NCBI GenBank assembly: GCA_029851415.1
Contig: CM056744.1
Coordinates: forward strand, 100,473,338-100,537,337
Direction of reading: 5' to 3'
From: Eretmocerus hayati
Taxonomy: Eukaryota; Arthropoda; Insecta; Hymenoptera; Aphelinidae
DNA length: 64,000 nucleotides
The translations under genes were made by a program, and so were the position numbers. Below the pieces are notes generated by a model. The model did no database searches. It worked only from the letters and a program-made list of their open reading frames with translations, and was not told the origin of the DNA. Shown here in pieces: positions 1 to 64,000 of the stretch; position 1 is the stretch's first letter; the number at the start of each line of letters is the position of its first letter.

Positions 1-500
1 TGCCCCCTATGTTTATCTCGAAAGGGCGTGCACAACGAGTTTTTTTACCATTCAGATGGTGTTCATCACGTCAAAATGGGTCAGAAGTAGTGTTTCGAAC
101 CACCGAAAAGCTCCAAATGCGCGTGCACGGCTATAAACACTTTATCGCCGATTTCCATCATTTATTTCGGAAGAATTGCGACAGTTTGGCTCCAATTAGT
201 CCAAATTTGACGTAGTTTAGTGCGAGTTGAAGTACGTTGAAAATCGTTGAAGTAAACCAAAGTTATTAAGAAAAAGGCATAATGAAGGCAAGTTGGGTAC
301 ACACTTTTGTAAACCCTCAAAAATCACCTTTTGGGAGAATTGAAATAGTTTGGCTCAAGTTGATTTGAACTGAATGTACCTTAATTTATTTTGAAGGTCT
401 TGAGACAAGCTTTAAAATGAGCTAAGGTACGTTGGAAAATATGGATGGGCTAAAGCTATTAAGAAAATGGCTTAATGGGGGCAAGTTGGGTACACTAACC
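1..500. repeat. Dispersed repeat family A, copy 1 (partial)
   Basis: The stretch shares ordered blocks with 14945-15440 and 52590-53130: a block starting CCCCCTATGTTTATC, then a GCGTGCA block, then a segment around TCAAAATGGGTCAGAA, then a GCACGGCTATAAACAC-like block. It also contains two copies of GCAAGTTGGGTACAC near 290 and 480, a motif that recurs (inverted) near 13710 and 52970. No gene is visible. It is best read as an old interspersed element cut by the window edge. The class is unknown. Confidence 0.55.
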
Positions 501-1900
501 TTACGTTACGTACGTAAGGTTACGTACGTAATTAATAACGTTACGTACGTAATTTTCATGCAGGATGACTTGACGAATCACTTTACAAACTGACAGACGT
601 GAGTAAGCAAAAATTGCAGAGATAATTGGAAAAAAACCAGCTCATCTGTGTTGCATCTCGGCTGTCTGCTAATCCACCCGATCAACCAACAAATATTCGG
701 CACAATAGGCATCAGGGCCGAGAGGGCTGCGACGCGAAGCAGCCGACACTTTTGAACTCTAATCACCCCAGCGCCTGCCTTTGCGATTCTCTGTAACGTC
801 CTGGAAGGAGTGGAAAGTGTCCAGATTGTGTTTCACGCTCGGTTTCACGTGAGCGAGTGACAAATATTACAAAGCGGCAGTGAGAGGAAGGCGCCGTAAG
901 CAGATATTGACAGATCTGGTGCTTTTGTTTAAGCGTCTCATGGAGCTGGAGTCTCCGCTAAACCATCGTAATTATATTTGTTAGAATTCAAAAAATGAGC
1001 AAGGAAACATCGAAATACTCCATAGTGGAGCTGCGCTAGATGATCCTGGGTCTGGTGATCCTAGATTAGTATTTCTGCTTTGCTCCACGTCGTTTCTTGT
1101 GAAGTTCAGGGCTCATTTTTATTATCTAATAGGTATCGACTATATTTTTGAAGAAGATCGATGTTGAGTGCTGTATCATTCGAGGAACTGTTTTTATTGA
1201 TCGCTTTTATTGCACTCCACCGAGGCCATAGTTCTTACACTAGTAACTTCTAGTGAACATTTTAGATCCGGTTCTCCGTAGGTATGGTCTCATCTACCAC
1301 GTGACCGGGTGTGAGCTCGCTCGGATTTATTAAACTGTTGCAGGCTCCGACATGTTTTCTCAATCTTCCCGCACCTCACCCCGGATCCCCAAAATGTCTA
1401 CTACCGTCTGCTATCGTCTATGCACCATCAGTCTTCTGCTGCCACTGCCATTTAGAGTATAGTATTTACTTTTTTTTGTTCCGACGCGGACGCGTGTTTC
1501 TCGAGCACTTGAGTAAGAACCTAATTCCTTCATCGGCACTGGACATCGTAATCCAGTGCCGATCGATCATTTCAAGTACCTTGTGTTGACTATGTGCTGA
1601 GCCCAGTGTTTGAAAGAGCGCGTACTCATGTTCTGAGTAATCTTTTGCATGTGTGTACGGTGAAGGATAAACCAGTATCAGCAATCGAAGACAAACATTG
1701 TCTTCATTCACGCTGTCTGGTGCATCCGAAGATGAGAGTGACTCTTGCGTGATATAATAGTGGTGCCATATTTTGATACAGAAACCCAATTTCACATTGT
1801 ATTTACTATTCGCCGCCACGCCTATCACGCGTATCTTCGCTATTGTTCAACATACATACGTCGTACAATTTTCTTCCGCGTGATTTCCATCGATATGTCA
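501..1900. other. No supported gene; short ACGTA palindrome cluster at 500-555
   Basis: Positions 500-555 hold four overlapping TTACGTACGTAA-type palindromes. Beyond that the DNA has no recognisable domain. A minus-strand open frame at 1466-1828 (120 codons) has no recognisable similarity and no supporting splice context, so I do not call it a gene. Confidence 0.4.
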
Positions 1901-1901
1901 C

Positions 1902-3374
1902 GGGCAATGTCCGATTTTGGGCATTGTCGACAATGACCAATATGGCTTTGGAGAACCGGGCATTGTCGACAATGGCCAGGGGGTTTCGGGCACCATAAAA
2001 TGGCTCAGATTGAGCTTAGAAACGGGAAATTAGCTCTCGAGTCTAACTAAATATTTATCCTGCGGACCACGAATGCTGAAAGATTGAATTAGTCCCGATT
2101 GCTGCAATGATCTTTCATGATTGGGTGTGAATGGAAATCAATTGCTTGACATACATAAGAGCATGTCTTTAAGGCTTATAAATACAGAGGGAGTTTGAAA
2201 AATGTGTAATACATTTTTGATCCATGCATCGGAATAATAAGAGAAGACATCATACGATAAAATCATTATCACTCATAAATACAGTGAAAAAACACATTTC
2301 AAGTACATCAGATTCTATCACAGTAGAACGAATTGTTTGGCTATTACGATTCGGTATCGACGCGCGACTGAACTTCAAGGCGGACACTGGCCCGCGCAAG
2401 TTCTGCAAGCGTGTACACCGTGAAAATTCTTTTCGAAAAACTTTAACCAAGTGGTTGAATAATCAATGCGATCAGCCGGCCCAATGAAAATTTTAACCAT
2501 GTAGTTGAAAATTCAACCAGCTGTATGAAAGACCAGGTTGAATATTCAATGAAAATGTTGAAGTTTCCAGTTAATCAGCTAGCTAAATTTTTGAACAATT
2601 GTTTAGATTTCCTCGGAAAGATTGTCCACAGTTTACTTATTACGCTTTGGATTGAGTCGTGCAAGCATTGCAGCATTCTGAATAGGGTTATTCGCTAATT
2701 CATTTCTTTTTAATTTGCGCATTTTCAGTCTGTTTTTGAAGTTATTGAGCAGGACCCACAGTCGTAGATGGGTTCCTCACCACCAAAGCCACTGAAAAGC
2801 ACTTATGAAAAATCACATTGGTACCGGTCGATATTCGAACCGCTCATCAGTGACATAAGCGGATGAACCTTATGATTGTATGCATGTGAGTGATACTGAT
2901 ACAAAATTGTAAAAAGTCCGCCCAGTCCCGCGCTAGCCGAACCTTATTTGATGCCATCAAAATATCACGGCACTCACAAGGGGGGAGCACGGGGTCCGGG
3001 TCGCCGATCATCCCCAAAATTCTTGCACAGTTTGGTACCGTCTAGAATATGAAGAATCTCGAGTAACTCCGTCAAATGGGCCTCATGTCTAGAGCTACAA
3101 GCAAAAACGTTAGCACTACCAGTATACCTATATACCTCTTTTTAACATGGGCCTATATGAGCAATGTTAATCTCAGTGGCTGTATCTTTGGCCAGCAGGC
3201 CCATTTGACGGTGTTACTCTGGGTTCTCAATCTTCTCGATAGTACAAAACTGTAGAAAAATCTTGGGCGAGATTGGCGACCCGGACCCCGTGGTCCCCCC
3301 TTGTCAGTAATGATTGACCGTGCCCGCAAAGCCTTGGGCATCGTCGACAATGCCCGCAAATCGGACATTGCCCG
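1902..3374. mobile_element. About 1.5-kb non-autonomous DNA transposon with GGGCAATGTCCGATTT inverted ends
   Basis: The left end reads CGGGCAATGTCCGATTT followed by GGGCATTGTCGACAATG. The right end at about 3336-3374 is its inverted copy, with the same GTCGACAATGCCC and AATCGGACATTGCCCG blocks. A second direct copy of GGGCATTGTCGACAATG lies at about 1959. The flanks outside the ends are also roughly inverted (GATATGTCA / TAACAGATAT), so the true ends may be a few bases further out and no clear target duplication could be set. No transposase frame is present. A younger hairpin element (2977-3303) is nested inside. Confidence 0.5.
2977..3303. mobile_element. Foldback MITE, 327 bp, TCA target duplication
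   Basis: The two halves are inverted copies of each other over nearly the full length, starting CAAGGGGGGAGCACGGGG on the left and its complement on the right, with the centre near 3140. TCA flanks both ends (2974-2976 and 3304-3306). The internal segment around AACATGGGCCTATATG is homologous, in opposite orientation, to the centre of the element at 4267-4594. Length, hairpin form and a 3-bp duplication fit a non-autonomous DNA transposon. PIF/Harbinger-type elements make 3-bp duplications, but that assignment is inference. Confidence 0.8.
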
Positions 3375-4266
3375 TAACAGATATGAGGGTTTCCATGGAA
3401 CTTTTAACTATTGACCCTCTGGAATAAATAAAAATTTTTCTCATCGCACACGTTTGAAATGGGTTTCATGTGATTTTTAGATCTTGAAAACATGTGAAAA
3501 AAGTGGTGCCACTCTCTTCCAAGCTGAGGTATCTGGTTCAGAACGACATGTACGGAATTTCACTCTTGAAACATTTGTGAATCAACTTCAATCGAATAAA
3601 TCCGATTCAAAATATTGTCTGGACGATCGATACAGATTCTATTTTGCCTGACTTGACTTTAAGATGAATTTCATCATCGATTTCTCCGAAATTCGATGTA
3701 AATTTCCAAAATCGAGTCAAGAGCTATGAGTCTCATTTCAATTTCTAGAATACACTGTGGTGTTATTTTGTTCATATGTCAGCCGTATACTATGTAAAAG
3801 TCAAGAAAATCGCGATACCATCACAGTTAGAGGCTTATTTAGCTCACCATCCGGATTCAAATATTTCTCCTCAGATTCTCACAGAAATACCGATTGACAA
3901 TTGCAACTCGAAACAGTGCGGTTATATCCTTTTTATGATGAAAAAAAAAAAGCACAACGTCCCAACCCTGTGCTCCGCGTCTCCTGAGTTTGACATCAAA
4001 AAATGATCATTTTCAAAGCCAATGGCGCGATAACTTTATAAGCTTTGAAGCTTCATAAAATTTGTCCGGGTCAAGGCACACTCACAAACCAAACGGGATT
4101 CAATTCGTCTCCCTTTCAACTTCGAAAACTCATTGCTAAATTCTCCGTTTCGCACAAGGTATTTCATCATTCTCGTAAACAATAGCCAGAGAAAGTTTTC
4201 CCACAAAACTCGGTTACATCGACGAATGAGAGCTAATATTATAGCCAAATCAGTGCACACCTCTGA

Positions 4267-4594
4267 CCAGGAGAGTGTTTCAGATCCGGGTCACGGATTC
4301 GGCTGAAACTCTGGAAATAGTCTTCTTTTAGTACCAAAAGAAGATATCCAAAATTATAGACCCTGACGCTCAAGCATTTCCGAGCCGCAGCAAAAAACTT
4401 TAGCATTGCCCATATGGGCCTATGTTAAAAGATAGTATGTATAGGTATACTGTAATGCATAGGTTATTGGCTGTAGCTGGAAAACGCTTGAGCGTTAGGG
4501 TTTATAATTTTAGGTATCGTCTTTTGGTACTAAAAGAAGACTACTCCCAGAGTTTCAGCCAAATCCGTGACCCGGATCTGAAACACTCTCCTGG
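4267..4594. mobile_element. Foldback MITE, 328 bp, TGA target duplication
   Basis: The left end CCAGGAGAGTGTTTCAGATC and the right end are perfect inverted copies for the first 20 bases, and pairing continues with mismatches to the centre near 4430. TGA flanks both sides (4264-4266, 4595-4597). It shares its internal GGGCCTATGTTAAAA and GTATAGGTATACTG blocks with 2977-3303 but has different outer ends apart from a CCGGGTC core. The two are therefore related subfamilies rather than copies of one element. Confidence 0.8.
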
Positions 4595-5518
4595 TGAATC
4601 AAAGATTTTCCCGAAATATGAGATTAGCAAATGAATATAACATTCCATCGAAGTAGTTGAGGCATAGGTATTTTAGTTACAACCTTATCAATTCAAAAAA
4701 TCGCGTTGGTACGTTTGTAAACTACCCAAAAATCATCTTTTGCGGTCTGCTATTGACAAATCAGGATGCGTTTCAACAAAAAAGAATGTAGTCCATATTG
4801 AATGATGCCAAATACCATAAAATGCCACTCCTGCGCACTCCGAATAGTTTAAAGTACTTCTGGAACACTGCAGTAACACAAAAGTTAAAAGTTCCATGGA
4901 AACCCTCATATACCAAATTCGATCTCTTTCATACCATACAGAATCCTCTCGCGAATTCACGAAAGTGTTTTTTAAAATTCTTTTTTATTCTTATCGACCG
5001 TTTGGTTGATCAGAGAGCATTCCCGGGAAGTCAGAGTGCGAAAATATTTTGATGAGTCGTTCATCCGCTCCCATCAGGCCAAATCCGGATCTATGGCGTT
5101 TACGGATTCGAAGGTAAATCGCGGCGTGGTTGGACATATCGTAGAAAACACGGAGATTAGTCATAAAAAGGCCCTTCGGATTTCTCCCTCGAGTCAGATG
5201 AATATAATCCCACTCCTCATCTCAACGACTGAGCTCTCAGAATCGCAATCAAACCTGCGTTTCAATAAGTTAGCGTAACGGTGAACTTATACGTACTCTA
5301 GATAGCACACACGGAATAACCTAAATTCTGATCCAGAGACTGACAATGTTGTACCAGAATACAAATAATAGAGTCATGAAGTCAATCATATCAAAATTTG
5401 CGTTTTATATTTGTACTTCCGGCATATGCCGCACACTGATCCCATCTGGCATACTACCAACTACATCTTTCGCCATTGGGGAATTCATATCTTAGAGACT
5501 CTCTTGCTCGGCAGGTCT

Positions 5519-5745
5519 TCAACGTGACTTGGCTTGTAGTTGTTTTGATGCATTTCCAATTGCTTCCCATGCTGCCTTTATTTCATTTTCAGAGAGATCA
5601 CTTCCATCCTTACTTAAAGGTGGTGGCTGGTTCCCTCCTGTCTGTGTGGAGCCTTGGAAATTTTTGCATTTTCCCTTTTCTACAATCATTAATCCAGTTT
5701 TCCGCAGGAAACGATTGGCAACCCTAATGATTGCTCGTCTACTCG
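5519..5745 (-). CDS. Putative 3'-terminal coding exon, unknown protein
   Basis: Reading the minus strand from 5745 down to a TGA at 5519-5521 gives about 74 open codons with ordinary protein composition. It contains IIRVANRFLRKTGLMIVEKG, then a glycine/proline stretch (TGGNQPPPLS), then an acidic-amphipathic tail (SENEIKAAWEAIGNASKQ) ending QLQAKSR-stop. The frame is preceded by a good acceptor, a pyrimidine-rich run ending CTTAAAG at about 5746. No ATG lies near the start, so this should be the last exon of a spliced gene or a retained fragment. I recognise no family. The plus-strand frames over the same bases look like shadows. The matching upstream exon was not found; 6301-6615 is on the same strand but the link is unproven. 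Confidence 0.45.
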
Positions 5746-6300
5746 CTTTAAGAAAGAAAATCCAACGTCAAAATGATGATTCTCAAGTGGCAATGAGGTG
5801 AATTCATTCTAGATTAAAGTAGCACCAGCGGGTGGTGTCGTATTATAACGGGGGCCCCACGCTAAAGAATCAGGCCTCTCGACCCCTTGATACACAATGA
5901 CCGTAATACATGTAAACTTTGAGCTCACCAACATCCCAACGCCTGCTTCTTCGTTCGGCTTCTCGAACTCATGTACATACTCCCCTTCCGATATAAAGAA
6001 TAAATTGATGGGCTACCCACACGTTTTTTGACACTGACTTGTCCAAACAGGCCTCATGTATGTTGCTGAATTTTGGCAGAATTTTAATTATAATCGGTCA
6101 TCAATGGCACGGTGTTTTCTCGATCACCCCATAAAAACGCGAGTATAACAGGAAAATATAAACGGTTTTCTGCTCGAAAAAAAGGTAGGTGGCCCCCGAT
6201 TTCAGAACGAATACCAATTCGTAATCATTCGAGGTGTACTACTTGTGAATAATTAATTTGTGAATAAGTGATAGCCGTGATCTTTTTTCACCCGCTACTG

Positions 6301-6615
6301 CTACGTTAACGTTGGATTCAATTTTGAGGAAATAAATTTCCCAGAAGAGGTCAAAATAATTCTTAGGCTGATATGACTCCGATCTTCATCTATTGAATGT
6401 GATTGATACTCGAATACATCACCTAGTTTTAACGACATTCCTTCGGAAAAATCCTTTAGGAATGGCACACCCGGAATCCCTTTTAGCTCTAAGGGCTCTA
6501 CACCAGGACATTGAATCCTCCATGCAAGTTCATAGCCCCTCGGATTGTAGACCTTGCTATTTTGGGCGCTGATGTATGCACGAAGTTGTTCTGGACATAG
6601 ATAATAATAATCCAT
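6301..6615 (-). CDS. Hypothetical 104-aa protein or exon
   Basis: The frame starts with ATG on the minus strand and begins DYYYLCPEQLRAYISAQN. It has a central NPRGYELAWRIQCPGVEP segment, a proline/glycine turn region (LKGIPGVPFL), and ends SSKLNPTLT before a TAA. The composition (aromatic, charged, few low-complexity runs) is more protein-like than the surrounding AT-rich DNA. No signal peptide, membrane segment or known motif is visible. It lies about 550 bases upstream, in transcription order, of the candidate exon at 5519-5745, so both may be pieces of one gene. No strong donor was seen at its end, so it may instead be a small intronless gene or transposon relic. Confidence 0.35.
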   Translation of the reverse strand: MDYYYLCPEQLRAYISAQNSKVYNPRGYELAWRIQCPGVEPLELKGIPGVPFLKDFSEGMSLKLGDVFEYQSHSIDEDRSHISLRIILTSSGKFISSKLNPTLT

Positions 6616-7287
6616 GATTGAGGATTAATCGAATTCAAGGAGACATGAATCTAGCTACACAATCAACCCATAATTGATTTTATCCTGATTACTTGGTGGA
6701 GTGATGCATTTGATTAATACCTTTGTTTGCTTCAATAGACAAAGCGTTACCTACTCAAATGTCGTGCAGAATGAGCAGTAGCTAGAATTATCTCATCCTG
6801 ATAGTGTGAGAATAAGCCACGCGACTATTCCGTTTCCAAGTTTTATTCAATCGTATTAGAAACTCTGACATATTTGGGTAGACTCGTAAATCTCCGTGGC
6901 TATTCTAAATCCTCATACTGTTTCTGTGCACCTAGTTTGAGCAGTAACACCGAGAAATCGGCTGATAAGTGTCATGGATAAGAAAAAAAATCTCACTAGA
7001 ATACACTTTTCACATTGGTGACCTATGATGCACGCTCTCATCAAGTTTTTCGTTATTCATGCGGCTTGTGAAACGATAACACCCAGGAAAAGTTTGCATG
7101 TCTCGAGCAGACTTTGAATTTCTCGAAAAAAATTTGATGGCTCCATCAAAATAGAAATTTGACGCCACATCTTTCATTGGACATTGTTAACGATCGACTT
7201 GTTGAGTCAAGGAATGTTCTTCTAAAAGGGGAACAACATTTCGGTGGCTGTTTTCCGCCCTTATCAAGTGCCTGTAAATTTATTATG

Positions 7288-7703
7288 AGCAATATCACAA
7301 ATTGATAACATCTCGTCAATGGATATCTTTCGTTGTACAAACCTTACAGTTACTATCACATTAATCACATGAGTGATAAGTCAGTCTCATAAGTCCTTAT
7401 TTTCAACCTGTTACAAAGATTTTCATGTTGAGATATAGGCATTTATCGATATTTCAAAAGGGGTAATGTCACAAAGAATCTCACTATACTGTGTATATAG
7501 TTTCGACTCTTACTTTTGGAATACCCCTTTTGGAATATCGATGAACACCTATATCTCAACATAAAGGAAAAATCTTTGTAACAGAGAAAAAATAAGGATT
7601 TATGAGACTGACTTGTCACTCATGTGATTAATGTGATAGTACCTGTAAGGTTTGTACAACGAAATATACCCATTGACGAGATGTTATCAATCTGTGATAT
7701 TTA
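7288..7703. repeat. Large palindrome (arms about 180 bp, centre near 7495)
   Basis: The left arm runs from AATATCACAAATTGATAAC through CGTTGTACAAACCTTACAG and CTTATTTTC to AAAAGGGGTAAT. The right arm repeats each block inverted, ending GTTATCAATCTGTGATATT. Pairing is imperfect but continuous. About 50 unpaired bases lie in the middle. No target duplication was identified. Probably a decayed foldback MITE. Confidence 0.7.
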
Positions 7704-9950
7704 GGGCTACCACGATACGATAAATGCCGATATTCTGCAGTTGTCGTTATCGGGCCTTCGATAATAAGGATCATGTCGATTTCGTAATAGCTATTTCGGA
7801 CGGTACTAAGGTAGCTCACAGTCGACAGATTCTACTAAATATCAAAAACGTCTTTCCGTGTCCAAGATTTCGGAATTGTCCACAAGTATGAGTCGCATAA
7901 ATGATGTGAGGCTCCGTCAGTAATGAACACTCGGTAATATTTCTCAGATAAGTTTCTTCACGTGGGAAGCTCTATGTCGTGAAGCCATTTCAATTTTCAG
8001 TGTGTAAAGGGGTTGTTAAATAGAATATGATGACTTACTCGCAGTCGGGCCTCGTGCAGCACGGGATTCCCTTCTTAAATTTTGTGAGTTCCATGCATCA
8101 TCATTGGCATATACCTCAGTGGCGGAGTCAGGATACTCAGTTGTTGGATCTATTGTGACGTCAGTAGAATTAACGAATGAGATCAAAAATGGGTATTAGA
8201 GTTTTCAACTTGACATGCATACTATAGGGTGGCCCGGAAAAACGACCGAATATGAAAATTTTGGGATTTCAACTTGCCTGGTATCGCACAAGTTGTGTTT
8301 GGACTAGAATATAAGAAGTATATACGGCTTGACTATAAAGGCCGATCTAGCGTACGCATGTTCGCTCGCGCGAAATTTTGCGTACGCGAAGAGTGCATCC
8401 CAGATAAAAAACCAGTACTGAAGTGGAATTTTAAACAAATCGCACGCACGCGGACCTAGTTAGAGAATAGTAAAAAGACAGTTTTGGTAGGTCCGGGAAA
8501 GTTGAAATTCCAAATTCCCCATTTGGTTCGATTTGATGCGTACGCTTGGCGTCAGTACGGTAGATAGCTGTAAGTTCCAAGGTAGAAAAGAGGAGGATAA
8601 TTCGCAAATAACCATTCAGCACTTTTGGTCACTATCATTCAGCACTTTTGGACTTGCATTCTTGAGCCAAACATTGTAAACTGGCTTGGGAACATGTGAA
8701 AATCGTTCACATTGAATCAAGTGAGTGACTTACCACTGGTGGCGCAGATAGTGACCACTCCGCATACTAAAAGTCCGAGGAGGAATGAGGACTTCATTTC
8801 GACTTCGCGATTTAGGCGTTGCTCACAATCACGCTATCATGAAATTACTAACCCAGCTTATATATATTCTGAATACCCCCCTTACATATTACTATTTTTC
8901 CAAATGAATTTCCAATTTGAAGACGGTTGAGTTTTATTGGCAGTGAATAAACGCAGAAACAACAAATTTGTCGCAGAAGATCATTTACGAACCATTGACC
9001 CTCCATAACCGTGGAGAATAATGACCTCAAAGCAACTAGTTATTCAGTTTATCATCGACGATTTGTAGAATGGTGAAAACTTACTTTTCAGAATCTAGAA
9101 GATATGGTCGCGATTGCTGCAAAAAATCTATAGCTTCAAAATCTGTAGGAGCTAGGAGAAGCGATGTGATCTCTTTCCTGCAGGAAAAAGTGGCAGGGAC
9201 TTTCCCAAAACGTGAACTCCGCGGGGAACGAAGGAAACTTGCACCAATGTCAAATGTATACTGTTCAAAGGCTTGTGACATTCCTCTGATCATTTTTCGG
9301 AGTATCGCTGCACGGTATCCTCTGCATCATTATTCGGAAAAGAGCACCGACCTCTCCAAAATGTTACTCTGGGCGATTTCAAGATTTCCTCATTCTATTT
9401 GTTTCTATTGGGAGCTAACATTCGATAAGCGCTCTTATCTTTCCTCCGTGTTATTCTTATGGAAGAGATTTAGGATTGGGCCATATTGCTTTTTTCTGCC
9501 ATCTAAAATAACACGGATGTTAGTTCCTAATTGCCATTCGCGATCACGAAGTAAGGTCACTTCACCGAGCCCATCTACTTCCCCGCACTTGGCTCTATAG
9601 TCCCAAAAATTGAGGGCTCCGGTTTCATTTTTGTAATTACACGCTTGGGCAGGCAAGGGCAGGCTCGGCTAGCAGTGAATAGACATTCTTCGCAAGCGCG
9701 AGCCCATCTAGGGAGGAAGTGTGAAAATCGATATCGACGCGGCTTGAAGTGAGCAAAGTGCTCAGCACCCGTTTTAATGCGCCGAAATTCGAATACAAGA
9801 TACCTGTGTTACGTACTAAATCTAGGAAAATAGTACTGATTCGATACTTGAGTTGAATAATAAACAAGAATGAGTTTAGCTCGCATGGTCCACTTTTCAA
9901 CAATGATTCTATGTTTGAATTTACCTTTTGGCTCACCCACGCGAACAAGG
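7704..9950. other. No supported gene; weak minus-strand coding traces at 9081-9656
   Basis: Most of this stretch shows nothing recognisable. A minus-strand frame at 9435-9656 (including NFWDYRAKCGEVDGLGEV and EWQLGTNIRVILDGRK) and another at 9081-9293 have protein-like composition. They are separated by several stops and have no clear splice sites. They could be the remains of a pseudogene or transposon. I do not assign a family. Confidence 0.25.
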
Positions 9951-10104
9951 AGAAGGGTGAATGACTTATACACAGAGTTATGAATAAACTATTTGAACTA
10001 AAATGTTCAGAATGATCAAAGACTCGAGAAATAGATGGAGCGTGAAGCGCTTTGACAAAATGATGTGATCTAGCCGAGAGCCGGTGTAGTTCTGGGGTCT
10101 GATT

Positions 10105-10870
10105 CCGAGCTCGGTGATTACTGTCGCAGCGGTGTGACTCGTTAAGATTTTCTTACGTCCACGTTTCTTATGCATTGTGGACCACCTAATTCCATGTTCC
10201 TTATGCAAGGCGAGTGAGGTGAATCGCATCGCCGCAACAGTAATTACCGAACTCGGAACCAGGCCCCTAATGGCGGACCGCTTTGCTCGTCGATGCGGTG
10301 ACTGTCGGCGGTGGCGTGGACATCGGGCCCTTCGGATGGGCCTTGTTGCTGTCTCTCTCGCACTCGTGGCTGCTTGGCTAGCGAGAGCGTCGATCGATTT
10401 TTGGGAGGCAAATCTTCATAGGTTTCAAAATGGAAAGGCTTGTATTCAATTATTCTTAACTAATCACGCTGCCAGCTATTTATATACGGTGATTTGAATC
10501 ATACGCGGATCTTATACCATATTCGTCAGTTATCTACTTAATCCACATATCACCTCGTTAACGCCTGCAAAAAGCTGATATATGGATAAAGTAGATAACT
10601 GATGAATATGGTATACGATCGGCGCGGCGGCGCCCGATTAAAATCATCGAATCATAAATTGCCACTAAAGCTGGCAGCGTAATTAGTCGAGGATAATTGA
10701 ATACAAATGACCCCATTTCGAAACCTATGAAGATTTGCCTCTGAACTATCCTCTGAAACATCGACTGACGCTCTCATCGAGCCAAGCAGCCACGAGTGCA
10801 AGAGAGACACTAACAAGGCCCATCGGAAGGGCCCGACGCCCACACCACCGCTGCAGCAACGAGCACAGTG
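10105..10870. repeat. Nested palindromes
   Basis: Two inverted structures lie together. A smaller one pairs about 10105-10145 (GAGCTCGGTGATTACTGT) with about 10215-10262 (ACAGTAATTACCGAACTC). A larger one pairs about 10290-10485 with about 10660-10865, sharing GGGCCCTTC...GGGCCTTGTT, GCACTCGTGGCTGCTTGGCT and GGCAAATCTTCATAGGTTTC blocks inverted. The spacer itself has an inner inverted pair built on CATATTCGTCAGTTATCTAC. The open frames in both arms are mirror images of the same DNA, so I do not read them as genes. Confidence 0.7.
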
Positions 10871-11433
10871 GCTCGCCATCAGAGTTACACTGGCCTTCGG
10901 CTAAATCACATCATTCTTGTCAAAGCTCGTCACCCTTCATGTATTTCTCGAGTCTTGATCATTCTAAAAAATACAGCTCGAATAGTTTATTAACACGTTC
11001 ACTGCGACGACGAAAATCGCGCCCGGGTCCCGTGTGCAATGGGGCCCACCGGTGGAGCCCATTTAATGAGATTTTGATCACCGCCGCACACAGAGTTGGA
11101 CCATGGGCCCCTGTGTATAACACATTCACCCTACTCACGTCGGCGAACCAGAAGGTAAATTCAAGTATAAACTCATTGTTGAAACTGGAATATTCGAGCT
11201 AAACTCATTCTTATTGCTTTCTCTAAAGAGAAAGCTTTGTTTTCACCCCAGCAAAATTTTGATCAAATTTTCCACTGAAACCAATATTTTCTTCAACAAA
11301 ATTCCGTTCATCTGAAGAAGCCTTAGACCATTCTCTTCCTCTCGCCATAATCTATCTATTGTAGGTAACACTTTTCCTCCTAATGGCCTTCCAAATCTGT
11401 CAGAGACTCATCTTTGCACCCCTTTTTCCGTGT

Positions 11434-11460
11434 ATGTGTGTGTGTGTGTGTGTGTATGTT
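11434..11460. repeat. (TG)n microsatellite
   Basis: A run of about ten TG dinucleotides is visible after TTTTTCCGTGTATG. Confidence 0.9.
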
Positions 11461-11669
11461 GTTTTCTATCGGACACGCTTTCTCTTTTACTGTCCACTAT
11501 ATAAATTTTTGGCTTTCTACAAGTTGTACAGAATCCAATTTCTGAGAGCCCAGTGATTTGGCAGCTTTCAGCTCTCAGTCAAATTTGATCCTTGGGGTTT
11601 TTAGAGCAAAACAGCTCAAATTTCGACTCTTAATACATGAATATCTTTTTCTCACACGGTCTCACCACG

Positions 11670-12590
11670 AATTGAGTCACCCAAACTATGGTTTTTTCTG
11701 CAAGATCTATCGATTGGTTAATACCGAAATTCTATAAAATCTTCACAGATCTCAAATTTTCGAAAAAATCAAAATTTCCGCCAAAAATTTCATTTTGACC
11801 CTTTTTAAACCCACTGCATAGGAATTCCGTCTCAACCAAACGATGGATATTGTTAAAAAAACCTCAGACTAGAAGGCCCAAATCTCTCTTAAAAGCTTCC
11901 TCGAAAGAATAATTGAAAAAATAATGGGAAATTTTTCTTAATATTCATTTTTTCTTCGTACCTTCTTTTATGACTCATTTATCTCAATTCCAATGACCTA
12001 AACTATGGTTTTTCCTGCATTATCTATCGATTGGTTAATACCGAACTTCAATTGAGTCTTTACAAATCTCAAATTTCCGAAAAAATCATAATTTCCACCA
12101 AAAATTCCATTTTAACCCTTTTGAAACCCACTGCATCGTAATTCCGTCTCAACCAAACGATGGATATTGTTAAAAAAACCTCAGTCTAGATGGCCTGAAT
12201 CTCTATAAGAAGCTTCCTCAATAGGATAACTCGAAAAATAGTAGAAAATTAGAATTAACATTCATTTTTCCCCCGTATCATCCTTTACGACTCATTTATC
12301 TCAATTCTAATGACCTAAAGACTTACTTATGCGCCATTTTGAATCGATTGGCTGATACGAAATTTTCATAAAATCCGTAAAACATTATTCAAATGAAGAT
12401 TCTTTCGGGGGAAGGGAATTTTCACAAAGGACTCCAGTTTAATCATCTTTAAACCGACTATATCAACATTTTCTCTCAATCAAACAATAGATATTGTTGG
12501 AAAAACCTCCTTTCAGATGACCCGAATCTCTCTGAAATGCTTCCTCGAAAGAAAAACTCAAAATATAGGGTACTTTTTTTTTCGTTAAAA
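11670..12590. repeat. Tandem repeat, about 313-bp unit, three diverged copies
   Basis: Landmarks recur in order at a spacing of about 313 bases: AAACTATGGTTTTT (about 11685, 12000), ATCGATTGGTTAATACCGAA (about 11708, 12025; diverged near 12335), CAACCAAACGATGGATATTG (about 11835, 12150; diverged near 12480) and AAGCTTCCTCGAAAG-like blocks. The third copy is the most diverged. No coding signal. Confidence 0.75.
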
Positions 12591-13596
12591 TTATCATCAT
12601 ATAACGCCGTGAGAAAGCATTCTGCTAATCACTTTTAGCAGCGTATTTGTTATTCGATTCAAATATCGAATCAGTGCTAAATTCAGTACTCAACATACCC
12701 ATACATCTTTAGCCGGGTCTTCACACACGGTGCATCGCTTTTCCAGCTGATTTCCCTCTACCTCGTTCACACCATGCCAAGCACGACAAAGTTTCTTGGT
12801 ACAGTTATTTAAAAGGGTTAATAAAAATTTCATTCGTACTTTAACTTATATGAGCGTATGCATATTCACAAGAGAATCAGGATAAATCATACTTTGAACC
12901 CAATTGAAATGAATGAGTGAAGGAAGGAGAGAAAACCAAGGAATCATTTATAGTTGATTTTGGCATCCGATCGATATGATCGGACATCAAATTGATCACT
13001 CGCGGGAATTTCAAATAATGAAGGTATATTTGATCGATCTTTGCGAGTCAATAATTCGCTGAACTTTTTGGCACCAATCGAGAATGGATTTAACTCCACT
13101 CCGATCGATGCACCTTTAGAGCTGTTATGTTTGCGAGAATGCATCTGAAGGAAATGGATGGAATTTTTGAATCGATGCCGAAAAGTTCAACAAATTAGGC
13201 GACGTCGACTCACAAAGACCAATGAAATATACTCCCATAATTTTAAGAAATTATGATAAATTGGGAAGTTTCAACCCAGGGCCAGTGACTTCCCAAGCTC
13301 AATATTATCGGGATTATGGTCCCTATCGTTCAAGCCCATGGAATAGGCAGCTTCAGTATTTTACATTCTGACGTGCACACGCAATCTGTTACGCCTGAAA
13401 CTTGAACGATTTGCACAATGACTATGAATCATCAAGATTCGCCGAATGTAATGTTGTCTTCCGTGTCTACATTTTTTCAATCGGTGCGCACATTAGAACG
13501 TTAAAATTTAATGATAATTGAGACGAGTGACGCGTATTGCACGTGTCTATAAAATATGAGAAATGTTCAATGCCCGGTTATAAATTATTATTTGAT

Positions 13597-13624
13597 CGCT
13601 GAGATATGAAATCATATCTCAGCG
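13597..13624. repeat. Perfect short hairpin
   Basis: CGCTGAGATATGA is followed after two bases by its exact complement TCATATCTCAGCG. It is isolated in AT-rich DNA. Function unknown. Confidence 0.8.
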
Positions 13625-14944
13625 AAATGATGTAGAAGTTATGATGCAAAATACTTCCTCATACGATTCTTGATTCACGATTTGAATACCATTATCAAAG
13701 AGAAGATAAGGTAAGTGTACCCAACTTGCCCCCACATGCCGATCGCAGTAGGCACTCGTTGACCTTCGCCCAATTTTTTTCGCGTTTGTAAGCACGTTCG
13801 CTGCGGAAGCTTAGATCGGGATTCTGGATTACACTGTGAAGACTAGCTTTTGATCATTTCTGCACCGATGATAATCAAACCCTTTCAAAAGTTACTCTTT
13901 TGGGCATAATTCATCTAGGTAATGCGGTTCATTCCAGTGGGCCCGCCGGTATGCCCGGCAAAAATTGAGCGTGCACGCTGAAAGGATATGACTAAATTAT
14001 TTCATGGAGGATAACAATGATATGAAGATGAAATCATGTGATAGAGTCTCATTCGCGCTCCACGAGGTGCCTCCTTAGGAAAATGCTACCCGAGACATGA
14101 TTTACGTACTTTTTTTAACCACTTCAATTGAGTAGTAATAGCGCCTCTTCAAACTCTTACCGATAGCATTCAAAGCCACTTTTGCGTGTTGGCAAACTGA
14201 ATCACATCTGGTCTAATTTCATTGTATGTCATAATAGGAATGTCGTTCTTTTGTCGTTGGCAACCACTCATGAAATCCTTCTTACGCCCGACAAATCCAT
14301 ACGCTGTGCTCATTGATACTTATCCTCGTGCATTATTTGGTATACCTAAGTAAAATACTAATTTTCATCGAAGCCATTCTGACAGGTTTCTCAGCCAACC
14401 AAGCATTTTGTATTTCATTATCTCGTGAAATCATCCCGGACTCTGTAAACCCCGTTAAGCTTCGACAGTGCGTTCGCGATATTGTGAACTTTCAAGACAT
14501 TTATTCTCTTCGCGCATGAAAAATACCTGGACTTGAAGTTGTTGGAATTTCCTTGATTTGATTCATTCTGCAGGCTTCTCTAGCGGAAATACGAATATCT
14601 AGTGCCTGAATGGATTCTGAGTATTTGCTAGTAAACGATTAATCTGTATATTGAACTGAACTTATTCATCCAGGACTAAGGCCGCCTTGGTCCTTCATTG
14701 TCCATATACATCATCAACTAATCGAAATTTGCCAACGAATGGTCTCAACCGATTAACTCTGACGTAACTCTTCCAAATCGAGCTCGGTACTGTTTCTGTA
14801 TGAGAAATACCTCCTTACCATTATGATATAAAGTATAGAAAACGCTACATGACCTTCCCGAAGTATCTGCACAGTTTGCTTAGGAGTAGAACTTGATCTG
14901 GAGCGGGGCCCAGTGGTGGTCCCCGCGCCGCAGCAAACGTGTTA

Positions 14945-15440
14945 AAATATGAAAGGATGAGTAGTTTGGATCGACCCCTTATCAATTCTGCGTTCCCACG
15001 AAAATTTGAAGTGACTCTCCCGTTCCCCATGTTTACACAGCTGAGCAATCGTCGAGGAAATCGCGTTCAGTAAAACCGGTGCCAAATTTTTTGAGTTTGA
15101 CCAATCTTGACGCATTTTAACGCATTATATTCCGCATCTCAAGGCATTTGGAATCCCTTTCCCAGAATTGCAAAACGCGAAAGCGATTTGTAAAACAAGA
15201 AGTCCAACTCAGAGTGTCCTGAAAATGCCCCCATATGGTTATCCCTGAAAGGCGTGCAGTGCGACATTTTCTACGACTCAAAACGAATACATCACGGCAG
15301 AATAAGTCGATATGAGTGCTTTGGGCTGGCAATAAGCTCCAAATATGGTTGCACGTCTATGAAAACGACTTTATGCACTTTACCGCCAAGTTACATAGTT
15401 TTTTTTGGGAAATCTATGACAGCTCGGCTGCAGTTGATCA
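14945..15440. repeat. Dispersed repeat family A, copy 2
   Basis: Ordered similarity to 52675-53130: GATGAGTAGTTTGGATCG, ACACAGCTGAGCAATCGTCGA, AATCGCGTTCAGTAAAACCG, then CCCCCATATGGTTATC and a GCGTGCAGTGCGACATTTT block. The last part also resembles 1-240. The plus-strand frames here are within the repeat and have no recognisable product. Confidence 0.6.
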
Positions 15441-15785
15441 AAATTATTCGTTCGTTTTCGCGGTTTTAGTTATTCGCGATTGCTCAATTGCGGCTTTTCC
15501 TCCTCACTCGTGGCTTTTGGACTTGCTTATCAACGATTTTGATTCTTAATGAGCTGATCGCGATGATTTTACATCACGGTGGATATCAGTTAACTGCTGG
15601 AATCGAGTTCGGCTTGAGACACCATACCGAGTACATGTGTTTCCGAGATCATGTAAACATTCCAGAACGCGTGTGCCCGAGGCATTTAAGCCACACTGTG
15701 ACGAGTGATTGATTTACTTCAAATTGAGTGCATAGTGACTAAGTGCAAAGGGCGTTTGACTGCTTTCGCAGTTTGAGCCGCCGAA

Positions 15786-17244
15786 ATGATGACAGGCATC
15801 GCGTCTGCCTCCAACAACAATGTAGATATAGTGCAACAAAGTACATCGAATCCTACTGTTCAAATGACCGCACCTATGAGTTAGGCTAACGCTGTGCTAC
15901 CGAGTGAAGAACAAGCTATTGTATTAGAAGCTATTGAAAACACAACCATTAAGGATTACATCGACGGAATTAAAGAAATAACAGGAGTCATTAATGTGAA
16001 AGCTATATCAAAAATATCTGGAGGTAGAGTTTGTGAGTTACTGGCTAACAAAACGATACTGGGAAATAAGTGTGCAAAAACTGTGAAAAAAAGGACCAAA
16101 TCTTGAATGGTCGACCCTTACTGGAGAAAAATGAGAGGATTTTGATATCCAACGTCTTTCCCTGGATTCTAAACGATGTTTTTATTGCAGCTCTGGCAGA
16201 TGAAGGTATCAGACTCGCCTCACAAATTCGAGGTGTCAACCCTGACTACAGCGCCATAATACCACGGATGAACGCGTAAGGTGGCGGAATGTTGAACTGT
16301 CGCTCTGCGAACTCCTATCTCTTATACATTGTCTGCTAGGCCACGCTTGACACCTCGAATACGGTAGATTATAGCAAGCTTGACCAGTAATGGTTGCTCG
16401 TATATTCAATCGTTTAGACGACAGGTGTATATCAAAGAGGAAGAAGAGCCCTTGGTTCCTGATTCGATGCAAATAGTATTCGAGAATACAACATATGTAT
16501 TGAATCTTCTTGAGCTTAGACTCAGCATATTACTATATTTGTAAACAACCGGGTCATACTGCCAGACTGTGCCAAACGAACCTCCCCCTCTACGTCTCAA
16601 GCAGAAATGAGCCAACAGCTGACATCAACCGAATCGACTATGAATGATCAAGGAATTGAAGAATCTATGGAAACTATCACAATCTCGAATCAAACTCTGA
16701 AAAGACCTCACCATCTTCAGTAACATCCAGTGAATCTCCTCTCTCGCAAACTCATGCGCGAGATGATCTTGAGGCCAATACTTACAAGAACAATGGAAGG
16801 TCAACTGAAGATGGATTCGTCGTACCGAAAAAAAGTTTGAGGAGGAGAAACAAAAAACGCAAAGTACAAATAACACCCATAAGCAAAGGAGATCACTTCA
16901 AGAGTGAGTGACACGATTGCCACTATAAAACCGAATATTAGTGACTAGGATCAGGAAGAATGTATTAATTTGCAAGTTTTCCAACCTTTTTTTTGCAAAA
17001 ATCGTAGGGTCAAAGTAAAGTCATTGGAATAGCTCATGATTCTTTGGGCATCAAAATCGAAAAACTGAAACGAATGGTGGACGTTACCCACACGCTCATT
17101 CAAGACTCACAGATGAAGGTACGATTGACACGCCTCAAAAGAAAATTGAGTTTAGACAAGGACATGAGTGAGTCCGAAGACACAGACTCATCGCTAAGTC
17201 AAGACGCAGGAGGCATTTCTCGAATATCGGGATGGCGAGTGTAG
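15786..17244 (+). pseudogene. LINE ORF1 (gag-like nucleic-acid-binding protein), decayed
   Basis: From the ATG at 15786 the frame runs MMTGIASASNNN..., passes one in-frame TAG near 15882, and continues through EEQAIVLEAIENTTIKDY to a second break near 16104. In the next frame comes ERILISNVFPWILNDVFIAA and GIRLASQIRG, a pattern I know from ORF1 proteins of Jockey/LOA/R1-type LINEs (an RRM-like segment). Near 16540 a CCHC zinc knuckle is visible as YYYICKQPGHTARLC, with its first cysteine changed to tyrosine. A later piece at 17044-17244 is acidic and serine-rich. ORF1 proteins package LINE RNA. Several frameshifts and stops make this copy inactive. The endonuclease domain follows directly. 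Confidence 0.75.
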
Positions 17245-18020
17245 AAACAAGAGATCTCAAAATAATATTCTGGAATCCCCGGAGTGCTAGCAACAAAAAA
17301 CCGGAGATAAAAAAGGTTATTGAGAAAATCGATTCAAGATTGTCCGAGAAGATAGAGACTATGGTAGGGGTGGAGGTATACTAGTGTTGGTACGTAATGA
17401 TATTGCTTATTTTGATTTAGAAAATCTCGCGAGCCTTGCTGAATCAGTAGAAATCGCAAGTTTGAAAATCACCAACGTAACACCTAACATAGATATACTT
17501 ATATGCTATAGACCTCCAGGCGACGTCTCACAGTGAGACCGAGAAGTTCTTGAATAATTCGCCTTTACATGAATCTGTAACTAAACGGCATATGCGCAGA
17601 AGCGGGAGGTTGTTCCTATTTATCCAAGAGTCTCCTGTTTGCGCATATGTCGATTGGTTACTTTATTCACGAAATGACGAATTCTTCAAGAACTCCTTGG
17701 CCTCACTGTGCGTCTTGTCTCAAGTACATTGAAACGATATTGTTAATAACGTCAAGCCACACAACCATACCTTATTGATGGCCGATTTTAACGCCCATCA
17801 TATTTCGTGGAATTGCGATGAAATAGGTTCTAACGATGAAAGACTTTTGGAGAACGTTGATAACTCAAATTTGATACTACACGATGGGAACACAAATTCT
17901 AGAGGAACTTCAAATATAGATTTGATCTTTTCTTCTGCGAATGTTGCCGATGGATTCAAGCACGATGACACCCGGGGCTCAGATCATTACTCATTGGTCA
18001 TTGATCTCTTAGTTACGTAA
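17245..18020 (+). pseudogene. LINE ORF2 amino end: AP-like endonuclease, decayed
   Basis: After ORF1 the sequence reads IIFWNPRSASNKKPEI, then GGGILVLVRNDIAYF and ILICYRPPG, and after an inserted hairpin MITE (17529-17710) it resumes with LLMADFNAHHISWNCDE, ...NIDLIFSS and GSDHYSLVIDL. The DFNAHH, DLIF and SDH motifs are the catalytic signatures of the apurinic-endonuclease domain that nicks target DNA in Jockey/LOA/R1-type LINEs. Part of the N-terminus is deleted and frames are shifted. No reverse transcriptase follows at this site. The linker and RT of a LINE of this kind appear at 30690-31312 and 41874-42390. Confidence 0.85.
17529..17710. mobile_element. 182-bp hairpin MITE inside the LINE endonuclease, CGTCT duplication
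   Basis: The ends CACAGTGAG / CTCACTGTG are inverted. Pairing continues through GAAGTTCTTGAATAATTCG with CGAATTCTTCAAGAACTCC and the inner pair GCATATGCGCAGAAGCGGGA / TCTCCTGTTTGCGCATATG. CGTCT flanks both sides (17524-17528, 17711-17715). Removing the insert restores an endonuclease reading frame across the site, which supports the boundaries. Confidence 0.8.
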
Positions 18021-18573
18021 GGCATATACCGCAAAAAATCTTTTCACTTGAGTTCTGCGAGAACTGATCGGGCTAAAGTCACCGCAGTACTAGAATTATA
18101 ATATTAAGAGACAAGTCGGTTCATTTTCCCCCACGGAATCCCTATATCAGGCTTGCCAACATAAAATCAAAATCAGTGTTGCCAACTTGAGTGTACGAAA
18201 AGTCCCTAGCTCGGCTCAAATGTCCCTAGATTTTCGCGATCTATAGAATATTTTATCGCATGTATTAAAACGTTGGTATTACATATTCGATTTGCTCTTT
18301 ACACTTGCCGTGAATATGGTCGCTGATCGGTCTCACAGAGCCCTTTCGAACACAGCCCAAGCTTCCGTATCCGTTAGCGAAGGTCGGGAGCAATCGATTT
18401 TAAAAATTCTGTTTAATTTTCGTATATTATGACATGCAGGGAGCGATTTTAAGGCATTTTTTAATGTTTTTTTTTAAGAGTTCGAGACATCGTCATTGTC
18501 AGCATCGAAGGTAGCTGGGTAACTTTTCAAGGTTAACGCGGCCGCCTTACTTTCAGATGTGACATAATTCGGA
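18021..18573. other. No gene recognised
   Basis: The first 80 bases may still belong to the decayed LINE. The rest shows no coding, splice or repeat signal that I can support. Confidence 0.4.
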
Positions 18574-18680
18574 TGTTCGAGTTTATTCGATTATTATTAT
18601 CATTCATATTTATTATTGTTTTGTATTCGAGTTTATTCGATTATTATTATCATTCATATTTATTATTGTTTTGTATTATT
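18574..18680. repeat. Direct tandem duplication of about 53 bp
   Basis: GTTCGAGTTTATTCGATT followed by an ATT-rich tail ending TTGTTTTGTATT occurs twice in direct succession, identical or nearly so. Confidence 0.85.
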
Positions 18681-18853
18681 CGAGATGGGACAGACATTCT
18701 TTCAAAAAATTGATATCTGTGGTTTTCGAAGGAAGATTTAGTGATATCGAACAATTGTTCCAAATTCAACTGGTCTCCGAAGAAAGATTTTGTGTCAAAT
18801 AATTGTACTAAATTTTCAAAATCATTGCGATTGGAGGAATGTTGATCCATCAT
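18650..18853 (-). CDS. Hypothetical 67-aa frame with internal repeat
   Basis: The minus-strand frame starts MMDQHSSNRNDFENL and contains a duplicated motif (LVQLFDTKSFFGDQL then LEQLFDITKSSFENH). It ends RIIQNNNKYE. The duplication at the DNA level may explain the protein-like look. It lies just downstream, in minus-strand order, of the conserved element at 18917-19035. No known family and no clear splice signals, so this may be non-coding. Confidence 0.25.
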   Translation of the reverse strand: MMDQHSSNRNDFENLVQLFDTKSFFGDQLNLEQLFDITKSSFENHRYQFFERMSVPSRIIQNNNKYE

Positions 18854-18916
18854 CTGTGAATGTTTAGTGTGGTTTGGACAGTGTTCAAGTGGATATGTAA
18901 CTCTTCATCTCATAAG

Positions 18917-19035
18917 TTGAAGGAGACATGATCAGATGAGACTGAAACGTCTTTCTGGTTTACCAGTGTCGGGCCAGAGCGATGCTCAGATCAGAGGAAA
19001 TCCAGCAACTCACTTCTGAAGAGTGGCGTTAGTGT
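18917..19035 (-). other. Conserved 119-bp element, copy 1 of 3 (possible structured RNA)
   Basis: Nearly identical to 20532-20650 and 22084-22202 while the flanks diverge. Within it TGATC and TGAG pair with CTCA and GATCA around a small bulge, and CTGGTTTACCAG forms a four-base-pair hairpin. Copy 1 lacks the neighbouring protein-like segment seen beside copies 2 and 3. The strand is inferred from the neighbouring gene candidates. All three frames are open over part of it, so a coding role is not excluded. Confidence 0.6.
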
Positions 19036-19789
19036 GATGTGTTGAATTTCTGTATAGAATGATCGATGTAGATGATGGATCATTTTAATTCATGGAATTT
19101 GCGTGGAATGACTTCGAGGGATAGGAATTTGATTTTGAAAACTAATTGTTAAATAATTTACTGAAATAAATCATTCCATCTTTCATTGTTTAAAGATTGT
19201 AAATTTCCTCTCAATGTTGAGTGTATCAGCCTAGATTTTTATTCAATTTGAATTGAATGTGTATTTGGAGTTTGAAAATCGTCAGAAATCGAATGTCATG
19301 CCCTCTCGAATATACATTACTCAATCAGTGAAGTGAATTTACGAGGGGCGATGGGTTGGTGAATTTTGCTAATGGAAACATAATTTTATCTCATCGCTGA
19401 TGTTCTTTAAATTTTCGACGTTAATTGAAATTGGCTTTCAATAAGTTTGAGATTGTTATAATGATTCTTGTGAATGAATTCTCTATAACTTGATACATGA
19501 AGTCGTTCCGGAAGAGCTTGAATGATGTTCTGTGACACTTAATTATTCGTGAATATTCAGAACATTTATTGAGTTTTATCCACAACAAAAGTTGTTTCTG
19601 CTTTCGGACTATGATATAGGTCGTCGAAAAATTGTATCTATGTAAAGTATTTGACTCAATGAAGCTACTTTGATACGATTGTTGTTTGTAGAAGATTATT
19701 TGAATAGTTATAAAGGCGATTATTCGCTCAGATCACCATTATTTGGCGGCAAAAATTCTGACTGTAGCGCTCATAGTGGCCAAATGTCA
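19036..19789. other. AT-rich, no gene recognised
   Basis: I see no domain, splice-bounded exon or repeat. Probably intron or intergenic. Confidence 0.4.
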
Positions 19790-19920
19790 CACGAAAACAC
19801 GGGGGCCAGCGACGGGGGCAGCCGTGGCGAGTCGTATATATAGGTATAGAGCTCCCACGTCGACTGGCGTCTGCTGATGCTATCTGAATACTTCTCATTA
19901 GATCAACATCATGACTCCGT
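19790..19920 (+). promoter_or_regulatory. Candidate TATA promoter
   Basis: A GC-richer block (GGGGGCCAGCGACGGGGGCA) is followed by TATATATA at 19835-19842 and, about 25-60 bases on, a possible start region before ATCAACATCATGACTCC. The only frame from that ATG is 10 codons, so the transcript, if any, would be non-coding or spliced. Based on sequence look only. Confidence 0.3.
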
Positions 19921-20301
19921 CAATAGGTCAATCACTATACTAGAGTTCCGAATATACAGTGTCAGTGGTGAGGATTTACCATAGAGATATAATACCAAAT
20001 TATATCTATATGGAATTCACTCGCTGCAGTGCGAGAGTCTCTTTCATAAGTATTCACCCAACACAACGAAAGCACGCTTGACTTGTGCTGATGCAGCTGT
20101 CGGCCCGGCTCCACTTCGTCGTCGCGGGATCGTGTTGTGACGTGTTTCACGCAGGTGTATTGCGTGGTCGAGTAGACTCGACCTGTAGTGTATCTTTTGG
20201 CGATAAAAGTGTAATGGGAGTATACAGTATGCTGAATCTGTCATGAATTAGATGTTGGCTATAGCAATTGTATATGCTGTGATGTTTTTAACGTGCTTGT
20301 G

Positions 20302-20326
20302 TGTGTGTGTGTGTGTGTGTGTGCAT
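20302..20326. repeat. (GT)n microsatellite
   Basis: An uninterrupted run of about twelve GT dinucleotides. Confidence 0.9.
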
Positions 20327-20531
20327 GTATGTGCAGCCATGCGCGCGAGCCCCCGTTGTTTAATGCACGGCTCGGCCACAAGAGGCGCCCGAAGACAACT
20401 TGAGCGGAGCGAATAGATATTGATCTATCATCCCCATTATGTGTTTTTGAACTGACGTTGAATAGAAACTGGAGTGAAAAGTGGATAGTGTATTCTGTTT
20501 TGAGTGAAATTGTAGCTCTCCTCCACAAAAA

Positions 20532-20650
20532 TTGAAGGAGACATGATCAGATGAGACTGAAACGTCTTTCTGGTTTACCAGTGTCGGGCCAGAGCGATGC
20601 TCAGATCAGAGGAAATCCAGCAACTTGCTTTTGAAGAGCGGCGTTAGTGT
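20532..20650 (-). other. Conserved 119-bp element, copy 2 of 3
   Basis: Same sequence as copies at 18917 and 22084 with only a few substitutions. In minus-strand order it lies directly after the stop codon of the conserved coding segment at 20688-20845, in the position of a 3' untranslated region. Confidence 0.6.
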
Positions 20651-20687
20651 TTTGTTGTTTTTTCCAACATTCTTTCGAGACAAGACC

Positions 20688-20845
20688 TTACAATTGCGGT
20701 AGCTTGGCAACATGATTTCGTAGTCTGTCGATCTCAGAGATGAAAGTCTCGATCTCTATATGAGCCATGGCATTGTACAAAAATGTTGCAACTGGCAATG
20801 TAGGAATCGCTCTTCGGAATGTGGATGGAGTGGTGTGATTTTGAG
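20688..20845 (-). CDS. Putative terminal coding segment, paralogue 1
   Basis: Minus-strand frame reading TTPSTFRRAIPTLPVATFLY, then NAMAHIEIETFISEIDRLRN and HVAKLPQL-TAA. It matches 22240-22428 nearly residue for residue. The C-terminal half (IEIETFISEIDRLRNHVAKL) has heptad-like hydrophobic spacing and could form a short coiled coil. Some differences between the copies are third-position, others replace residues. The upstream exon boundary is unclear. It is a candidate alternative last exon of the minus-strand locus whose first exons lie at 23-27 kb, or a pseudogenised duplicate. Family unknown. Confidence 0.4.
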
Positions 20846-21141
20846 GAGTTTTACGAGTATGTATAAAGGGGATGAATTGATCTTATCATGGAATGACTTC
20901 TAAATTGAATCATGTGAATAAAGATAAATATGGAAATATTATCATTTGAATATGGGAAATACGACTTCTTTCTCGAGTGATAGAGAAATTGATGGAAAAA
21001 TTATCTATTCAATTTTTCATCCGTCTGAAATTGAACTCGAAGAAACCTTTCGAAAATGAAGATAGTTGAAAAAATCTATCATGGTTCGTTTTATGCTATT
21101 AATTTCTTAATACTAGAGGAAATGAATGGACACGAGGAGGT

Positions 21142-21587
21142 GGTTGGGGACAAACCCCCAACCATGTGATTATTTTATTCAAAGAATGAGATTCTAATAT
21201 TGATTCATCTTGATACAAATAATATATATATGCTATCTTCGAATGATTTCGTTAGGGGGAGTAAATAGACACGAGGGATGGTTGAGGACATACCCTCAAC
21301 CATATGATTTTTTTTATTCATTTCTATGGCATTCAAACACTGACACATCGAGTTTACGGTTACGATAAACATCATTTACAGAGAATGGAATCGAATTGAT
21401 AATATTGTAGATTTCATCTAAATATCTTCATAATCGGAAACATATCAACCCTTTTGGAATCAAATGACAACCAATTTTCCGAAATTGAAGATTTCTTATA
21501 TATATCGATATAAGACACTATAGATTCATTTTATTGTTAGAGAGAGTGAATAAATACGAATAGATGGTTGGGGACATATGTCCAACC
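21142..21587. other. Three 22-nt hairpins with compensatory changes
   Basis: Hairpins at 21142-21163, 21280-21301 and 21566-21587 are each exactly 22 nt and follow a shared lead-in (GACACGAGG-like). The arms are GGTTGGG/CCCAACC in the first, GGTTGAG/CTCAACC in the second (a paired G-C to A-T change) and GGTTGG with a GGACATATGTCC core in the third. The paired changes suggest the fold is kept. On the minus strand the same bases could encode a short repeated peptide ([ML]V-x-x-[LM]S-x-T), so RNA and protein explanations both remain. Confidence 0.5.
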
Positions 21588-22083
21588 AGCTGATTTCGTT
21601 ATCGAAATATTCAGATCTAAATATTAACACATTATGTTCTGTTATAAGTTAAATGTGAAAACCTTACATACAACGGAAACCATCTAATGGTTGAACAGTG
21701 GTGGGTTTCATATCATTTCGAGAAATTTATGGTAAGTGTTGGTAATTTGGAGATCTGCTATGTTTTAGTCGATGAATTACATCTGTATTAACATAATCAT
21801 TGTAGTGGGTCGGAAAGAGAAGCTTTCTCGGCCGTCGATAAAGTTTGATTACATCTGATGGAACGAATGGAAAGATTACTACATGAGTAGATGGAACTTC
21901 CAAGGACTTCTTCGATTAGATTGAAATATATTTTTCTATTGGCGATATTTTGCTGTTTAACAAATTGTTGAAAATATCAACATACTAATTCATCATTCCT
22001 GTTTCATGATTTCCAATTCATGTCGAGTATCAATGTGATAGTGTTTTTTGATATTGTGGAAATGTAACTCTTCTTCGCAAAAA

Positions 22084-22202
22084 TTGAAGGAGACATGATC
22101 AGATGAGACTGAAACGTCTTTCTGGTTTACCAGTGTCGGGCCAGAGCGATGCTCAGATCAGAGGAAATCCAGCAACTTGCTTTTGAAGAGTGGCGTTAGT
22201 GT
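22084..22202 (-). other. Conserved 119-bp element, copy 3 of 3
   Basis: Nearly identical to copy 2, including the bases just before it (CAAAAATTGAAGG). As with copy 2 it follows the stop codon of the minus-strand coding segment. Similarity then continues through that segment. Confidence 0.6.
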
Positions 22203-22239
22203 TTTGTTGTTTTTTTCAACATTCTTCCGAGACAAGACC

Positions 22240-22428
22240 CTACAATTGCGGTAGCTTGGCAACATGATTTCGTAGTCTGTCGATCTCAGAGATGATAGTC
22301 TCGATCTCTATATGAGCCATGGCATTGTACGAAAATGTTGCAACTGGCAATGTAGGAATTGCTCTTTGGAATGTGGAAGGACTGGTGTTGTTGTGAGATT
22401 CATTTGTGTGTGTATGATAGGAATACAT
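22240..22428 (-). CDS. Putative terminal coding segment, paralogue 2
   Basis: Minus-strand frame reading SHNNTSPSTFQRAIPTLPVA, then NAMAHIEIETIISEIDRLRN and HVAKLPQL-TAG. It is about 90 percent alike to 20688-20845 by eye, and both end at the same codon. A splice acceptor could be CAACACCAG just before CCTTCC, but that AG is missing in paralogue 1, so the exon start is uncertain. An ATG-initiated reading would start MYSYHTHTNES. The locus lies about 0.8 kb downstream, in transcription order, of the first-exon array. A role as its 3' exon is inference from order and strand only. Confidence 0.45.
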   Translation of the reverse strand: MYSYHTHTNESHNNTSPSTFQRAIPTLPVATFSYNAMAHIEIETIISEIDRLRNHVAKLPQL

Positions 22429-22429
22429 T

Positions 22430-23239
22430 GATATTTTTTCATGTGAAAAGCTTTTGAGGGTATCCTAAAATTATCAAATCATCCTTGAAAGTTTCATCTA
22501 GTGAATGCATGATATGAATGATTTTATACCTTCACGAGAAGATAGAAAAAGCTGAAGTACAATCCGAATACGTTGTTTGAAAAATTGTGATTCAATTTGT
22601 AGAATTCACATATTTTTAGCTTGAATTTCCAAGTTTTATCATCTGTTAATACAGTAGCACTCACATATGAACATTGGGTGAATTCGTCGCATTCCACTTT
22701 ACTGTTTTTCCATCGTTGTTCTTCAAAATTCTACTTAATTCTGCCACCGCGATACGTGTTTTTATCCTTCAGATCTCCAGTGTCCCTCTCCAAGATTACT
22801 CTAAATGCTTGAAATCGGCACTGGTGTCAATTTGTCCACGGTCTACTTTCTGGTGGGTATTGGTCTGTGAATAAGATTAGATTCCATTTCAAACTTTTCT
22901 AGGAATCAAGTTTGGCTCATTTAAAAAATGAGCAGATTCATCTGTTGTTATTTACTGAAATGTGCACCGTTATATGTAGTGCGAAACGGGGATTTGAAAA
23001 AAATACCACGGAAATGAATGAGGGAAAGAATTTTTCTTAATTTAAACCTCTCAAATCGCGCAACGATTCAAGAGGAAATTTGTTACTGAGATTTTGTTCA
23101 TTCTGGATTGCGCGGGATTATTGAACCAGAATGAATCATCTGTATATCTTTTCTAGGCTGCGTATGATTCGAAATCATTAATCCTATGCTAATATTGTGA
23201 ACTATGACTCGAATTTGATGGTAAATTTCAAAGCTTCTC
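22430..23239. other. Probable intron or spacer, nothing recognised
   Basis: If the minus-strand locus is one gene, this would be part of the intron between the first-exon array and the 3' segments. No exon with supporting splice sites was found in it. Confidence 0.35.
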
Positions 23240-23286
23240 TAACTAGGATGATCAAATTATGGAATTGTAGTGTCAGGAGTACTCAC

Positions 23287-23325
23287 CCTTGCTATAATTG
23301 CTTGGCTGCCATCTTCCGATTTCAT
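23287..23325 (-). CDS. Alternative first coding exon, unit 1
   Basis: Encodes MKSEDGSQAIIAR and ends at AGG|GTGAGT (23281-23286), a good donor in phase 0. This unit is nearest the presumed downstream exons. It lost the second codon present in the other units. Its GC-rich upstream block matches those of units 2-5. Product unknown. Confidence 0.5.
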
Positions 23326-23689
23326 CGTGATTCGCCTGATGGGGCAGTGCCTGTAGATTGATGCCACGTGAGCCTTATACAGCACGCTCAGCTCACCACT
23401 CCACTGCCGCTGCTTTGCTGTTGTATTCCGTTCGAGTGCCTGGGCTTCGATGTGCTCGCTAGGAGAGCACGCGAGGAACTGACGGCGCGAGAGCAAACGT
23501 GCGTCAGAGGCGCCTTTCCTCCTCCGCTCTTCTCTGCATGTGTAACTTGCTTCTCCTGGCACACGTGTGTTCGCGCGCGGAATGTATGCACGACTGCGGC
23601 AGGCAAGGGCACGCGCGAACCGATAGACTCTCCTCTCTCTCCTTCGCTAGCGTGACTACATATGCCGCAAGTTGAGAGTTACAAAAAAA

Positions 23690-24000
23690 ATTTCAGGAAA
23701 AATTCGATGGAAAAATCATTTTTTATATTTTCATCCTCCTAAAATCGCGCAAGAAATATAATTTTTTTTTCTGTAAATTTTTGAAGAAAAATCCATTTTT
23801 TTATCTTCATCTTCCCAAAGTCGCGCAAAAAATATAATTTTTTTCGGCAAATTCTTGATGGAGAATCAATTTTTTTATTTCCATCCTCTCGAAATCGCGC
23901 GCGCAAGAGAGTTTTTTTTTTTTTAATCTTCGATAGAAAATCCATTTTTTTTATTCTCATCCACTTGGAATTGCGCAGAAATTTAATTTTCGATCTCTAG
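23690..24000. repeat. AT-rich sub-repeats of about 65 bp within each unit
   Basis: The pattern ATTTTC-ATCCTC-x-AAATCGCGCAAGAAATATA followed by a long T run and AAAATCCATTTTTT recurs about four times here. It is repeated in the spacers of the following units (about 24700-25010, 25680-25990, 26660-26970). Each sub-unit centres on a CGCGCAA motif. Confidence 0.75.
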
Positions 24001-24270
24001 AAATTTTCGTGATAAATTCATCTTATTCCTTCTCATCTCCCCAAAATCACGCATGAGTTGAATTTTTATTTTTCCTAGCTTGGTACTTCTAGGATGAAAT
24101 AAAAATCTGTAATTGTACTGATCTAATTTCCGTTCATGGACTTCACGGACTGATTGAATTGTGTATCATTCAGATCTTCAAAGATTACGACTTAATCACT
24201 ATTTCGGATTTCAAAAATGCTTCTACTCGAATGATTAGTATTCTCAACGCGCACTATTGGGTGTACTTAC

Positions 24271-24312
24271 TTTTGCTAAAACTGCTTGACTGCCATCTTC
24301 TGATTTCACCAT
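24271..24312 (-). CDS. Alternative first coding exon, unit 2
   Basis: Encodes MVKSEDGSQAVLAK with start context CATCATGG and donor AAA|GTAAGT (24265-24270), phase 0. The frame is also open upstream through the GC-rich block for about 100 codons in this unit, but stops break that extension in units 1 and 3, so the ATG at 24312 is the likelier start. Confidence 0.5.
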
Positions 24313-25264
24313 GATGTGTGTGATTGAAGGGATGCGTAGAGATTGGTGCTGCTTGAGTCTTGTACACCACCCGCAGCTCCCCACTCCACTGACGCTGCTC
24401 CGCTGTTGTATCCCGTTCGAGTGCCTGGGCTTCGATGTGCTCGCTAGGAGAGCACGCGAGGAACTGACGGCGCGAGAGCAAACGTGCGTCAGAGGCGCCT
24501 TTCCCCCTCCGCTCCTCTTTGCATGTGTAACTTGCTTCTCCTGGCACACGTGTGTTCGCGCGCGGAATGTATGCATGACTGCGGCAGGCAAGGGCACGCG
24601 CGAACCGATAGACTCTCCTCTCTCTCCTTCGCTAGCGTGACTACATAGCGTGACTACATATGCCGCAAGTTGAGAGTTACAAAAAAACTTTCAGGAAAAA
24701 TTCGATGGAAAAATCATTTTTTATATTTTCATCCTCCTAAAATCGCGCAAGAAATATAATTTTTTTTTCTGTAAATTTTTGAAGAAAAATCCATTTTTTT
24801 ATCTTCATCTTCCCAAAGTCGCGCAAAAAATATAATTTTTTCGGCAAATTCTTGATGGAGAATCAATTTTTCTATTTCCATCCTCTCGAAATCGCGCGCG
24901 CAAGAGAGTTTTTTTTTTAATCTTCGATTGAAAATCCATTTTTTTTATTTTCATCCGCTCGAAATTGCGCAAAAATTTAATTCTCGATCTTTAGAAATTT
25001 TCGTGATAAATTCATCTTATTCTTTTTCATCTCCCCAAAATGACGCATGAGTTGAATTTTTATTTTTCCTAGCTTGGTACTTCTAGGATGATATGAAAAT
25101 CTGTAATTGTACTGATCTAATTTCCGTTCATGGACTTCACGGACTGATTGAATTGCGTATCATTCAGATCTTCAAAGATTACGACTTAATCACTATTTCG
25201 GATTTCAAAAATGCTTCTACTCGAATGATTAGTATTCTCAACGCGCACTATTGGGTGTACTTAC

Positions 25265-25306
25265 TTTTGCTGGAACTGCTTGACTGCCATCCTCTGATTT
25301 CCCCAT
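25265..25306 (-). CDS. Alternative first coding exon, unit 3
   Basis: Encodes MGKSEDGSQAVPAK with the same start position and donor (25259-25264). Two residues differ from units 2 and 4 (V to G at position 2, L to P at position 12). Confidence 0.5.
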
Positions 25307-26246
25307 GATGTGTGTGATTGAAGGGATGCGTAGAGATTGGTGCTGCTTGAGTCTTGTACACTACCCGCAGCTCCCTACTCCACTGACGCTGCTCCGCTGT
25401 TGTATCCCGTTCGAGTGCCTGGGCTTCGATGTGCTCGCTAAGAGAGCACGCGAGGAACTGACGGCGCGAGAGCAAACGTGCGTTAGAGGCGCGTTTCCCC
25501 CTCCGCTCCTCTTCGCATGTGTAACTTGCTTCTCCTGGCACACGTGTGTTCGCGTGCGGAGTGTATGCACGACTGCGGCAGGCAAGGGCGAGCGCGAACC
25601 GATAGACTCTCCTCTCTCTCCTTCGCTAGCGTGACTACATATGCCGCAAGTTGAGAGTTACAAGAAAACTTTCAGGAAAAATTCGATGGAAAAATCATTT
25701 TTTATATTTTCATCCTCCTAAAATCGCGCAAGAAATATAATTTTTTTTTCTGTAAATTTTTGAAGAAAAATCCATTTTTTTATCTTCATCTTCCCAAAGT
25801 CGCGCAAAAAATATAATTTTTTTCGGCAAATTCTTGATGGAGAATCTATTTTTTCATTTCCATCCTCTCGAAATCGCGCGCGCAAGAGAGTTTTTTTTTC
25901 AATCTTCGATAGAAGATCCATTGTTTTTATTCTCATCCACTTGAAATTGCGCAAAAATTTAATTTTCGATCTCTAGAAATTTTCGTGATAAATTCATCTT
26001 ATTCCTTCTCATCTCCCCAAAATCACGCATGAGTCGAATTTTTATTTTTCCTATCTTGGTACTTCTAGGATGATATAAAAATCTGTAATTGTACTGATCT
26101 AATTTCCGTTCATGGACTTCACGGACTGATTGAATAGTGTATCATTCAGATCTTCAAAGATTACGACTTAATCACTATTTCGGATTTCAAAAATGCTTCT
26201 ACTCGAATGATTAGTATTCTCAACGCGCACTATTGGGTGTACTTAC

Positions 26247-26288
26247 TTTTGCTAGAACTGCTTGACTGCCATCTTCTGATTTCACCAT
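26247..26288 (-). CDS. Alternative first coding exon, unit 4
   Basis: Encodes MVKSEDGSQAVLAK, identical in protein to unit 2 but with a silent difference (CTA for TTA leucine). Donor GTAAGT at 26241-26246. Confidence 0.5.
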
Positions 26289-27228
26289 GATGTGTGTGAT
26301 TGAAGGGATGCGTAGAGATTGGTGCTGCTTGAGTCTTGTACACCACCCGCAGCTCCCCACTCCACTGACGCTGCTCCGCTGTTGTATCCCGTTCGAGTGC
26401 CTGGGCTTCGATGTGCTCGCTAAGAGAGCACGCGAAGAACTGACGGCGCGAGAGCAAACGTGCGTCAGAGGCGCGTTTCCCCCTCCGCTCCTCTTCGCAG
26501 GTGTAACTTGCTTCTCCTGGCACACGTGTGTTCGCGCGCGGAGTGTATGCACGACTGCGGCAGGCAAGGGCACGCGCGAACCGATAGACTCTCCTCTCTC
26601 TCCTCCGGTAGCGTGACTACATATGCCGCAAGTTGAGAGTTACAAAAAAATTTTCAGGAAAAATTCGATGGAAAAATCATTTTTAATATTTTCATCTTCC
26701 TAAAATCGCGCAAGATATATAATTTTTTTTTCTGTAAATTTTTGAAGAAAAATCCATTTCTTCATCTTGATCTTCCCAAAGTCGCGCAAAAAATATAATT
26801 TTTTCGGCAAATTCTTGATGGAGAATCAATTTTTTTATTTCCATCCTCTCGAAATCGCGCGCGCAAGAGAGTTTTTTTTTTTAATCTTCGATAGAAAATC
26901 CATTTTTTTTATTTTCATCCACTCGAAATTGCGCAAAAATTTAATTTTCGATCTTTAGAAATTTTCGTGATAAATTCATCTTATTCCTTTTCATCTCCCC
27001 AAAATCACGCATGAGTTGAATTTCTATTTTTCCTAGCTTGGTACTTCTAGAATGATATGAATATCTGTAATTGTACTGATTTAATTTCCGTTCATAGACT
27101 TCACGGACTGATTGAATTGTGTATCATTCATATCTTCAAAGATTACGACTTAATCACTATTTCGGATTTCAAAAATGCTTCTACTCGAATGATTAGTATT
27201 CTCAACGCGCACTATTGGGTGTACTTAC

Positions 27229-27270
27229 TTTTGCCATAATTCCTCGGCTGCCATCTTCTGATTTCACTAT
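27229..27270 (-). pseudogene. First exon of unit 5, start codon lost
   Basis: Aligned with the other units it reads I-VKSEDGSRGIMAK: the ATG is changed to ATA while the donor GTAAGT (27223-27228) is intact. I see no replacement in-frame ATG just upstream. The unit may give a non-coding leader or be dead. Confidence 0.5.
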
Positions 27271-27545
27271 GATGTGTTCGATTAAATGGATGGGTAGAGA
27301 TTGGTGCTGCTTGAACCTTGTATAGCACCCGCAGCTCTCCACTCCACTGCCGCTGCTCTGCTGTTATATTCCGTGCGAGTGCCTGGGCATCGATGTGCTC
27401 GCTAGGAGAGCACGCGAGGAACTGACGGCGCGAGAGCAAACGTGTGTCGAAGGCACTTTCCCCCTCCGCTCCCCTTTGCATGTGTAACTTGCTCCTCCTG
27501 GCACACGTGTGTTCGCGGGTCGAGTGTATGCACGACTACGGCAGG

Positions 27546-28325
27546 CATTCCAACAAATTCATTTCCAACAAATTGTCATTTTATATTAGCCCTATAACAA
27601 TCCTTCCTTGTTTATCTTATACAACATGACCATATGAAAGTGAGTTTCCGAGGAAATTCTAAGACTCCACTGATTCATTAAGTTTTACTGACCCGAAAGG
27701 AACAAAAATCGAAGTTCGGCTCATGAACTGAAAAATCGCATATCTTTTGTATAGATAAGTTTTAGACAAAACAAACTAATACGTATCTCGTTATTTTGAC
27801 CCTAGAATCATCAATTTCAGATCAGGGAAGATCCATCGTATCGACCTTTTTGGCTGCCCCATCTAAACTGGATCGAGTAACTAATATTTAGGAACTTATT
27901 TTGGAAACAGAAGAACATGTTCTGATAGTTGGAACCCATGAAAATAAATTTCTGTGGCGAGGGGGATTTTTTGAAGAATTTTTCATCGGTAATTACGCTT
28001 CTCTTCTGAATCTCGTTTAACTTACGCCTTTCCTTGAAAAATTACGGTCTTCTAAATTGAATCAATCAGACTCACGCTTCTTCAGAATTTAGACATGGTG
28101 GGTTGAGCTATTCTTCCATATCTTTATAAGGTGATCGGAGGAATTCTGAGGGCGTAGTTGCGTTTACGTTCGTTCGAATTTTTTTTTTTGTAGTTAACTC
28201 GGTACACGTTCTGTGATTGCATTAGTGTGTTACTTCTAGAAAACTAATTTTATTCGATTTGCAAGCATTTCCAGGAGCCAATACGCCTATCTAAACCATT
28301 TACAAGCCGAGCAGCGCGAGGCAAT
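27546..28325. other. No gene recognised
   Basis: AT-rich sequence between the tandem array and the TTTGCGCAC repeats. Nothing supported. Confidence 0.35.
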
Positions 28326-28329
28326 GACG

Positions 28330-28460
28330 CTAGTAGTATATTAAGCAACAAGGGCACCAACAGATATTTGCGCACGAGTCACCGCAACGAGTGCGCAAAT
28401 GTCGGCGCCCGAGTTGCTTACGATATTTTTTGTTATTTCTGTGAGCAAAAATGTAACCCG
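28330..28460. repeat. TTTGCGCAC repeat element, copy 1
   Basis: Begins AGTATATTAAGCAACAAGGG and contains ATTTGCGCACGAG and its inverted partner GAGTGCGCAAAT, closing with CCCGAGTTGCTTACG. It is thus a hairpin with ends GCAAC(A)AGGG / CCCGAGTTGC. It is repeated at 29175-29345. Confidence 0.65.
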
Positions 28461-28741
28461 CCTCCTAAAACACATCAAAAAATTAGGGGATGCTGTGAGA
28501 CTTGGCCGTCGTCTCGGGAGTTGACGGACTTTGTTCCTTTTTCGCATTGGTGTGTACGAACTTTCCGAGTCCTTTTTCCTCCTCAAACAAATTATGAACC
28601 ATTTTCATTTGAACTACTTGGAATCCACGACGACTTTCTGAAAAATTTTGACAGTAGCGAGGAGTGACCGAAGCATCACCTACAACGAATGATCAATGCA
28701 TCTCAAGCATTCAGAGGAACATGGCATGCCGGGGTCACATG

Positions 28742-28820
28742 AGGGCGGAGGAGGGGGTCCAGGGGCGGAGCCCCGGCGAGGGTGCAGGGGGCGGAGCCCC
28801 CGCGCCCCCCGACTGAAAAA
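28742..28820. repeat. GC-rich GGGGCGGAGCCCC repeat, copy 1
   Basis: GGGTCCAGGGGCGGAGCCCC and GTGCAGGGGGCGGAGCCCCC occur in tandem, ending in CCCCCCGACTGAAAAAAAA. Both contain self-complementary GGGGC...GCCCC cores. The GC content is far above the surroundings. Confidence 0.75.
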
Positions 28821-28989
28821 AAATTCTGAGAAATGTATCAGAAAAAACTCTATCACCCATATAGTATGTTACCACGTTGCTCAAAACTGTCGCCGGTGCT
28901 CGAACGATCGAAGTTAGATATTCTTCACAATTATGTATGATGATGATATGTAGATAGATGATGGTATAGAGTGATCAGAAAACAACTCA

Positions 28990-29345
28990 AGTCCAGTGCG
29001 CCACACTGTTCTTCGTTTACGCAGTGCGCAAACGAGTATTTGCGCACTGATGCCTCATTTGCGCACTGCGTGAAAAAATATTTGCACACAGTTGTGTCGG
29101 AATAATGTGCAAATTCGCTATTTGCACACGCACACTTGCGTCTAAATGGCCATTTTTGCGCACAGAATAACAAAATAGTATATTAAGCAACAAGGGTGCC
29201 AACAGATATTTGCGCACGAGTCCCCGCAACGAGTGTGCAAACGGACCATTTGCACACGAGTGCGGGGACGAGAGCGCAAATGTCGGCACCCGAGTTGCTT
29301 ACGATATTTTTTGTTATTGCTGTGAGCAAAAATGTAACTCGCCCA
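28990..29345. repeat. TTTGCGCAC repeat element, copy 2 (compound)
   Basis: Contains at least ten TTTGC(G/A)CAC or GTGCGCAAA motifs in both directions. The left part matches 30510-30695 inverted or direct in blocks (GCGTCTAAATGGCCATTTTT, GCGCACAGAATAACAAA). The right part repeats 28330-28460. Confidence 0.65.
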
Positions 29346-29635
29346 AAACCCTAGAAAAAAGTCGCGGATTTTTTTGCTCTGGGGTGAAGGAATTCTCTTA
29401 ATTTCTGTTCTCTTTAGTTATATTGAGTATTACGAGAAATTGATCCGTAGATCCATTAAATCGTATACCTCATGTATTATTTTGAACGGGACAGAGCTTA
29501 TCGTCATCACGTTGAAACACCCATATTTTGAATATAATTATGGTTTCACAATGTCTAGTATTATCCAAAGTAACTTGAATATCCACAATATGTCGGTTTA
29601 TCACTCCTTTGACCGGAGATGATGTTAGGGCGTGG

Positions 29636-29990
29636 AGAAGGGCGCAGTGCGGGGTCCAGGGGCGGTAGCCCCTGGTGGGGGTGCAGGGGGCGAAGCCCCC
29701 GCCGGGGGGTTCGGGGGGCGGAGCCCCCCGACTGAAAAAAAATTTTGAAAAATATATAAGAAAAAAGTCTTTTGCCCACCCCCTTGACTGGAAAAAATTT
29801 TTTTAATTCATCAGGAAAAACAACTTTTGCTCATCTTTCCGACTGGAAAAACATTTTGCCAAATTTATCAGAAGTAAGATTTTTGCCCATCTTCCCGACT
29901 GGTAAAAAATTCTGAAAAATTTATCAGAAAAAAGAATCTCCCTGACTGAAAAAAAATTCTGACAAATTTATCATAAAAAAGACTCTTGCT
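29636..29990. repeat. GGGGCGGAGCCCC repeat, copy 2, with a roughly 60-bp tandem tail
   Basis: Four GC-rich self-complementary motifs (for example CAGGGGGCGAAGCCCCCGCC) are followed by about five units of GACTG(G/A)AAAAAAATT...AAATTTATCAGAAAAAAG...TTGCCCA, each about 55-65 bases. The same GACTGAAAAAAAATTCTGA unit follows copy 1 once, which marks the two as one repeat family. Confidence 0.7.
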
Positions 29991-30509
29991 CATTTAATAT
30001 ATGATTACAATGATCTTCAACAAGGAAACAATATACCAGTTTCTGCTGATGATGACTGTAATCCATCAAGCATTTCAAAATAGGTTTAAGTGTATTCAAT
30101 TTGACTAATTCCACTGTTCATTTCCACATGTGTAAAGAATAACCGCATGAATTCTTTTATAAGAATATATCATTTTATTCTACACTGGTTTTGAACTCAC
30201 TTTATAACAATGTATCAATTATTCAGCAAAATTATTATTCTACATTGTTTCTTTAATTATTGGACCCTGGAAAACTGAAATCTGAGAAAAAAAAAGTTTG
30301 ACATCAAAAGACAACATCGGAGGAAAACTTCACTAAAAAACTGGCTCAATTTCATTCATATCAAATCACTGGAATTAAAGATCCTTCCACCTACCATAAG
30401 ACATTAAATCTCTAACATTAGAACCAGATTCAGCAAAAATAAGAGAAGAAAGATACATCAAATATATCTATTGAGTATAGGATGATCAACCATCAATCCA
30501 AATTTGGTA

Positions 30510-30695
30510 AGCAAACTGTGCGTAAACGTCCCATTTGCACACTGTTTCATCGTTTACGCAGTGCGCAAATGGATATTTGCGCACTACCGTGTGCAAATGA
30601 GTCATTTGCGCACTGTGCAAATGAGAATCCGTGCCCAAATGGGCCATTTGCACACGCACACTTGCGTCTAAACGGCCATTTTTGCGCACAGAATA
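30510..30695. repeat. TTTGCGCAC repeat element, copy 3
   Basis: The same motif set as 28990-29345, with ends GCGTCTAAACGGCCATTTTT and TTGCGCACAGAATAACAAA. The right edge abuts the decayed LINE. Confidence 0.65.
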
Positions 30696-31312
30696 ACAAA
30701 AAGCAATTATCTGAAATTCTTAGAGCCAGAGTACAGTGAGACGGATGCTCGTGGTAAATATAAAATTTTCACGAATCTACTCTTAGAAGCTTTAATTGCA
30801 TGTACTCCTCGAAAGAAAGTTTTCTCTGGTGATCAGCAGAGAAATCCAGCATCTTGGTGGGACGAAGAGTGTGACAAGATCAAAAGATTGAGAAAAACTG
30901 CTCATAAAAGATAAAAATTTAACAAAATTTGGCGTGATTTTGAGGAATATCTAAAGGCATGCACGTGAGCCAAGGAAACATTTAAAATAAAAAATAAAAA
31001 CGAGAATCGTTCAGAAACTTGGTCAGTAGTATAGAATCCAATAGCCATAGATCATATGTCTGGAACACACTACAAATCTTCAAAAACAAATAGACGGAAG
31101 TTACTCCTTGCCACACCCTTGAGGATTACCAGAATGTTGAGAGAATTCAAATAGCATTTGATAAGATCAGCCCCCCTTTTCGTATGAATAACTCCGATTT
31201 TCTTCCAGATAATTGTCCCGAAAATGAATTTTTTAGTCGACCCTTCGACTTTGCAGAATTCAATCTGTCCCTGAGCAAAAGAAAAGCTGAGTCTCCTCCC
31301 GGCTTAGATGGA
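30690..31312 (+). pseudogene. LINE ORF2 linker and start of reverse transcriptase, decayed (left part)
   Basis: In shifting frames the plus strand reads ALIACTPRKKVFSGDQQ, NPASWWDEECDKIKRLRKTA, then FDFAEFNLSLSKRKAESPPG and LDG. The NPxxWWDxEC and KxxSPPGLDG patterns mark the endonuclease-RT linker and first RT block of Jockey/LOA/R1-type LINEs. Stops are frequent. The copy is cut exactly at the LDG codons by the 10.56-kb foldback element and resumes at 41874. It could be the missing 3' half of the LINE at 15786-18020, but that is not shown. Confidence 0.8.
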
Positions 31313-31389
31313 AGTAGCCTGTAGGGGTTGGTACGAGCACAGGATGGTACGAGCACATCCCTATCCTTTAAGCATGTAGGATGGCACGA

Positions 31390-31770
31390 GCACAGCCTAA
31401 CATAGTTAACCCATAACCCACAAATCTCCCCGATTCCATAACCCATAATGCTCTCCGATTCCATAACCCATGACCCACCATTCTCACAAATTCCACAACC
31501 CGACTCTCTAACCTATAACCCAAGTCTCTAACCCGACTTTCTAACCCATAACCCAACTTGCAAGATAACCCAATATTCTCTCAAATTCTACAACCCATTT
31601 CCTATAACCCAATATTCTCTCAAATTCTACCATAACTCATAACCCATCTTTCCAACCCATCACCCAACTCTCGAACCCATCGCTCTCTAACCCAACTCTC
31701 AGCCCATCTATCTAACCCAACATTCTAACCCATAAACCAACTCTCTAACCCAACTTGCGAGCCTCATCTG
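31390..31770. repeat. Telomere-like TAACCCA degenerate repeats (left arm)
   Basis: More than twenty TAACCCA or CAACCCA motifs occur, spaced by short runs such as CTCTC or ATTCTC. The complement is at about 41460-41790. The unit resembles, but is not, a regular telomere repeat. Confidence 0.75.
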
Positions 31771-31890
31771 CGCATGCGTAGATTTTTTGTGTTTATCGTG
31801 GAGTTAGTGTACTTGTACGAGGACAAAGAGCCCATACTTTCAAAGTCTTATTGGTGGCCCCGAAAAGGGCCGATTGTGATTCTTCTCCGC

Positions 31891-32235
31891 TTAGCTCGGG
31901 AGTGAGCAGGAGTCTGGGACATCCATCCTCCTGACCGATCTTGATGTTGGTACTGGATCAGGTCTTGTTGGGATCCTGACCCATGGTTCTCGAGGAGGTG
32001 GTAGCCATGGAGGTGACAGGGTGACCCGAACCTCGACAACCACTGCTGGTTCTCGCTGTCTCGGTTCAATGTCTATGATGGGCATAGATGTCGATTTGGG
32101 CTGAGCAAAACGTTGACCCATAGTTCTGCCGCGCTCGTCACCACGTTGTTGATCCATTGCAGTCAAAGTGTCGAATGACTTCATGGAGCCTATCATCATC
32201 GCTTTATAGTGAGTCCCCCACTCATCGAGCCGCAT
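31891..32235 (-). CDS. Outward-facing 114-aa frame in the left arm
   Basis: The minus-strand frame begins MRLDEWGTHYKAMMIGSMKS, continues TAMDQQRGDERGRTMGQRF and ends in a proline/arginine-rich tail (LSPPWLPPPREPWVRIP). The identical frame is on the plus strand of the right arm at 40990-41334. No known domain. The proline-rich C-terminus suggests a disordered region. It lies between the array and the terminus and could be the last exon of the array-encoded frame, or non-coding. Two identical copies per element give no independent evidence of selection. Confidence 0.3.
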   Translation of the reverse strand: MRLDEWGTHYKAMMIGSMKSFDTLTAMDQQRGDERGRTMGQRFAQPKSTSMPIIDIEPRQREPAVVVEVRVTLSPPWLPPPREPWVRIPTRPDPVPTSRSVRRMDVPDSCSLPS

Positions 32236-32432
32236 TCAACGCATGCGCATGAGTGCATGTTTTATCCTCAGTGGAATATTGTCCAGTCGTCTGAGAAAGA
32301 AACCCAGCAATCCAATTCCACGATTTCGATACCTAGCTCTTTCATCCGTGCATGATCGTCTTTACATATTCCACACTCTTTCATTCTATTCACGCAGGCT
32401 TTCAACTTGCGTAAGAATGGTGTTACGGATTG

Positions 32433-33720
32433 CTCCATAACCCATATTTTCAGGTATTTTGGCCGTATCTCAGCGGACAATGCCCCGAGAGGCTCCGCGA
32501 TGAGTGCATCGAGTTCCTCGTGGGCCCCTCTTTCATTTCCCAATCTGTGCTCCATAACCCATATTTCAAGGTCTTTTGGCCGTATCTCAGCGGATAATGC
32601 CCCGAGAGGCTCCGCGATGAGTGCATCGAGTTCCTCGTGGGCCCCTCTTTCATTTCCCATTCATTGCTCCATAACCCATATTTCAAGGTCTTTTGGCCCT
32701 ATCTCAGCGGATAATGCCCCGAGAGGCTCCGCGATGAGTGCATCGAGTTCCTCGTGGGCCCCTCTTTCATTTCCCAATCTGTGCTCCATAACCCATATTT
32801 CAAGGTTTTTTGGCCGTATCTCAGCGGATAATGCCCCGAGAGGCTCCGCGATGAGTGCATCGAGTTCCTCGTGGGCCCCTCTTTCATTTCCCATTCATTG
32901 CTCCATAACCCATATTTCAAGGTCTTTTGGCCGTATCTCAGTGAATAATGCCCCGAGAGGCTCCGCGATGAGTGCATCGATTTCCTCGTGAGCCCCTCTT
33001 TCATTTCCCATTCATTGCTCCATAACCCATATTTCAAGGTCTTTTGGCCGTATCTCAGTGAATAATGCCCCGGGAGGCCCCGCGATGAGTGTATCAAGTT
33101 CCTCGTGGACCCCTCTTCCATTCTACACACTGTGCTCTATAACCCATATTTCAAGGTCTTTTGGCCGTATCTCAGCGGATAATGCCCCGAGAGGCTCCGC
33201 GATCGGCGCGTTGAGTTCCTCGTGGACCCCTCTTTCATTCCCCATTCTAAGCTTCATAACCCATATTTCAGGGTCTCTTGGCCGTATCTCAGTGGATAAT
33301 GCCCCGAGAGGCTCCGCGACAAGTGCATTGGGTTGCTCGTGGACCCCCCTTCTATTTCCCATACCGTGCTCAATAACCCATATTTCGAGGTCTATTGGGC
33401 ATATCTCGGTAGATAATGCCCAGAGAGGCTCCGCGATGAGTGCATTACATTCCTCGTGGACCCCTCTTCCATTCTACACACTGTGCTCCATAACCCATAT
33501 TTCAAGGTCTTTTGGCCATATCTCGGTAGATAATGCCCAGAGAGGCTCCGCGATGAGTGCATCGAGTTGCTCGTGGACCCCCTTCAATTTTCCATACTGT
33601 GCTCCATAACCCATATTCCAAGGTCTTTTGGCTGTATCTTGGTAGATAATACTCAGAGAGGCCCCGCGACAAGTGCATATAACCCATATTTCAAAGTCTA
33701 TAGGCCATATGCTGAGAGAG
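32433..33720. repeat. 117-bp tandem array, left arm (six regular units, then diverged units)
   Basis: CTCCATAACCCATATTTCAAGG recurs (shortened here: CATAACCCATATTTCAAGG) every 117 bases from 32433 to about 33135, then continues with more diverged units to about 33720. Because 117 is 39 codons, frames stay open over long distances on both strands. On the minus strand the unit reads HEELDALIAEPLGALSAEIR and PKDLEIWVMEHRLGNERGA. Some units end the frame with TGA at GAGCAATGA. Hence coding is possible but not secure. Confidence 0.85.
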
Positions 33721-34427
33721 GCCCCCGGGATGAGCGCATTGTGTTCCTCGTGAACCCCGCTTACAACTTTTCATGCTGTGCTCCGTAACCCAACTCGCTC
33801 CATAACTCATAAACCTCCAAAAGAAGGGTTGCTCCATAACCCAACTTGCTCCATAACCCATGTGTCTTCAAAAGAATGTTTTACTCCATAACCCAACTTG
33901 CTCTATAACCCACGTGCCTCCAAAAAATGGGTTGCTCCATAACCTGTATTGGTATATCTTTTGGCCGTATCTCAGTGAACAATGCCACGAGAGGTCTCGC
34001 AACCGGTGCATTTGCTTCCTCGTAGGCGCCTCTTCAATTTTGAAACTGGTTCACCATCAGTCGGTGATGCAAGTTTCCTCCCTACCAACAGTCGGCAAAG
34101 TAGATTCTCTTCCTCATCATCAAGAGTTGAGCGGAGGTGATGCAGGTATCATGACAACTACTCTCTCCAGGCCCCGATCTGCGGGACTCAAGGCCCGTAA
34201 CTCAACAAATAAAACTAACTCACACGATTGAGCGTCAGCTATCGAATTCACGTCTAGTAGGCAGCCGTCCAGCAGCCAGATACCAGCAGCCAGCAGCCAG
34301 ATTCCAGCAGCCAGCAGCCGGGTGCAGGTGTCAAGTGGGGCAACTCATCCCGGTGCTCGCATCCTGATGCATGCGCTCCCCTCTAGCGGCCTGTTCTGAT
34401 CATTCCCACGACGTGCCGGTACTCAGC

Positions 34428-35260
34428 TATACCGCACGGTATTCGATCGGTATTCGGCTGTACTGCGCGGTATTCGATCGGTATTCGGTTATACCGCGCG
34501 GTATTCGATCGGCATTCGGCCATACCGCGCGGTATTCGATCGGTATTCGATCGGTATTCGGCTATACCGCGCGGTATTCCGTCGGTATTCGGCTATACCG
34601 CGCGGTATTCGATCGGTATTTGGCTATACCGCGCGGTATTCCGTCGGCATTCGGCTATACCGCACGGTATTCGATCGGTATTCGGCTATACCGCGCGGTA
34701 TTCCGTCGGTATTCGGCTATACCGCGCGGTATTCGATCGGTATTTGGCTATACCGCGCGGTATTCCGTCGGCATTCGGCTATACCGCACGGTATTCGATC
34801 GGTATTCGGCTATACCGCGCGGTATTCGATCGGCATTCGGCTATACCGCGCGGTATTCCGTCGGTATTCGGCTATACCGCGCGGTATTCTGTCGGTATTC
34901 GGCTATACCGCGCGGTATTCGATCGGTATTCGGCTATACCGCGCGGTATTCGATCGGTATTCGGCTATACCGCGCGGTATTCCGTCGGTATTCGGCTATA
35001 CCGCGCGGTATTCGATCGGTATTCGGCTATACCGCGCGGTATTCGATCGGCATTCGGCTATACCGCACGGTATTCGACTATACCGCGCGGTATTCCGTCG
35101 GTATTCGGCTATACCGCGCGGTATTCGATCGGTATTTGGCTATACCGCGCGGTATTCCGTCGGCATTCGGCTATACCGCACGGTATTCGATCGGTATTCG
35201 GCTATACCGCGCGGTATTCGATCGGCATTCGGCTATACCGCGCGGTATTCGATTAGTACT
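34428..35260. repeat. 31-bp palindromic iteron array, left arm (about 27 units)
   Basis: The unit is GCTATACCGCGCGGTATTC plus (GAT or CGT)CGG(T or C)ATTCG, 31 bases long. Its core ATACCGCGCGGTAT is a 14-base perfect palindrome. Two spacer types (GATCGG and CCGTCGG) alternate in a higher-order order with a repeat of about 124 bases near 34611, 34735 and 35125. Since 31 is not a multiple of three, a 93-base superunit gives a 31-residue peptide period and every frame stays open, which explains the long open frames here without any gene. Confidence 0.9.
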
Positions 35261-35290
35261 CGATCGGTATCCTGGTTTGAGTCATCACGA

Positions 35291-36238
35291 ATGGTCGGGA
35301 ACTCTGATATGAAAGGGATGATTCCTAGGGAGGTACTCCAGTCAATCAGAGCACGTCAAACCGCGGACATGGAGGACTATATCAAACAAAGAGATGAACT
35401 CGTCGAGCTCATGAAAGCCAAACGAGCTCTCAAACGAAAATATGTGGCGATGCAGCGCCAACAAGCTGAGTTTGAGAAAAACATGAGTGATACATTCAAG
35501 CCCATTACTGATCCACTCGAAAAAATCATAGCCCATCAAGAAAATCACCGGGATCCCCAGAAAGAATTCGGACAACTGGACGATTCGGTCAAGGCCTCGT
35601 ATATAGGCGACGAGACTTTAATGAATCGGAGCGTTCCAGAGAATATCGAGAGTCAAAATTCATCGGTTGCTTCATTCGAGACGGCTGATGATGAACTTAG
35701 CGAGCCCGAAGACTACTTATCTACCCTGCGTAGGGATGATCGTAATCTTGATAGGATATATGGAGTCAGACGGAATGGGAATTCCTTGGGAATCGGTAAA
35801 TCTCGAGTACAGCTAACCAATGACTATATCACAGTAGATAACCAGCGGTTCCCAACCACAACTGGTTTGCTTGAATTGATCTTCAAAAGATCCCCAGATC
35901 AAAATGTGATATCTGAGGAAGATATGAGAAACTATCGCAAAATCTTGGATGTCTCGCATGTTCACCGTAAAAGATTCGTGCACGATGGAGAACTGCGCAA
36001 GAGCAAGAGCCGAAAATTCCAGAACATAATCGCGCCACTATTTGACGTGGATAAACGAGGCGGATCACTGGCGAGTGGGTTGATCACTATATATTGGGAT
36101 GATCCGAATAAGATAGTCGACAGACTTCGGGGTCTAATTGATGAAAAGTCAGCTGGTAATCGAAATAACGATGATGAGATAAGAGCTATCTTAGAATCTT
36201 TGTATATGGCGGGCTACATAAGTACAACTTACTCTTGA
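35291..36238 (+). CDS. Coiled-coil/DUF8207-like protein of mobile elements (315 aa)
   Basis: An intact frame from ATG 35291 to TGA 36238, starting 30 bases after the iteron array. Residues about 10-85 are highly charged with heptad spacing (DELVELMKAKRALKRKYVAM), a likely coiled coil. Residues about 85-140 are acidic and serine-rich. Residues about 145-312 form the conserved part: IYGVRRNGNSLGIGKSRVQL, TTGLLELIFKRSPDQNV, EEDMRNYRKILDVSHVHRK, FQNIIAPLF, then IYWDDPNKIVDRLRGLIDEK and AILESLYMAGYIS. From memory this order (YGV, GLLEL, YKxIL, NIIxPLF, YWDDPNELVxRLRLL, IIEELxxAGII) matches an abundant arthropod repeat-encoded family that I know as DUF8207. Its function is not known to me. No catalytic motif of a transposase is visible. 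The neighbouring FLYWCH gene and the iterons suggest a DNA-binding or replication role, which is inference. Confidence 0.8.
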   Translation: MVGNSDMKGMIPREVLQSIRARQTADMEDYIKQRDELVELMKAKRALKRKYVAMQRQQAEFEKNMSDTFKPITDPLEKIIAHQENHRDPQKEFGQLDDSVKASYIGDETLMNRSVPENIESQNSSVASFETADDELSEPEDYLSTLRRDDRNLDRIYGVRRNGNSLGIGKSRVQLTNDYITVDNQRFPTTTGLLELIFKRSPDQNVISEEDMRNYRKILDVSHVHRKRFVHDGELRKSKSRKFQNIIAPLFDVDKRGGSLASGLITIYWDDPNKIVDRLRGLIDEKSAGNRNNDDEIRAILESLYMAGYISTTYS

Positions 36239-36323
36239 ATTAGTATTCTTGAGCAAGATTTAGTATAAATACAGATAAGAATAACCAGAGGAACATTACT
36301 CATTGAGCAGTTAAGCTGACGAC
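36239..36323 (+). promoter_or_regulatory. TATA promoter of the FLYWCH gene
   Basis: The 85-base gap between the two genes contains TATAAATA at about 36265 and, about 35 bases further, CATTGAGCAGTTAAG, which holds an arthropod-type CAGT initiator. The ATG at 36324 follows 12-20 bases later. The spacing fits a compact viral- or transposon-like promoter. Confidence 0.55.
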
Positions 36324-37457
36324 ATGGGTGAGAACTTTGAGGAAGCTCTCGAGAGAGCTGCTATGGCGGTGAAGAAGAAACTGCAGCTTCTACGCGAGGA
36401 GCCCTCATATCGAGGGGACCTGAGCAAATCGAATCAGGTCCGAGTACCGGGTGGAAATGAGGAGCCTCCACAGGCAGAAGAGATCGATGAATCGATGAAA
36501 TTCATCAAGAATCGTCTTGGCAAGGATCAACTTGTAGTGAATGGGAGTCATTTTAACCGAGAGAAAGTCCATCGAGACGGTACAGTTCGATGGAAATGCC
36601 ACGCATACTATAAGACCAAATGTCGAAGTACAGCAGTGACTCGGGGAACGAATCTGGTCAACGTTGGCGATCACAACCATGCCGGGGAGTTCATTTTACG
36701 AACACAACCGTCTACGTATGAGAATGCAGAGAATAGTGGAACTCTTGGCAATGTTGCGCCTCCAGAGAGTCGTGATCAGAACCAGTCGATAATCGTTGAG
36801 AATTCCAAGAGTTCGGTGGAATCGTCTCCTCACGAGTCATCGAATAGAGAGGGAGCTGTCGACAGTGTTACTCCTACGGAGGGTCGCAATGAGAGTCATT
36901 CAATGTTTGATAGAAGTTCTGACAATCCGGGTCTCACCAGTTCACAGGGTAATGCGGAATCATACCCTAGCTTTGATATTTCGGACCCTAGCAGTATACA
37001 CGAAGACCTAGAGAGTATATCATGTTCACAGAATGATTCCGGAAGTACCCGAGTATCCTACCCTTTCAGTTCGAGGGACGATTCAGTGTCTGACTCAGAT
37101 AATCCATGCATTGATAACTGGGAGTCCAAACAAAATGAGTCCAGTGAGCAATGGCTAACTCGCGATCATTGGCAACCCCATTGTTACTCCAGAGGGTCTG
37201 CGACAGGTGACGCCACAGACGAAATATACGATAGGGGAACTTCTCCATACATGGATTCCCGAGCTCCAAAGGCCGGAGCGTGGGTCCCTTGCCTAGTCAA
37301 AGGTTATTCGGGAAACAGTCAGCAAACTTCGAGGTCCAGGGACAGAGATTCATTGCTCACATTCGCACGTCAATCATTCAGACGATTAGGACTTCCGTCA
37401 TACGAGACTCCCACGGACCATACAATATGTGCAGGGTATCAGGAGGCGTCATTATAA
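36324..37457 (+). CDS. FLYWCH-type zinc-finger protein (377 aa)
   Basis: An intact ATG-to-TAA frame. Residues 1-57 are charged. Residues 58-122 carry a FLYWCH zinc finger: MKFIKNRLGKDQLVVNGSHF, then GTVRWKCHAYYKTKCRSTAV and VGDHNHAGE. The expected residues are present: F60, G74, W90, the metal ligands C92 and C100, and the HxH pair H117/H119. FLYWCH fingers bind DNA and occur in host factors such as mod(mdg4) isoforms and in several transposon groups. Residues 125-377 are serine/asparagine/glutamate-rich with repeated SSxxE stretches and no known domain, perhaps an activation or interaction tail. The gene has its own TATA box and lies 85 bases after the DUF8207-like gene. The natural hypothesis is that it binds the iterons or the arm repeats. 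That role is inferred. Confidence 0.85.
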   Translation: MGENFEEALERAAMAVKKKLQLLREEPSYRGDLSKSNQVRVPGGNEEPPQAEEIDESMKFIKNRLGKDQLVVNGSHFNREKVHRDGTVRWKCHAYYKTKCRSTAVTRGTNLVNVGDHNHAGEFILRTQPSTYENAENSGTLGNVAPPESRDQNQSIIVENSKSSVESSPHESSNREGAVDSVTPTEGRNESHSMFDRSSDNPGLTSSQGNAESYPSFDISDPSSIHEDLESISCSQNDSGSTRVSYPFSSRDDSVSDSDNPCIDNWESKQNESSEQWLTRDHWQPHCYSRGSATGDATDEIYDRGTSPYMDSRAPKAGAWVPCLVKGYSGNSQQTSRSRDRDSLLTFARQSFRRLGLPSYETPTDHTICAGYQEASL

Positions 37458-37619
37458 TGGGAGATACTACTGGTCCAAACTGGAGCCAGAAATAGGGAGC
37501 TGAGCGACTCATGTTTACATGAACCCTTAGACAAGCGTCTCTTGGTTGATGAGGTAAACTTAGTCCAAGGACTCTAACTCTCGACCCGAGTTGCGGGATG
37601 ACTTGAGGGAGAGAATAGC

Positions 37620-38450
37620 GATAGAGTACCGCACGGTATAGCCGAATACCGACGGAATACCGCGCGGTATAGTCGAATACCGATCGAATACCGTGCGGTA
37701 TAGCCGAATGCCGATCGAATACCGTGCGGTATAGCCGAATGCCGACGGAATACCGCGCGGTATAGCCAAATACCGATCGAATACCGCGCGGTATAGCCGA
37801 ATACCGACGGAATACCGCGCGGTATAGTCGAATACCGTGCGGTATAGCCGAATACCGACGGAATACCGCGCGGTATAGCCGAATACCGATCGAATACCGC
37901 GCGGTATAGCCGAATACCGATCGAATACCGCGCGGTATAGCCGAATACCGACGGAATACCGCGCGGTATAGCCAAATACCGACGGAATACCGCGCGGTAT
38001 AGCCGAATACCGACGGAATACCGCGCGGTATAGCCGAATGCCGATCGAATACCGCGCGGTATAGCCGAATACCGATCGAATACCGTGCGGTATAGCCGAA
38101 TGCCGACGGAATACCGCGCGGTATAGCCAAATACCGATCGAATACCGCGCGGTATAGCCGAATACCGACGGAATACCGCGCGGTATAGCCGAATACCGAT
38201 CGAATACCGTGCGGTATAGCCGAATGCCGACGGAATACCGCGCGGTATAGCCAAATACCGATCGAATACCGCGCGGTATAGCCGAATACCGACGGAATAC
38301 CGCGCGGTATAGCCGAATACCGATCGAATACCGATCGAATACCGCGCGGTATGGCCGAATGCCGATCGAATACCGCGCGGTATAACCGAATACCGATCGA
38401 ATACCGCGCAGTACAGCCGAATACCGATCGAATACCGTGCGGTATAGCTG
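37620..38450. repeat. 31-bp palindromic iteron array, right arm (about 27 units)
   Basis: The same unit as on the left, complementary strand. The order of spacer types differs from the left array in the middle, so the arrays have rearranged since the arms were last identical. Confidence 0.9.
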
Positions 38451-39479
38451 AGTACCGGCACGTCGTGGGAATGATCAGAACAGGCCGCTAGAGGGGAGCG
38501 CATGCATCAGGATGCGAGCACCGGGATGAGTTGCCCCACTTGACACCTGCACCCGGCTGCTGGCTGCTGGAATCTGGCTGCTGGCTGCTGGTATCTGGCT
38601 GCTGGACGGCTGCCTACTAGACGTGAATTCGATAGCTGACGCTCAATCGTGTGAGTTAGTTTTATTTGTTGAGTTACGGGCCTTGAGTCCCGCAGATCGG
38701 GGCCTGGAGAGAGTAGTTGTCATGATACCTGCATCACCTCCGCTCAACTCTTGATGATGAGGAAGAGAATCTACTTTGCCGACTGTTGGTAGGGAGGAAA
38801 CTTGCATCACCGACTGATGGTGAACCAGTTTCAAAATTGAAGAGGCGCCTACGAGGAAGCAAATGCACCGGTTGCGAGACCTCTCGTGGCATTGTTCACT
38901 GAGATACGGCCAAAAGATATACCAATACAGGTTATGGAGCAACCCATTTTTTGGAGGCACGTGGGTTATAGAGCAAGTTGGGTTATGGAGTAAAACATTC
39001 TTTTGAAGACACATGGGTTATGGAGCAAGTTGGGTTATGGAGCAACCCTTCTTTTGGAGGTTTATGAGTTATGGAGCGAGTTGGGTTACGGAGCACAGCA
39101 TGAAAAGTTGTAAGCGGGGTTCACGAGGAACACAATGCGCTCATCCCGGGGGCCTCTCTCAGCATATGGCCTATAGACTTTGAAATATGGGTTATATGCA
39201 CTTGTCGCGGGGCCTCTCTGAGTATTACCTACCAAGATACAGCCAAAAGACCTTGGAATATGGGTTATGGAGCACAGTATGGGAAATTGAAGGGGGTCCA
39301 CGAGCAACTCGATGCACTCATCGCGGAGCCTCTCTGGGCATTATCTACCGAGATATGGCCAAAAGACCTTGAAATATGGGTTATGGAGCACAGTGTGTAG
39401 AATGGAAGAGGGGTCCACGAGGAATGTAATGCACTCATCGCGGAGCCTCTCTGGGCATTATCTACCGAGATATGCCCAA

Positions 39480-40794
39480 TAGACCTCGAAATATGGGTTA
39501 TTGAGCACGGTATGGGAAATAGAAGGGGGGTCCACGAGCAACCCAATGCACTTGTCGCGGAGCCTCTCGGGGCATTATCCACTGAGATACGGCCAAGAGA
39601 CCCTGAAATATGGGTTATGAAGCTTAGGATGGGGAATGAAAGAGGGGTCCACGAGGAACTCAACGCGCTGATCGCGGAGCCTCTCGGGGCATTATCCGCT
39701 GAGATACGGCCAAAAGACCTTGAAATATGGGTTATAGAGCACAGTATGTAGAATGGAAGAGGGGTCCACGAGGAACTTGATACACTCATCGCGGGGCCTC
39801 CCGGGGCATTATTCACTGAGATACGGCCAAAAGACCTTGAAATATGGGTTATGGAGCAATGAATGGGAAATGAAAGAGGGGCTCACGAGGAAATCGATGC
39901 ACTCATCGCGGAGCCTCTCGGGGCATTATTCACTGAGATACGGCCAAAAGACCTTGAAATATGGGTTATGGAGCAATGAATGGGAAATGAAAGAGGGGCC
40001 CACGAGGAACTCGATGCACTCATCGCGGAGCCTCTCGGGGCATTATCCGCTGAGATACGGCCAAAAAACCTTGAAATATGGGTTATGGAGCACAGATTGG
40101 GAAATGAAAGAGGGGCCCACGAGGAACTCGATGCACTCATCGCGGAGCCTCTCGGGGCATTATCCGCTGAGATACGGCCAAAAGACCTTGAAATATGGGT
40201 TATGGAGCAATGAATGGGAAATGGAAGAGGGGCCCACGAGGAACTCAATACACTTATCGCGGGGCCTCCCGGGGCATTATTCACTGAGATACGGCCAAAA
40301 GACCTTGAAATATGGGTTATGGAGCACAGATTGGGAAATGAAAGAGGGGCCCACGAGGAACTCGATGCACTCATCGCGGAGCCTCTCGGGGCATTATCCG
40401 CTGAGATACGGCCAAAAGACCTTGAAATATGGGTTATGGAGCACAGAATGGGAAATAAAAGAGGGGCCCACGAGGAACTCGATGCACTCATCGCGGAGCC
40501 TCTCGGGGCATTATCCGCTGAGATACGGCCAAAAGACCTTGAAATATGGGTTATGGAGCACAGAATTGGAAATGAAAGAGGGGCCCACGAGGAACTCGAT
40601 GCACTCATCGCGGAGCCTCTCGGGGCATTATCCGCTGAGATACGGCCAAAAGACCTTGAAATATGGGTTATGGAGCACAGAATGGGAAATGAAAGAGGGG
40701 CCCACGAGGAACTCAATGCACTCATCGCGGAGCCTCTCGGGGCATTGTCCGCTGAGATACGGCCAAAATACCTGAAAATATGGGTTATGGAGCA
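39480..40794. repeat. 117-bp tandem array, right arm (nine regular units plus diverged ones)
   Basis: From 40794 down to about 39741 there are nine units of 117 bases (1053 bases in total), then diverged units to about 39150. The regular units are almost identical to each other, which points to recent expansion. Sense reading is plus strand, outward. Confidence 0.85.
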
Positions 40795-40957
40795 ATCCGT
40801 AACACCATTCTTACGCAAGTTGAAAGCCTGCGTGAATAGAATGAAAGAGTGTGGAATATGTAAAGACGATCATGCACGGATGAAAGAGCTAGGTATCGAA
40901 ATCGTGGAATTGGATTGCTGGGTTTCTTTCTCAGACGACTGGACAATATTCCACTGA
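40214..40957 (+). CDS. Outward-facing 247-aa frame made of 39-aa repeats (right arm)
   Basis: The plus-strand frame has about five 39-residue repeats (HEELDALIAEPLGALSAEIR, PKDLEIWVMEHRLGNERGA) followed by a unique C-terminal part: SVTPFLRKLKACVNRMKECG, ICKDDHARMKELGIEIVELD and ending SDDWTIFH. The unique part looks more protein-like than the repeats and is also present in the left arm at 32268-32430 on the minus strand. The repeats are predicted helical by composition. Stops (GAGCAATGA) interrupt the frame further upstream. It could be a repeat-rich element protein or an open frame kept by chance through the multiple-of-three unit. Not recognised as a family. Confidence 0.35.
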   Translation: MGNGRGAHEELNTLIAGPPGALFTEIRPKDLEIWVMEHRLGNERGAHEELDALIAEPLGALSAEIRPKDLEIWVMEHRMGNKRGAHEELDALIAEPLGALSAEIRPKDLEIWVMEHRIGNERGAHEELDALIAEPLGALSAEIRPKDLEIWVMEHRMGNERGAHEELNALIAEPLGALSAEIRPKYLKIWVMEQSVTPFLRKLKACVNRMKECGICKDDHARMKELGIEIVELDCWVSFSDDWTIFH

Positions 40958-40989
40958 GGATAAAACATGCACTCATGCGCATGCGTTGA

Positions 40990-41334
40990 ATGCGGCTCGA
41001 TGAGTGGGGGACTCACTATAAAGCGATGATGATAGGCTCCATGAAGTCATTCGACACTTTGACTGCAATGGATCAACAACGTGGTGACGAGCGCGGCAGA
41101 ACTATGGGTCAACGTTTTGCTCAGCCCAAATCGACATCTATGCCCATCATAGACATTGAACCGAGACAGCGAGAACCAGCAGTGGTTGTCGAGGTTCGGG
41201 TCACCCTGTCACCTCCATGGCTACCACCTCCTCGAGAACCATGGGTCAGGATCCCAACAAGACCTGATCCAGTACCAACATCAAGATCGGTCAGGAGGAT
41301 GGATGTCCCAGACTCCTGCTCACTCCCGAGCTAA
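40990..41334 (+). CDS. Outward-facing 114-aa frame in the right arm
   Basis: Identical in protein to the minus-strand frame at 31891-32235 (begins MRLDEWGTHYKAMMIGSMKS). It starts 32 bases after the stop of the 39-aa repeat frame in the next reading frame over, so a spliced or frameshifted joint product is possible. No known domain. Confidence 0.3.
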   Translation: MRLDEWGTHYKAMMIGSMKSFDTLTAMDQQRGDERGRTMGQRFAQPKSTSMPIIDIEPRQREPAVVVEVRVTLSPPWLPPPREPWVRIPTRPDPVPTSRSVRRMDVPDSCSLPS

Positions 41335-41873
41335 GCGAAGAAGAATCACAATCGGCCCTTTTCGGGGCCACCAATAAGACTTTGAAAGTATGGGCTCTTT
41401 GTCCTCGTACAAGTACACTAACTCCACGATAAACACAAAAAATCTACGCATGCGCAGATGAGGCTCGCAAGTTGGGTTAGAGAGTTGGTTTATGGGTTAG
41501 AATGTTGGGTTAGATAGATGGGCTGAGAGTTGGGTTAGAGAGCGATGGGTTCGAGAGTTGGGTGATGGGTTGGAAAGATGGGTTATGAGTTATGGTAGAA
41601 TTTGAGAGAATATTGGGTTATCTTGCAAGTTGGGTTATGGGTTAGAAAGTCGGGTTAGAGACTTGGGTTATAGGTTAGAGAGTCGGGTTGTGGAATTTGT
41701 GAGAATGGTGGGTCATGGGTTATGGAATCGGAGAGCATTATGGGTTATGGAATCGGGGAGATTTGTGGGTTATGGGTTAACTATGTTAGGCTGTGCTCGT
41801 GCCATCCTACATGCTTAAAGGATAGGGATGTGCTCGTACCATCCTGTGCTCGTACCAACCCCTACAGGCTACT

Positions 41874-42390
41874 GATGGAATTGATTGTTAAGCACCCAAT
41901 GAAATGCCGATCAAATTTTGACTAATGTTAGATATTTTCAACAAAATGTTCAGCAGCAAAAAGTATCCAAAAGATTGAACCAACCAGTATATCCATTTCT
42001 TGAAAAAGCCAGATGGCAGAAGCGTTCGCCCTGTTAGTCTCGCGTTATGCATATGCAAGCTTTTTGGAACAATAGTCAAAAACAGAGTAGATTGGTAGCT
42101 AGATTCGAATAACCTCCTTCCTCAGAGCCAGGCTGAATTTCGAAAAAGGGAATTTGACGTTGGAGAACTTGGCCAAGCTTCTCATAGACGTGGAAGAAGG
42201 CCTATGCGAGGATTGAGATGTATTGGCAGCATTCTTAGATGTTAGTAGCGCCTTCGACAATATTGATTCGATCAAACTACTTGAAAAATTTGCGGGACTT
42301 GGATGCCCTATCAATATTATTGAATTCATCTAACATTTGACATTCAAAAGAACAGTATATTTCGGCGATATGACATTCTTCTTCTTGTGA
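41874..42390 (+). pseudogene. LINE reverse transcriptase, decayed (right part)
   Basis: Begins with the second GATGGA (codons of LDG). Broken frames then read YIHFLKKPDGRSVRPVSLAL, CKLFGTIVKNRVDW, PQSQAEFRKREF and AAFLDVSSAFDNIDSIKLLE, the last being RT motif A (LDVSSAFDN). The YxDD motif is not reached before the similarity fades near 42390. Interrupted by several stops. This is the continuation of 30690-31312. Confidence 0.8.
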
Positions 42391-43358
42391 TTTGAATCTT
42401 TTTCTGATTCTAGACACGACGTTTTTCTCGGCTCAGTTCATGAAAGGCGATCTGAAAAATTCTTATTTAACTCATATCATCCAAAGGCTTCAATCATCCA
42501 ACATACCATTTCATCACCCTCTCACTTGTCCAAAAAAAGTAACTCATCCTTGCATCTCAATATCACCCTGCATCATCATTTGCGAAATCGATTTTCCAAA
42601 AAAAATAAAACTCACGCTGCACGCGTAACTTCTGAAATTCTCGAGAAAAAAACAAACACATCGCGTCATTCATAATAATTACCGTCCACAGCATTTCCCG
42701 AAAAAATACAGAACTTTTCAAAGCGTGCAAATGACTTTGCGCATAATTCTCAAAACAAAATTATCAACCAGACTTCTTATACGTGAATATCGTATGTTAC
42801 ATATATATCGTATTCTCGCGATTTGTAAGCATCACCTTCGACAATGCATACAAAACTCAAGACTCAAAAAACACAACGAAACATTTCCTGAGTGCATCAC
42901 AGATCCAAATACTCGCAAACGCTTCCAAAATTGTCCTCGCAGTCTAATATATATTATCCGCGCAGACGCTCAGAGAACGAATTTTATACTTGTGGAGGAT
43001 CGCGAGAGGCGAAACACAGAGCGACTCATGATGGAGGCAGAATGAGAGTATGAGAGAGAGAGAAAGAAAATACACACGTGCGAGAGTGTATTCAATCGGC
43101 CAGTCGTACACAGTTCGTGTTGCCGTATCAACCACGATTGCTTCCGATGTGCTCCCGGTAGATAGTTTTGATCTCAAAAATTCAGAAATTTATTTTTTTC
43201 TTTTTTTCACATCTTGAGTGATTTGAGAAAAAAAAACTGGTAGTTGAATCGTGTAGTATGTGTGTATTCAGTCTTACCAGTGCCTGACCTTTTCTATTTA
43301 CGAAAAAGTAGCTGTGCATATCGGTCAATGAACACAAATTTTGTTCTCAGTGTCTCAC
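42391..43358. other. No gene recognised
   Basis: AT-rich DNA. A CA/AG-rich run near 43040-43070 (AGAGAGAGAAAGAAAATACAC) is the only distinct pattern. Confidence 0.4.
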
Positions 43359-43521
43359 GAATTAGTTTCTTCAAACACGGAAAATATTCGATTGGTAATG
43401 AAAATCTTTAATGCAGTTGTGATATAAAACAATGTTTTTGAGTGTAGAACCTGTGGAACCTCCAGACTCAATGCCATCTGAAATTCACTCAACTTCATCA
43501 TCAGCTGTTCAGAGGTACGTT
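43359..43521 (-). CDS. Candidate internal exon, unknown protein
   Basis: On the minus strand, after a pyrimidine-rich stretch ending GGTATCACAG, 53 codons read RTSEQLMMKLSEFQMALSLE, VPQVLHSKTLFYITTALKIF and ITNRIFSVFEETN up to AATTC|GTGAGA, a usable donor. The acceptor choice is uncertain (CTGAACAG just inside is an alternative). Hydrophobic-rich but no clear membrane segment. It is on the same strand as the exon at 44909-45116. With the chosen acceptor its phase does not match that exon directly, so another exon would have to lie between, or they are unrelated. Confidence 0.35.
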
Positions 43522-44908
43522 CTGTGATACCGTAATGATTATAGAAAAAGAACAAAAAAGAACCGATGCCTCAGCTGACGATTGTAAAATTTTGCAATGC
43601 ACGTCTCATATGCTTACACATTTGAAGCTCGAAAGCAACAGCTGTCGTTTCTAAATTGAGAACAGCTTGAAAGTTCGTTCAAGCGTCAGAAACTCGATCA
43701 GAACTTTATGCGTGTAAATTATCACCAAAAAATAATTACAAAAATGCAAAATATTTTTGAACAGTTTTCTTCTACTGAACTTTGAGCTTGCGAATCGAGG
43801 GTTACCAAAACTCAAAGAGGGTCACAATAATTTTATCCGAATGAATGCGCGGGTGGCCTATTTATAAGATCCCACCAAGACCCTCATCCAGAATTTCATC
43901 CAATCGAAAGGAGCTCACTGTCAGACTAACATCAGATTGTGATTCATGCATTATGTGCCATACAAATCTATAGATATATATATATATGTTGTATATATAT
44001 GTAGCATAAGAGTGTACTGAATCGCGCAATTTTCATTCACATACATTTACCAAAACACATGTATACATTGTTGGTATCTAACACATATAACCATCACGTA
44101 AGCCGTCGGTACATACATGAATGTACATAAAAGTGCGTATATTTGAAGGAAACGCATGTAAGTACATATATATGTGTGTGCAAATTGTCTGTGTTGTATG
44201 TATGCATCAGGTGACTGAGTTATAAGCCTGGGGCAAGTTGCATACATATGCAGATCTTTTAAAGTGAATATATCCTCAATGATGCGGTTGAGCGATAACG
44301 CGAACTTGTATATAATACCGCGGCTTTTGATGCATCACGGACCCCGGATTTCGACGCGCGTGATTCCTCATTCAATATCACTCTACGACAACGTAGATGC
44401 CTTGAATATATTATTGTCAGAAAAAGAGGAGGAGGGGGAGGGGAATATATGCAAGACCACGCATATTTTCTTAAATCGGGGATTGAGGTTTCATTTTGTT
44501 TGCTCGATAAGCGGCAGAAACCTGGAAAAAGTTTTTCCATGAATTTAGAGAGGACTGTTCTGATTAATTGCTTCGTTACTGAAAGAACCGATCAACTGTG
44601 AGATTGAAATTTGACTGATATTAAATGACTGGGTTGTTCATGAATTTTTTTTTTTTTTTTCATATAATTGGGACCACCATCTTATCACAAAGAGGAAATT
44701 TTCGTTGAAAAAAAAAGAAGTGAGAGATTGGGGTGCTTCTCACGTAGATCAATTTTACAGCAATTCTGGCAAAATCCCACAACACCAATGCGATTTTCTT
44801 ACGAGAAGAGTCTTTCAAAAGAAACTGAAAGAAATTTGTTATTTTTTCCTCTAAACGAATGGACATTTCATCATTTCTTACATTAGCCGAGGTAAGACAA
44901 GAGCTTAC
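43522..44908. other. Probable intron or spacer with (TA)n and T runs
   Basis: Contains a (TA)n run at about 43972-43988 and a run of about 15 T near 44645. No exon with good splice sites recognised. Confidence 0.4.
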
Positions 44909-45116
44909 AAATTCATCTCATTTTCCGGCACCAAGGCAGTGAAATGCCATTGGAACACCAGATGTTTCTCTAAATAGCTTCTATTTTGAAAAATGATGAC
45001 ATAGTACTTCACCACCTGCTTCATTATCAGTTTCTTGTAATTCTGATCGCGTACGTACTCAACTGATGTCAAATTGTTTTCGATGAAGTAGGGCAATGAA
45101 TATTTGCTATTGGAAG
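44909..45116 (-). CDS. Internal coding exon of an unidentified conserved-looking gene
   Basis: On the minus strand a good acceptor (TTATCCATTACAG) opens a 208-base exon that closes at TT|GTAAGC, a good donor. The length fits 2 + 68 codons + 2 exactly. The peptide reads SNSKYSLPYFIENNLTSVEY, VRDQNYKKLIMKQVVKYYVI, IFQNRSYLEKHLVFQWHFTA and LVPENEMN. Such dense aromatic and charged composition with exact splice framing is typical of a real conserved exon. I do not recognise the family. Neighbouring exons should lie on the minus strand, upstream above 45120 and downstream below 44900 (43359-43521 is one candidate). Confidence 0.6.
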
Positions 45117-45119
45117 CTG

Positions 45120-47700
45120 TAATGGATAATCACAAGGTTTATATACTTACATGTATCAGTTGAATAAGTGCTTGCATATCAAAACGAATCGAAGAAAATT
45201 TTTGCCGAACTCAAGTCTCCTGTGGAAGTCAAAATCACTCCTACTTCCATATCTTCTAATAACCTCTGTATAGAAGAGATAATTGAGTTGAGTATCAACA
45301 TACCGAGGTGCTAGCCACTTTCCGGGACAAGACGTCTAAAAGTTTACTTATAAACATATTTATGACTTACACAAATCTGCCTATAACCTGGCCTCCGATA
45401 ACACGATGCAAAGTATTTTTCTCCTAGAACCTACATAAATGCATTATGATATTAAACATCCATGGGTGGTTAATATTATATCTAAACGATGTGTATGGTC
45501 GCTTTTGCTGAAAAGTACACTCCGTGTCAGTTCAAACAAGAAACTCTCAATATCTTTACTGTTAACCCTTACAAGTACACATTTTTCCTTGACGAATTTT
45601 GACTCAATTCCAGAAAAAAAAAATTTGGCATTGTTCAACCTGTATCTTTTAGAGAAAAAGTCCAGAAAGAGTTATTTGATTTCGAGATCATGCTTGGGTA
45701 AGAGCTGGATGATTCTCAAAAAAAATTTTTTAATTCCATTGTGGGCATTTCTGTTTAATCGCAATTTGAATATACTCCGAGCGCAAATTTAGGTGGTCAC
45801 TATAGTCACCATCATACCGCAAATGGTTAAACTAGCAACTAGTCAAATATGAGTATATTGCTTACAATTTCATGCACATAAATATATTCTTTTACTTGTA
45901 ACTCTTGAATAAATGCCGAACACTGTCAATCCTCTGCGAAGACAAGGCGCTTACCCATCACAGATTCCCTCACGTAGCTTTTCTTGACTCTCCGATCTTC
46001 AGTGAGAAGTAAGCGAAAGATCCATCGTTCTGACATCTTCTCTAGATACCGATGCCATATAGTATTTTTATAACGTCGAGTGCAAAGCTCACGCGTGGGA
46101 TCAATTTTGGGGAATCGTGTTTGGCCGTTGAACTTTACTACTGCTGACTGTAACAGATAATAAATCTACATTGCACTGACAAGGTAGTTATTAATTCACA
46201 GTTTCCGTTCGTGATTTTGCCACTGGGAAGCTACAGTGTATCTATAAATGGAATAGTTAGAGGCTGAAGATCCACGAATGAATAAAACTTTGCAATCAAT
46301 AGAATTTCATTTTTTGAAATTGACTGACATGATAGAAATTCAAAAATAATCTACAAATAGAAGAGCCTCAGAAAATTGATAGGTTGACAGAAATAGCACA
46401 AAATTATCACTAAGAAAGTGACAATTGAAAGTCATGCCGAAATTGGCGAGAAATTGGATGACCGATGAGTCAGAGAAGCGTGAAGGAAACTTCGCGGAAG
46501 CTTATGTTCATCATAGTGATTATGTTATCGTGCAAGCACTTTCAAGAAATTGAGCGTGCATATCTTGTACGACTGCCAAGAAAGACATATGTAGACCGAC
46601 CGCTGCCGATGAGGCAAATGAAACGCGTATAGATGATCGCACTCCATGCGTGGGTGTAAGAGCTGTAACATGGCTTCAGGCGCTACACTTGGTGTATATA
46701 GTAAGAATCTCATTGAGCGAGGAGTGATCTTCTCATTTTTAGGAATCGTTGACAAAGGAAATGAAATTCTTGTAAATCATCCTAAGAATTTTGTCTGTTT
46801 CTAATCAATATAATGAATCCTGCGATGGAATCTTATAAAGTAATTGAATTTGAATAAAAGTCCGCTTTTCAGTTTTCCTGATTTTTTCTTAGATGTTTGT
46901 TTGCTGAAAATGATTCATCGTGATGAAAGTTTGACCAATCACCAGCGTCCTTGAATTTGCAATTTGTTTACATTGATCATGAACGCTGAGAGATTACAAA
47001 TTGAGATGGCTTTTATCTTCCCATTGATTAGTATCCTCTCCTGATAAAGATGCCGTAACAACTTTTTATTATCATTGAGTAATGCGATAGCCAACTCTTT
47101 CACAAAACGAAAGATAATTTCAGATTATTCAACAACTATCTTGAGAGTTTAAGTATTTAGATTCAAGGAAACCACACTCTATTGGTGGGAAAAATACCAC
47201 TTGGAGAACCAGTTTGGGCCTAAAAGCTATCCAAAGTGCCCCAAAGATATAGTCCAGAAGAATCATGAGATAGAAACTGAGATCTGTCTGCACATGAATT
47301 TTTTCGTTCGACTGTGCGTAAGGCATTGCTTTACTCTTAGTCGATAAAACTGATACCTCTCACGAAGAAAAAATTCCCATTGTATAAGCCATATGTTTAT
47401 ACATTAGGAAGTGCTTTTGATACTGGTGTATGACTCGATCTCGTAGGACAAGGGCAGCTTTAATCAGGTGTAGAGTACAGCTTGGTGATGCAAATTATTT
47501 ATTTGCTACGTTTCGCCATCTAGCTTCGATGGCCTCATCAGTTTGTTGTTTTTCTTCGTAGGAGGTATCGAAAAAATGTACCCCGATACTTGAGCGGGAA
47601 CTTATTGTCTTTCATCGTGATGATTTTGATTCTGGATAGGGCTCAGGCCTTCACCAGTCACTTGGAAAATAAAAACTAAACTTCTCACCTTCTTATCAAA
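45120..47700. other. No exon supported
   Basis: Probable intron or intergenic DNA. Minus-strand frames at 45444-45638 (KDIESFLFELTRSVLFSKSD), 46525-46755 and 47129-47326 have partly protein-like composition but no convincing splice pair, so they are not called. Confidence 0.35.
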
Positions 47701-47714
47701 ATATTACATTTCGC

Positions 47715-47850
47715 ACCGAGTTTATAGGGCTGTAGCTCGCTTCTGAGTGATTGGTTTTTAACCTAAGCCGGAGGCGAATTTGAATAATTTTTTGAAAGCG
47801 GGGAACCTCATGAACGAGGCGCGAATATTATTTTTGCTGTTTTGTAAGCA
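47715..47850. repeat. Dispersed repeat family B, copy 1
   Basis: Matches 54215-54370: TGTAGCTCGCTTCTGAG, CTAAGCCGGAGGCGAA, GAAAGCGGGGAACCTCATG and AACGAGGCGCGAATA blocks in the same order. Class unknown. Confidence 0.7.
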
Positions 47851-48119
47851 CCCAAACATGGGAAAATTGCATAAAATGACTATTCTCTCGGTTCTTTTCA
47901 ATCCTTGATCTAGAAGTGTACGATATAGTGAGTTGGGCTACTTTCCAGACTAAGTGGTTCAGATTTGCATTTTAAAGGGCCGATCAATTACAAATATCAA
48001 ATTGCGATCGGGTATTCAACTCATTTCATCCTCAATATTTCATTAATATATGCAAGTCAAATAGAGAACAATTATAATAAAGGGAGGTTAAAATTTTCAT
48101 TAAGCTCACTTTTATAATA

Positions 48120-51030
48120 GTCTAAGTCTAAGTCTGAGACGGTCTGGGCCTGGAGTAGTTTGGTATGGTCTAGAATTGCTTAGGACGGTCTGAAATGGTT
48201 TCGAATGAAGTGACACAGTCTATAACGACTTGGTACGGTCTGAAGCGGTCTGGGGCGGTCTGTTTTAGGCTGGACTGGGCTGGATCGGTTAAATATAATA
48301 TGTGTCGGTATGGGTTATGGATGATGCGCAGGAGATTTGGTAGGTGTGTATGATGGCCGGGTGGTCAGGTTGATGAGTGGGGTGGCTATATACGGTCCGG
48401 TGGATAGTTATGAACATTAGCGGCACCAGTTTAACAAAATGTCACCCTTACATCTTTACAAACTTCATGAGAAGGTTCTTTTTGATACCACCGATGAATT
48501 CTACTCATCATCTTACAAATATCATTTTTTAGCTACAGAGACATTTGAATGGCTTCTGACTTATTAAGAAAACGGACAAACCAAGTGGTCGACACCGAGG
48601 AGACAGTCAATAACTAAACGCTTGGACAAAATTTGTCAGTCCGGATCCCACGTATCGGGTCGCCTACGTAGAAGTGATAAAATACAATTAGCGTTTGTGT
48701 GGGTCATGAATGGGTCGATGGGTGGATCCGTTGTTGGATGAGTGGGTAGAAAGGTTGCGTGGATAGGTGCAACGATGGATGGTTTGGTCTGGTACGAATT
48801 ATTTCGGTCAAATATGGTCTAGTCCTGTACTAATACGGTAATTACACGGTACTAGTACCGGTAGAACAACTGAAGCCATGCTAGTACTGCTGAGACCGCT
48901 AGAATCTTTAAGATGTCGAGGACCGTACTAGCACCGTTAGGAGCGCCTAAGACCGCTTAGACTGCACTACGATCGCTGGAACAGCTAGAGCCACTGGAGC
49001 TACCAGGACCAGTAGTACCGCTAGGAATGGTTAGCAGCACCAGGTCCAGCCAGTATCGCTACAACCGAACTAGTATCGTTAATGCCATTACGACCTCACT
49101 AGTTGCGCCCTATAGTTCCGTACTAAAAATACCGTACAAGTATGGTCTGAATATGGTGAAATTCGGTCGAGTCTAGTCTGAAACGGGCAATATCGGTCAA
49201 GCACTAGTACGGTTTTAGCACGGTGCTAGTATCGGTAGGACTGCTAGGGCCGCACTAGCACCGTGGACGTCGCTAGGACCTCTGGGGCCACACAGAACCG
49301 CTAGGCCCACTAGTACCGCTAGGACTGGCTAGTAACGCTAGGACTATTACAACCACAATAGCATAGTTATTACTGTTAGGACCGCATTAGTAGCGCGCTA
49401 GCACGGTACCAGAAATGCCGTACTAGTATGGTCTGAATGCGATCTAGATTAGTCAAGTGTACTCTGAAACGGTCTATTTCGGGCTGGGACCTCTATGGCC
49501 ACACAAGTACCATTAGAATGACGGTAGGATCCGACGCGTCGAATCGAGTGAGAAATCGAGGCGAATTCCTTGCCATTAGCCCCTATGCTTTAAGATAGCT
49601 GCTAGCGACCAAGACTTTGTTTCGATTTCTCGCTGTAGCGACGCGGGTCTCGGAGTAGCTGGTGGCTGCGACCGCGGGTGCATTTGACGTGTGCTCCTAT
49701 CACACTACGCGGGTGGTGGCGTGGTTGCCATCTCATACTCGTGCTGATTTCAGCATCGCGAAGCGCGTATACGACTGACAATAGTGTTAAGAGAGTATGA
49801 TAAGAGCCTTTAGAGGAAACGCAAAAATCATTCGAATGTTAATGATACCGAAGAAATCCTTCATGTTCAGAAATTTGAGTTCGTCGATGGGTTGCTCGTC
49901 GCAAATGATAAAAATTTCTTCCTAGTTTTTTTAATGGCGTCACAATAGCTAGGATATGCAAATGACGATCGCAAATTTTCGGATTACTTTACAAACGCCT
50001 CAACCTTGAGAAGCAACATGAAAAAGACGTTGGGTTCCAGTAGAAACAGTGTTCAAAACTTAGCGTAGGCACAAAGCACATTCAAATTCCATACATAACA
50101 ATATTTGTGACAGATTCCAGTTCTGTGATTGGCTAGGTGGTCGCGGGCGGAAAATAGACGGATAGCTAAAATTACAACCACAGCCGCGGACAACCGCTGC
50201 TGCACCCTCATTGGCTGAGCCAGGTCAGCAACCGCGCTCGCAGCCGCGAATTGCGCCGAGGACCGCTAGTCTGATACGGGCTGAAGACCGCTACGACCGC
50301 ACCAGTACCGCCAGAATCGCGAGGACCTCTAGAACCACTAAGCCCAATAGTACCGCTAGGACTGACTAGTGCCGCTAGGATCAGCTAGTACCACTACCCT
50401 CTACGACTGCACTAGTATCATTAATACCGTTAGGACCGCACTAGTAGCGCCCGCTTACGGTACTACAAATGCCGTAAATGTGGTCTAGTTCGGGGGAATC
50501 TAATCTGAAATGGTCTATTTCGGTCTAGCATGATCTAGTTCGGTACCAGTACGCTTCTATTACGGTAGTAGAACCGCAAGGAACTCTCGTGCCACACTGG
50601 GACCGCGCGAAGACCACTATGACCGCACCAGTACTGCTAGAATCATTAGAGCCACTATAACCACTAGGCCTTCTAGTACCACTAGGACCAGCTAGTACCG
50701 CTACAATCGCACTAGTACCACTAAAACCGCTGGTGCCACTTGAAGTGCTAGTACCGCTAGGCACTTTAAGCACCGGCTATCACCACCACAACCGCACCGT
50801 TATCTTTAATACCGTTAGGACAGCACTAGTACCGCATTAGTACCGTACTATAATTCCCATACTAGTATGGTCTAAACGCGGTCTAGTTTGGTCCAGTATG
50901 GTCTAATTCGGTCTCATTCGGTCTAATTAGTTCAGGCTATTAGTTCGGTCTAATTAACCAGGCTCCGTCCGGTTTAGCTTAATTTATTCTAGTTCAGTCT
51001 AGTTCGGTCTGGCCTGGCTAAATATATGGC
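48120..51030. repeat. Degenerate satellite rich in GGTCTAG/ACCGCTAG motifs
   Basis: Outer parts (48120-48310, 49140-49480, 50860-51020) are dominated by (A/T)CGGTCT(A/G/G)G words. Inner parts (48850-49130, 49210-49420, 50290-50850) are dominated by ACCGCTAG, CTAGTACCG and GGACC words with a spacing of 8-14 bases and no fixed unit length. CTAG is its own complement, so both strands look alike. Frames inside are low-complexity and not called. A less repetitive block at 49490-50250 (with GGTCGCGGGCGG and CGCGAATTGCGCCGAGG) separates the halves. Confidence 0.75.
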
Positions 51031-52204
51031 GTGGACGTATGGGTTAAGGGTGGCACTGGATGATCAATCAACTGATTGGTAATATGTTGTCTCCACGAAT
51101 CTCGTCAGGTACCTCTTCTCAATGTCATCAATTACTCATTATCCATCATTTCAGAAATATCATTGCTGAGCTGCAAAAACATTTCAGGGGCCTATGACTC
51201 ATCAAGAACATGGTAAAGCCGAATGAGCGGTAGCGAGAGAGGCAATAACGCTGGTCAAAATATATATTCCATGAGAATATGATCATCTAATTCCTTAACT
51301 AATATCCCGTAAATTTGTTAATAAGATGCCAGGCACGTCTTCCGAGCAGAAGCGATCGAAATAAGGCCAATAGCGGGTTCTGATACAAGGGTGTTTTTTT
51401 TTGCTTTTATTGAATGATATAAGTGTGTTTGCTTTTGCAGTTCAAACAATTTTCGGTGTCTCGGGAACCTCCCAGATTGAAAAGCAGATTCTATTTTTGA
51501 TCCTTGCAAGGGTCAGTTGTTTATCCAAAAGTATGATACGAAAGATAACATCAAGATAGATTTCTCTCACGGATCTTGAACCAATCAAACGTGATACACT
51601 GACTCCAAACGAGTCACTAAGAAGTATGTAATAGCCAGTGAATTGACTTGTGTGAGTCTTTGATGATAGCTCGACATAGATTAGTGCACGCGTTTTGCTA
51701 TCTAATTCGCAAAACGCAAGAGTACACCAGTATTAATGAGGTATTACCAGCAGATGAGTCATGGAACTTCGTCCGACGCATGCAATCACTCATTAGTCTC
51801 CTTTCATAACCAATTCTCATTGGTGCAGTTGATTGTCACTGCGAACGTGCAATGATCTTCAGAGTTATACTTCTTGTGCATGACATTCCTTCTTCCCCAA
51901 TATCTCTCAATTCGGAACACAAATCGCGGAGTCAAGGGTTCAATACGTGTTCGAGTCGAGAGATTAAATTTTTCGTAATATTTTCTGTGGTTTCTTCGAT
52001 CGTCCAAAACTGAGCATTTGAAATAAATGTAATCTAACCCCAAAATTCTTACAAAAAGTTGACCCCCGGCTCAAAATGACATTATAATCAAAATCATTAT
52101 CGTAACGAACCCAGAGTCCCTATGAACTCTCATTAAAAGGCGCATCGGTACTGCTTACTACTCCATAAATGACGTCATCATGATCCGCATAGCTCAACTC
52201 AAAC
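51031..52204. other. No gene recognised
   Basis: A minus-strand frame at 51804-52043 (SVLDDRRNHRKYYEKFNLST) is noted but has no splice or family support. Confidence 0.35.
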
Positions 52205-52520
52205 AGTATCTGACCGCTAAATAATTGCAAACACTTTTCGGATCAAATCATCCAGTCAGCGGGCTTCGCAATAAAATTTGCAGTCATTCAAGCTTTGCTG
52301 CGTCTCAAAACTCACGATATTTTCTAAATGATTTGGAAAAGTGCAAATGCGCGTGACCACGTGGTTCCTATTATGCAACAGCGATAACTAAAGATTGCAG
52401 TTTTCCAAAAAATTCAATGAATATCGTGAGTTTTGAGACGCGACAGAGCTCAAATTATCGGAAATTCTATTGCGAAGCGCACTGACTCAATGATTTGATC
52501 CGAGGAGTGTCTGCACTTAC
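52205..52520. repeat. Palindrome, arms about 130 bp
   Basis: GGATCAAATCATCCAGTCAG, GCTTCGCAATA, GTCTCAAAACTCACGATATT on the left are repeated inverted on the right (AATATCGTGAGTTTTGAGAC, TATTGCGAAGC, TGATTTGATCCG). Probably another foldback MITE. The ends are not exactly placed. Confidence 0.7.
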
Positions 52521-52589
52521 TTAAAAATTAGAAACTGTTGAATTCCTGCCATGTTAATAAAACAAAGCACTACGGACTTGGTTGTAAGA

Positions 52590-53130
52590 GTACCCAATAT
52601 GCCCTCATATTATACCGATCCTGGAAGTGAGTACCCAGTGACCTCCCGGAGATTTTTTCTCCTTATTCATGTCGGAATATGACAAAATGAGTAGTTTAGA
52701 TCGGTTCTGGATGATTTTTGCGTTTCCCAGAGAGTTTGGAATCAGAAGACTTTTGCATTTGCCGCGTTTGCACAGCTAAGAACTTTCGAGGCAATCGCGT
52801 GTAGTAAAACCGTTGCCCAGATTTCTTGATCCAACAAATCCTAATGTACTTAGCGCATTCGATTCCTCGTGTGACAAATATCTTCTTTACTGCTGGAAAC
52901 TCCTCTTTCAAACCACTTTATGTGCAAAATACGGAAATCATTCGTAAAACATGAAGGCGAATAATTCAGTGTACCCAACTTCCCCCGTATGGTTATCTTA
53001 AACGGTCATGCAGTGTGATTTTTTATCACTTAAAAAGTATCTATCACTTCAAAATGAGTCGAAAATAGTGACTCGGACCTATAAATTATCTCTACATGTG
53101 GCTGCACACAGCTAAAAACGATCTCAAAAC
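52590..53130. repeat. Dispersed repeat family A, copy 3
   Basis: Ordered similarity to 14945-15440 and 1-240, including GTGTACCCAACTTCCCCCG, TATGGTTATC, CAGTGTGATTTTTTATC and TCAAAATGAGTCGAAAATAG. Confidence 0.6.
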
Positions 53131-53161
53131 CCCGCCGTAGTCAGCCGCCATATTGAATGTA

Positions 53162-53466
53162 GCCCTGAACCCGTTTGAGGATAAGTCGAATTTTACTCAA
53201 CCAAATGATTCGAGATCCTACATGCGTCTACAGAATGCGTGTCTAAAGGGTGCTACGAAGCCAAATATGTCAATTTCATCCAAAGAAAGTATCCACACGA
53301 GGTCCACTTGAGGTGTCGTATGTTGCCGCTCATGAGTAGACGACGTTTGAGCACACCTCAACTGGATCGTAGAAACCTTTACACATGCATTCTATAGGTG
53401 CATGTAGAATCCCAAGTCATTTGGTTGAGTAAAAATCGACATATCCTTCGAACGGATTTAGGGCTA
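53162..53466. mobile_element. Foldback MITE, about 305 bp
   Basis: Arms pair CCCGTTTGAGGATAAGTCGA, TTTTACTCAACCAAATGA and CTACATGCGTCTACAGAATG with CATTCTATAGGTGCATGTAG, TCATTTGGTTGAGTAAAA and TCGACATATCCTTCGAACGG. The centre is about 110 bases. No certain target duplication. Confidence 0.7.
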
Positions 53467-53711
53467 TTAGCGGACTATGGCCTCACCTTAAGCACTTTAT
53501 GTCCGATTTACGCTATTTCAAATAATGCAATAATGTTAGGTACACCCTTCCGCAAACTCGCGAAATTTCTCTTCTTAGGGAAATTGAGATAGCCCAGGTC
53601 CGTTCGATCAAAATTAATCTTTTTTAAGGTCAGCTCATTTTAAAGGTCTGAAAACAAATTTCAGAATGAGCTGAGGAACATTCAAACTTACCTTATTCCG
53701 TATTTTCTTAA

Positions 53712-53919
53712 GGGGACGTCGGAGTCCTATCAATATTGTACAGTTACCGACATGATCGAGTTTTCGGTTTTCTCGATGAATTTTTGAGATATCAAAAAAC
53801 TAAAAAGTAACGCCAATTCTGTGAGCCATACAGAATCGGCGTTACTTAGTAAAATCCCGATACCTCGAAAATTCATCGAGAAATCCGAAAACTCGACAAT
53901 GTCGGTATCCGACATCCTC
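53712..53919. mobile_element. 208-bp hairpin MITE bounded by TTAA
   Basis: Inverted arms GGGGACGTCGGA...CGAGTTTTCGG...TCTCGATGAATTTT...AGTAACGCC and the complement meet at AATTCTGTGAGCCATACAGAAT. TTAA lies at 53708-53711 and 53920-53923. It may be the target duplication or the last bases of the inverted repeat. Confidence 0.7.
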
Positions 53920-54214
53920 TTAATATCTTCTTGCCATAACTCAAGCTCAGACTTTTATTATAGTAAAATGTGATCAATAAGACGTTTCTTGTTTACATCT
54001 CATCACCAAGTGAAACAGTAACGCGAAATGCAACTCTGATATTAAGTCGTAGAGTTTAATGAAAACTTGAAGTTTGCAGTGATTCCGTACTAACCAAAAA
54101 GTTGAATTGGGAGCAGCGGTTGCGTGGGGCTGGTTTCTATCGTCATTATCTTGCACAATTGCAATAAAAAGAGACAAGAATCAAATAAGGACCTAAGTAC
54201 ATTTTGCCCAGAGT

Positions 54215-54370
54215 TAATGAAGTTGTAGCTTACTTCCGAGCAATTAGTTTTCCCTGGGCCTGAGCCGCCGGTGGAGGTCGAAATAATTAGTCGGAAGCGG
54301 GGAGCCTCATGAACGAGGCGCGAATACTATCTACGCAATTTTATGAACATTTAAACATATGAACTTGCAT
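54215..54370. repeat. Dispersed repeat family B, copy 2
   Basis: See 47715-47850. Shared blocks include GGAAGCGGGGAGCCTCATG and AACGAGGCGCGAATA. Confidence 0.7.
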
Positions 54371-55771
54371 GAAAATATTTTATAAGAGCTTCCAGGACAA
54401 AAACCAGTTTTAAAGTATGTAACATTAGATGTGTGTTAGAGGTAAAAAGTGAGGATGGAGGTTGCAAAAATCGATAATTGTACATGAGTTGCTTCAAACA
54501 AGTACAGACAACTGGCAGTACCTTGAGCGAGATCTTGAGTCAACACTTACCGCATGTGAGCAAACCCACGGAACGTGGTGATTAGGGAGGAAAGAAATTT
54601 TGAAAAGTTTTTCCAACGCACATCACTCGGGTTTTACGTACTCTCAGTTATCGGTCTCTAAAACTCAAATCCACTCGCATGGCCGATTTTTACGAGACGG
54701 CGTGGGGTGGGACAGAGAAACCCGGAAATGTCCGTAAGAGCAAGTCCATAAATGCTAAGTGCCACATACACGGATACTTCTATCATCACCCAATTGACCA
54801 CTGACGGGGCTGTGAAATATCTCACTCATCACCAGAAAATTCGAGGAGATCGTTGGAGTTATGATATAAACCTACAATAGTTTACCGACAGTGTAACATC
54901 TGAAAATTCCTTGAAAGATCGGAAATAGTAGCTCGCATGAGCCAATAACGAGATATTGATCCACGCAGTCACTTATATGGTGTCAAGAACAATGAAAATA
55001 AGAGATCACAAACAGAAACGGATTGGTCTGACCTATCTTGTTCATGTGCGCTTCAAAAAACATGATTTCGTGATGCGATCATGTTTTTTCTTGAAAGCGT
55101 AATTTGTTTGCCAATCGAACATCATTTGATGCCCATAGACCAGAATGGTCTGGATTTCTTTGTTTTTCGATGAAAAATCAGATGCCGTTTGCAGAAATAT
55201 GATTGGTCAGCTGCGTCGTCACAGGATGAAAAATTCTGTCGATTTTTTTTCTTCTAAAAAGGTAGTCACGCGTCATCAATAGGAAATAGTTCCACACCTG
55301 TTGGGAGCAAATCCTCGGGGTCGGACTAGGTTGTAGTCTCGAGTTTGGGGGTCAATTTTGCTGCGAAGAACGTGTCGATATCCTACACTGCATCCAAATG
55401 ACGACCTTAACATTGAAGGAAATGAGCCATATAACGCGTAAAATTTCGTGACCTTTCAAATTTGATGGCCCGCCATTCCTGTCTATTTCATTTTTGAGTC
55501 TCCAACTCCTCACAACTTGGTAACAGAATCGTAAGAGAAGTGTCTGCTTTGGTGCAGAGATAATATACATCCATTGGACGGAAAAATTTGAGCACCAAGA
55601 GCGTAACGCACGAATCATCGCGTTTCGTGGATTTGCTCATACGAAAGATATGTTTATCAAAGTTTTCAACTGCCTCGATCGGGTAATCGCTTTTCTGTCA
55701 AGGAATACATTAGAACTCCTACTTAACCAACTCGAATTAAACATGAATTACTTTGCAATTTTTCGTTCCAG
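54371..55771. other. No exon supported; hairpin at about 55053-55098
   Basis: AAAAAACATGATTTCG and CGATCATGTTTTTT form a hairpin inside a slightly longer inverted structure. The rest may be 5' intron of the plus-strand gene. A minus-strand frame at 55352-55618 is open but unsupported. Confidence 0.4.
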
Positions 55772-56134
55772 GTGAATTGTTTCAAGTCATGAAATCATGG
55801 ATTATAATCCAGTACCAAGCGATGAGATGGAATCGGTAACGGTAGTTGCCGACGTCGTCGAAATCGAAGGGCCCTATATTGAGCCCGTAGTCTCAACAGC
55901 GACGACGTCACCGATCTCAACAAGTCCAATTCAACCACGAAATTTCCCAATCAATGATGAAACTCATGAACCATCAAAAGTTCTTCAGCCGCAGAGTAAT
56001 TCACAAGTGCCTGCAGTTGTAGCAACAAGAATAGTTCCCTCGGTTGTTCCTAAACCGAATTACCTCTTAAGAAAAATGAGCACGATGATGGAAGAAGATA
56101 GTTCCGATGATCTGGATAACAACTGCCCTAACAG
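55772..56134 (+). CDS. First visible coding exon of a serine-rich protein gene (start codon)
   Basis: A strong acceptor (TTTTTCGTTCCAG, ending 55771) opens the exon. After 25 untranslated bases, with an in-frame TGA right at the start, ATG 55797 in good context (ATCATGG) begins MDYNPVPSDEMESVTVVADV. The exon runs 112 codons through a serine/threonine/proline-rich segment (TATTSPISTSPIQPRNFPIN), PSVVPKPNYLLRKMSTMMEE and DSSDDLDNNCPN, and ends AACAG|GTAATG in phase 2. An upstream non-coding exon must exist. The phase fits the acceptor at 59321. The peptide is mostly disordered and acidic, like the cytosolic N-terminus of a larger protein. I do not recognise the family. Confidence 0.65.
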
Positions 56135-56796
56135 GTAATGTCTATTTACAATGTTAGAAATGTATGTTAATGAAGCATATCCTAGAAACTTATCTCTACA
56201 AAGTGCATGTGTATTCCGAGTGTAGTCAGATTGTCCAACGCTGGTGGCGTTTGCACTTTGACGTAGCTCTTAAGATAATTTTTTTGATGAGAACCTCTAC
56301 ATATGGTTGATTTTGTCTTTATGTCAAAAATGGTGATACATAAATAATTCAGAACATGGTGAAAGCTTCCTCAAAAATATCCATGCGACTCGAGCATAAA
56401 TCTTTTAGAAGATGCATATGGATCCCACACCAGTGATAATCTGATATACGAAGACCAAAACGCGTACTGATGAATAGATCTATAGGTTCTAGTTCTGATA
56501 CAATTACTCCAACTGTCGTCCCCAAATACTCTCAACTTCAATCTGCTAGATACTCTAAACTTCCAATTTTGTGGAAGTCTTTGACGTTCAAGTCTTCCAG
56601 TTAAAATAAATTTCGAGGAGACTTCGCGAGAAGGAAATCTGCACGTGTATCACATCAAAAGGTCTTCCATATTTGTGGAAAAGAAAGACTCATTCTTCAA
56701 GAAATGAGGAATCTTTGCGAATTGATAAAGCGATTATCACCCAATTCAAAAAGATAACAGTACGAGGATTGAATTACTGACGAGGCTGATATTTAC

Positions 56797-57054
56797 TTAT
56801 ATTATAAAATCTTGATGACCTGTTGTAATGATTACTTGAACATCAGCTCTGGGAGTCACGAAATCGGTACTTTTCGTCTTTGCATCGGAATCAGGATGGC
56901 TTGAATTATTCTCGTGGTATATTCTTCTTGCAATATTTTTATTAGATTGGACTTGAAGACTTCTTGCATATTTCTGACTCATTACTCCAGTTCTTCTCTT
57001 TCGTGCCATCTTCTTCTTTAGGAGTATACATGCTTTGAAATCTACAGAATTCAA
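56797..57054 (-). CDS. Hypothetical minus-strand frame within the intron
   Basis: Reads MARKRRTGVMSQKYARSLQV from an internal ATG near 57009 in good context (AAGAAGATGG), then NIARRIYHENNSSHPDSDAK and FVTPRADVQVIITTGHQDF. Basic first half. Potential donors (CAA|GTAATC, CAG|GTCATC) lie near its end, so it could be a first coding exon of a minus-strand gene. No family recognised. Confidence 0.3.
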   Translation of the reverse strand: MNSVDFKACILLKKKMARKRRTGVMSQKYARSLQVQSNKNIARRIYHENNSSHPDSDAKTKSTDFVTPRADVQVIITTGHQDFII

Positions 57055-57059
57055 TTTTG

Positions 57060-58016
57060 TCCACGTGAATATCTCTTTGACTCACCGCAAATTCGTGATA
57101 TCATGATTGTTATTCATAGAATGATACAAGGCGCTAAAAATACCTTACAGTCACTCACGAGATTGGCACTTGGGAGGATTCAGGGTGTAAGAAAGATACC
57201 CTCTGACCCCAAACGACGTCAATTTTCTGCGAGTTCTGAGCCAATTTGAACCTGTCACTGAAATATTTCACAAACGAAATTTCTTTGAAGACCTCGGTGA
57301 GAATGATTCCCAAGTATTGCTGATGTTCTCTGACAATAGCACTTGTACCATCTTGCTAGTTTCCAATCTCTTTGAAAATCATTCAAGAATCCCTGCATCT
57401 TCATCAACAACCAGATCAAGCTGCTCAGATTATGAATTACTCGTAAAGTATTTGGTCGGTACATAATTAGTACTTCAGTATCTTAATGGTACCTTACGAG
57501 GACTTCAGCGGTACGACTAAGGCATTCGTAAGGCACCCCGTCAGTACTTTCGCAGTTTTCATGTTGCATCAGCTCTGTGCTCTCGTATTAATTTATCTGC
57601 TTCCAGATAGAACTTGACTTTCCCACAATGCACTGGCTATCGGTTCTTCCAAAAATTACTACCGTCTAATTCCAACCGCATTTCCTCATTACTTAGGTTT
57701 GTGGACTCACCGATACTAAGGTGATACTCGCTACGTTCATCACACACATCAGGACTTATTTTTGTCCTCGCACTTTAATTTCTGCGGTAAATTTCCAGTA
57801 CATTTGCGGTACTTCAGCAATACCATAACGAGACTTGGATTGTTTCCCTGTGAAATTTACTCGTCAAATATGAAAATTACTTGTCAAATATGAAATTTAC
57901 TCATCAGTAATTCATCAATATACTTCCGCAGTATGGGAGGCATCTTGTTGGTTCTCTCGTGGTACTTTACTGGTAACATGATGTACGATGTCTGCGCTGT
58001 CTCTGTGGAACATCCC
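57060..58016. other. Intron sequence, no further feature supported
   Basis: GGTAC-rich words (TTCAGCGGTAC, CAGTACTT) are common at 57470-57850 but no regular unit is visible. Confidence 0.35.
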
Positions 58017-58020
58017 TTAA

Positions 58021-58966
58021 CACGTTCGCTGCGATGCGTCCCACCGGTGGGACCCGCTCGTCCTCTTTTGAGCGCGGTGGTGATCAAAATCTCATTGAAT
58101 GGCTCGTTCTACATAGGATGCGCTCAGCGCGTGAGCGTACGCGCATACGCTTGCACTCAGAGCATTTAATGCAGGGAATTTCATGAAGCGGCCTTACCAG
58201 TCGTTTCTTTATCAGAATTTCCCAAAGAGAGAAGTTGGTTGATGATTGGTGGGCTCCGACTGATATTATCGAGCCTAAAAATCAAGATTTTTCGTGAATC
58301 ACCCGCTCTTTCATTATCGGTGAAACACGGAACCCATGAAATTCGTTGATGGTGTTCTCCGGGTAACATTCATGGGTCAGAAATACAATTTTCCTAATGT
58401 TTTTCCATGATTAAATAAGAGAAACTAGTAGTGGTGGCCCCGCGAGCCTTTTGGGGAAAAAATTCAGGTTGAGAAACGTTTTTGCAACTCAGTATCCGCA
58501 TTGGTGGCCACCCGTCTTAGTTTTCGGAGGCTGTAACTTTGTTTGGGATCAGAAACTTAGCAGGAGCGAGATGAGTGGTCACCAATCCGGAAACTGAATC
58601 GTGAAAACGTTGCTCAACCGGCATTTTCTTCCGAAGAGGCTGGCATTGCACCGCTGATGTTTTTTGTATTTGTTCTTGTTGTTTTTGTATTGTAGTAAAA
58701 CATGGAAAAAACCGATTTTCTGGCTCGATAATGTCATTTGGGGCCGACCAATCATCAACCAACTCTTCACTTGTGAAAATTCTTAATAAAAAGGACTGCT
58801 AAGGCTGCTTCATGAGATTCTCTGCATCAAATCCTTCGAGGGCAAGCGTATGCACGTACGCTCACGCGGTGAGCACATCCTATGTAGAACGGGCCAATGG
58901 GTCCCATCGGTGGGACCCGTCGCTCACAAAAAAGGAACTGTGATTTTCGGCGTCGCAGCGAACGTG
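58021..58966. mobile_element. 946-bp inverted-repeat transposon with TTAA duplication (piggyBac-like)
   Basis: CACGTTCGCTGCGA opens the left end and TCGCAGCGAACGTG closes the right; TTAA flanks both (58017-58020, 58967-58970). The inverted similarity extends about 190 bases inward with interruptions, through GTCCCACCGGTGGGACCC / GGGTCCCATCGGTGGGACC, GTTCTACATAGGATG and CGCGTGAGCGTACG. No transposase frame. TTAA targeting is the hallmark of piggyBac and Kolobok families. Which one is not decided. Stray ends of the same family occur near 10990, 13790 and 14945. Confidence 0.8.
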
Positions 58967-59320
58967 TTAAGTAGTACCTGATGAACACTCAATCAGAACT
59001 CAGAACCAGTAACTAAAAATTATTCCACCAGTATTATCTCAGTATGTACTCAGTTTGTAGTTCATCGGTACTAAGACAACACTTATGAGAAGTCCTTTGT
59101 ACCCTCTGCAACTTGCCTTCTTTCCAACAATTATTCCATAATGAATCAAATAACCATTAAAGTCATGATCTCGGTTAGAGTAATATCATTTCGTAAGAGA
59201 ACAGTTGGTAGTGTCCCACAGGACTATCTTTCTTTCAAATGCACCTTCCAAAAAGTCTATAGACATTTCTATTCCACCCCTTGCATAAACTGTACTCCGC
59301 AGTGCGGTAAGTGTCGCCAG

Positions 59321-59711
59321 CAGTCACCCAGACATGGATTCGGACTCAACGTACGAGGAACGCATTCGGCTTCCCAGTGTCGAGAGCTGCTCTCAGTCAT
59401 CCCGTTCTCGGGCACGTCCTCGGCATCAACAGCGTCAATCTATCCGTCACCAGGCCCAAAAAGACTACCAGCCTCACACCAACCACACCCAATTACAGCC
59501 TCGTTCAGGTGGATCCAGCCTATGTGACAGCGTCGACAGCTTTGTAACTCATCACTCGAGCGATCGCCAAACACATCATATACGATGCGATCCACATCAA
59601 CATCAACTGGACCGTCATACAATTTCGAGATGTAGCAGACATCCCAGTACTAGATCTCTGAAATCTAGTTCTGCTAGTGATGAGCAACGTAGAAATTGCA
59701 ACAACTGCTTG
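59321..59711 (+). CDS. Second visible coding exon of the serine-rich protein gene
   Basis: With the acceptor GTGTCGCCAG (ending 59320) the exon continues the previous one in phase: the split codon becomes serine, then SHPDMDSDSTYEERIRLPSV, ESCSQSSRSRARPRHQQRQS and a histidine/glutamine/arginine-rich tract, then SLKSSSASDEQRRNCNNCL, closing at TTG|GTATGT (phase 0). The earlier AG (CCGCAG at 59302) would hit a stop, which supports the chosen site. The sequence is strongly biased to S, R, Q and H and has no domain. A frame with an ATG at 59334 is open within it, but the phase match argues for an internal exon. Confidence 0.6.
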
Positions 59712-59717
59712 GTATGT

Positions 59718-61060
59718 AAATAATGATAAATATAAGTACATGGGAATTATTGCGAAAAGTAACTCAGTTAGGTCACTTTTATGGACATAATTCATCGCTC
59801 TGTAAGTCAAGGCTTTTTCCCCATATTTTCCGTTTGATGCCAGAAAAAATTATAAAAAAAATATGGGTGACTAGAAGGGTCTCGGTGGAACTGGCACTTG
59901 AGGCGAGTGGCCTCGGCTCGTGTTATGCACCCTGGATCTGAAGCCAATAAGGATTTGTCGAGTCTGTAAATGTCATACTTTGATAGAAAAATGCAAAAAT
60001 ATGGTCCAACCCACTATGGCAAATCAAGAAATTAAAAAGTACTCGTCTGACATATAAAGATAATTTGTACCAAGGAAGTGGAATTTTGACCCTCATTCTT
60101 CAGTTACAAAACAAAATAAGTTGACGAATCAGCCTTAAACTTTGGTATCAAGTATATTTTAATAGAATACCTGTAGAGAAATCTGAAGAGAGTAATTCAG
60201 CGATCACGTGTTCAGATGGAAAACCACCCCACTCATCACGCGAACCGTCTGAGTTTCCGCGACAATGCTCATATGTCATTGCACTAGTATTACGGATGCT
60301 GTATTAACTAGTTCATTTTTCACAGCGGACGCTAGCGCTGTGTTTGATATATGTACTTTGTTCTGGTGTGGCGGAGAGTAGGTAGATGGAATAGAATACA
60401 GAGCTGAAGTGTTACGGAGGCCGGCTTGACGTGAACCACTTGCTGAGTGTCACTTTGGCGAGGGAGGCATTAGTCTCGTGCGGTGTGTGGAACCGGCAGG
60501 GCTCGTGTCCCTCTACACTTCCGTAATAGTGCAGAAGCTAATCCACATTATTGAATAGTACGAGTGGAAATGTTCCCCGGAAGCAGAATTTGTAGAGCCT
60601 GTTGTAACAGGCAGTGAAAAGTAGTGGAATCAGTTGAAAATCGCTGCAAGATTCGACATAAAACGGTTCCGAATCGGTTACAGAGGGCCAAAAAAGTGTC
60701 AAACTCTCAATTTAATCATGTGGAACAATCGATCGAGTTACGAGTTTCCAAAAAATGATGATTCTACTGATGATAATTTTGTGAGGAATAGATGAAAAAA
60801 TCCAAAATTTCAGAAAACGTCGCTTTTTGAGATAGGGCTGGTGATTTGTTTGCAGGTCAGCACTGGTTATCATATTTAATCTCAAGATAAGATTTAATTA
60901 TTCTTTTTTCCAATAATTTGGATGTTGTGAGCTTACGATGGAACTAAACTGAAAATACCTTGACGCGCTCCTTCACCTACACTCCACTTGAAAATTCATA
61001 CCTCTAGTATGCATGGTATCATGAAATTGCTCCAGAGTCACGATTAGTCTAGATGAAAAT
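59718..61060. other. Intron sequence, nothing recognised
   Basis: No exon, repeat or regulatory pattern supported in this stretch. Confidence 0.4.
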
Positions 61061-61065
61061 TTCTG

Positions 61066-61338
61066 CTAAAAGCGTATTTCATCCAATCGAAACTCATATA
61101 GACCATGAGCATCCTTCTGGGAAAAATCTAGCTGTGCTAAGGGGTAGGAAATTTCATGCTTAAGTTTATCCAAAGTTGACAGGCTTTTTCCTCGCTTGGA
61201 AGACAATTTGGTCATATTGAAAAAACTCCACCCGGGTTGTGAAGTAGCAACTGGAATCAGTCTTCCAGACTCCGAGGACTTCCTGCTATTTTCTGTCAGT
61301 AGAAAATCAAAGAATTGGACAACTTCGTCTACTTCCAC
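61066..61338 (-). CDS. Hypothetical minus-strand frame inside the intron
   Basis: From a possible acceptor (GAAATGATAG, weak pyrimidine tract) the frame reads DYVEVDEVVQFFDFLLTENS, ATSQPGWSFFNMTKLSSKRG and ends AHGLYEFRLDEIRF-TAG. Composition is protein-like with few repeats. No ATG is available at the start, only GTG, so it would have to be an exon or a fragment of an inserted gene. Unidentified. Confidence 0.3.
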   Translation of the reverse strand: MEVDEVVQFFDFLLTENSRKSSESGRLIPVATSQPGWSFFNMTKLSSKRGKSLSTLDKLKHEISYPLAQLDFSQKDAHGLYEFRLDEIRF

Positions 61339-61893
61339 ATAATCCTATCATTTCCCGTTATCAAACTGGTAATTGGATAAATTTATATCAATTCATCGAC
61401 TCCACATTCATACATTCCCTTGTGAAATTCCCAAGGAATGCTTCAGAAACTCTGCGATCCCAAAAATATTGAAAAATTAGACGAAAACTTTAAATGAAAG
61501 CCACTAATTTGGTTGGCATAGAATCAAACTTGTAATTACCCACGTGATTCAAATGGATCGTCTTCTTTGTTTACCTCTACAAATTTCAAAATAATAATCC
61601 TAGGACCATAATCATCACATAATAGGACTACCTGGTCGTTTTTTTTACTGTTCGCGTGGCCGTAAACGTGTCACGCGTAGCTCATTATCTTAATTCCCAC
61701 TCGTATCGTAATGCGATGATTCAATATTTGCCGGACAAGTTCTCATCGCTTACTTGTACGTCCGGTAACCACACCTCAACTATGCGATCTTCATCTCAAT
61801 CGTAAAACACTTACACTATTTGTACATCTAAAGTTTTGAAAAACATGTGTTATTTTTCGGTTCTGCGATGATCAGAGAGAGCAAAGGTTACAG

Positions 61894-62135
61894 TCTCATC
61901 AGGAAAATCAGCTCCAATTGTGCCCGGGTCATCACGAGTGCAACCACAGTAGTTGGGGCTCGATAATATTCTCGGAGGGTGCCCCAAGTATGACTACCCG
62001 AGGTTATCCACCGGACGCCGTGTCCATCCGATCGCTGGCTTCGATTGGTATGGGCTCGTCTGATGGAAGGAAACTCACAATACGCAGAGTACCCACATCG
62101 CCTTCTGAACTTCTCAATATGGTTCATCCACCAAC
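61894..62135 (+). CDS. Third visible coding exon of the serine-rich protein gene
   Basis: After the acceptor GCAAAGGTTACAG (61893) the exon reads, in phase 0 as required, SHQENQLQLCPGHHECNHSS, WGSIIFSEGAPSMTTRGYPP, DAVSIRSLASIGMGSSDGRK and LTIRRVPTSPSELLNMVHPP, ending CCAAC|GTAAGTG, a near-perfect donor in phase 2. The second half (SIRSLASIGMGSSDGRKLTI) is dense and looks conserved, unlike the disordered earlier exons, and may lead into the first folded or membrane domain. The following exon lies beyond this window or is not recognised. The minus-strand frame here is a shadow. Confidence 0.75.
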
Positions 62136-64000
62136 GTAAGTGTACTTCAACCCCCTCTTACTTCAATTTCAGAGAGCTAGAGATTTATGGAGATTTTGAG
62201 GTTTTGACTTTGTTTCTTGATCGATCAATTGTACGATTAAAGACCCGAAGGGATCTGGAATTTTTTCCCCAGGACCTTCGCTCATTTTTGAAAGGGTTTT
62301 AGTTATGGCTCTAGAAATTTTTAGTTTCGACCCCTGATTTTCAGAGGACTCTATTTTTCTAACCAAATGATGTCCCCGAGGTTTACTTGAGAAAATTTCA
62401 AGAAATGAAACATGGAATTTTATGGAACTTGATGGAACGCCATAACTAGTAAAATCCCTCCAATGACTAATTGTTATATGAGAAATTGTTTCATGTCAAA
62501 AATAGATCTGTTCCAAATTATCAAAGAATATCGCTGATGCACTTCTAACCAATTTTCAAGATCAAACCTGATAAAAACTGGACTGACTCGTGTTTCAGTC
62601 TCAAACAGGGTATTTGAAAATATTTGACATTATCTAATACTTTTAAGCTTGTAAAAACAAGAAAGGAGCCGAGTCGGTCTTTACTTTCTCCTTGGGAACG
62701 TTGTCTTCTGATTGCATGATTACATCAACAACATTGGATTCATTTCGATGTTTAAATCATAGATGTGAATAAGGAAAAATTTTGCCAATAATTTTGGAAA
62801 TGATCAAACGTATTACCTAACTTAGTAAACTCGTCTCTTCTCTTGGCTTTTTTAACTCTTAAGCCAGCTCATACTCCTCCTTAACTACACACTTAGCGTG
62901 AATTGTATTTGTAATCTAGACATCTTACTTAGCTCCTTCCATGCGGGTCACTGTCCTCACATTTATTGAGAATTATCTTGCCGGCTGTACAGTCATTTTT
63001 TTCGTTCTTTTCAATTCCTAAAGTTTTCTGAATAAGAAACATCTGCTCGTCTATCTTACTCACGAGTTAGAATAATGGCTCACTCCTTTCTTTACTGTTC
63101 ATCTCAGGATGAAAATCTTACAGCGGATGTAATTAATAACGCAATCAATCTTGTTGCGGATAATCTTATTTTTTCACACCTAATTTGTGACGGTGTACGC
63201 ACGAATAAATTTGAGACCATTAGAATCAATCGTAATCTCAACATTTTCAACACTTCTAATGAAATTAATTGACTACCATTTGAGAGATGCGGATGAACAC
63301 GAAGCATACGAACTATAATATGAAATTTCGAAGTATATCATCTTTCTCAGATGAAAAAGTATATCAATACTTCAATTCACTAAATGTTTCACTGATTGAT
63401 ACAATCAATAATTACAGTAGCCATATCAAATACATGATACAATAAAATATTCATATCAGCATTGCCTGATGTGGATTCCAACTTCGCAGGATTATTTAAT
63501 TCAACTTTTCGTCAATCGCACTCGTGTACTTTTATTCTACGGTATCTCCAATAGTTTTCAAATAAATCTCGACCAATAATCAGTCTGGCTCGTGCTAGGC
63601 TGGACCCATAAGTAGAAAGCGTTTACGGCATATTAGATCGTTCATTCCATTACTACTGATCCTCATTTTCATTCAAACAACCTCGGCATTCCTTCGGGGT
63701 TCCATATTGGGCCATGTAGAAAATCTTTTTCTCACCTGAAAATGGAATAATGATACACTTCTTTCCATGTAATAGCACTCAATATGCTAGTCCTGTCACG
63801 ATCAGAGTTATAATTGAAATAGTTTCAGAAGCTAATCAAAAATACCGATCATTTTATCTTTCTTATCAAATGCCAAATATTGTAGCGTTCGAGAATTTTT
63901 TGACTTTATTCGATTTTGTTCACAAATCTCTATGCACCGTACAGGCGCGGATACCGGGGAGGAAGTATATAGGAGCGATCGCATCCCCCCCCCCGTCCCC
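62136..64000. other. Downstream intron; no exon supported; window ends in a C run
   Basis: AT-rich DNA with no coding signal. The last bases contain GTATATAGG followed by about eleven C residues, which could be a promoter-like or low-complexity end. Nothing more can be supported. Confidence 0.35.

What the first reader, a model, noticed from the sequence alone, without database searches (positions are those of the whole stretch)
31313..41873. A complete 10.56-kb foldback element with two cargo genes and roughly 4-kb repeat-filled arms
Seen: exact terminal complementarity, a 6-bp GATGGA duplication, near-identical long arms, and an intact two-gene core. Known: Polinton/Maverick elements give 6-bp duplications and AG...CT ends, but they encode integrase and PolB, which are absent here. 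Inference: this is a little-described class of element, or a non-autonomous relative mobilised by a helper, with a DUF8207-like plus FLYWCH gene pair as its signature.
Basis: partly seen in the sequence, partly recalled or inferred. Interest (0 to 1): 0.95.

Follow-up and report, generated by a model that had tools for sequence, protein, structure and literature searches.

The report
Gene-carrying parasite of a virus-like transposon
A 10.6-kb hairpin-armed DNA element in a parasitoid wasp appears to be a parasite of larger virus-like transposons: it has borrowed their ends, so it could be copied by their machinery, while keeping two ancient genes of its own, one of which probably binds the repeats in its arms.

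Summary
The foldback element is real: 31313-41873, with a perfect 6-bp duplication and arms about 98% identical. It belongs to a large family in this genome, most likely Eretmocerus hayati.

It has no recognisable polymerase, integrase or capsid gene. Its termini are those of 17-22 kb elements in the same genome. In the three sampled by Pfam, these carry capsid, ATPase, integrase and PolB genes between them, i.e. they are Polintons. The DUF8207-type gene is itself a Polinton gene.

It is not a simple deletion derivative. Its two genes form an old monophyletic lineage, constrained between clades: 69 of 75 close DUF8207 hits sit beside the FLYWCH gene, against 0 of 50 distant ones. The ends are younger and match different Polinton lineages in different satellite clades, with a Polinton left-end segment on both arms.

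The short repeats in the inner arms track the FLYWCH domain type, including one natural domain-plus-array swap. I read it as a helper-dependent Polinton satellite that recaptures helper ends and encodes a protein binding its own arrays. Helper replication, packaging and repeat binding are inferred, not shown. My paper searches listed no such element. The window copy's FLYWCH gene lacks its conserved tail.

The parts
31307..31312 (.). left copy of the 6-bp target-site duplication GATGGA
31313..41873 (.). whole satellite element, 10,561 bp, ends AGTAGCCTGTAGGGG...CCCCTACAGGCTACT
31313..32424 (.). outer left arm, homologous to the LEFT end of resident Polintons (83-90% nt; beyond about position 710 only left ends matched)
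40801..41873 (.). outer right arm, the same Polinton left-end segment, inverted
32271..32423 (-). last 51 codons of the Polinton left-end gene, left-arm copy
   Evidence: tblastn 96% identity to the L011 gene
40802..40954 (+). last 51 codons of the Polinton left-end gene, right-arm copy
   Evidence: tblastn 96% identity to the L011 gene
40990..41331 (+). small open frame (114 aa; mirrored in the left arm); 97 of its residues are 88-93% identical to five Polinton left ends; coding status unsure
32431..33678 (.). 117-bp tandem repeats, left arm (67-73% to repeats in Polinton right-side pieces L014 and L015)
39196..40794 (.). 117-bp tandem repeats, right arm
34417..35253 (.). 31-bp array, left inner arm (unit with CCGCGCGG palindrome); proposed FLYWCH-protein binding array
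37613..38457 (.). 31-bp array, right inner arm, inverted
35291..36238 (+). ORF1, 315 aa, DUF8207-type protein (model: long N-terminal helix plus C-terminal domain, mean pLDDT 75.9), homologous to a Polinton gene
36324..37457 (+). ORF2, 377 aa, FLYWCH zinc-finger protein; in this copy frameshifted after residue 363
41874..41879 (.). right copy of the 6-bp target-site duplication GATGGA

Best explanation
The element is a helper-dependent satellite of Polinton/Maverick elements. Shown from sequence: no polymerase, integrase or capsid gene was found in it; its termini and 6-bp duplications are those of Polinton-type elements in the same genome; the two-gene core (DUF8207 + FLYWCH) is an old lineage whose between-clade changes show constraint; two satellite clades carry the ends of two different Polinton lineages; a Polinton left-end-specific segment sits on both arms. 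Inferred: a resident Polinton's protein-primed PolB and its integrase recognise the shared ends and copy and insert the satellite; the left-end inverted duplication arose as in defective genomes of protein-primed linear DNA viruses (snap-back of a displaced strand) and may place a replication or packaging signal at both ends; satellites renew their ends by recombination with whichever Polinton is active. The FLYWCH protein probably binds the short-repeat arrays in the inner arms and, with the DUF8207 protein, favours satellite DNA in helper replication, packaging or integration. Confidence: helper dependence about 0.85, repeated end capture about 0.8, FLYWCH-array binding about 0.6, packaging into Polinton particles about 0.35.
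For: Helper genes in long elements with the same ends: DJR capsid PF21738 E 1e-112, PLA2 domain, A32-like ATPase, rve + chromo integrase, PolB PF03175 (ten frames from three of the eight long elements). A second Polinton lineage, matched in ends to satellite clade B, has capsid 2e-109 and integrase 7e-17 in the one element sampled. ORF1 is 37% identical to the Polinton DUF8207 protein, E 7e-66; the satellite ORF1 clade has 100/100 support and is sister to Polinton proteins of this genome, 97/95. Pairing: 28 of 29 plus 41 of 46 close ORF1 matches lie beside ORF2, 0 of 50 distant ones. dN/dS between clades A, B and C is 0.12-0.25 for ORF1 and 0.29-0.47 for ORF2. Duplications: 16 of 17 perfect for the first end type, 5 of 5 and 3 of 3 for clades B and C. 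The second end subtype of clade A groups with two 21-kb elements, 100/100. A clade B arm carries the Polinton-II left-end gene with 0 synonymous changes at 88 sites and 3 nonsynonymous, while ORF1 shares 39% aa with that Polinton's DUF8207. Left-end segment on both arms. Arrays follow FLYWCH type: 13 of 13 alpha, 7 of 9 beta; mosaic swap B/B2.
Against: No movement, episomal DNA or particle was observed, and no resident Polinton was shown to be intact: PolB appeared only as separate frames in the pieces read. Five of the eight long elements of the first end type had no Pfam test. DUF8207 has no known function and its model matches no solved structure at E 0.001. Among young clade A copies dN/dS runs from about 0.04 to 3 on a handful of changes, and clade A against its 88% relative gives 0.6-1.1, so many copies may be dead; between clades dS is near saturation; B against B2 in ORF2 gives 0.53. 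12 of 81 ORF2 matches had no ORF1 match beside them. The first-subtype satellite ends cluster among themselves with weak placement. The array-FLYWCH link rests on one independent switch, so Fisher p = 1.3e-5 overstates it; 2 of 9 beta elements showed no array, several others only 3-5 exact units, and B2 arrays hold a few alpha-type units. One Polinton right end also matches the clade A arm up to position 710, and clade B arms mix both ends in their outer part. Clade C ends were not compared with Polintons genome-wide: that search did not complete.
Confidence: 0.8

Rival explanations
1. An ordinary deletion derivative of a Polinton: internal genes lost by chance, two frames left as passengers, mobilised passively like a MITE.
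For: Shared ends and 6-bp duplications; minis of about 1.6 kb with the same ends exist, one of them read.
Against: The core is not a recent subset of the Polintons compared: ORF1 is 33-45% identical to the three non-satellite DUF8207 sequences compared, ORF2 had no tblastn match below E 0.5 in 11 Polinton pieces, and both genes are constrained between clades.
Confidence: 0.12
2. An autonomous new transposon class in which ORF1 or ORF2 is an unrecognised transposase.
For: Only two core genes are conserved across clades; FLYWCH fingers occur in some MULE transposases (recalled).
Against: No catalytic domain in Pfam scans; a DUF8207 homologue lies in Polintons that have their own integrase; the ends are those of Polintons and differ between clades with the same genes.
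Confidence: 0.04
3. The arrays are unstable minisatellites without function, and the FLYWCH-array correlation is shared ancestry plus one recombination event.
For: Only one clean switch (B to B2); two beta elements showed no array in the stretch read.
Against: In B/B2 the two changed tracts are separated by a 3' ORF2 block that stayed 83-97% identical; the prevailing unit type agrees with the FLYWCH type in 20 of the 20 elements where an array was seen.
Confidence: 0.35
4. Assembly artefact producing false inverted arms.
For: Long inverted repeats can be misassembled; one copy (C4:121710137-121722371) carries an inverted piece of its own flank.
Against: PacBio HiFi assembly, if the organism is E. 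hayati (passages of PMC10482854); many copies with different flanks and proper duplications.
Confidence: 0.02

Closest known systems
Polinton/Maverick elements
   Same: AG...CT ends, 6-bp duplications, DUF8207-type gene, arm sequences
   Different: No PolB, integrase, ATPase or capsid match; about 10 kb instead of 17-22 kb; carries a FLYWCH gene and short-repeat arrays not seen in the Polinton pieces read
Foldback-type elements (Drosophila FB; Galileo)
   Same: Long, internally repetitive inverted arms around a small core (Galileo: abstract of PMC3573991 in a search listing; FB otherwise recalled)
   Different: Galileo is classed with the P element (same abstract); here ends and 6-bp duplication are Polinton-type and no transposase domain was found
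Defective adenovirus genomes with inverted left ends (recalled), and the adenovirus left-end packaging domain
   Same: Left end of a linear genome repeated at both ends; in adenovirus the packaging domain lies near the left end and works within 600 bp of the terminal repeat (passages of PMC5033970)
   Different: Here the elements are inserted in chromosomes, carry their own conserved genes and renew their ends; packaging untested
Virophages, transpovirons and other satellites of DNA viruses (recalled)
   Same: Helper-dependent mobile DNA with own genes
   Different: No capsid match, and the proposed helper is a Polinton in an animal genome

Membership tests
Polinton/Maverick (autonomous) | 6-bp target-site duplication and AG...CT inverted ends | tested here: met
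Polinton/Maverick (autonomous) | encodes PolB, rve integrase and DJR capsid protein | tested here: not met
   no tblastn match in the element to local Polinton capsid, ATPase, integrase or PolB pieces; Pfam of three of its frames; present in sampled long elements with the same ends
Non-autonomous Polinton (broad sense) | shares termini with Polintons in the same genome | tested here: met
Non-autonomous Polinton (broad sense) | is actually mobilised by Polinton proteins | not testable with these tools
   needs an experiment
Simple deletion derivative | interior is a recent subset of the parent element | tested here: not met
   ORF1 33-45% identical to non-satellite homologues, satellite clade 100/100, ORF2 not found in 11 Polinton pieces
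MULE/Phantom with FLYWCH | MULE transposase domain and 8-10 bp duplication (recalled) | tested here: not met
   Pfam finds FLYWCH only in ORF2; duplication is 6 bp
Foldback/Galileo | long internally repetitive inverted arms | tested here: met
Foldback/Galileo | P-element-type transposase for Galileo, 7-9 bp duplications (recalled) | tested here: not met
Satellite virus | packaged in helper particles | not testable with these tools
   left-end duplication is only suggestive

The most novel reading that the evidence does not exclude
These are proviral satellites of living animal Polinton viruses. They are replicated by the Polinton's protein-primed polymerase and packaged in its capsid through left-end signals placed at both ends. 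They persist by repeatedly stealing the ends of whichever Polinton is current, and they encode a self-recognition system in which a FLYWCH protein binds its own arm arrays, so that DNA-binding domain and array switch together.
Probability: 0.33. Interest if true: 0.92.

Novelty: new variant of a known kind. Interest (0 to 1): 0.82.

Why it matters
Whether animal Polintons are live, replicating viruses is open; particles of Mavericks had not been observed as of PMC8097293 (abstract in a search listing). A gene-bearing satellite that carries near-identical copies of current Polinton ends implies recent Polinton replication in trans in this wasp, and gives a countable reporter for it. It also offers a natural pair of DNA-binding domain and repeat array, in a 31-bp and an 11-bp version, that can be tested directly, and a place to ask what the DUF8207 protein does.

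Tried and rejected
Viral contigs (IMG/VR) with the DUF8207 alignment: 81 pattern matches, none confirmed. PDB sequence search with a PolB piece: no hit. Foldseek of the ORF1 model: no PDB match at E 0.001; one viral match at that level, a protein named DUF8207 under Cotesia sesamiae Mombasa bracovirus. The label DUF8207/PF26634 comes from the domain listed for the 62 homologues and from that name; the local Pfam scan gave window ORF1 no family above its cut-off. Profile search with ORF2 found two proteins, both named Eretmocerus hayati, only 7995 candidates being scored. The 117-bp repeats as a coding 39-aa repeat: open in several frames because the unit lacks stops; not pursued. The 114-aa arm frame: differences by codon position 80/50/96, weak. 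Not done for want of an answer from the genome server: a PolB census (asked) and a search with clade C ends. One protein search, one structure job and further fetches were left unused.

Paper searches that listed no non-autonomous Polinton with its own genes and nothing on DUF8207; I judged these by titles and abstract starts. Passages were read only in PMC13116730, PMC10482854, PMC6035795, PMC8097293 and PMC5033970. 'Maverick' and 'polinton' do not occur in the two E. hayati genome papers. The library lacks most subscription papers.
Full report
Observation. The element at 31313-41873 is real and bounded to the base by GATGGA duplications at 31307-31312 and 41874-41879. Its arms align with 3865 of 3930 columns identical. 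From outside in, the arms hold a 1.1-kb terminal segment, 117-bp repeats, 51-bp repeats and a 31-bp array with the palindrome CCGCGCGG, which occurs 40 times in the element and 0 times in the rest of the window. Between them lie ORF1 (315 aa) and ORF2 (377 aa, FLYWCH E 4e-12). ORF2 here is frameshifted after residue 363 relative to the three other ORF2 sequences aligned. The window maps to G000:C4:100473338-100537337 of a 692-Mb, 17-sequence assembly. Two proteins named Eretmocerus hayati lie on a contig whose length equals C1, and the published E. hayati assembly has 692.1 Mb, four chromosomes and 13 unanchored sequences, from PacBio HiFi (passages of PMC10482854).

Copies and ends. A 388-bp terminal probe gave 45 matches, best candidates only. 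I closed 17 terminal pairs: 16 have a perfect 6-bp duplication and one 5 of 6; three other ends fetched had no partner in the list. Eight pairs are 9.6-13.9 kb apart and each holds ORF1 and ORF2 matches. One is 12.5 kb with a capsid-like frame and DUF8207 fragments. Eight are 17.2-22.2 kb. Two end subtypes occur among the satellites, AGTAGCCTGTAGGGG and AGTAGCCTTGTAAGG. In a tree of the last 150 bp the second subtype groups two satellites with two 21-kb elements at 100/100; the first-subtype satellites cluster with weak placement among Polinton ends. The two 21-kb elements hold DUF8207 matches; their other genes were not read.

The long class is Polinton. Pieces read one at a time encode a double jelly-roll capsid protein (1e-112), a PLA2-domain protein, an A32-like ATPase, an rve + chromo integrase and PolB (ten frames from three of the eight long elements; whether any element is intact was not tested). 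In L013 a DUF8207-type gene lies between the ATPase and an integrase-like frame; its product is 37% identical to window ORF1 (E 7e-66). So DUF8207 is a Polinton gene here, which may also explain its listing under a Cotesia bracovirus (a Maverick inside a bracovirus is recalled). In the window element, local Polinton capsid, minor-protein, PLA2, ATPase, integrase and PolB pieces find nothing at E 0.1; only DUF8207 matches.

The core is a separate old lineage. In the ORF1 and ORF2 genome searches (best candidates only), ORF1 matches of 84% identity or more sit next to ORF2 in 28 of 29 cases, those of 56-70% in 41 of 46, and those of 46% or less in 0 of 50 (125 of 134 rows used, second fragments left out). 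12 of 81 ORF2 matches had no ORF1 beside them. In a tree of 27 DUF8207 proteins the satellites are one clade (100/100) on a long stem, sister to Polinton proteins of this genome (97/95). Between clades A, B and C dN/dS is 0.12-0.25 for ORF1 and 0.29-0.47 for ORF2, with dS 0.7-2.2; B against B2 gives 0.53 in ORF2; among young clade A copies it is unresolved. Two clade B copies differ at 1 of 858 sites in ORF1 and at none in ORF2, so activity is recent.

The ends are younger than the core. Two clade B satellites end in AGTAGTGGAGCTAG and one clade C satellite in AGTAGATGAGC, with 6-bp duplications in 3 of 3. A probe from a clade B end found six pairs 16-18 kb apart, each with one of the 36-37% DUF8207 matches inside (in two of the six the far end was not matched to its first base), together with satellites and two minis of about 1.6 kb. 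Duplications are perfect in 5 of 5 pairs read: three long elements, one satellite, one mini. The one long element sampled has capsid (2e-109) and integrase (7e-17) genes. The first 81 bases are identical between the clade B probe and several of the long ends. So clades A and B, which share the core, use the ends of two different Polinton lineages.

Left end on both arms. Both outer arms of the window element match the Polinton left end (capsid side) at 83-90% in 5 of 5 left ends read. Right-side pieces of five elements match arm positions 254-1112 weakly, not at all, or only up to about 710 (L014); one of them lacks its last 0.7 kb. The left-specific part carries the last 51 codons of the left-most Polinton gene at 96% identity. 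In clade B both arms carry the Polinton-II left-end segment at 97-98% over 1.1 and 0.77 kb, the left arm including the left-end gene with 0 synonymous and 3 nonsynonymous differences. The 2.35 kb searched near that Polinton's right end lacks the gene. Clade B arms hold a second, older copy of the gene, 51% identical to Polinton-I, and the clade C element holds one of 43-46% in both arms. The simplest reading is an old left-end inverted duplication followed by separate end captures. Clade B arms mix both Polinton ends in their outer part.

Arrays and FLYWCH. Of 23 satellites compared, one had no array stretch fetched. All 13 others with alpha FLYWCH domains have GCGGTATwCG-type arrays, mostly 31-bp units; of 9 with beta domains 7 have GCGGTCTwCG-type arrays, mostly 11-bp units, and 2 show no array in the stretch read. 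The 11 Polinton pieces contain no CCGCGCGG. Elements B and B2 are 92-100% identical through ORF1 and the ORF2 start, 60-82% through the FLYWCH part, 83-97% through the ORF2 end, then differ in the array. Domain and array have switched while the block between did not. Hence the proposal that ORF2 binds the arrays; it rests on one independent switch.

Mechanism. Helper replication and integration through shared ends follow from what is known of Polintons (protein-primed PolB, integrase: recalled; 6-bp duplications and AG/AGT end motifs in vertebrate Mavericks: PMC8097293 passages). Left-end duplication resembles defective adenovirus genomes (recalled); adenovirus has its packaging domain near the left end (PMC5033970 passages). 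Replication, packaging and binding have not been shown here.

Verdict. A helper-dependent, gene-bearing satellite family of Polintons, of which the window copy is one, probably damaged in ORF2. The paper searches named in Tried and rejected listed no such element.

Noticed in passing
window 23389-27547: Tandem array of a 982-bp unit, 4.2 copies, 94% match, open in more than one frame.
   Followed up: no
G000:C4:121710137-121722371 (L007, L046, L030): A clade A copy has a second element end 1.65 kb inside, preceded by an inverted piece of its own right flank: a hairpin-like rearrangement or a local assembly fault.
   Followed up: no
L082 (G000:C1:200701522-200703191) and G000:C4:83508379-83509963: Minis of about 1.6 kb with clade B/Polinton-II ends; L082 was read (duplication GGGTGA, no core gene seen), the other only by its end matches.
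   Followed up: partly
L011 883-1371, L075 554-1021: Left-most Polinton gene (154-163 aa, MGF..CIHFL...), no Pfam family at E 0.01, also present in satellite arms.
   Followed up: partly
P0065 (E. hayati QAD02_023702): Public gene model joining sequence 90% identical to ORF2 (41% of the query) with trypsin domains PF00089/PF13365: fusion or faulty model.
   Followed up: no
L018 6181-7230 / L019 2-1873: LINE-type reverse transcriptase frames in the 13.9-kb clade A copy C1:119935869-119949765 (judged by eye).
   Followed up: no
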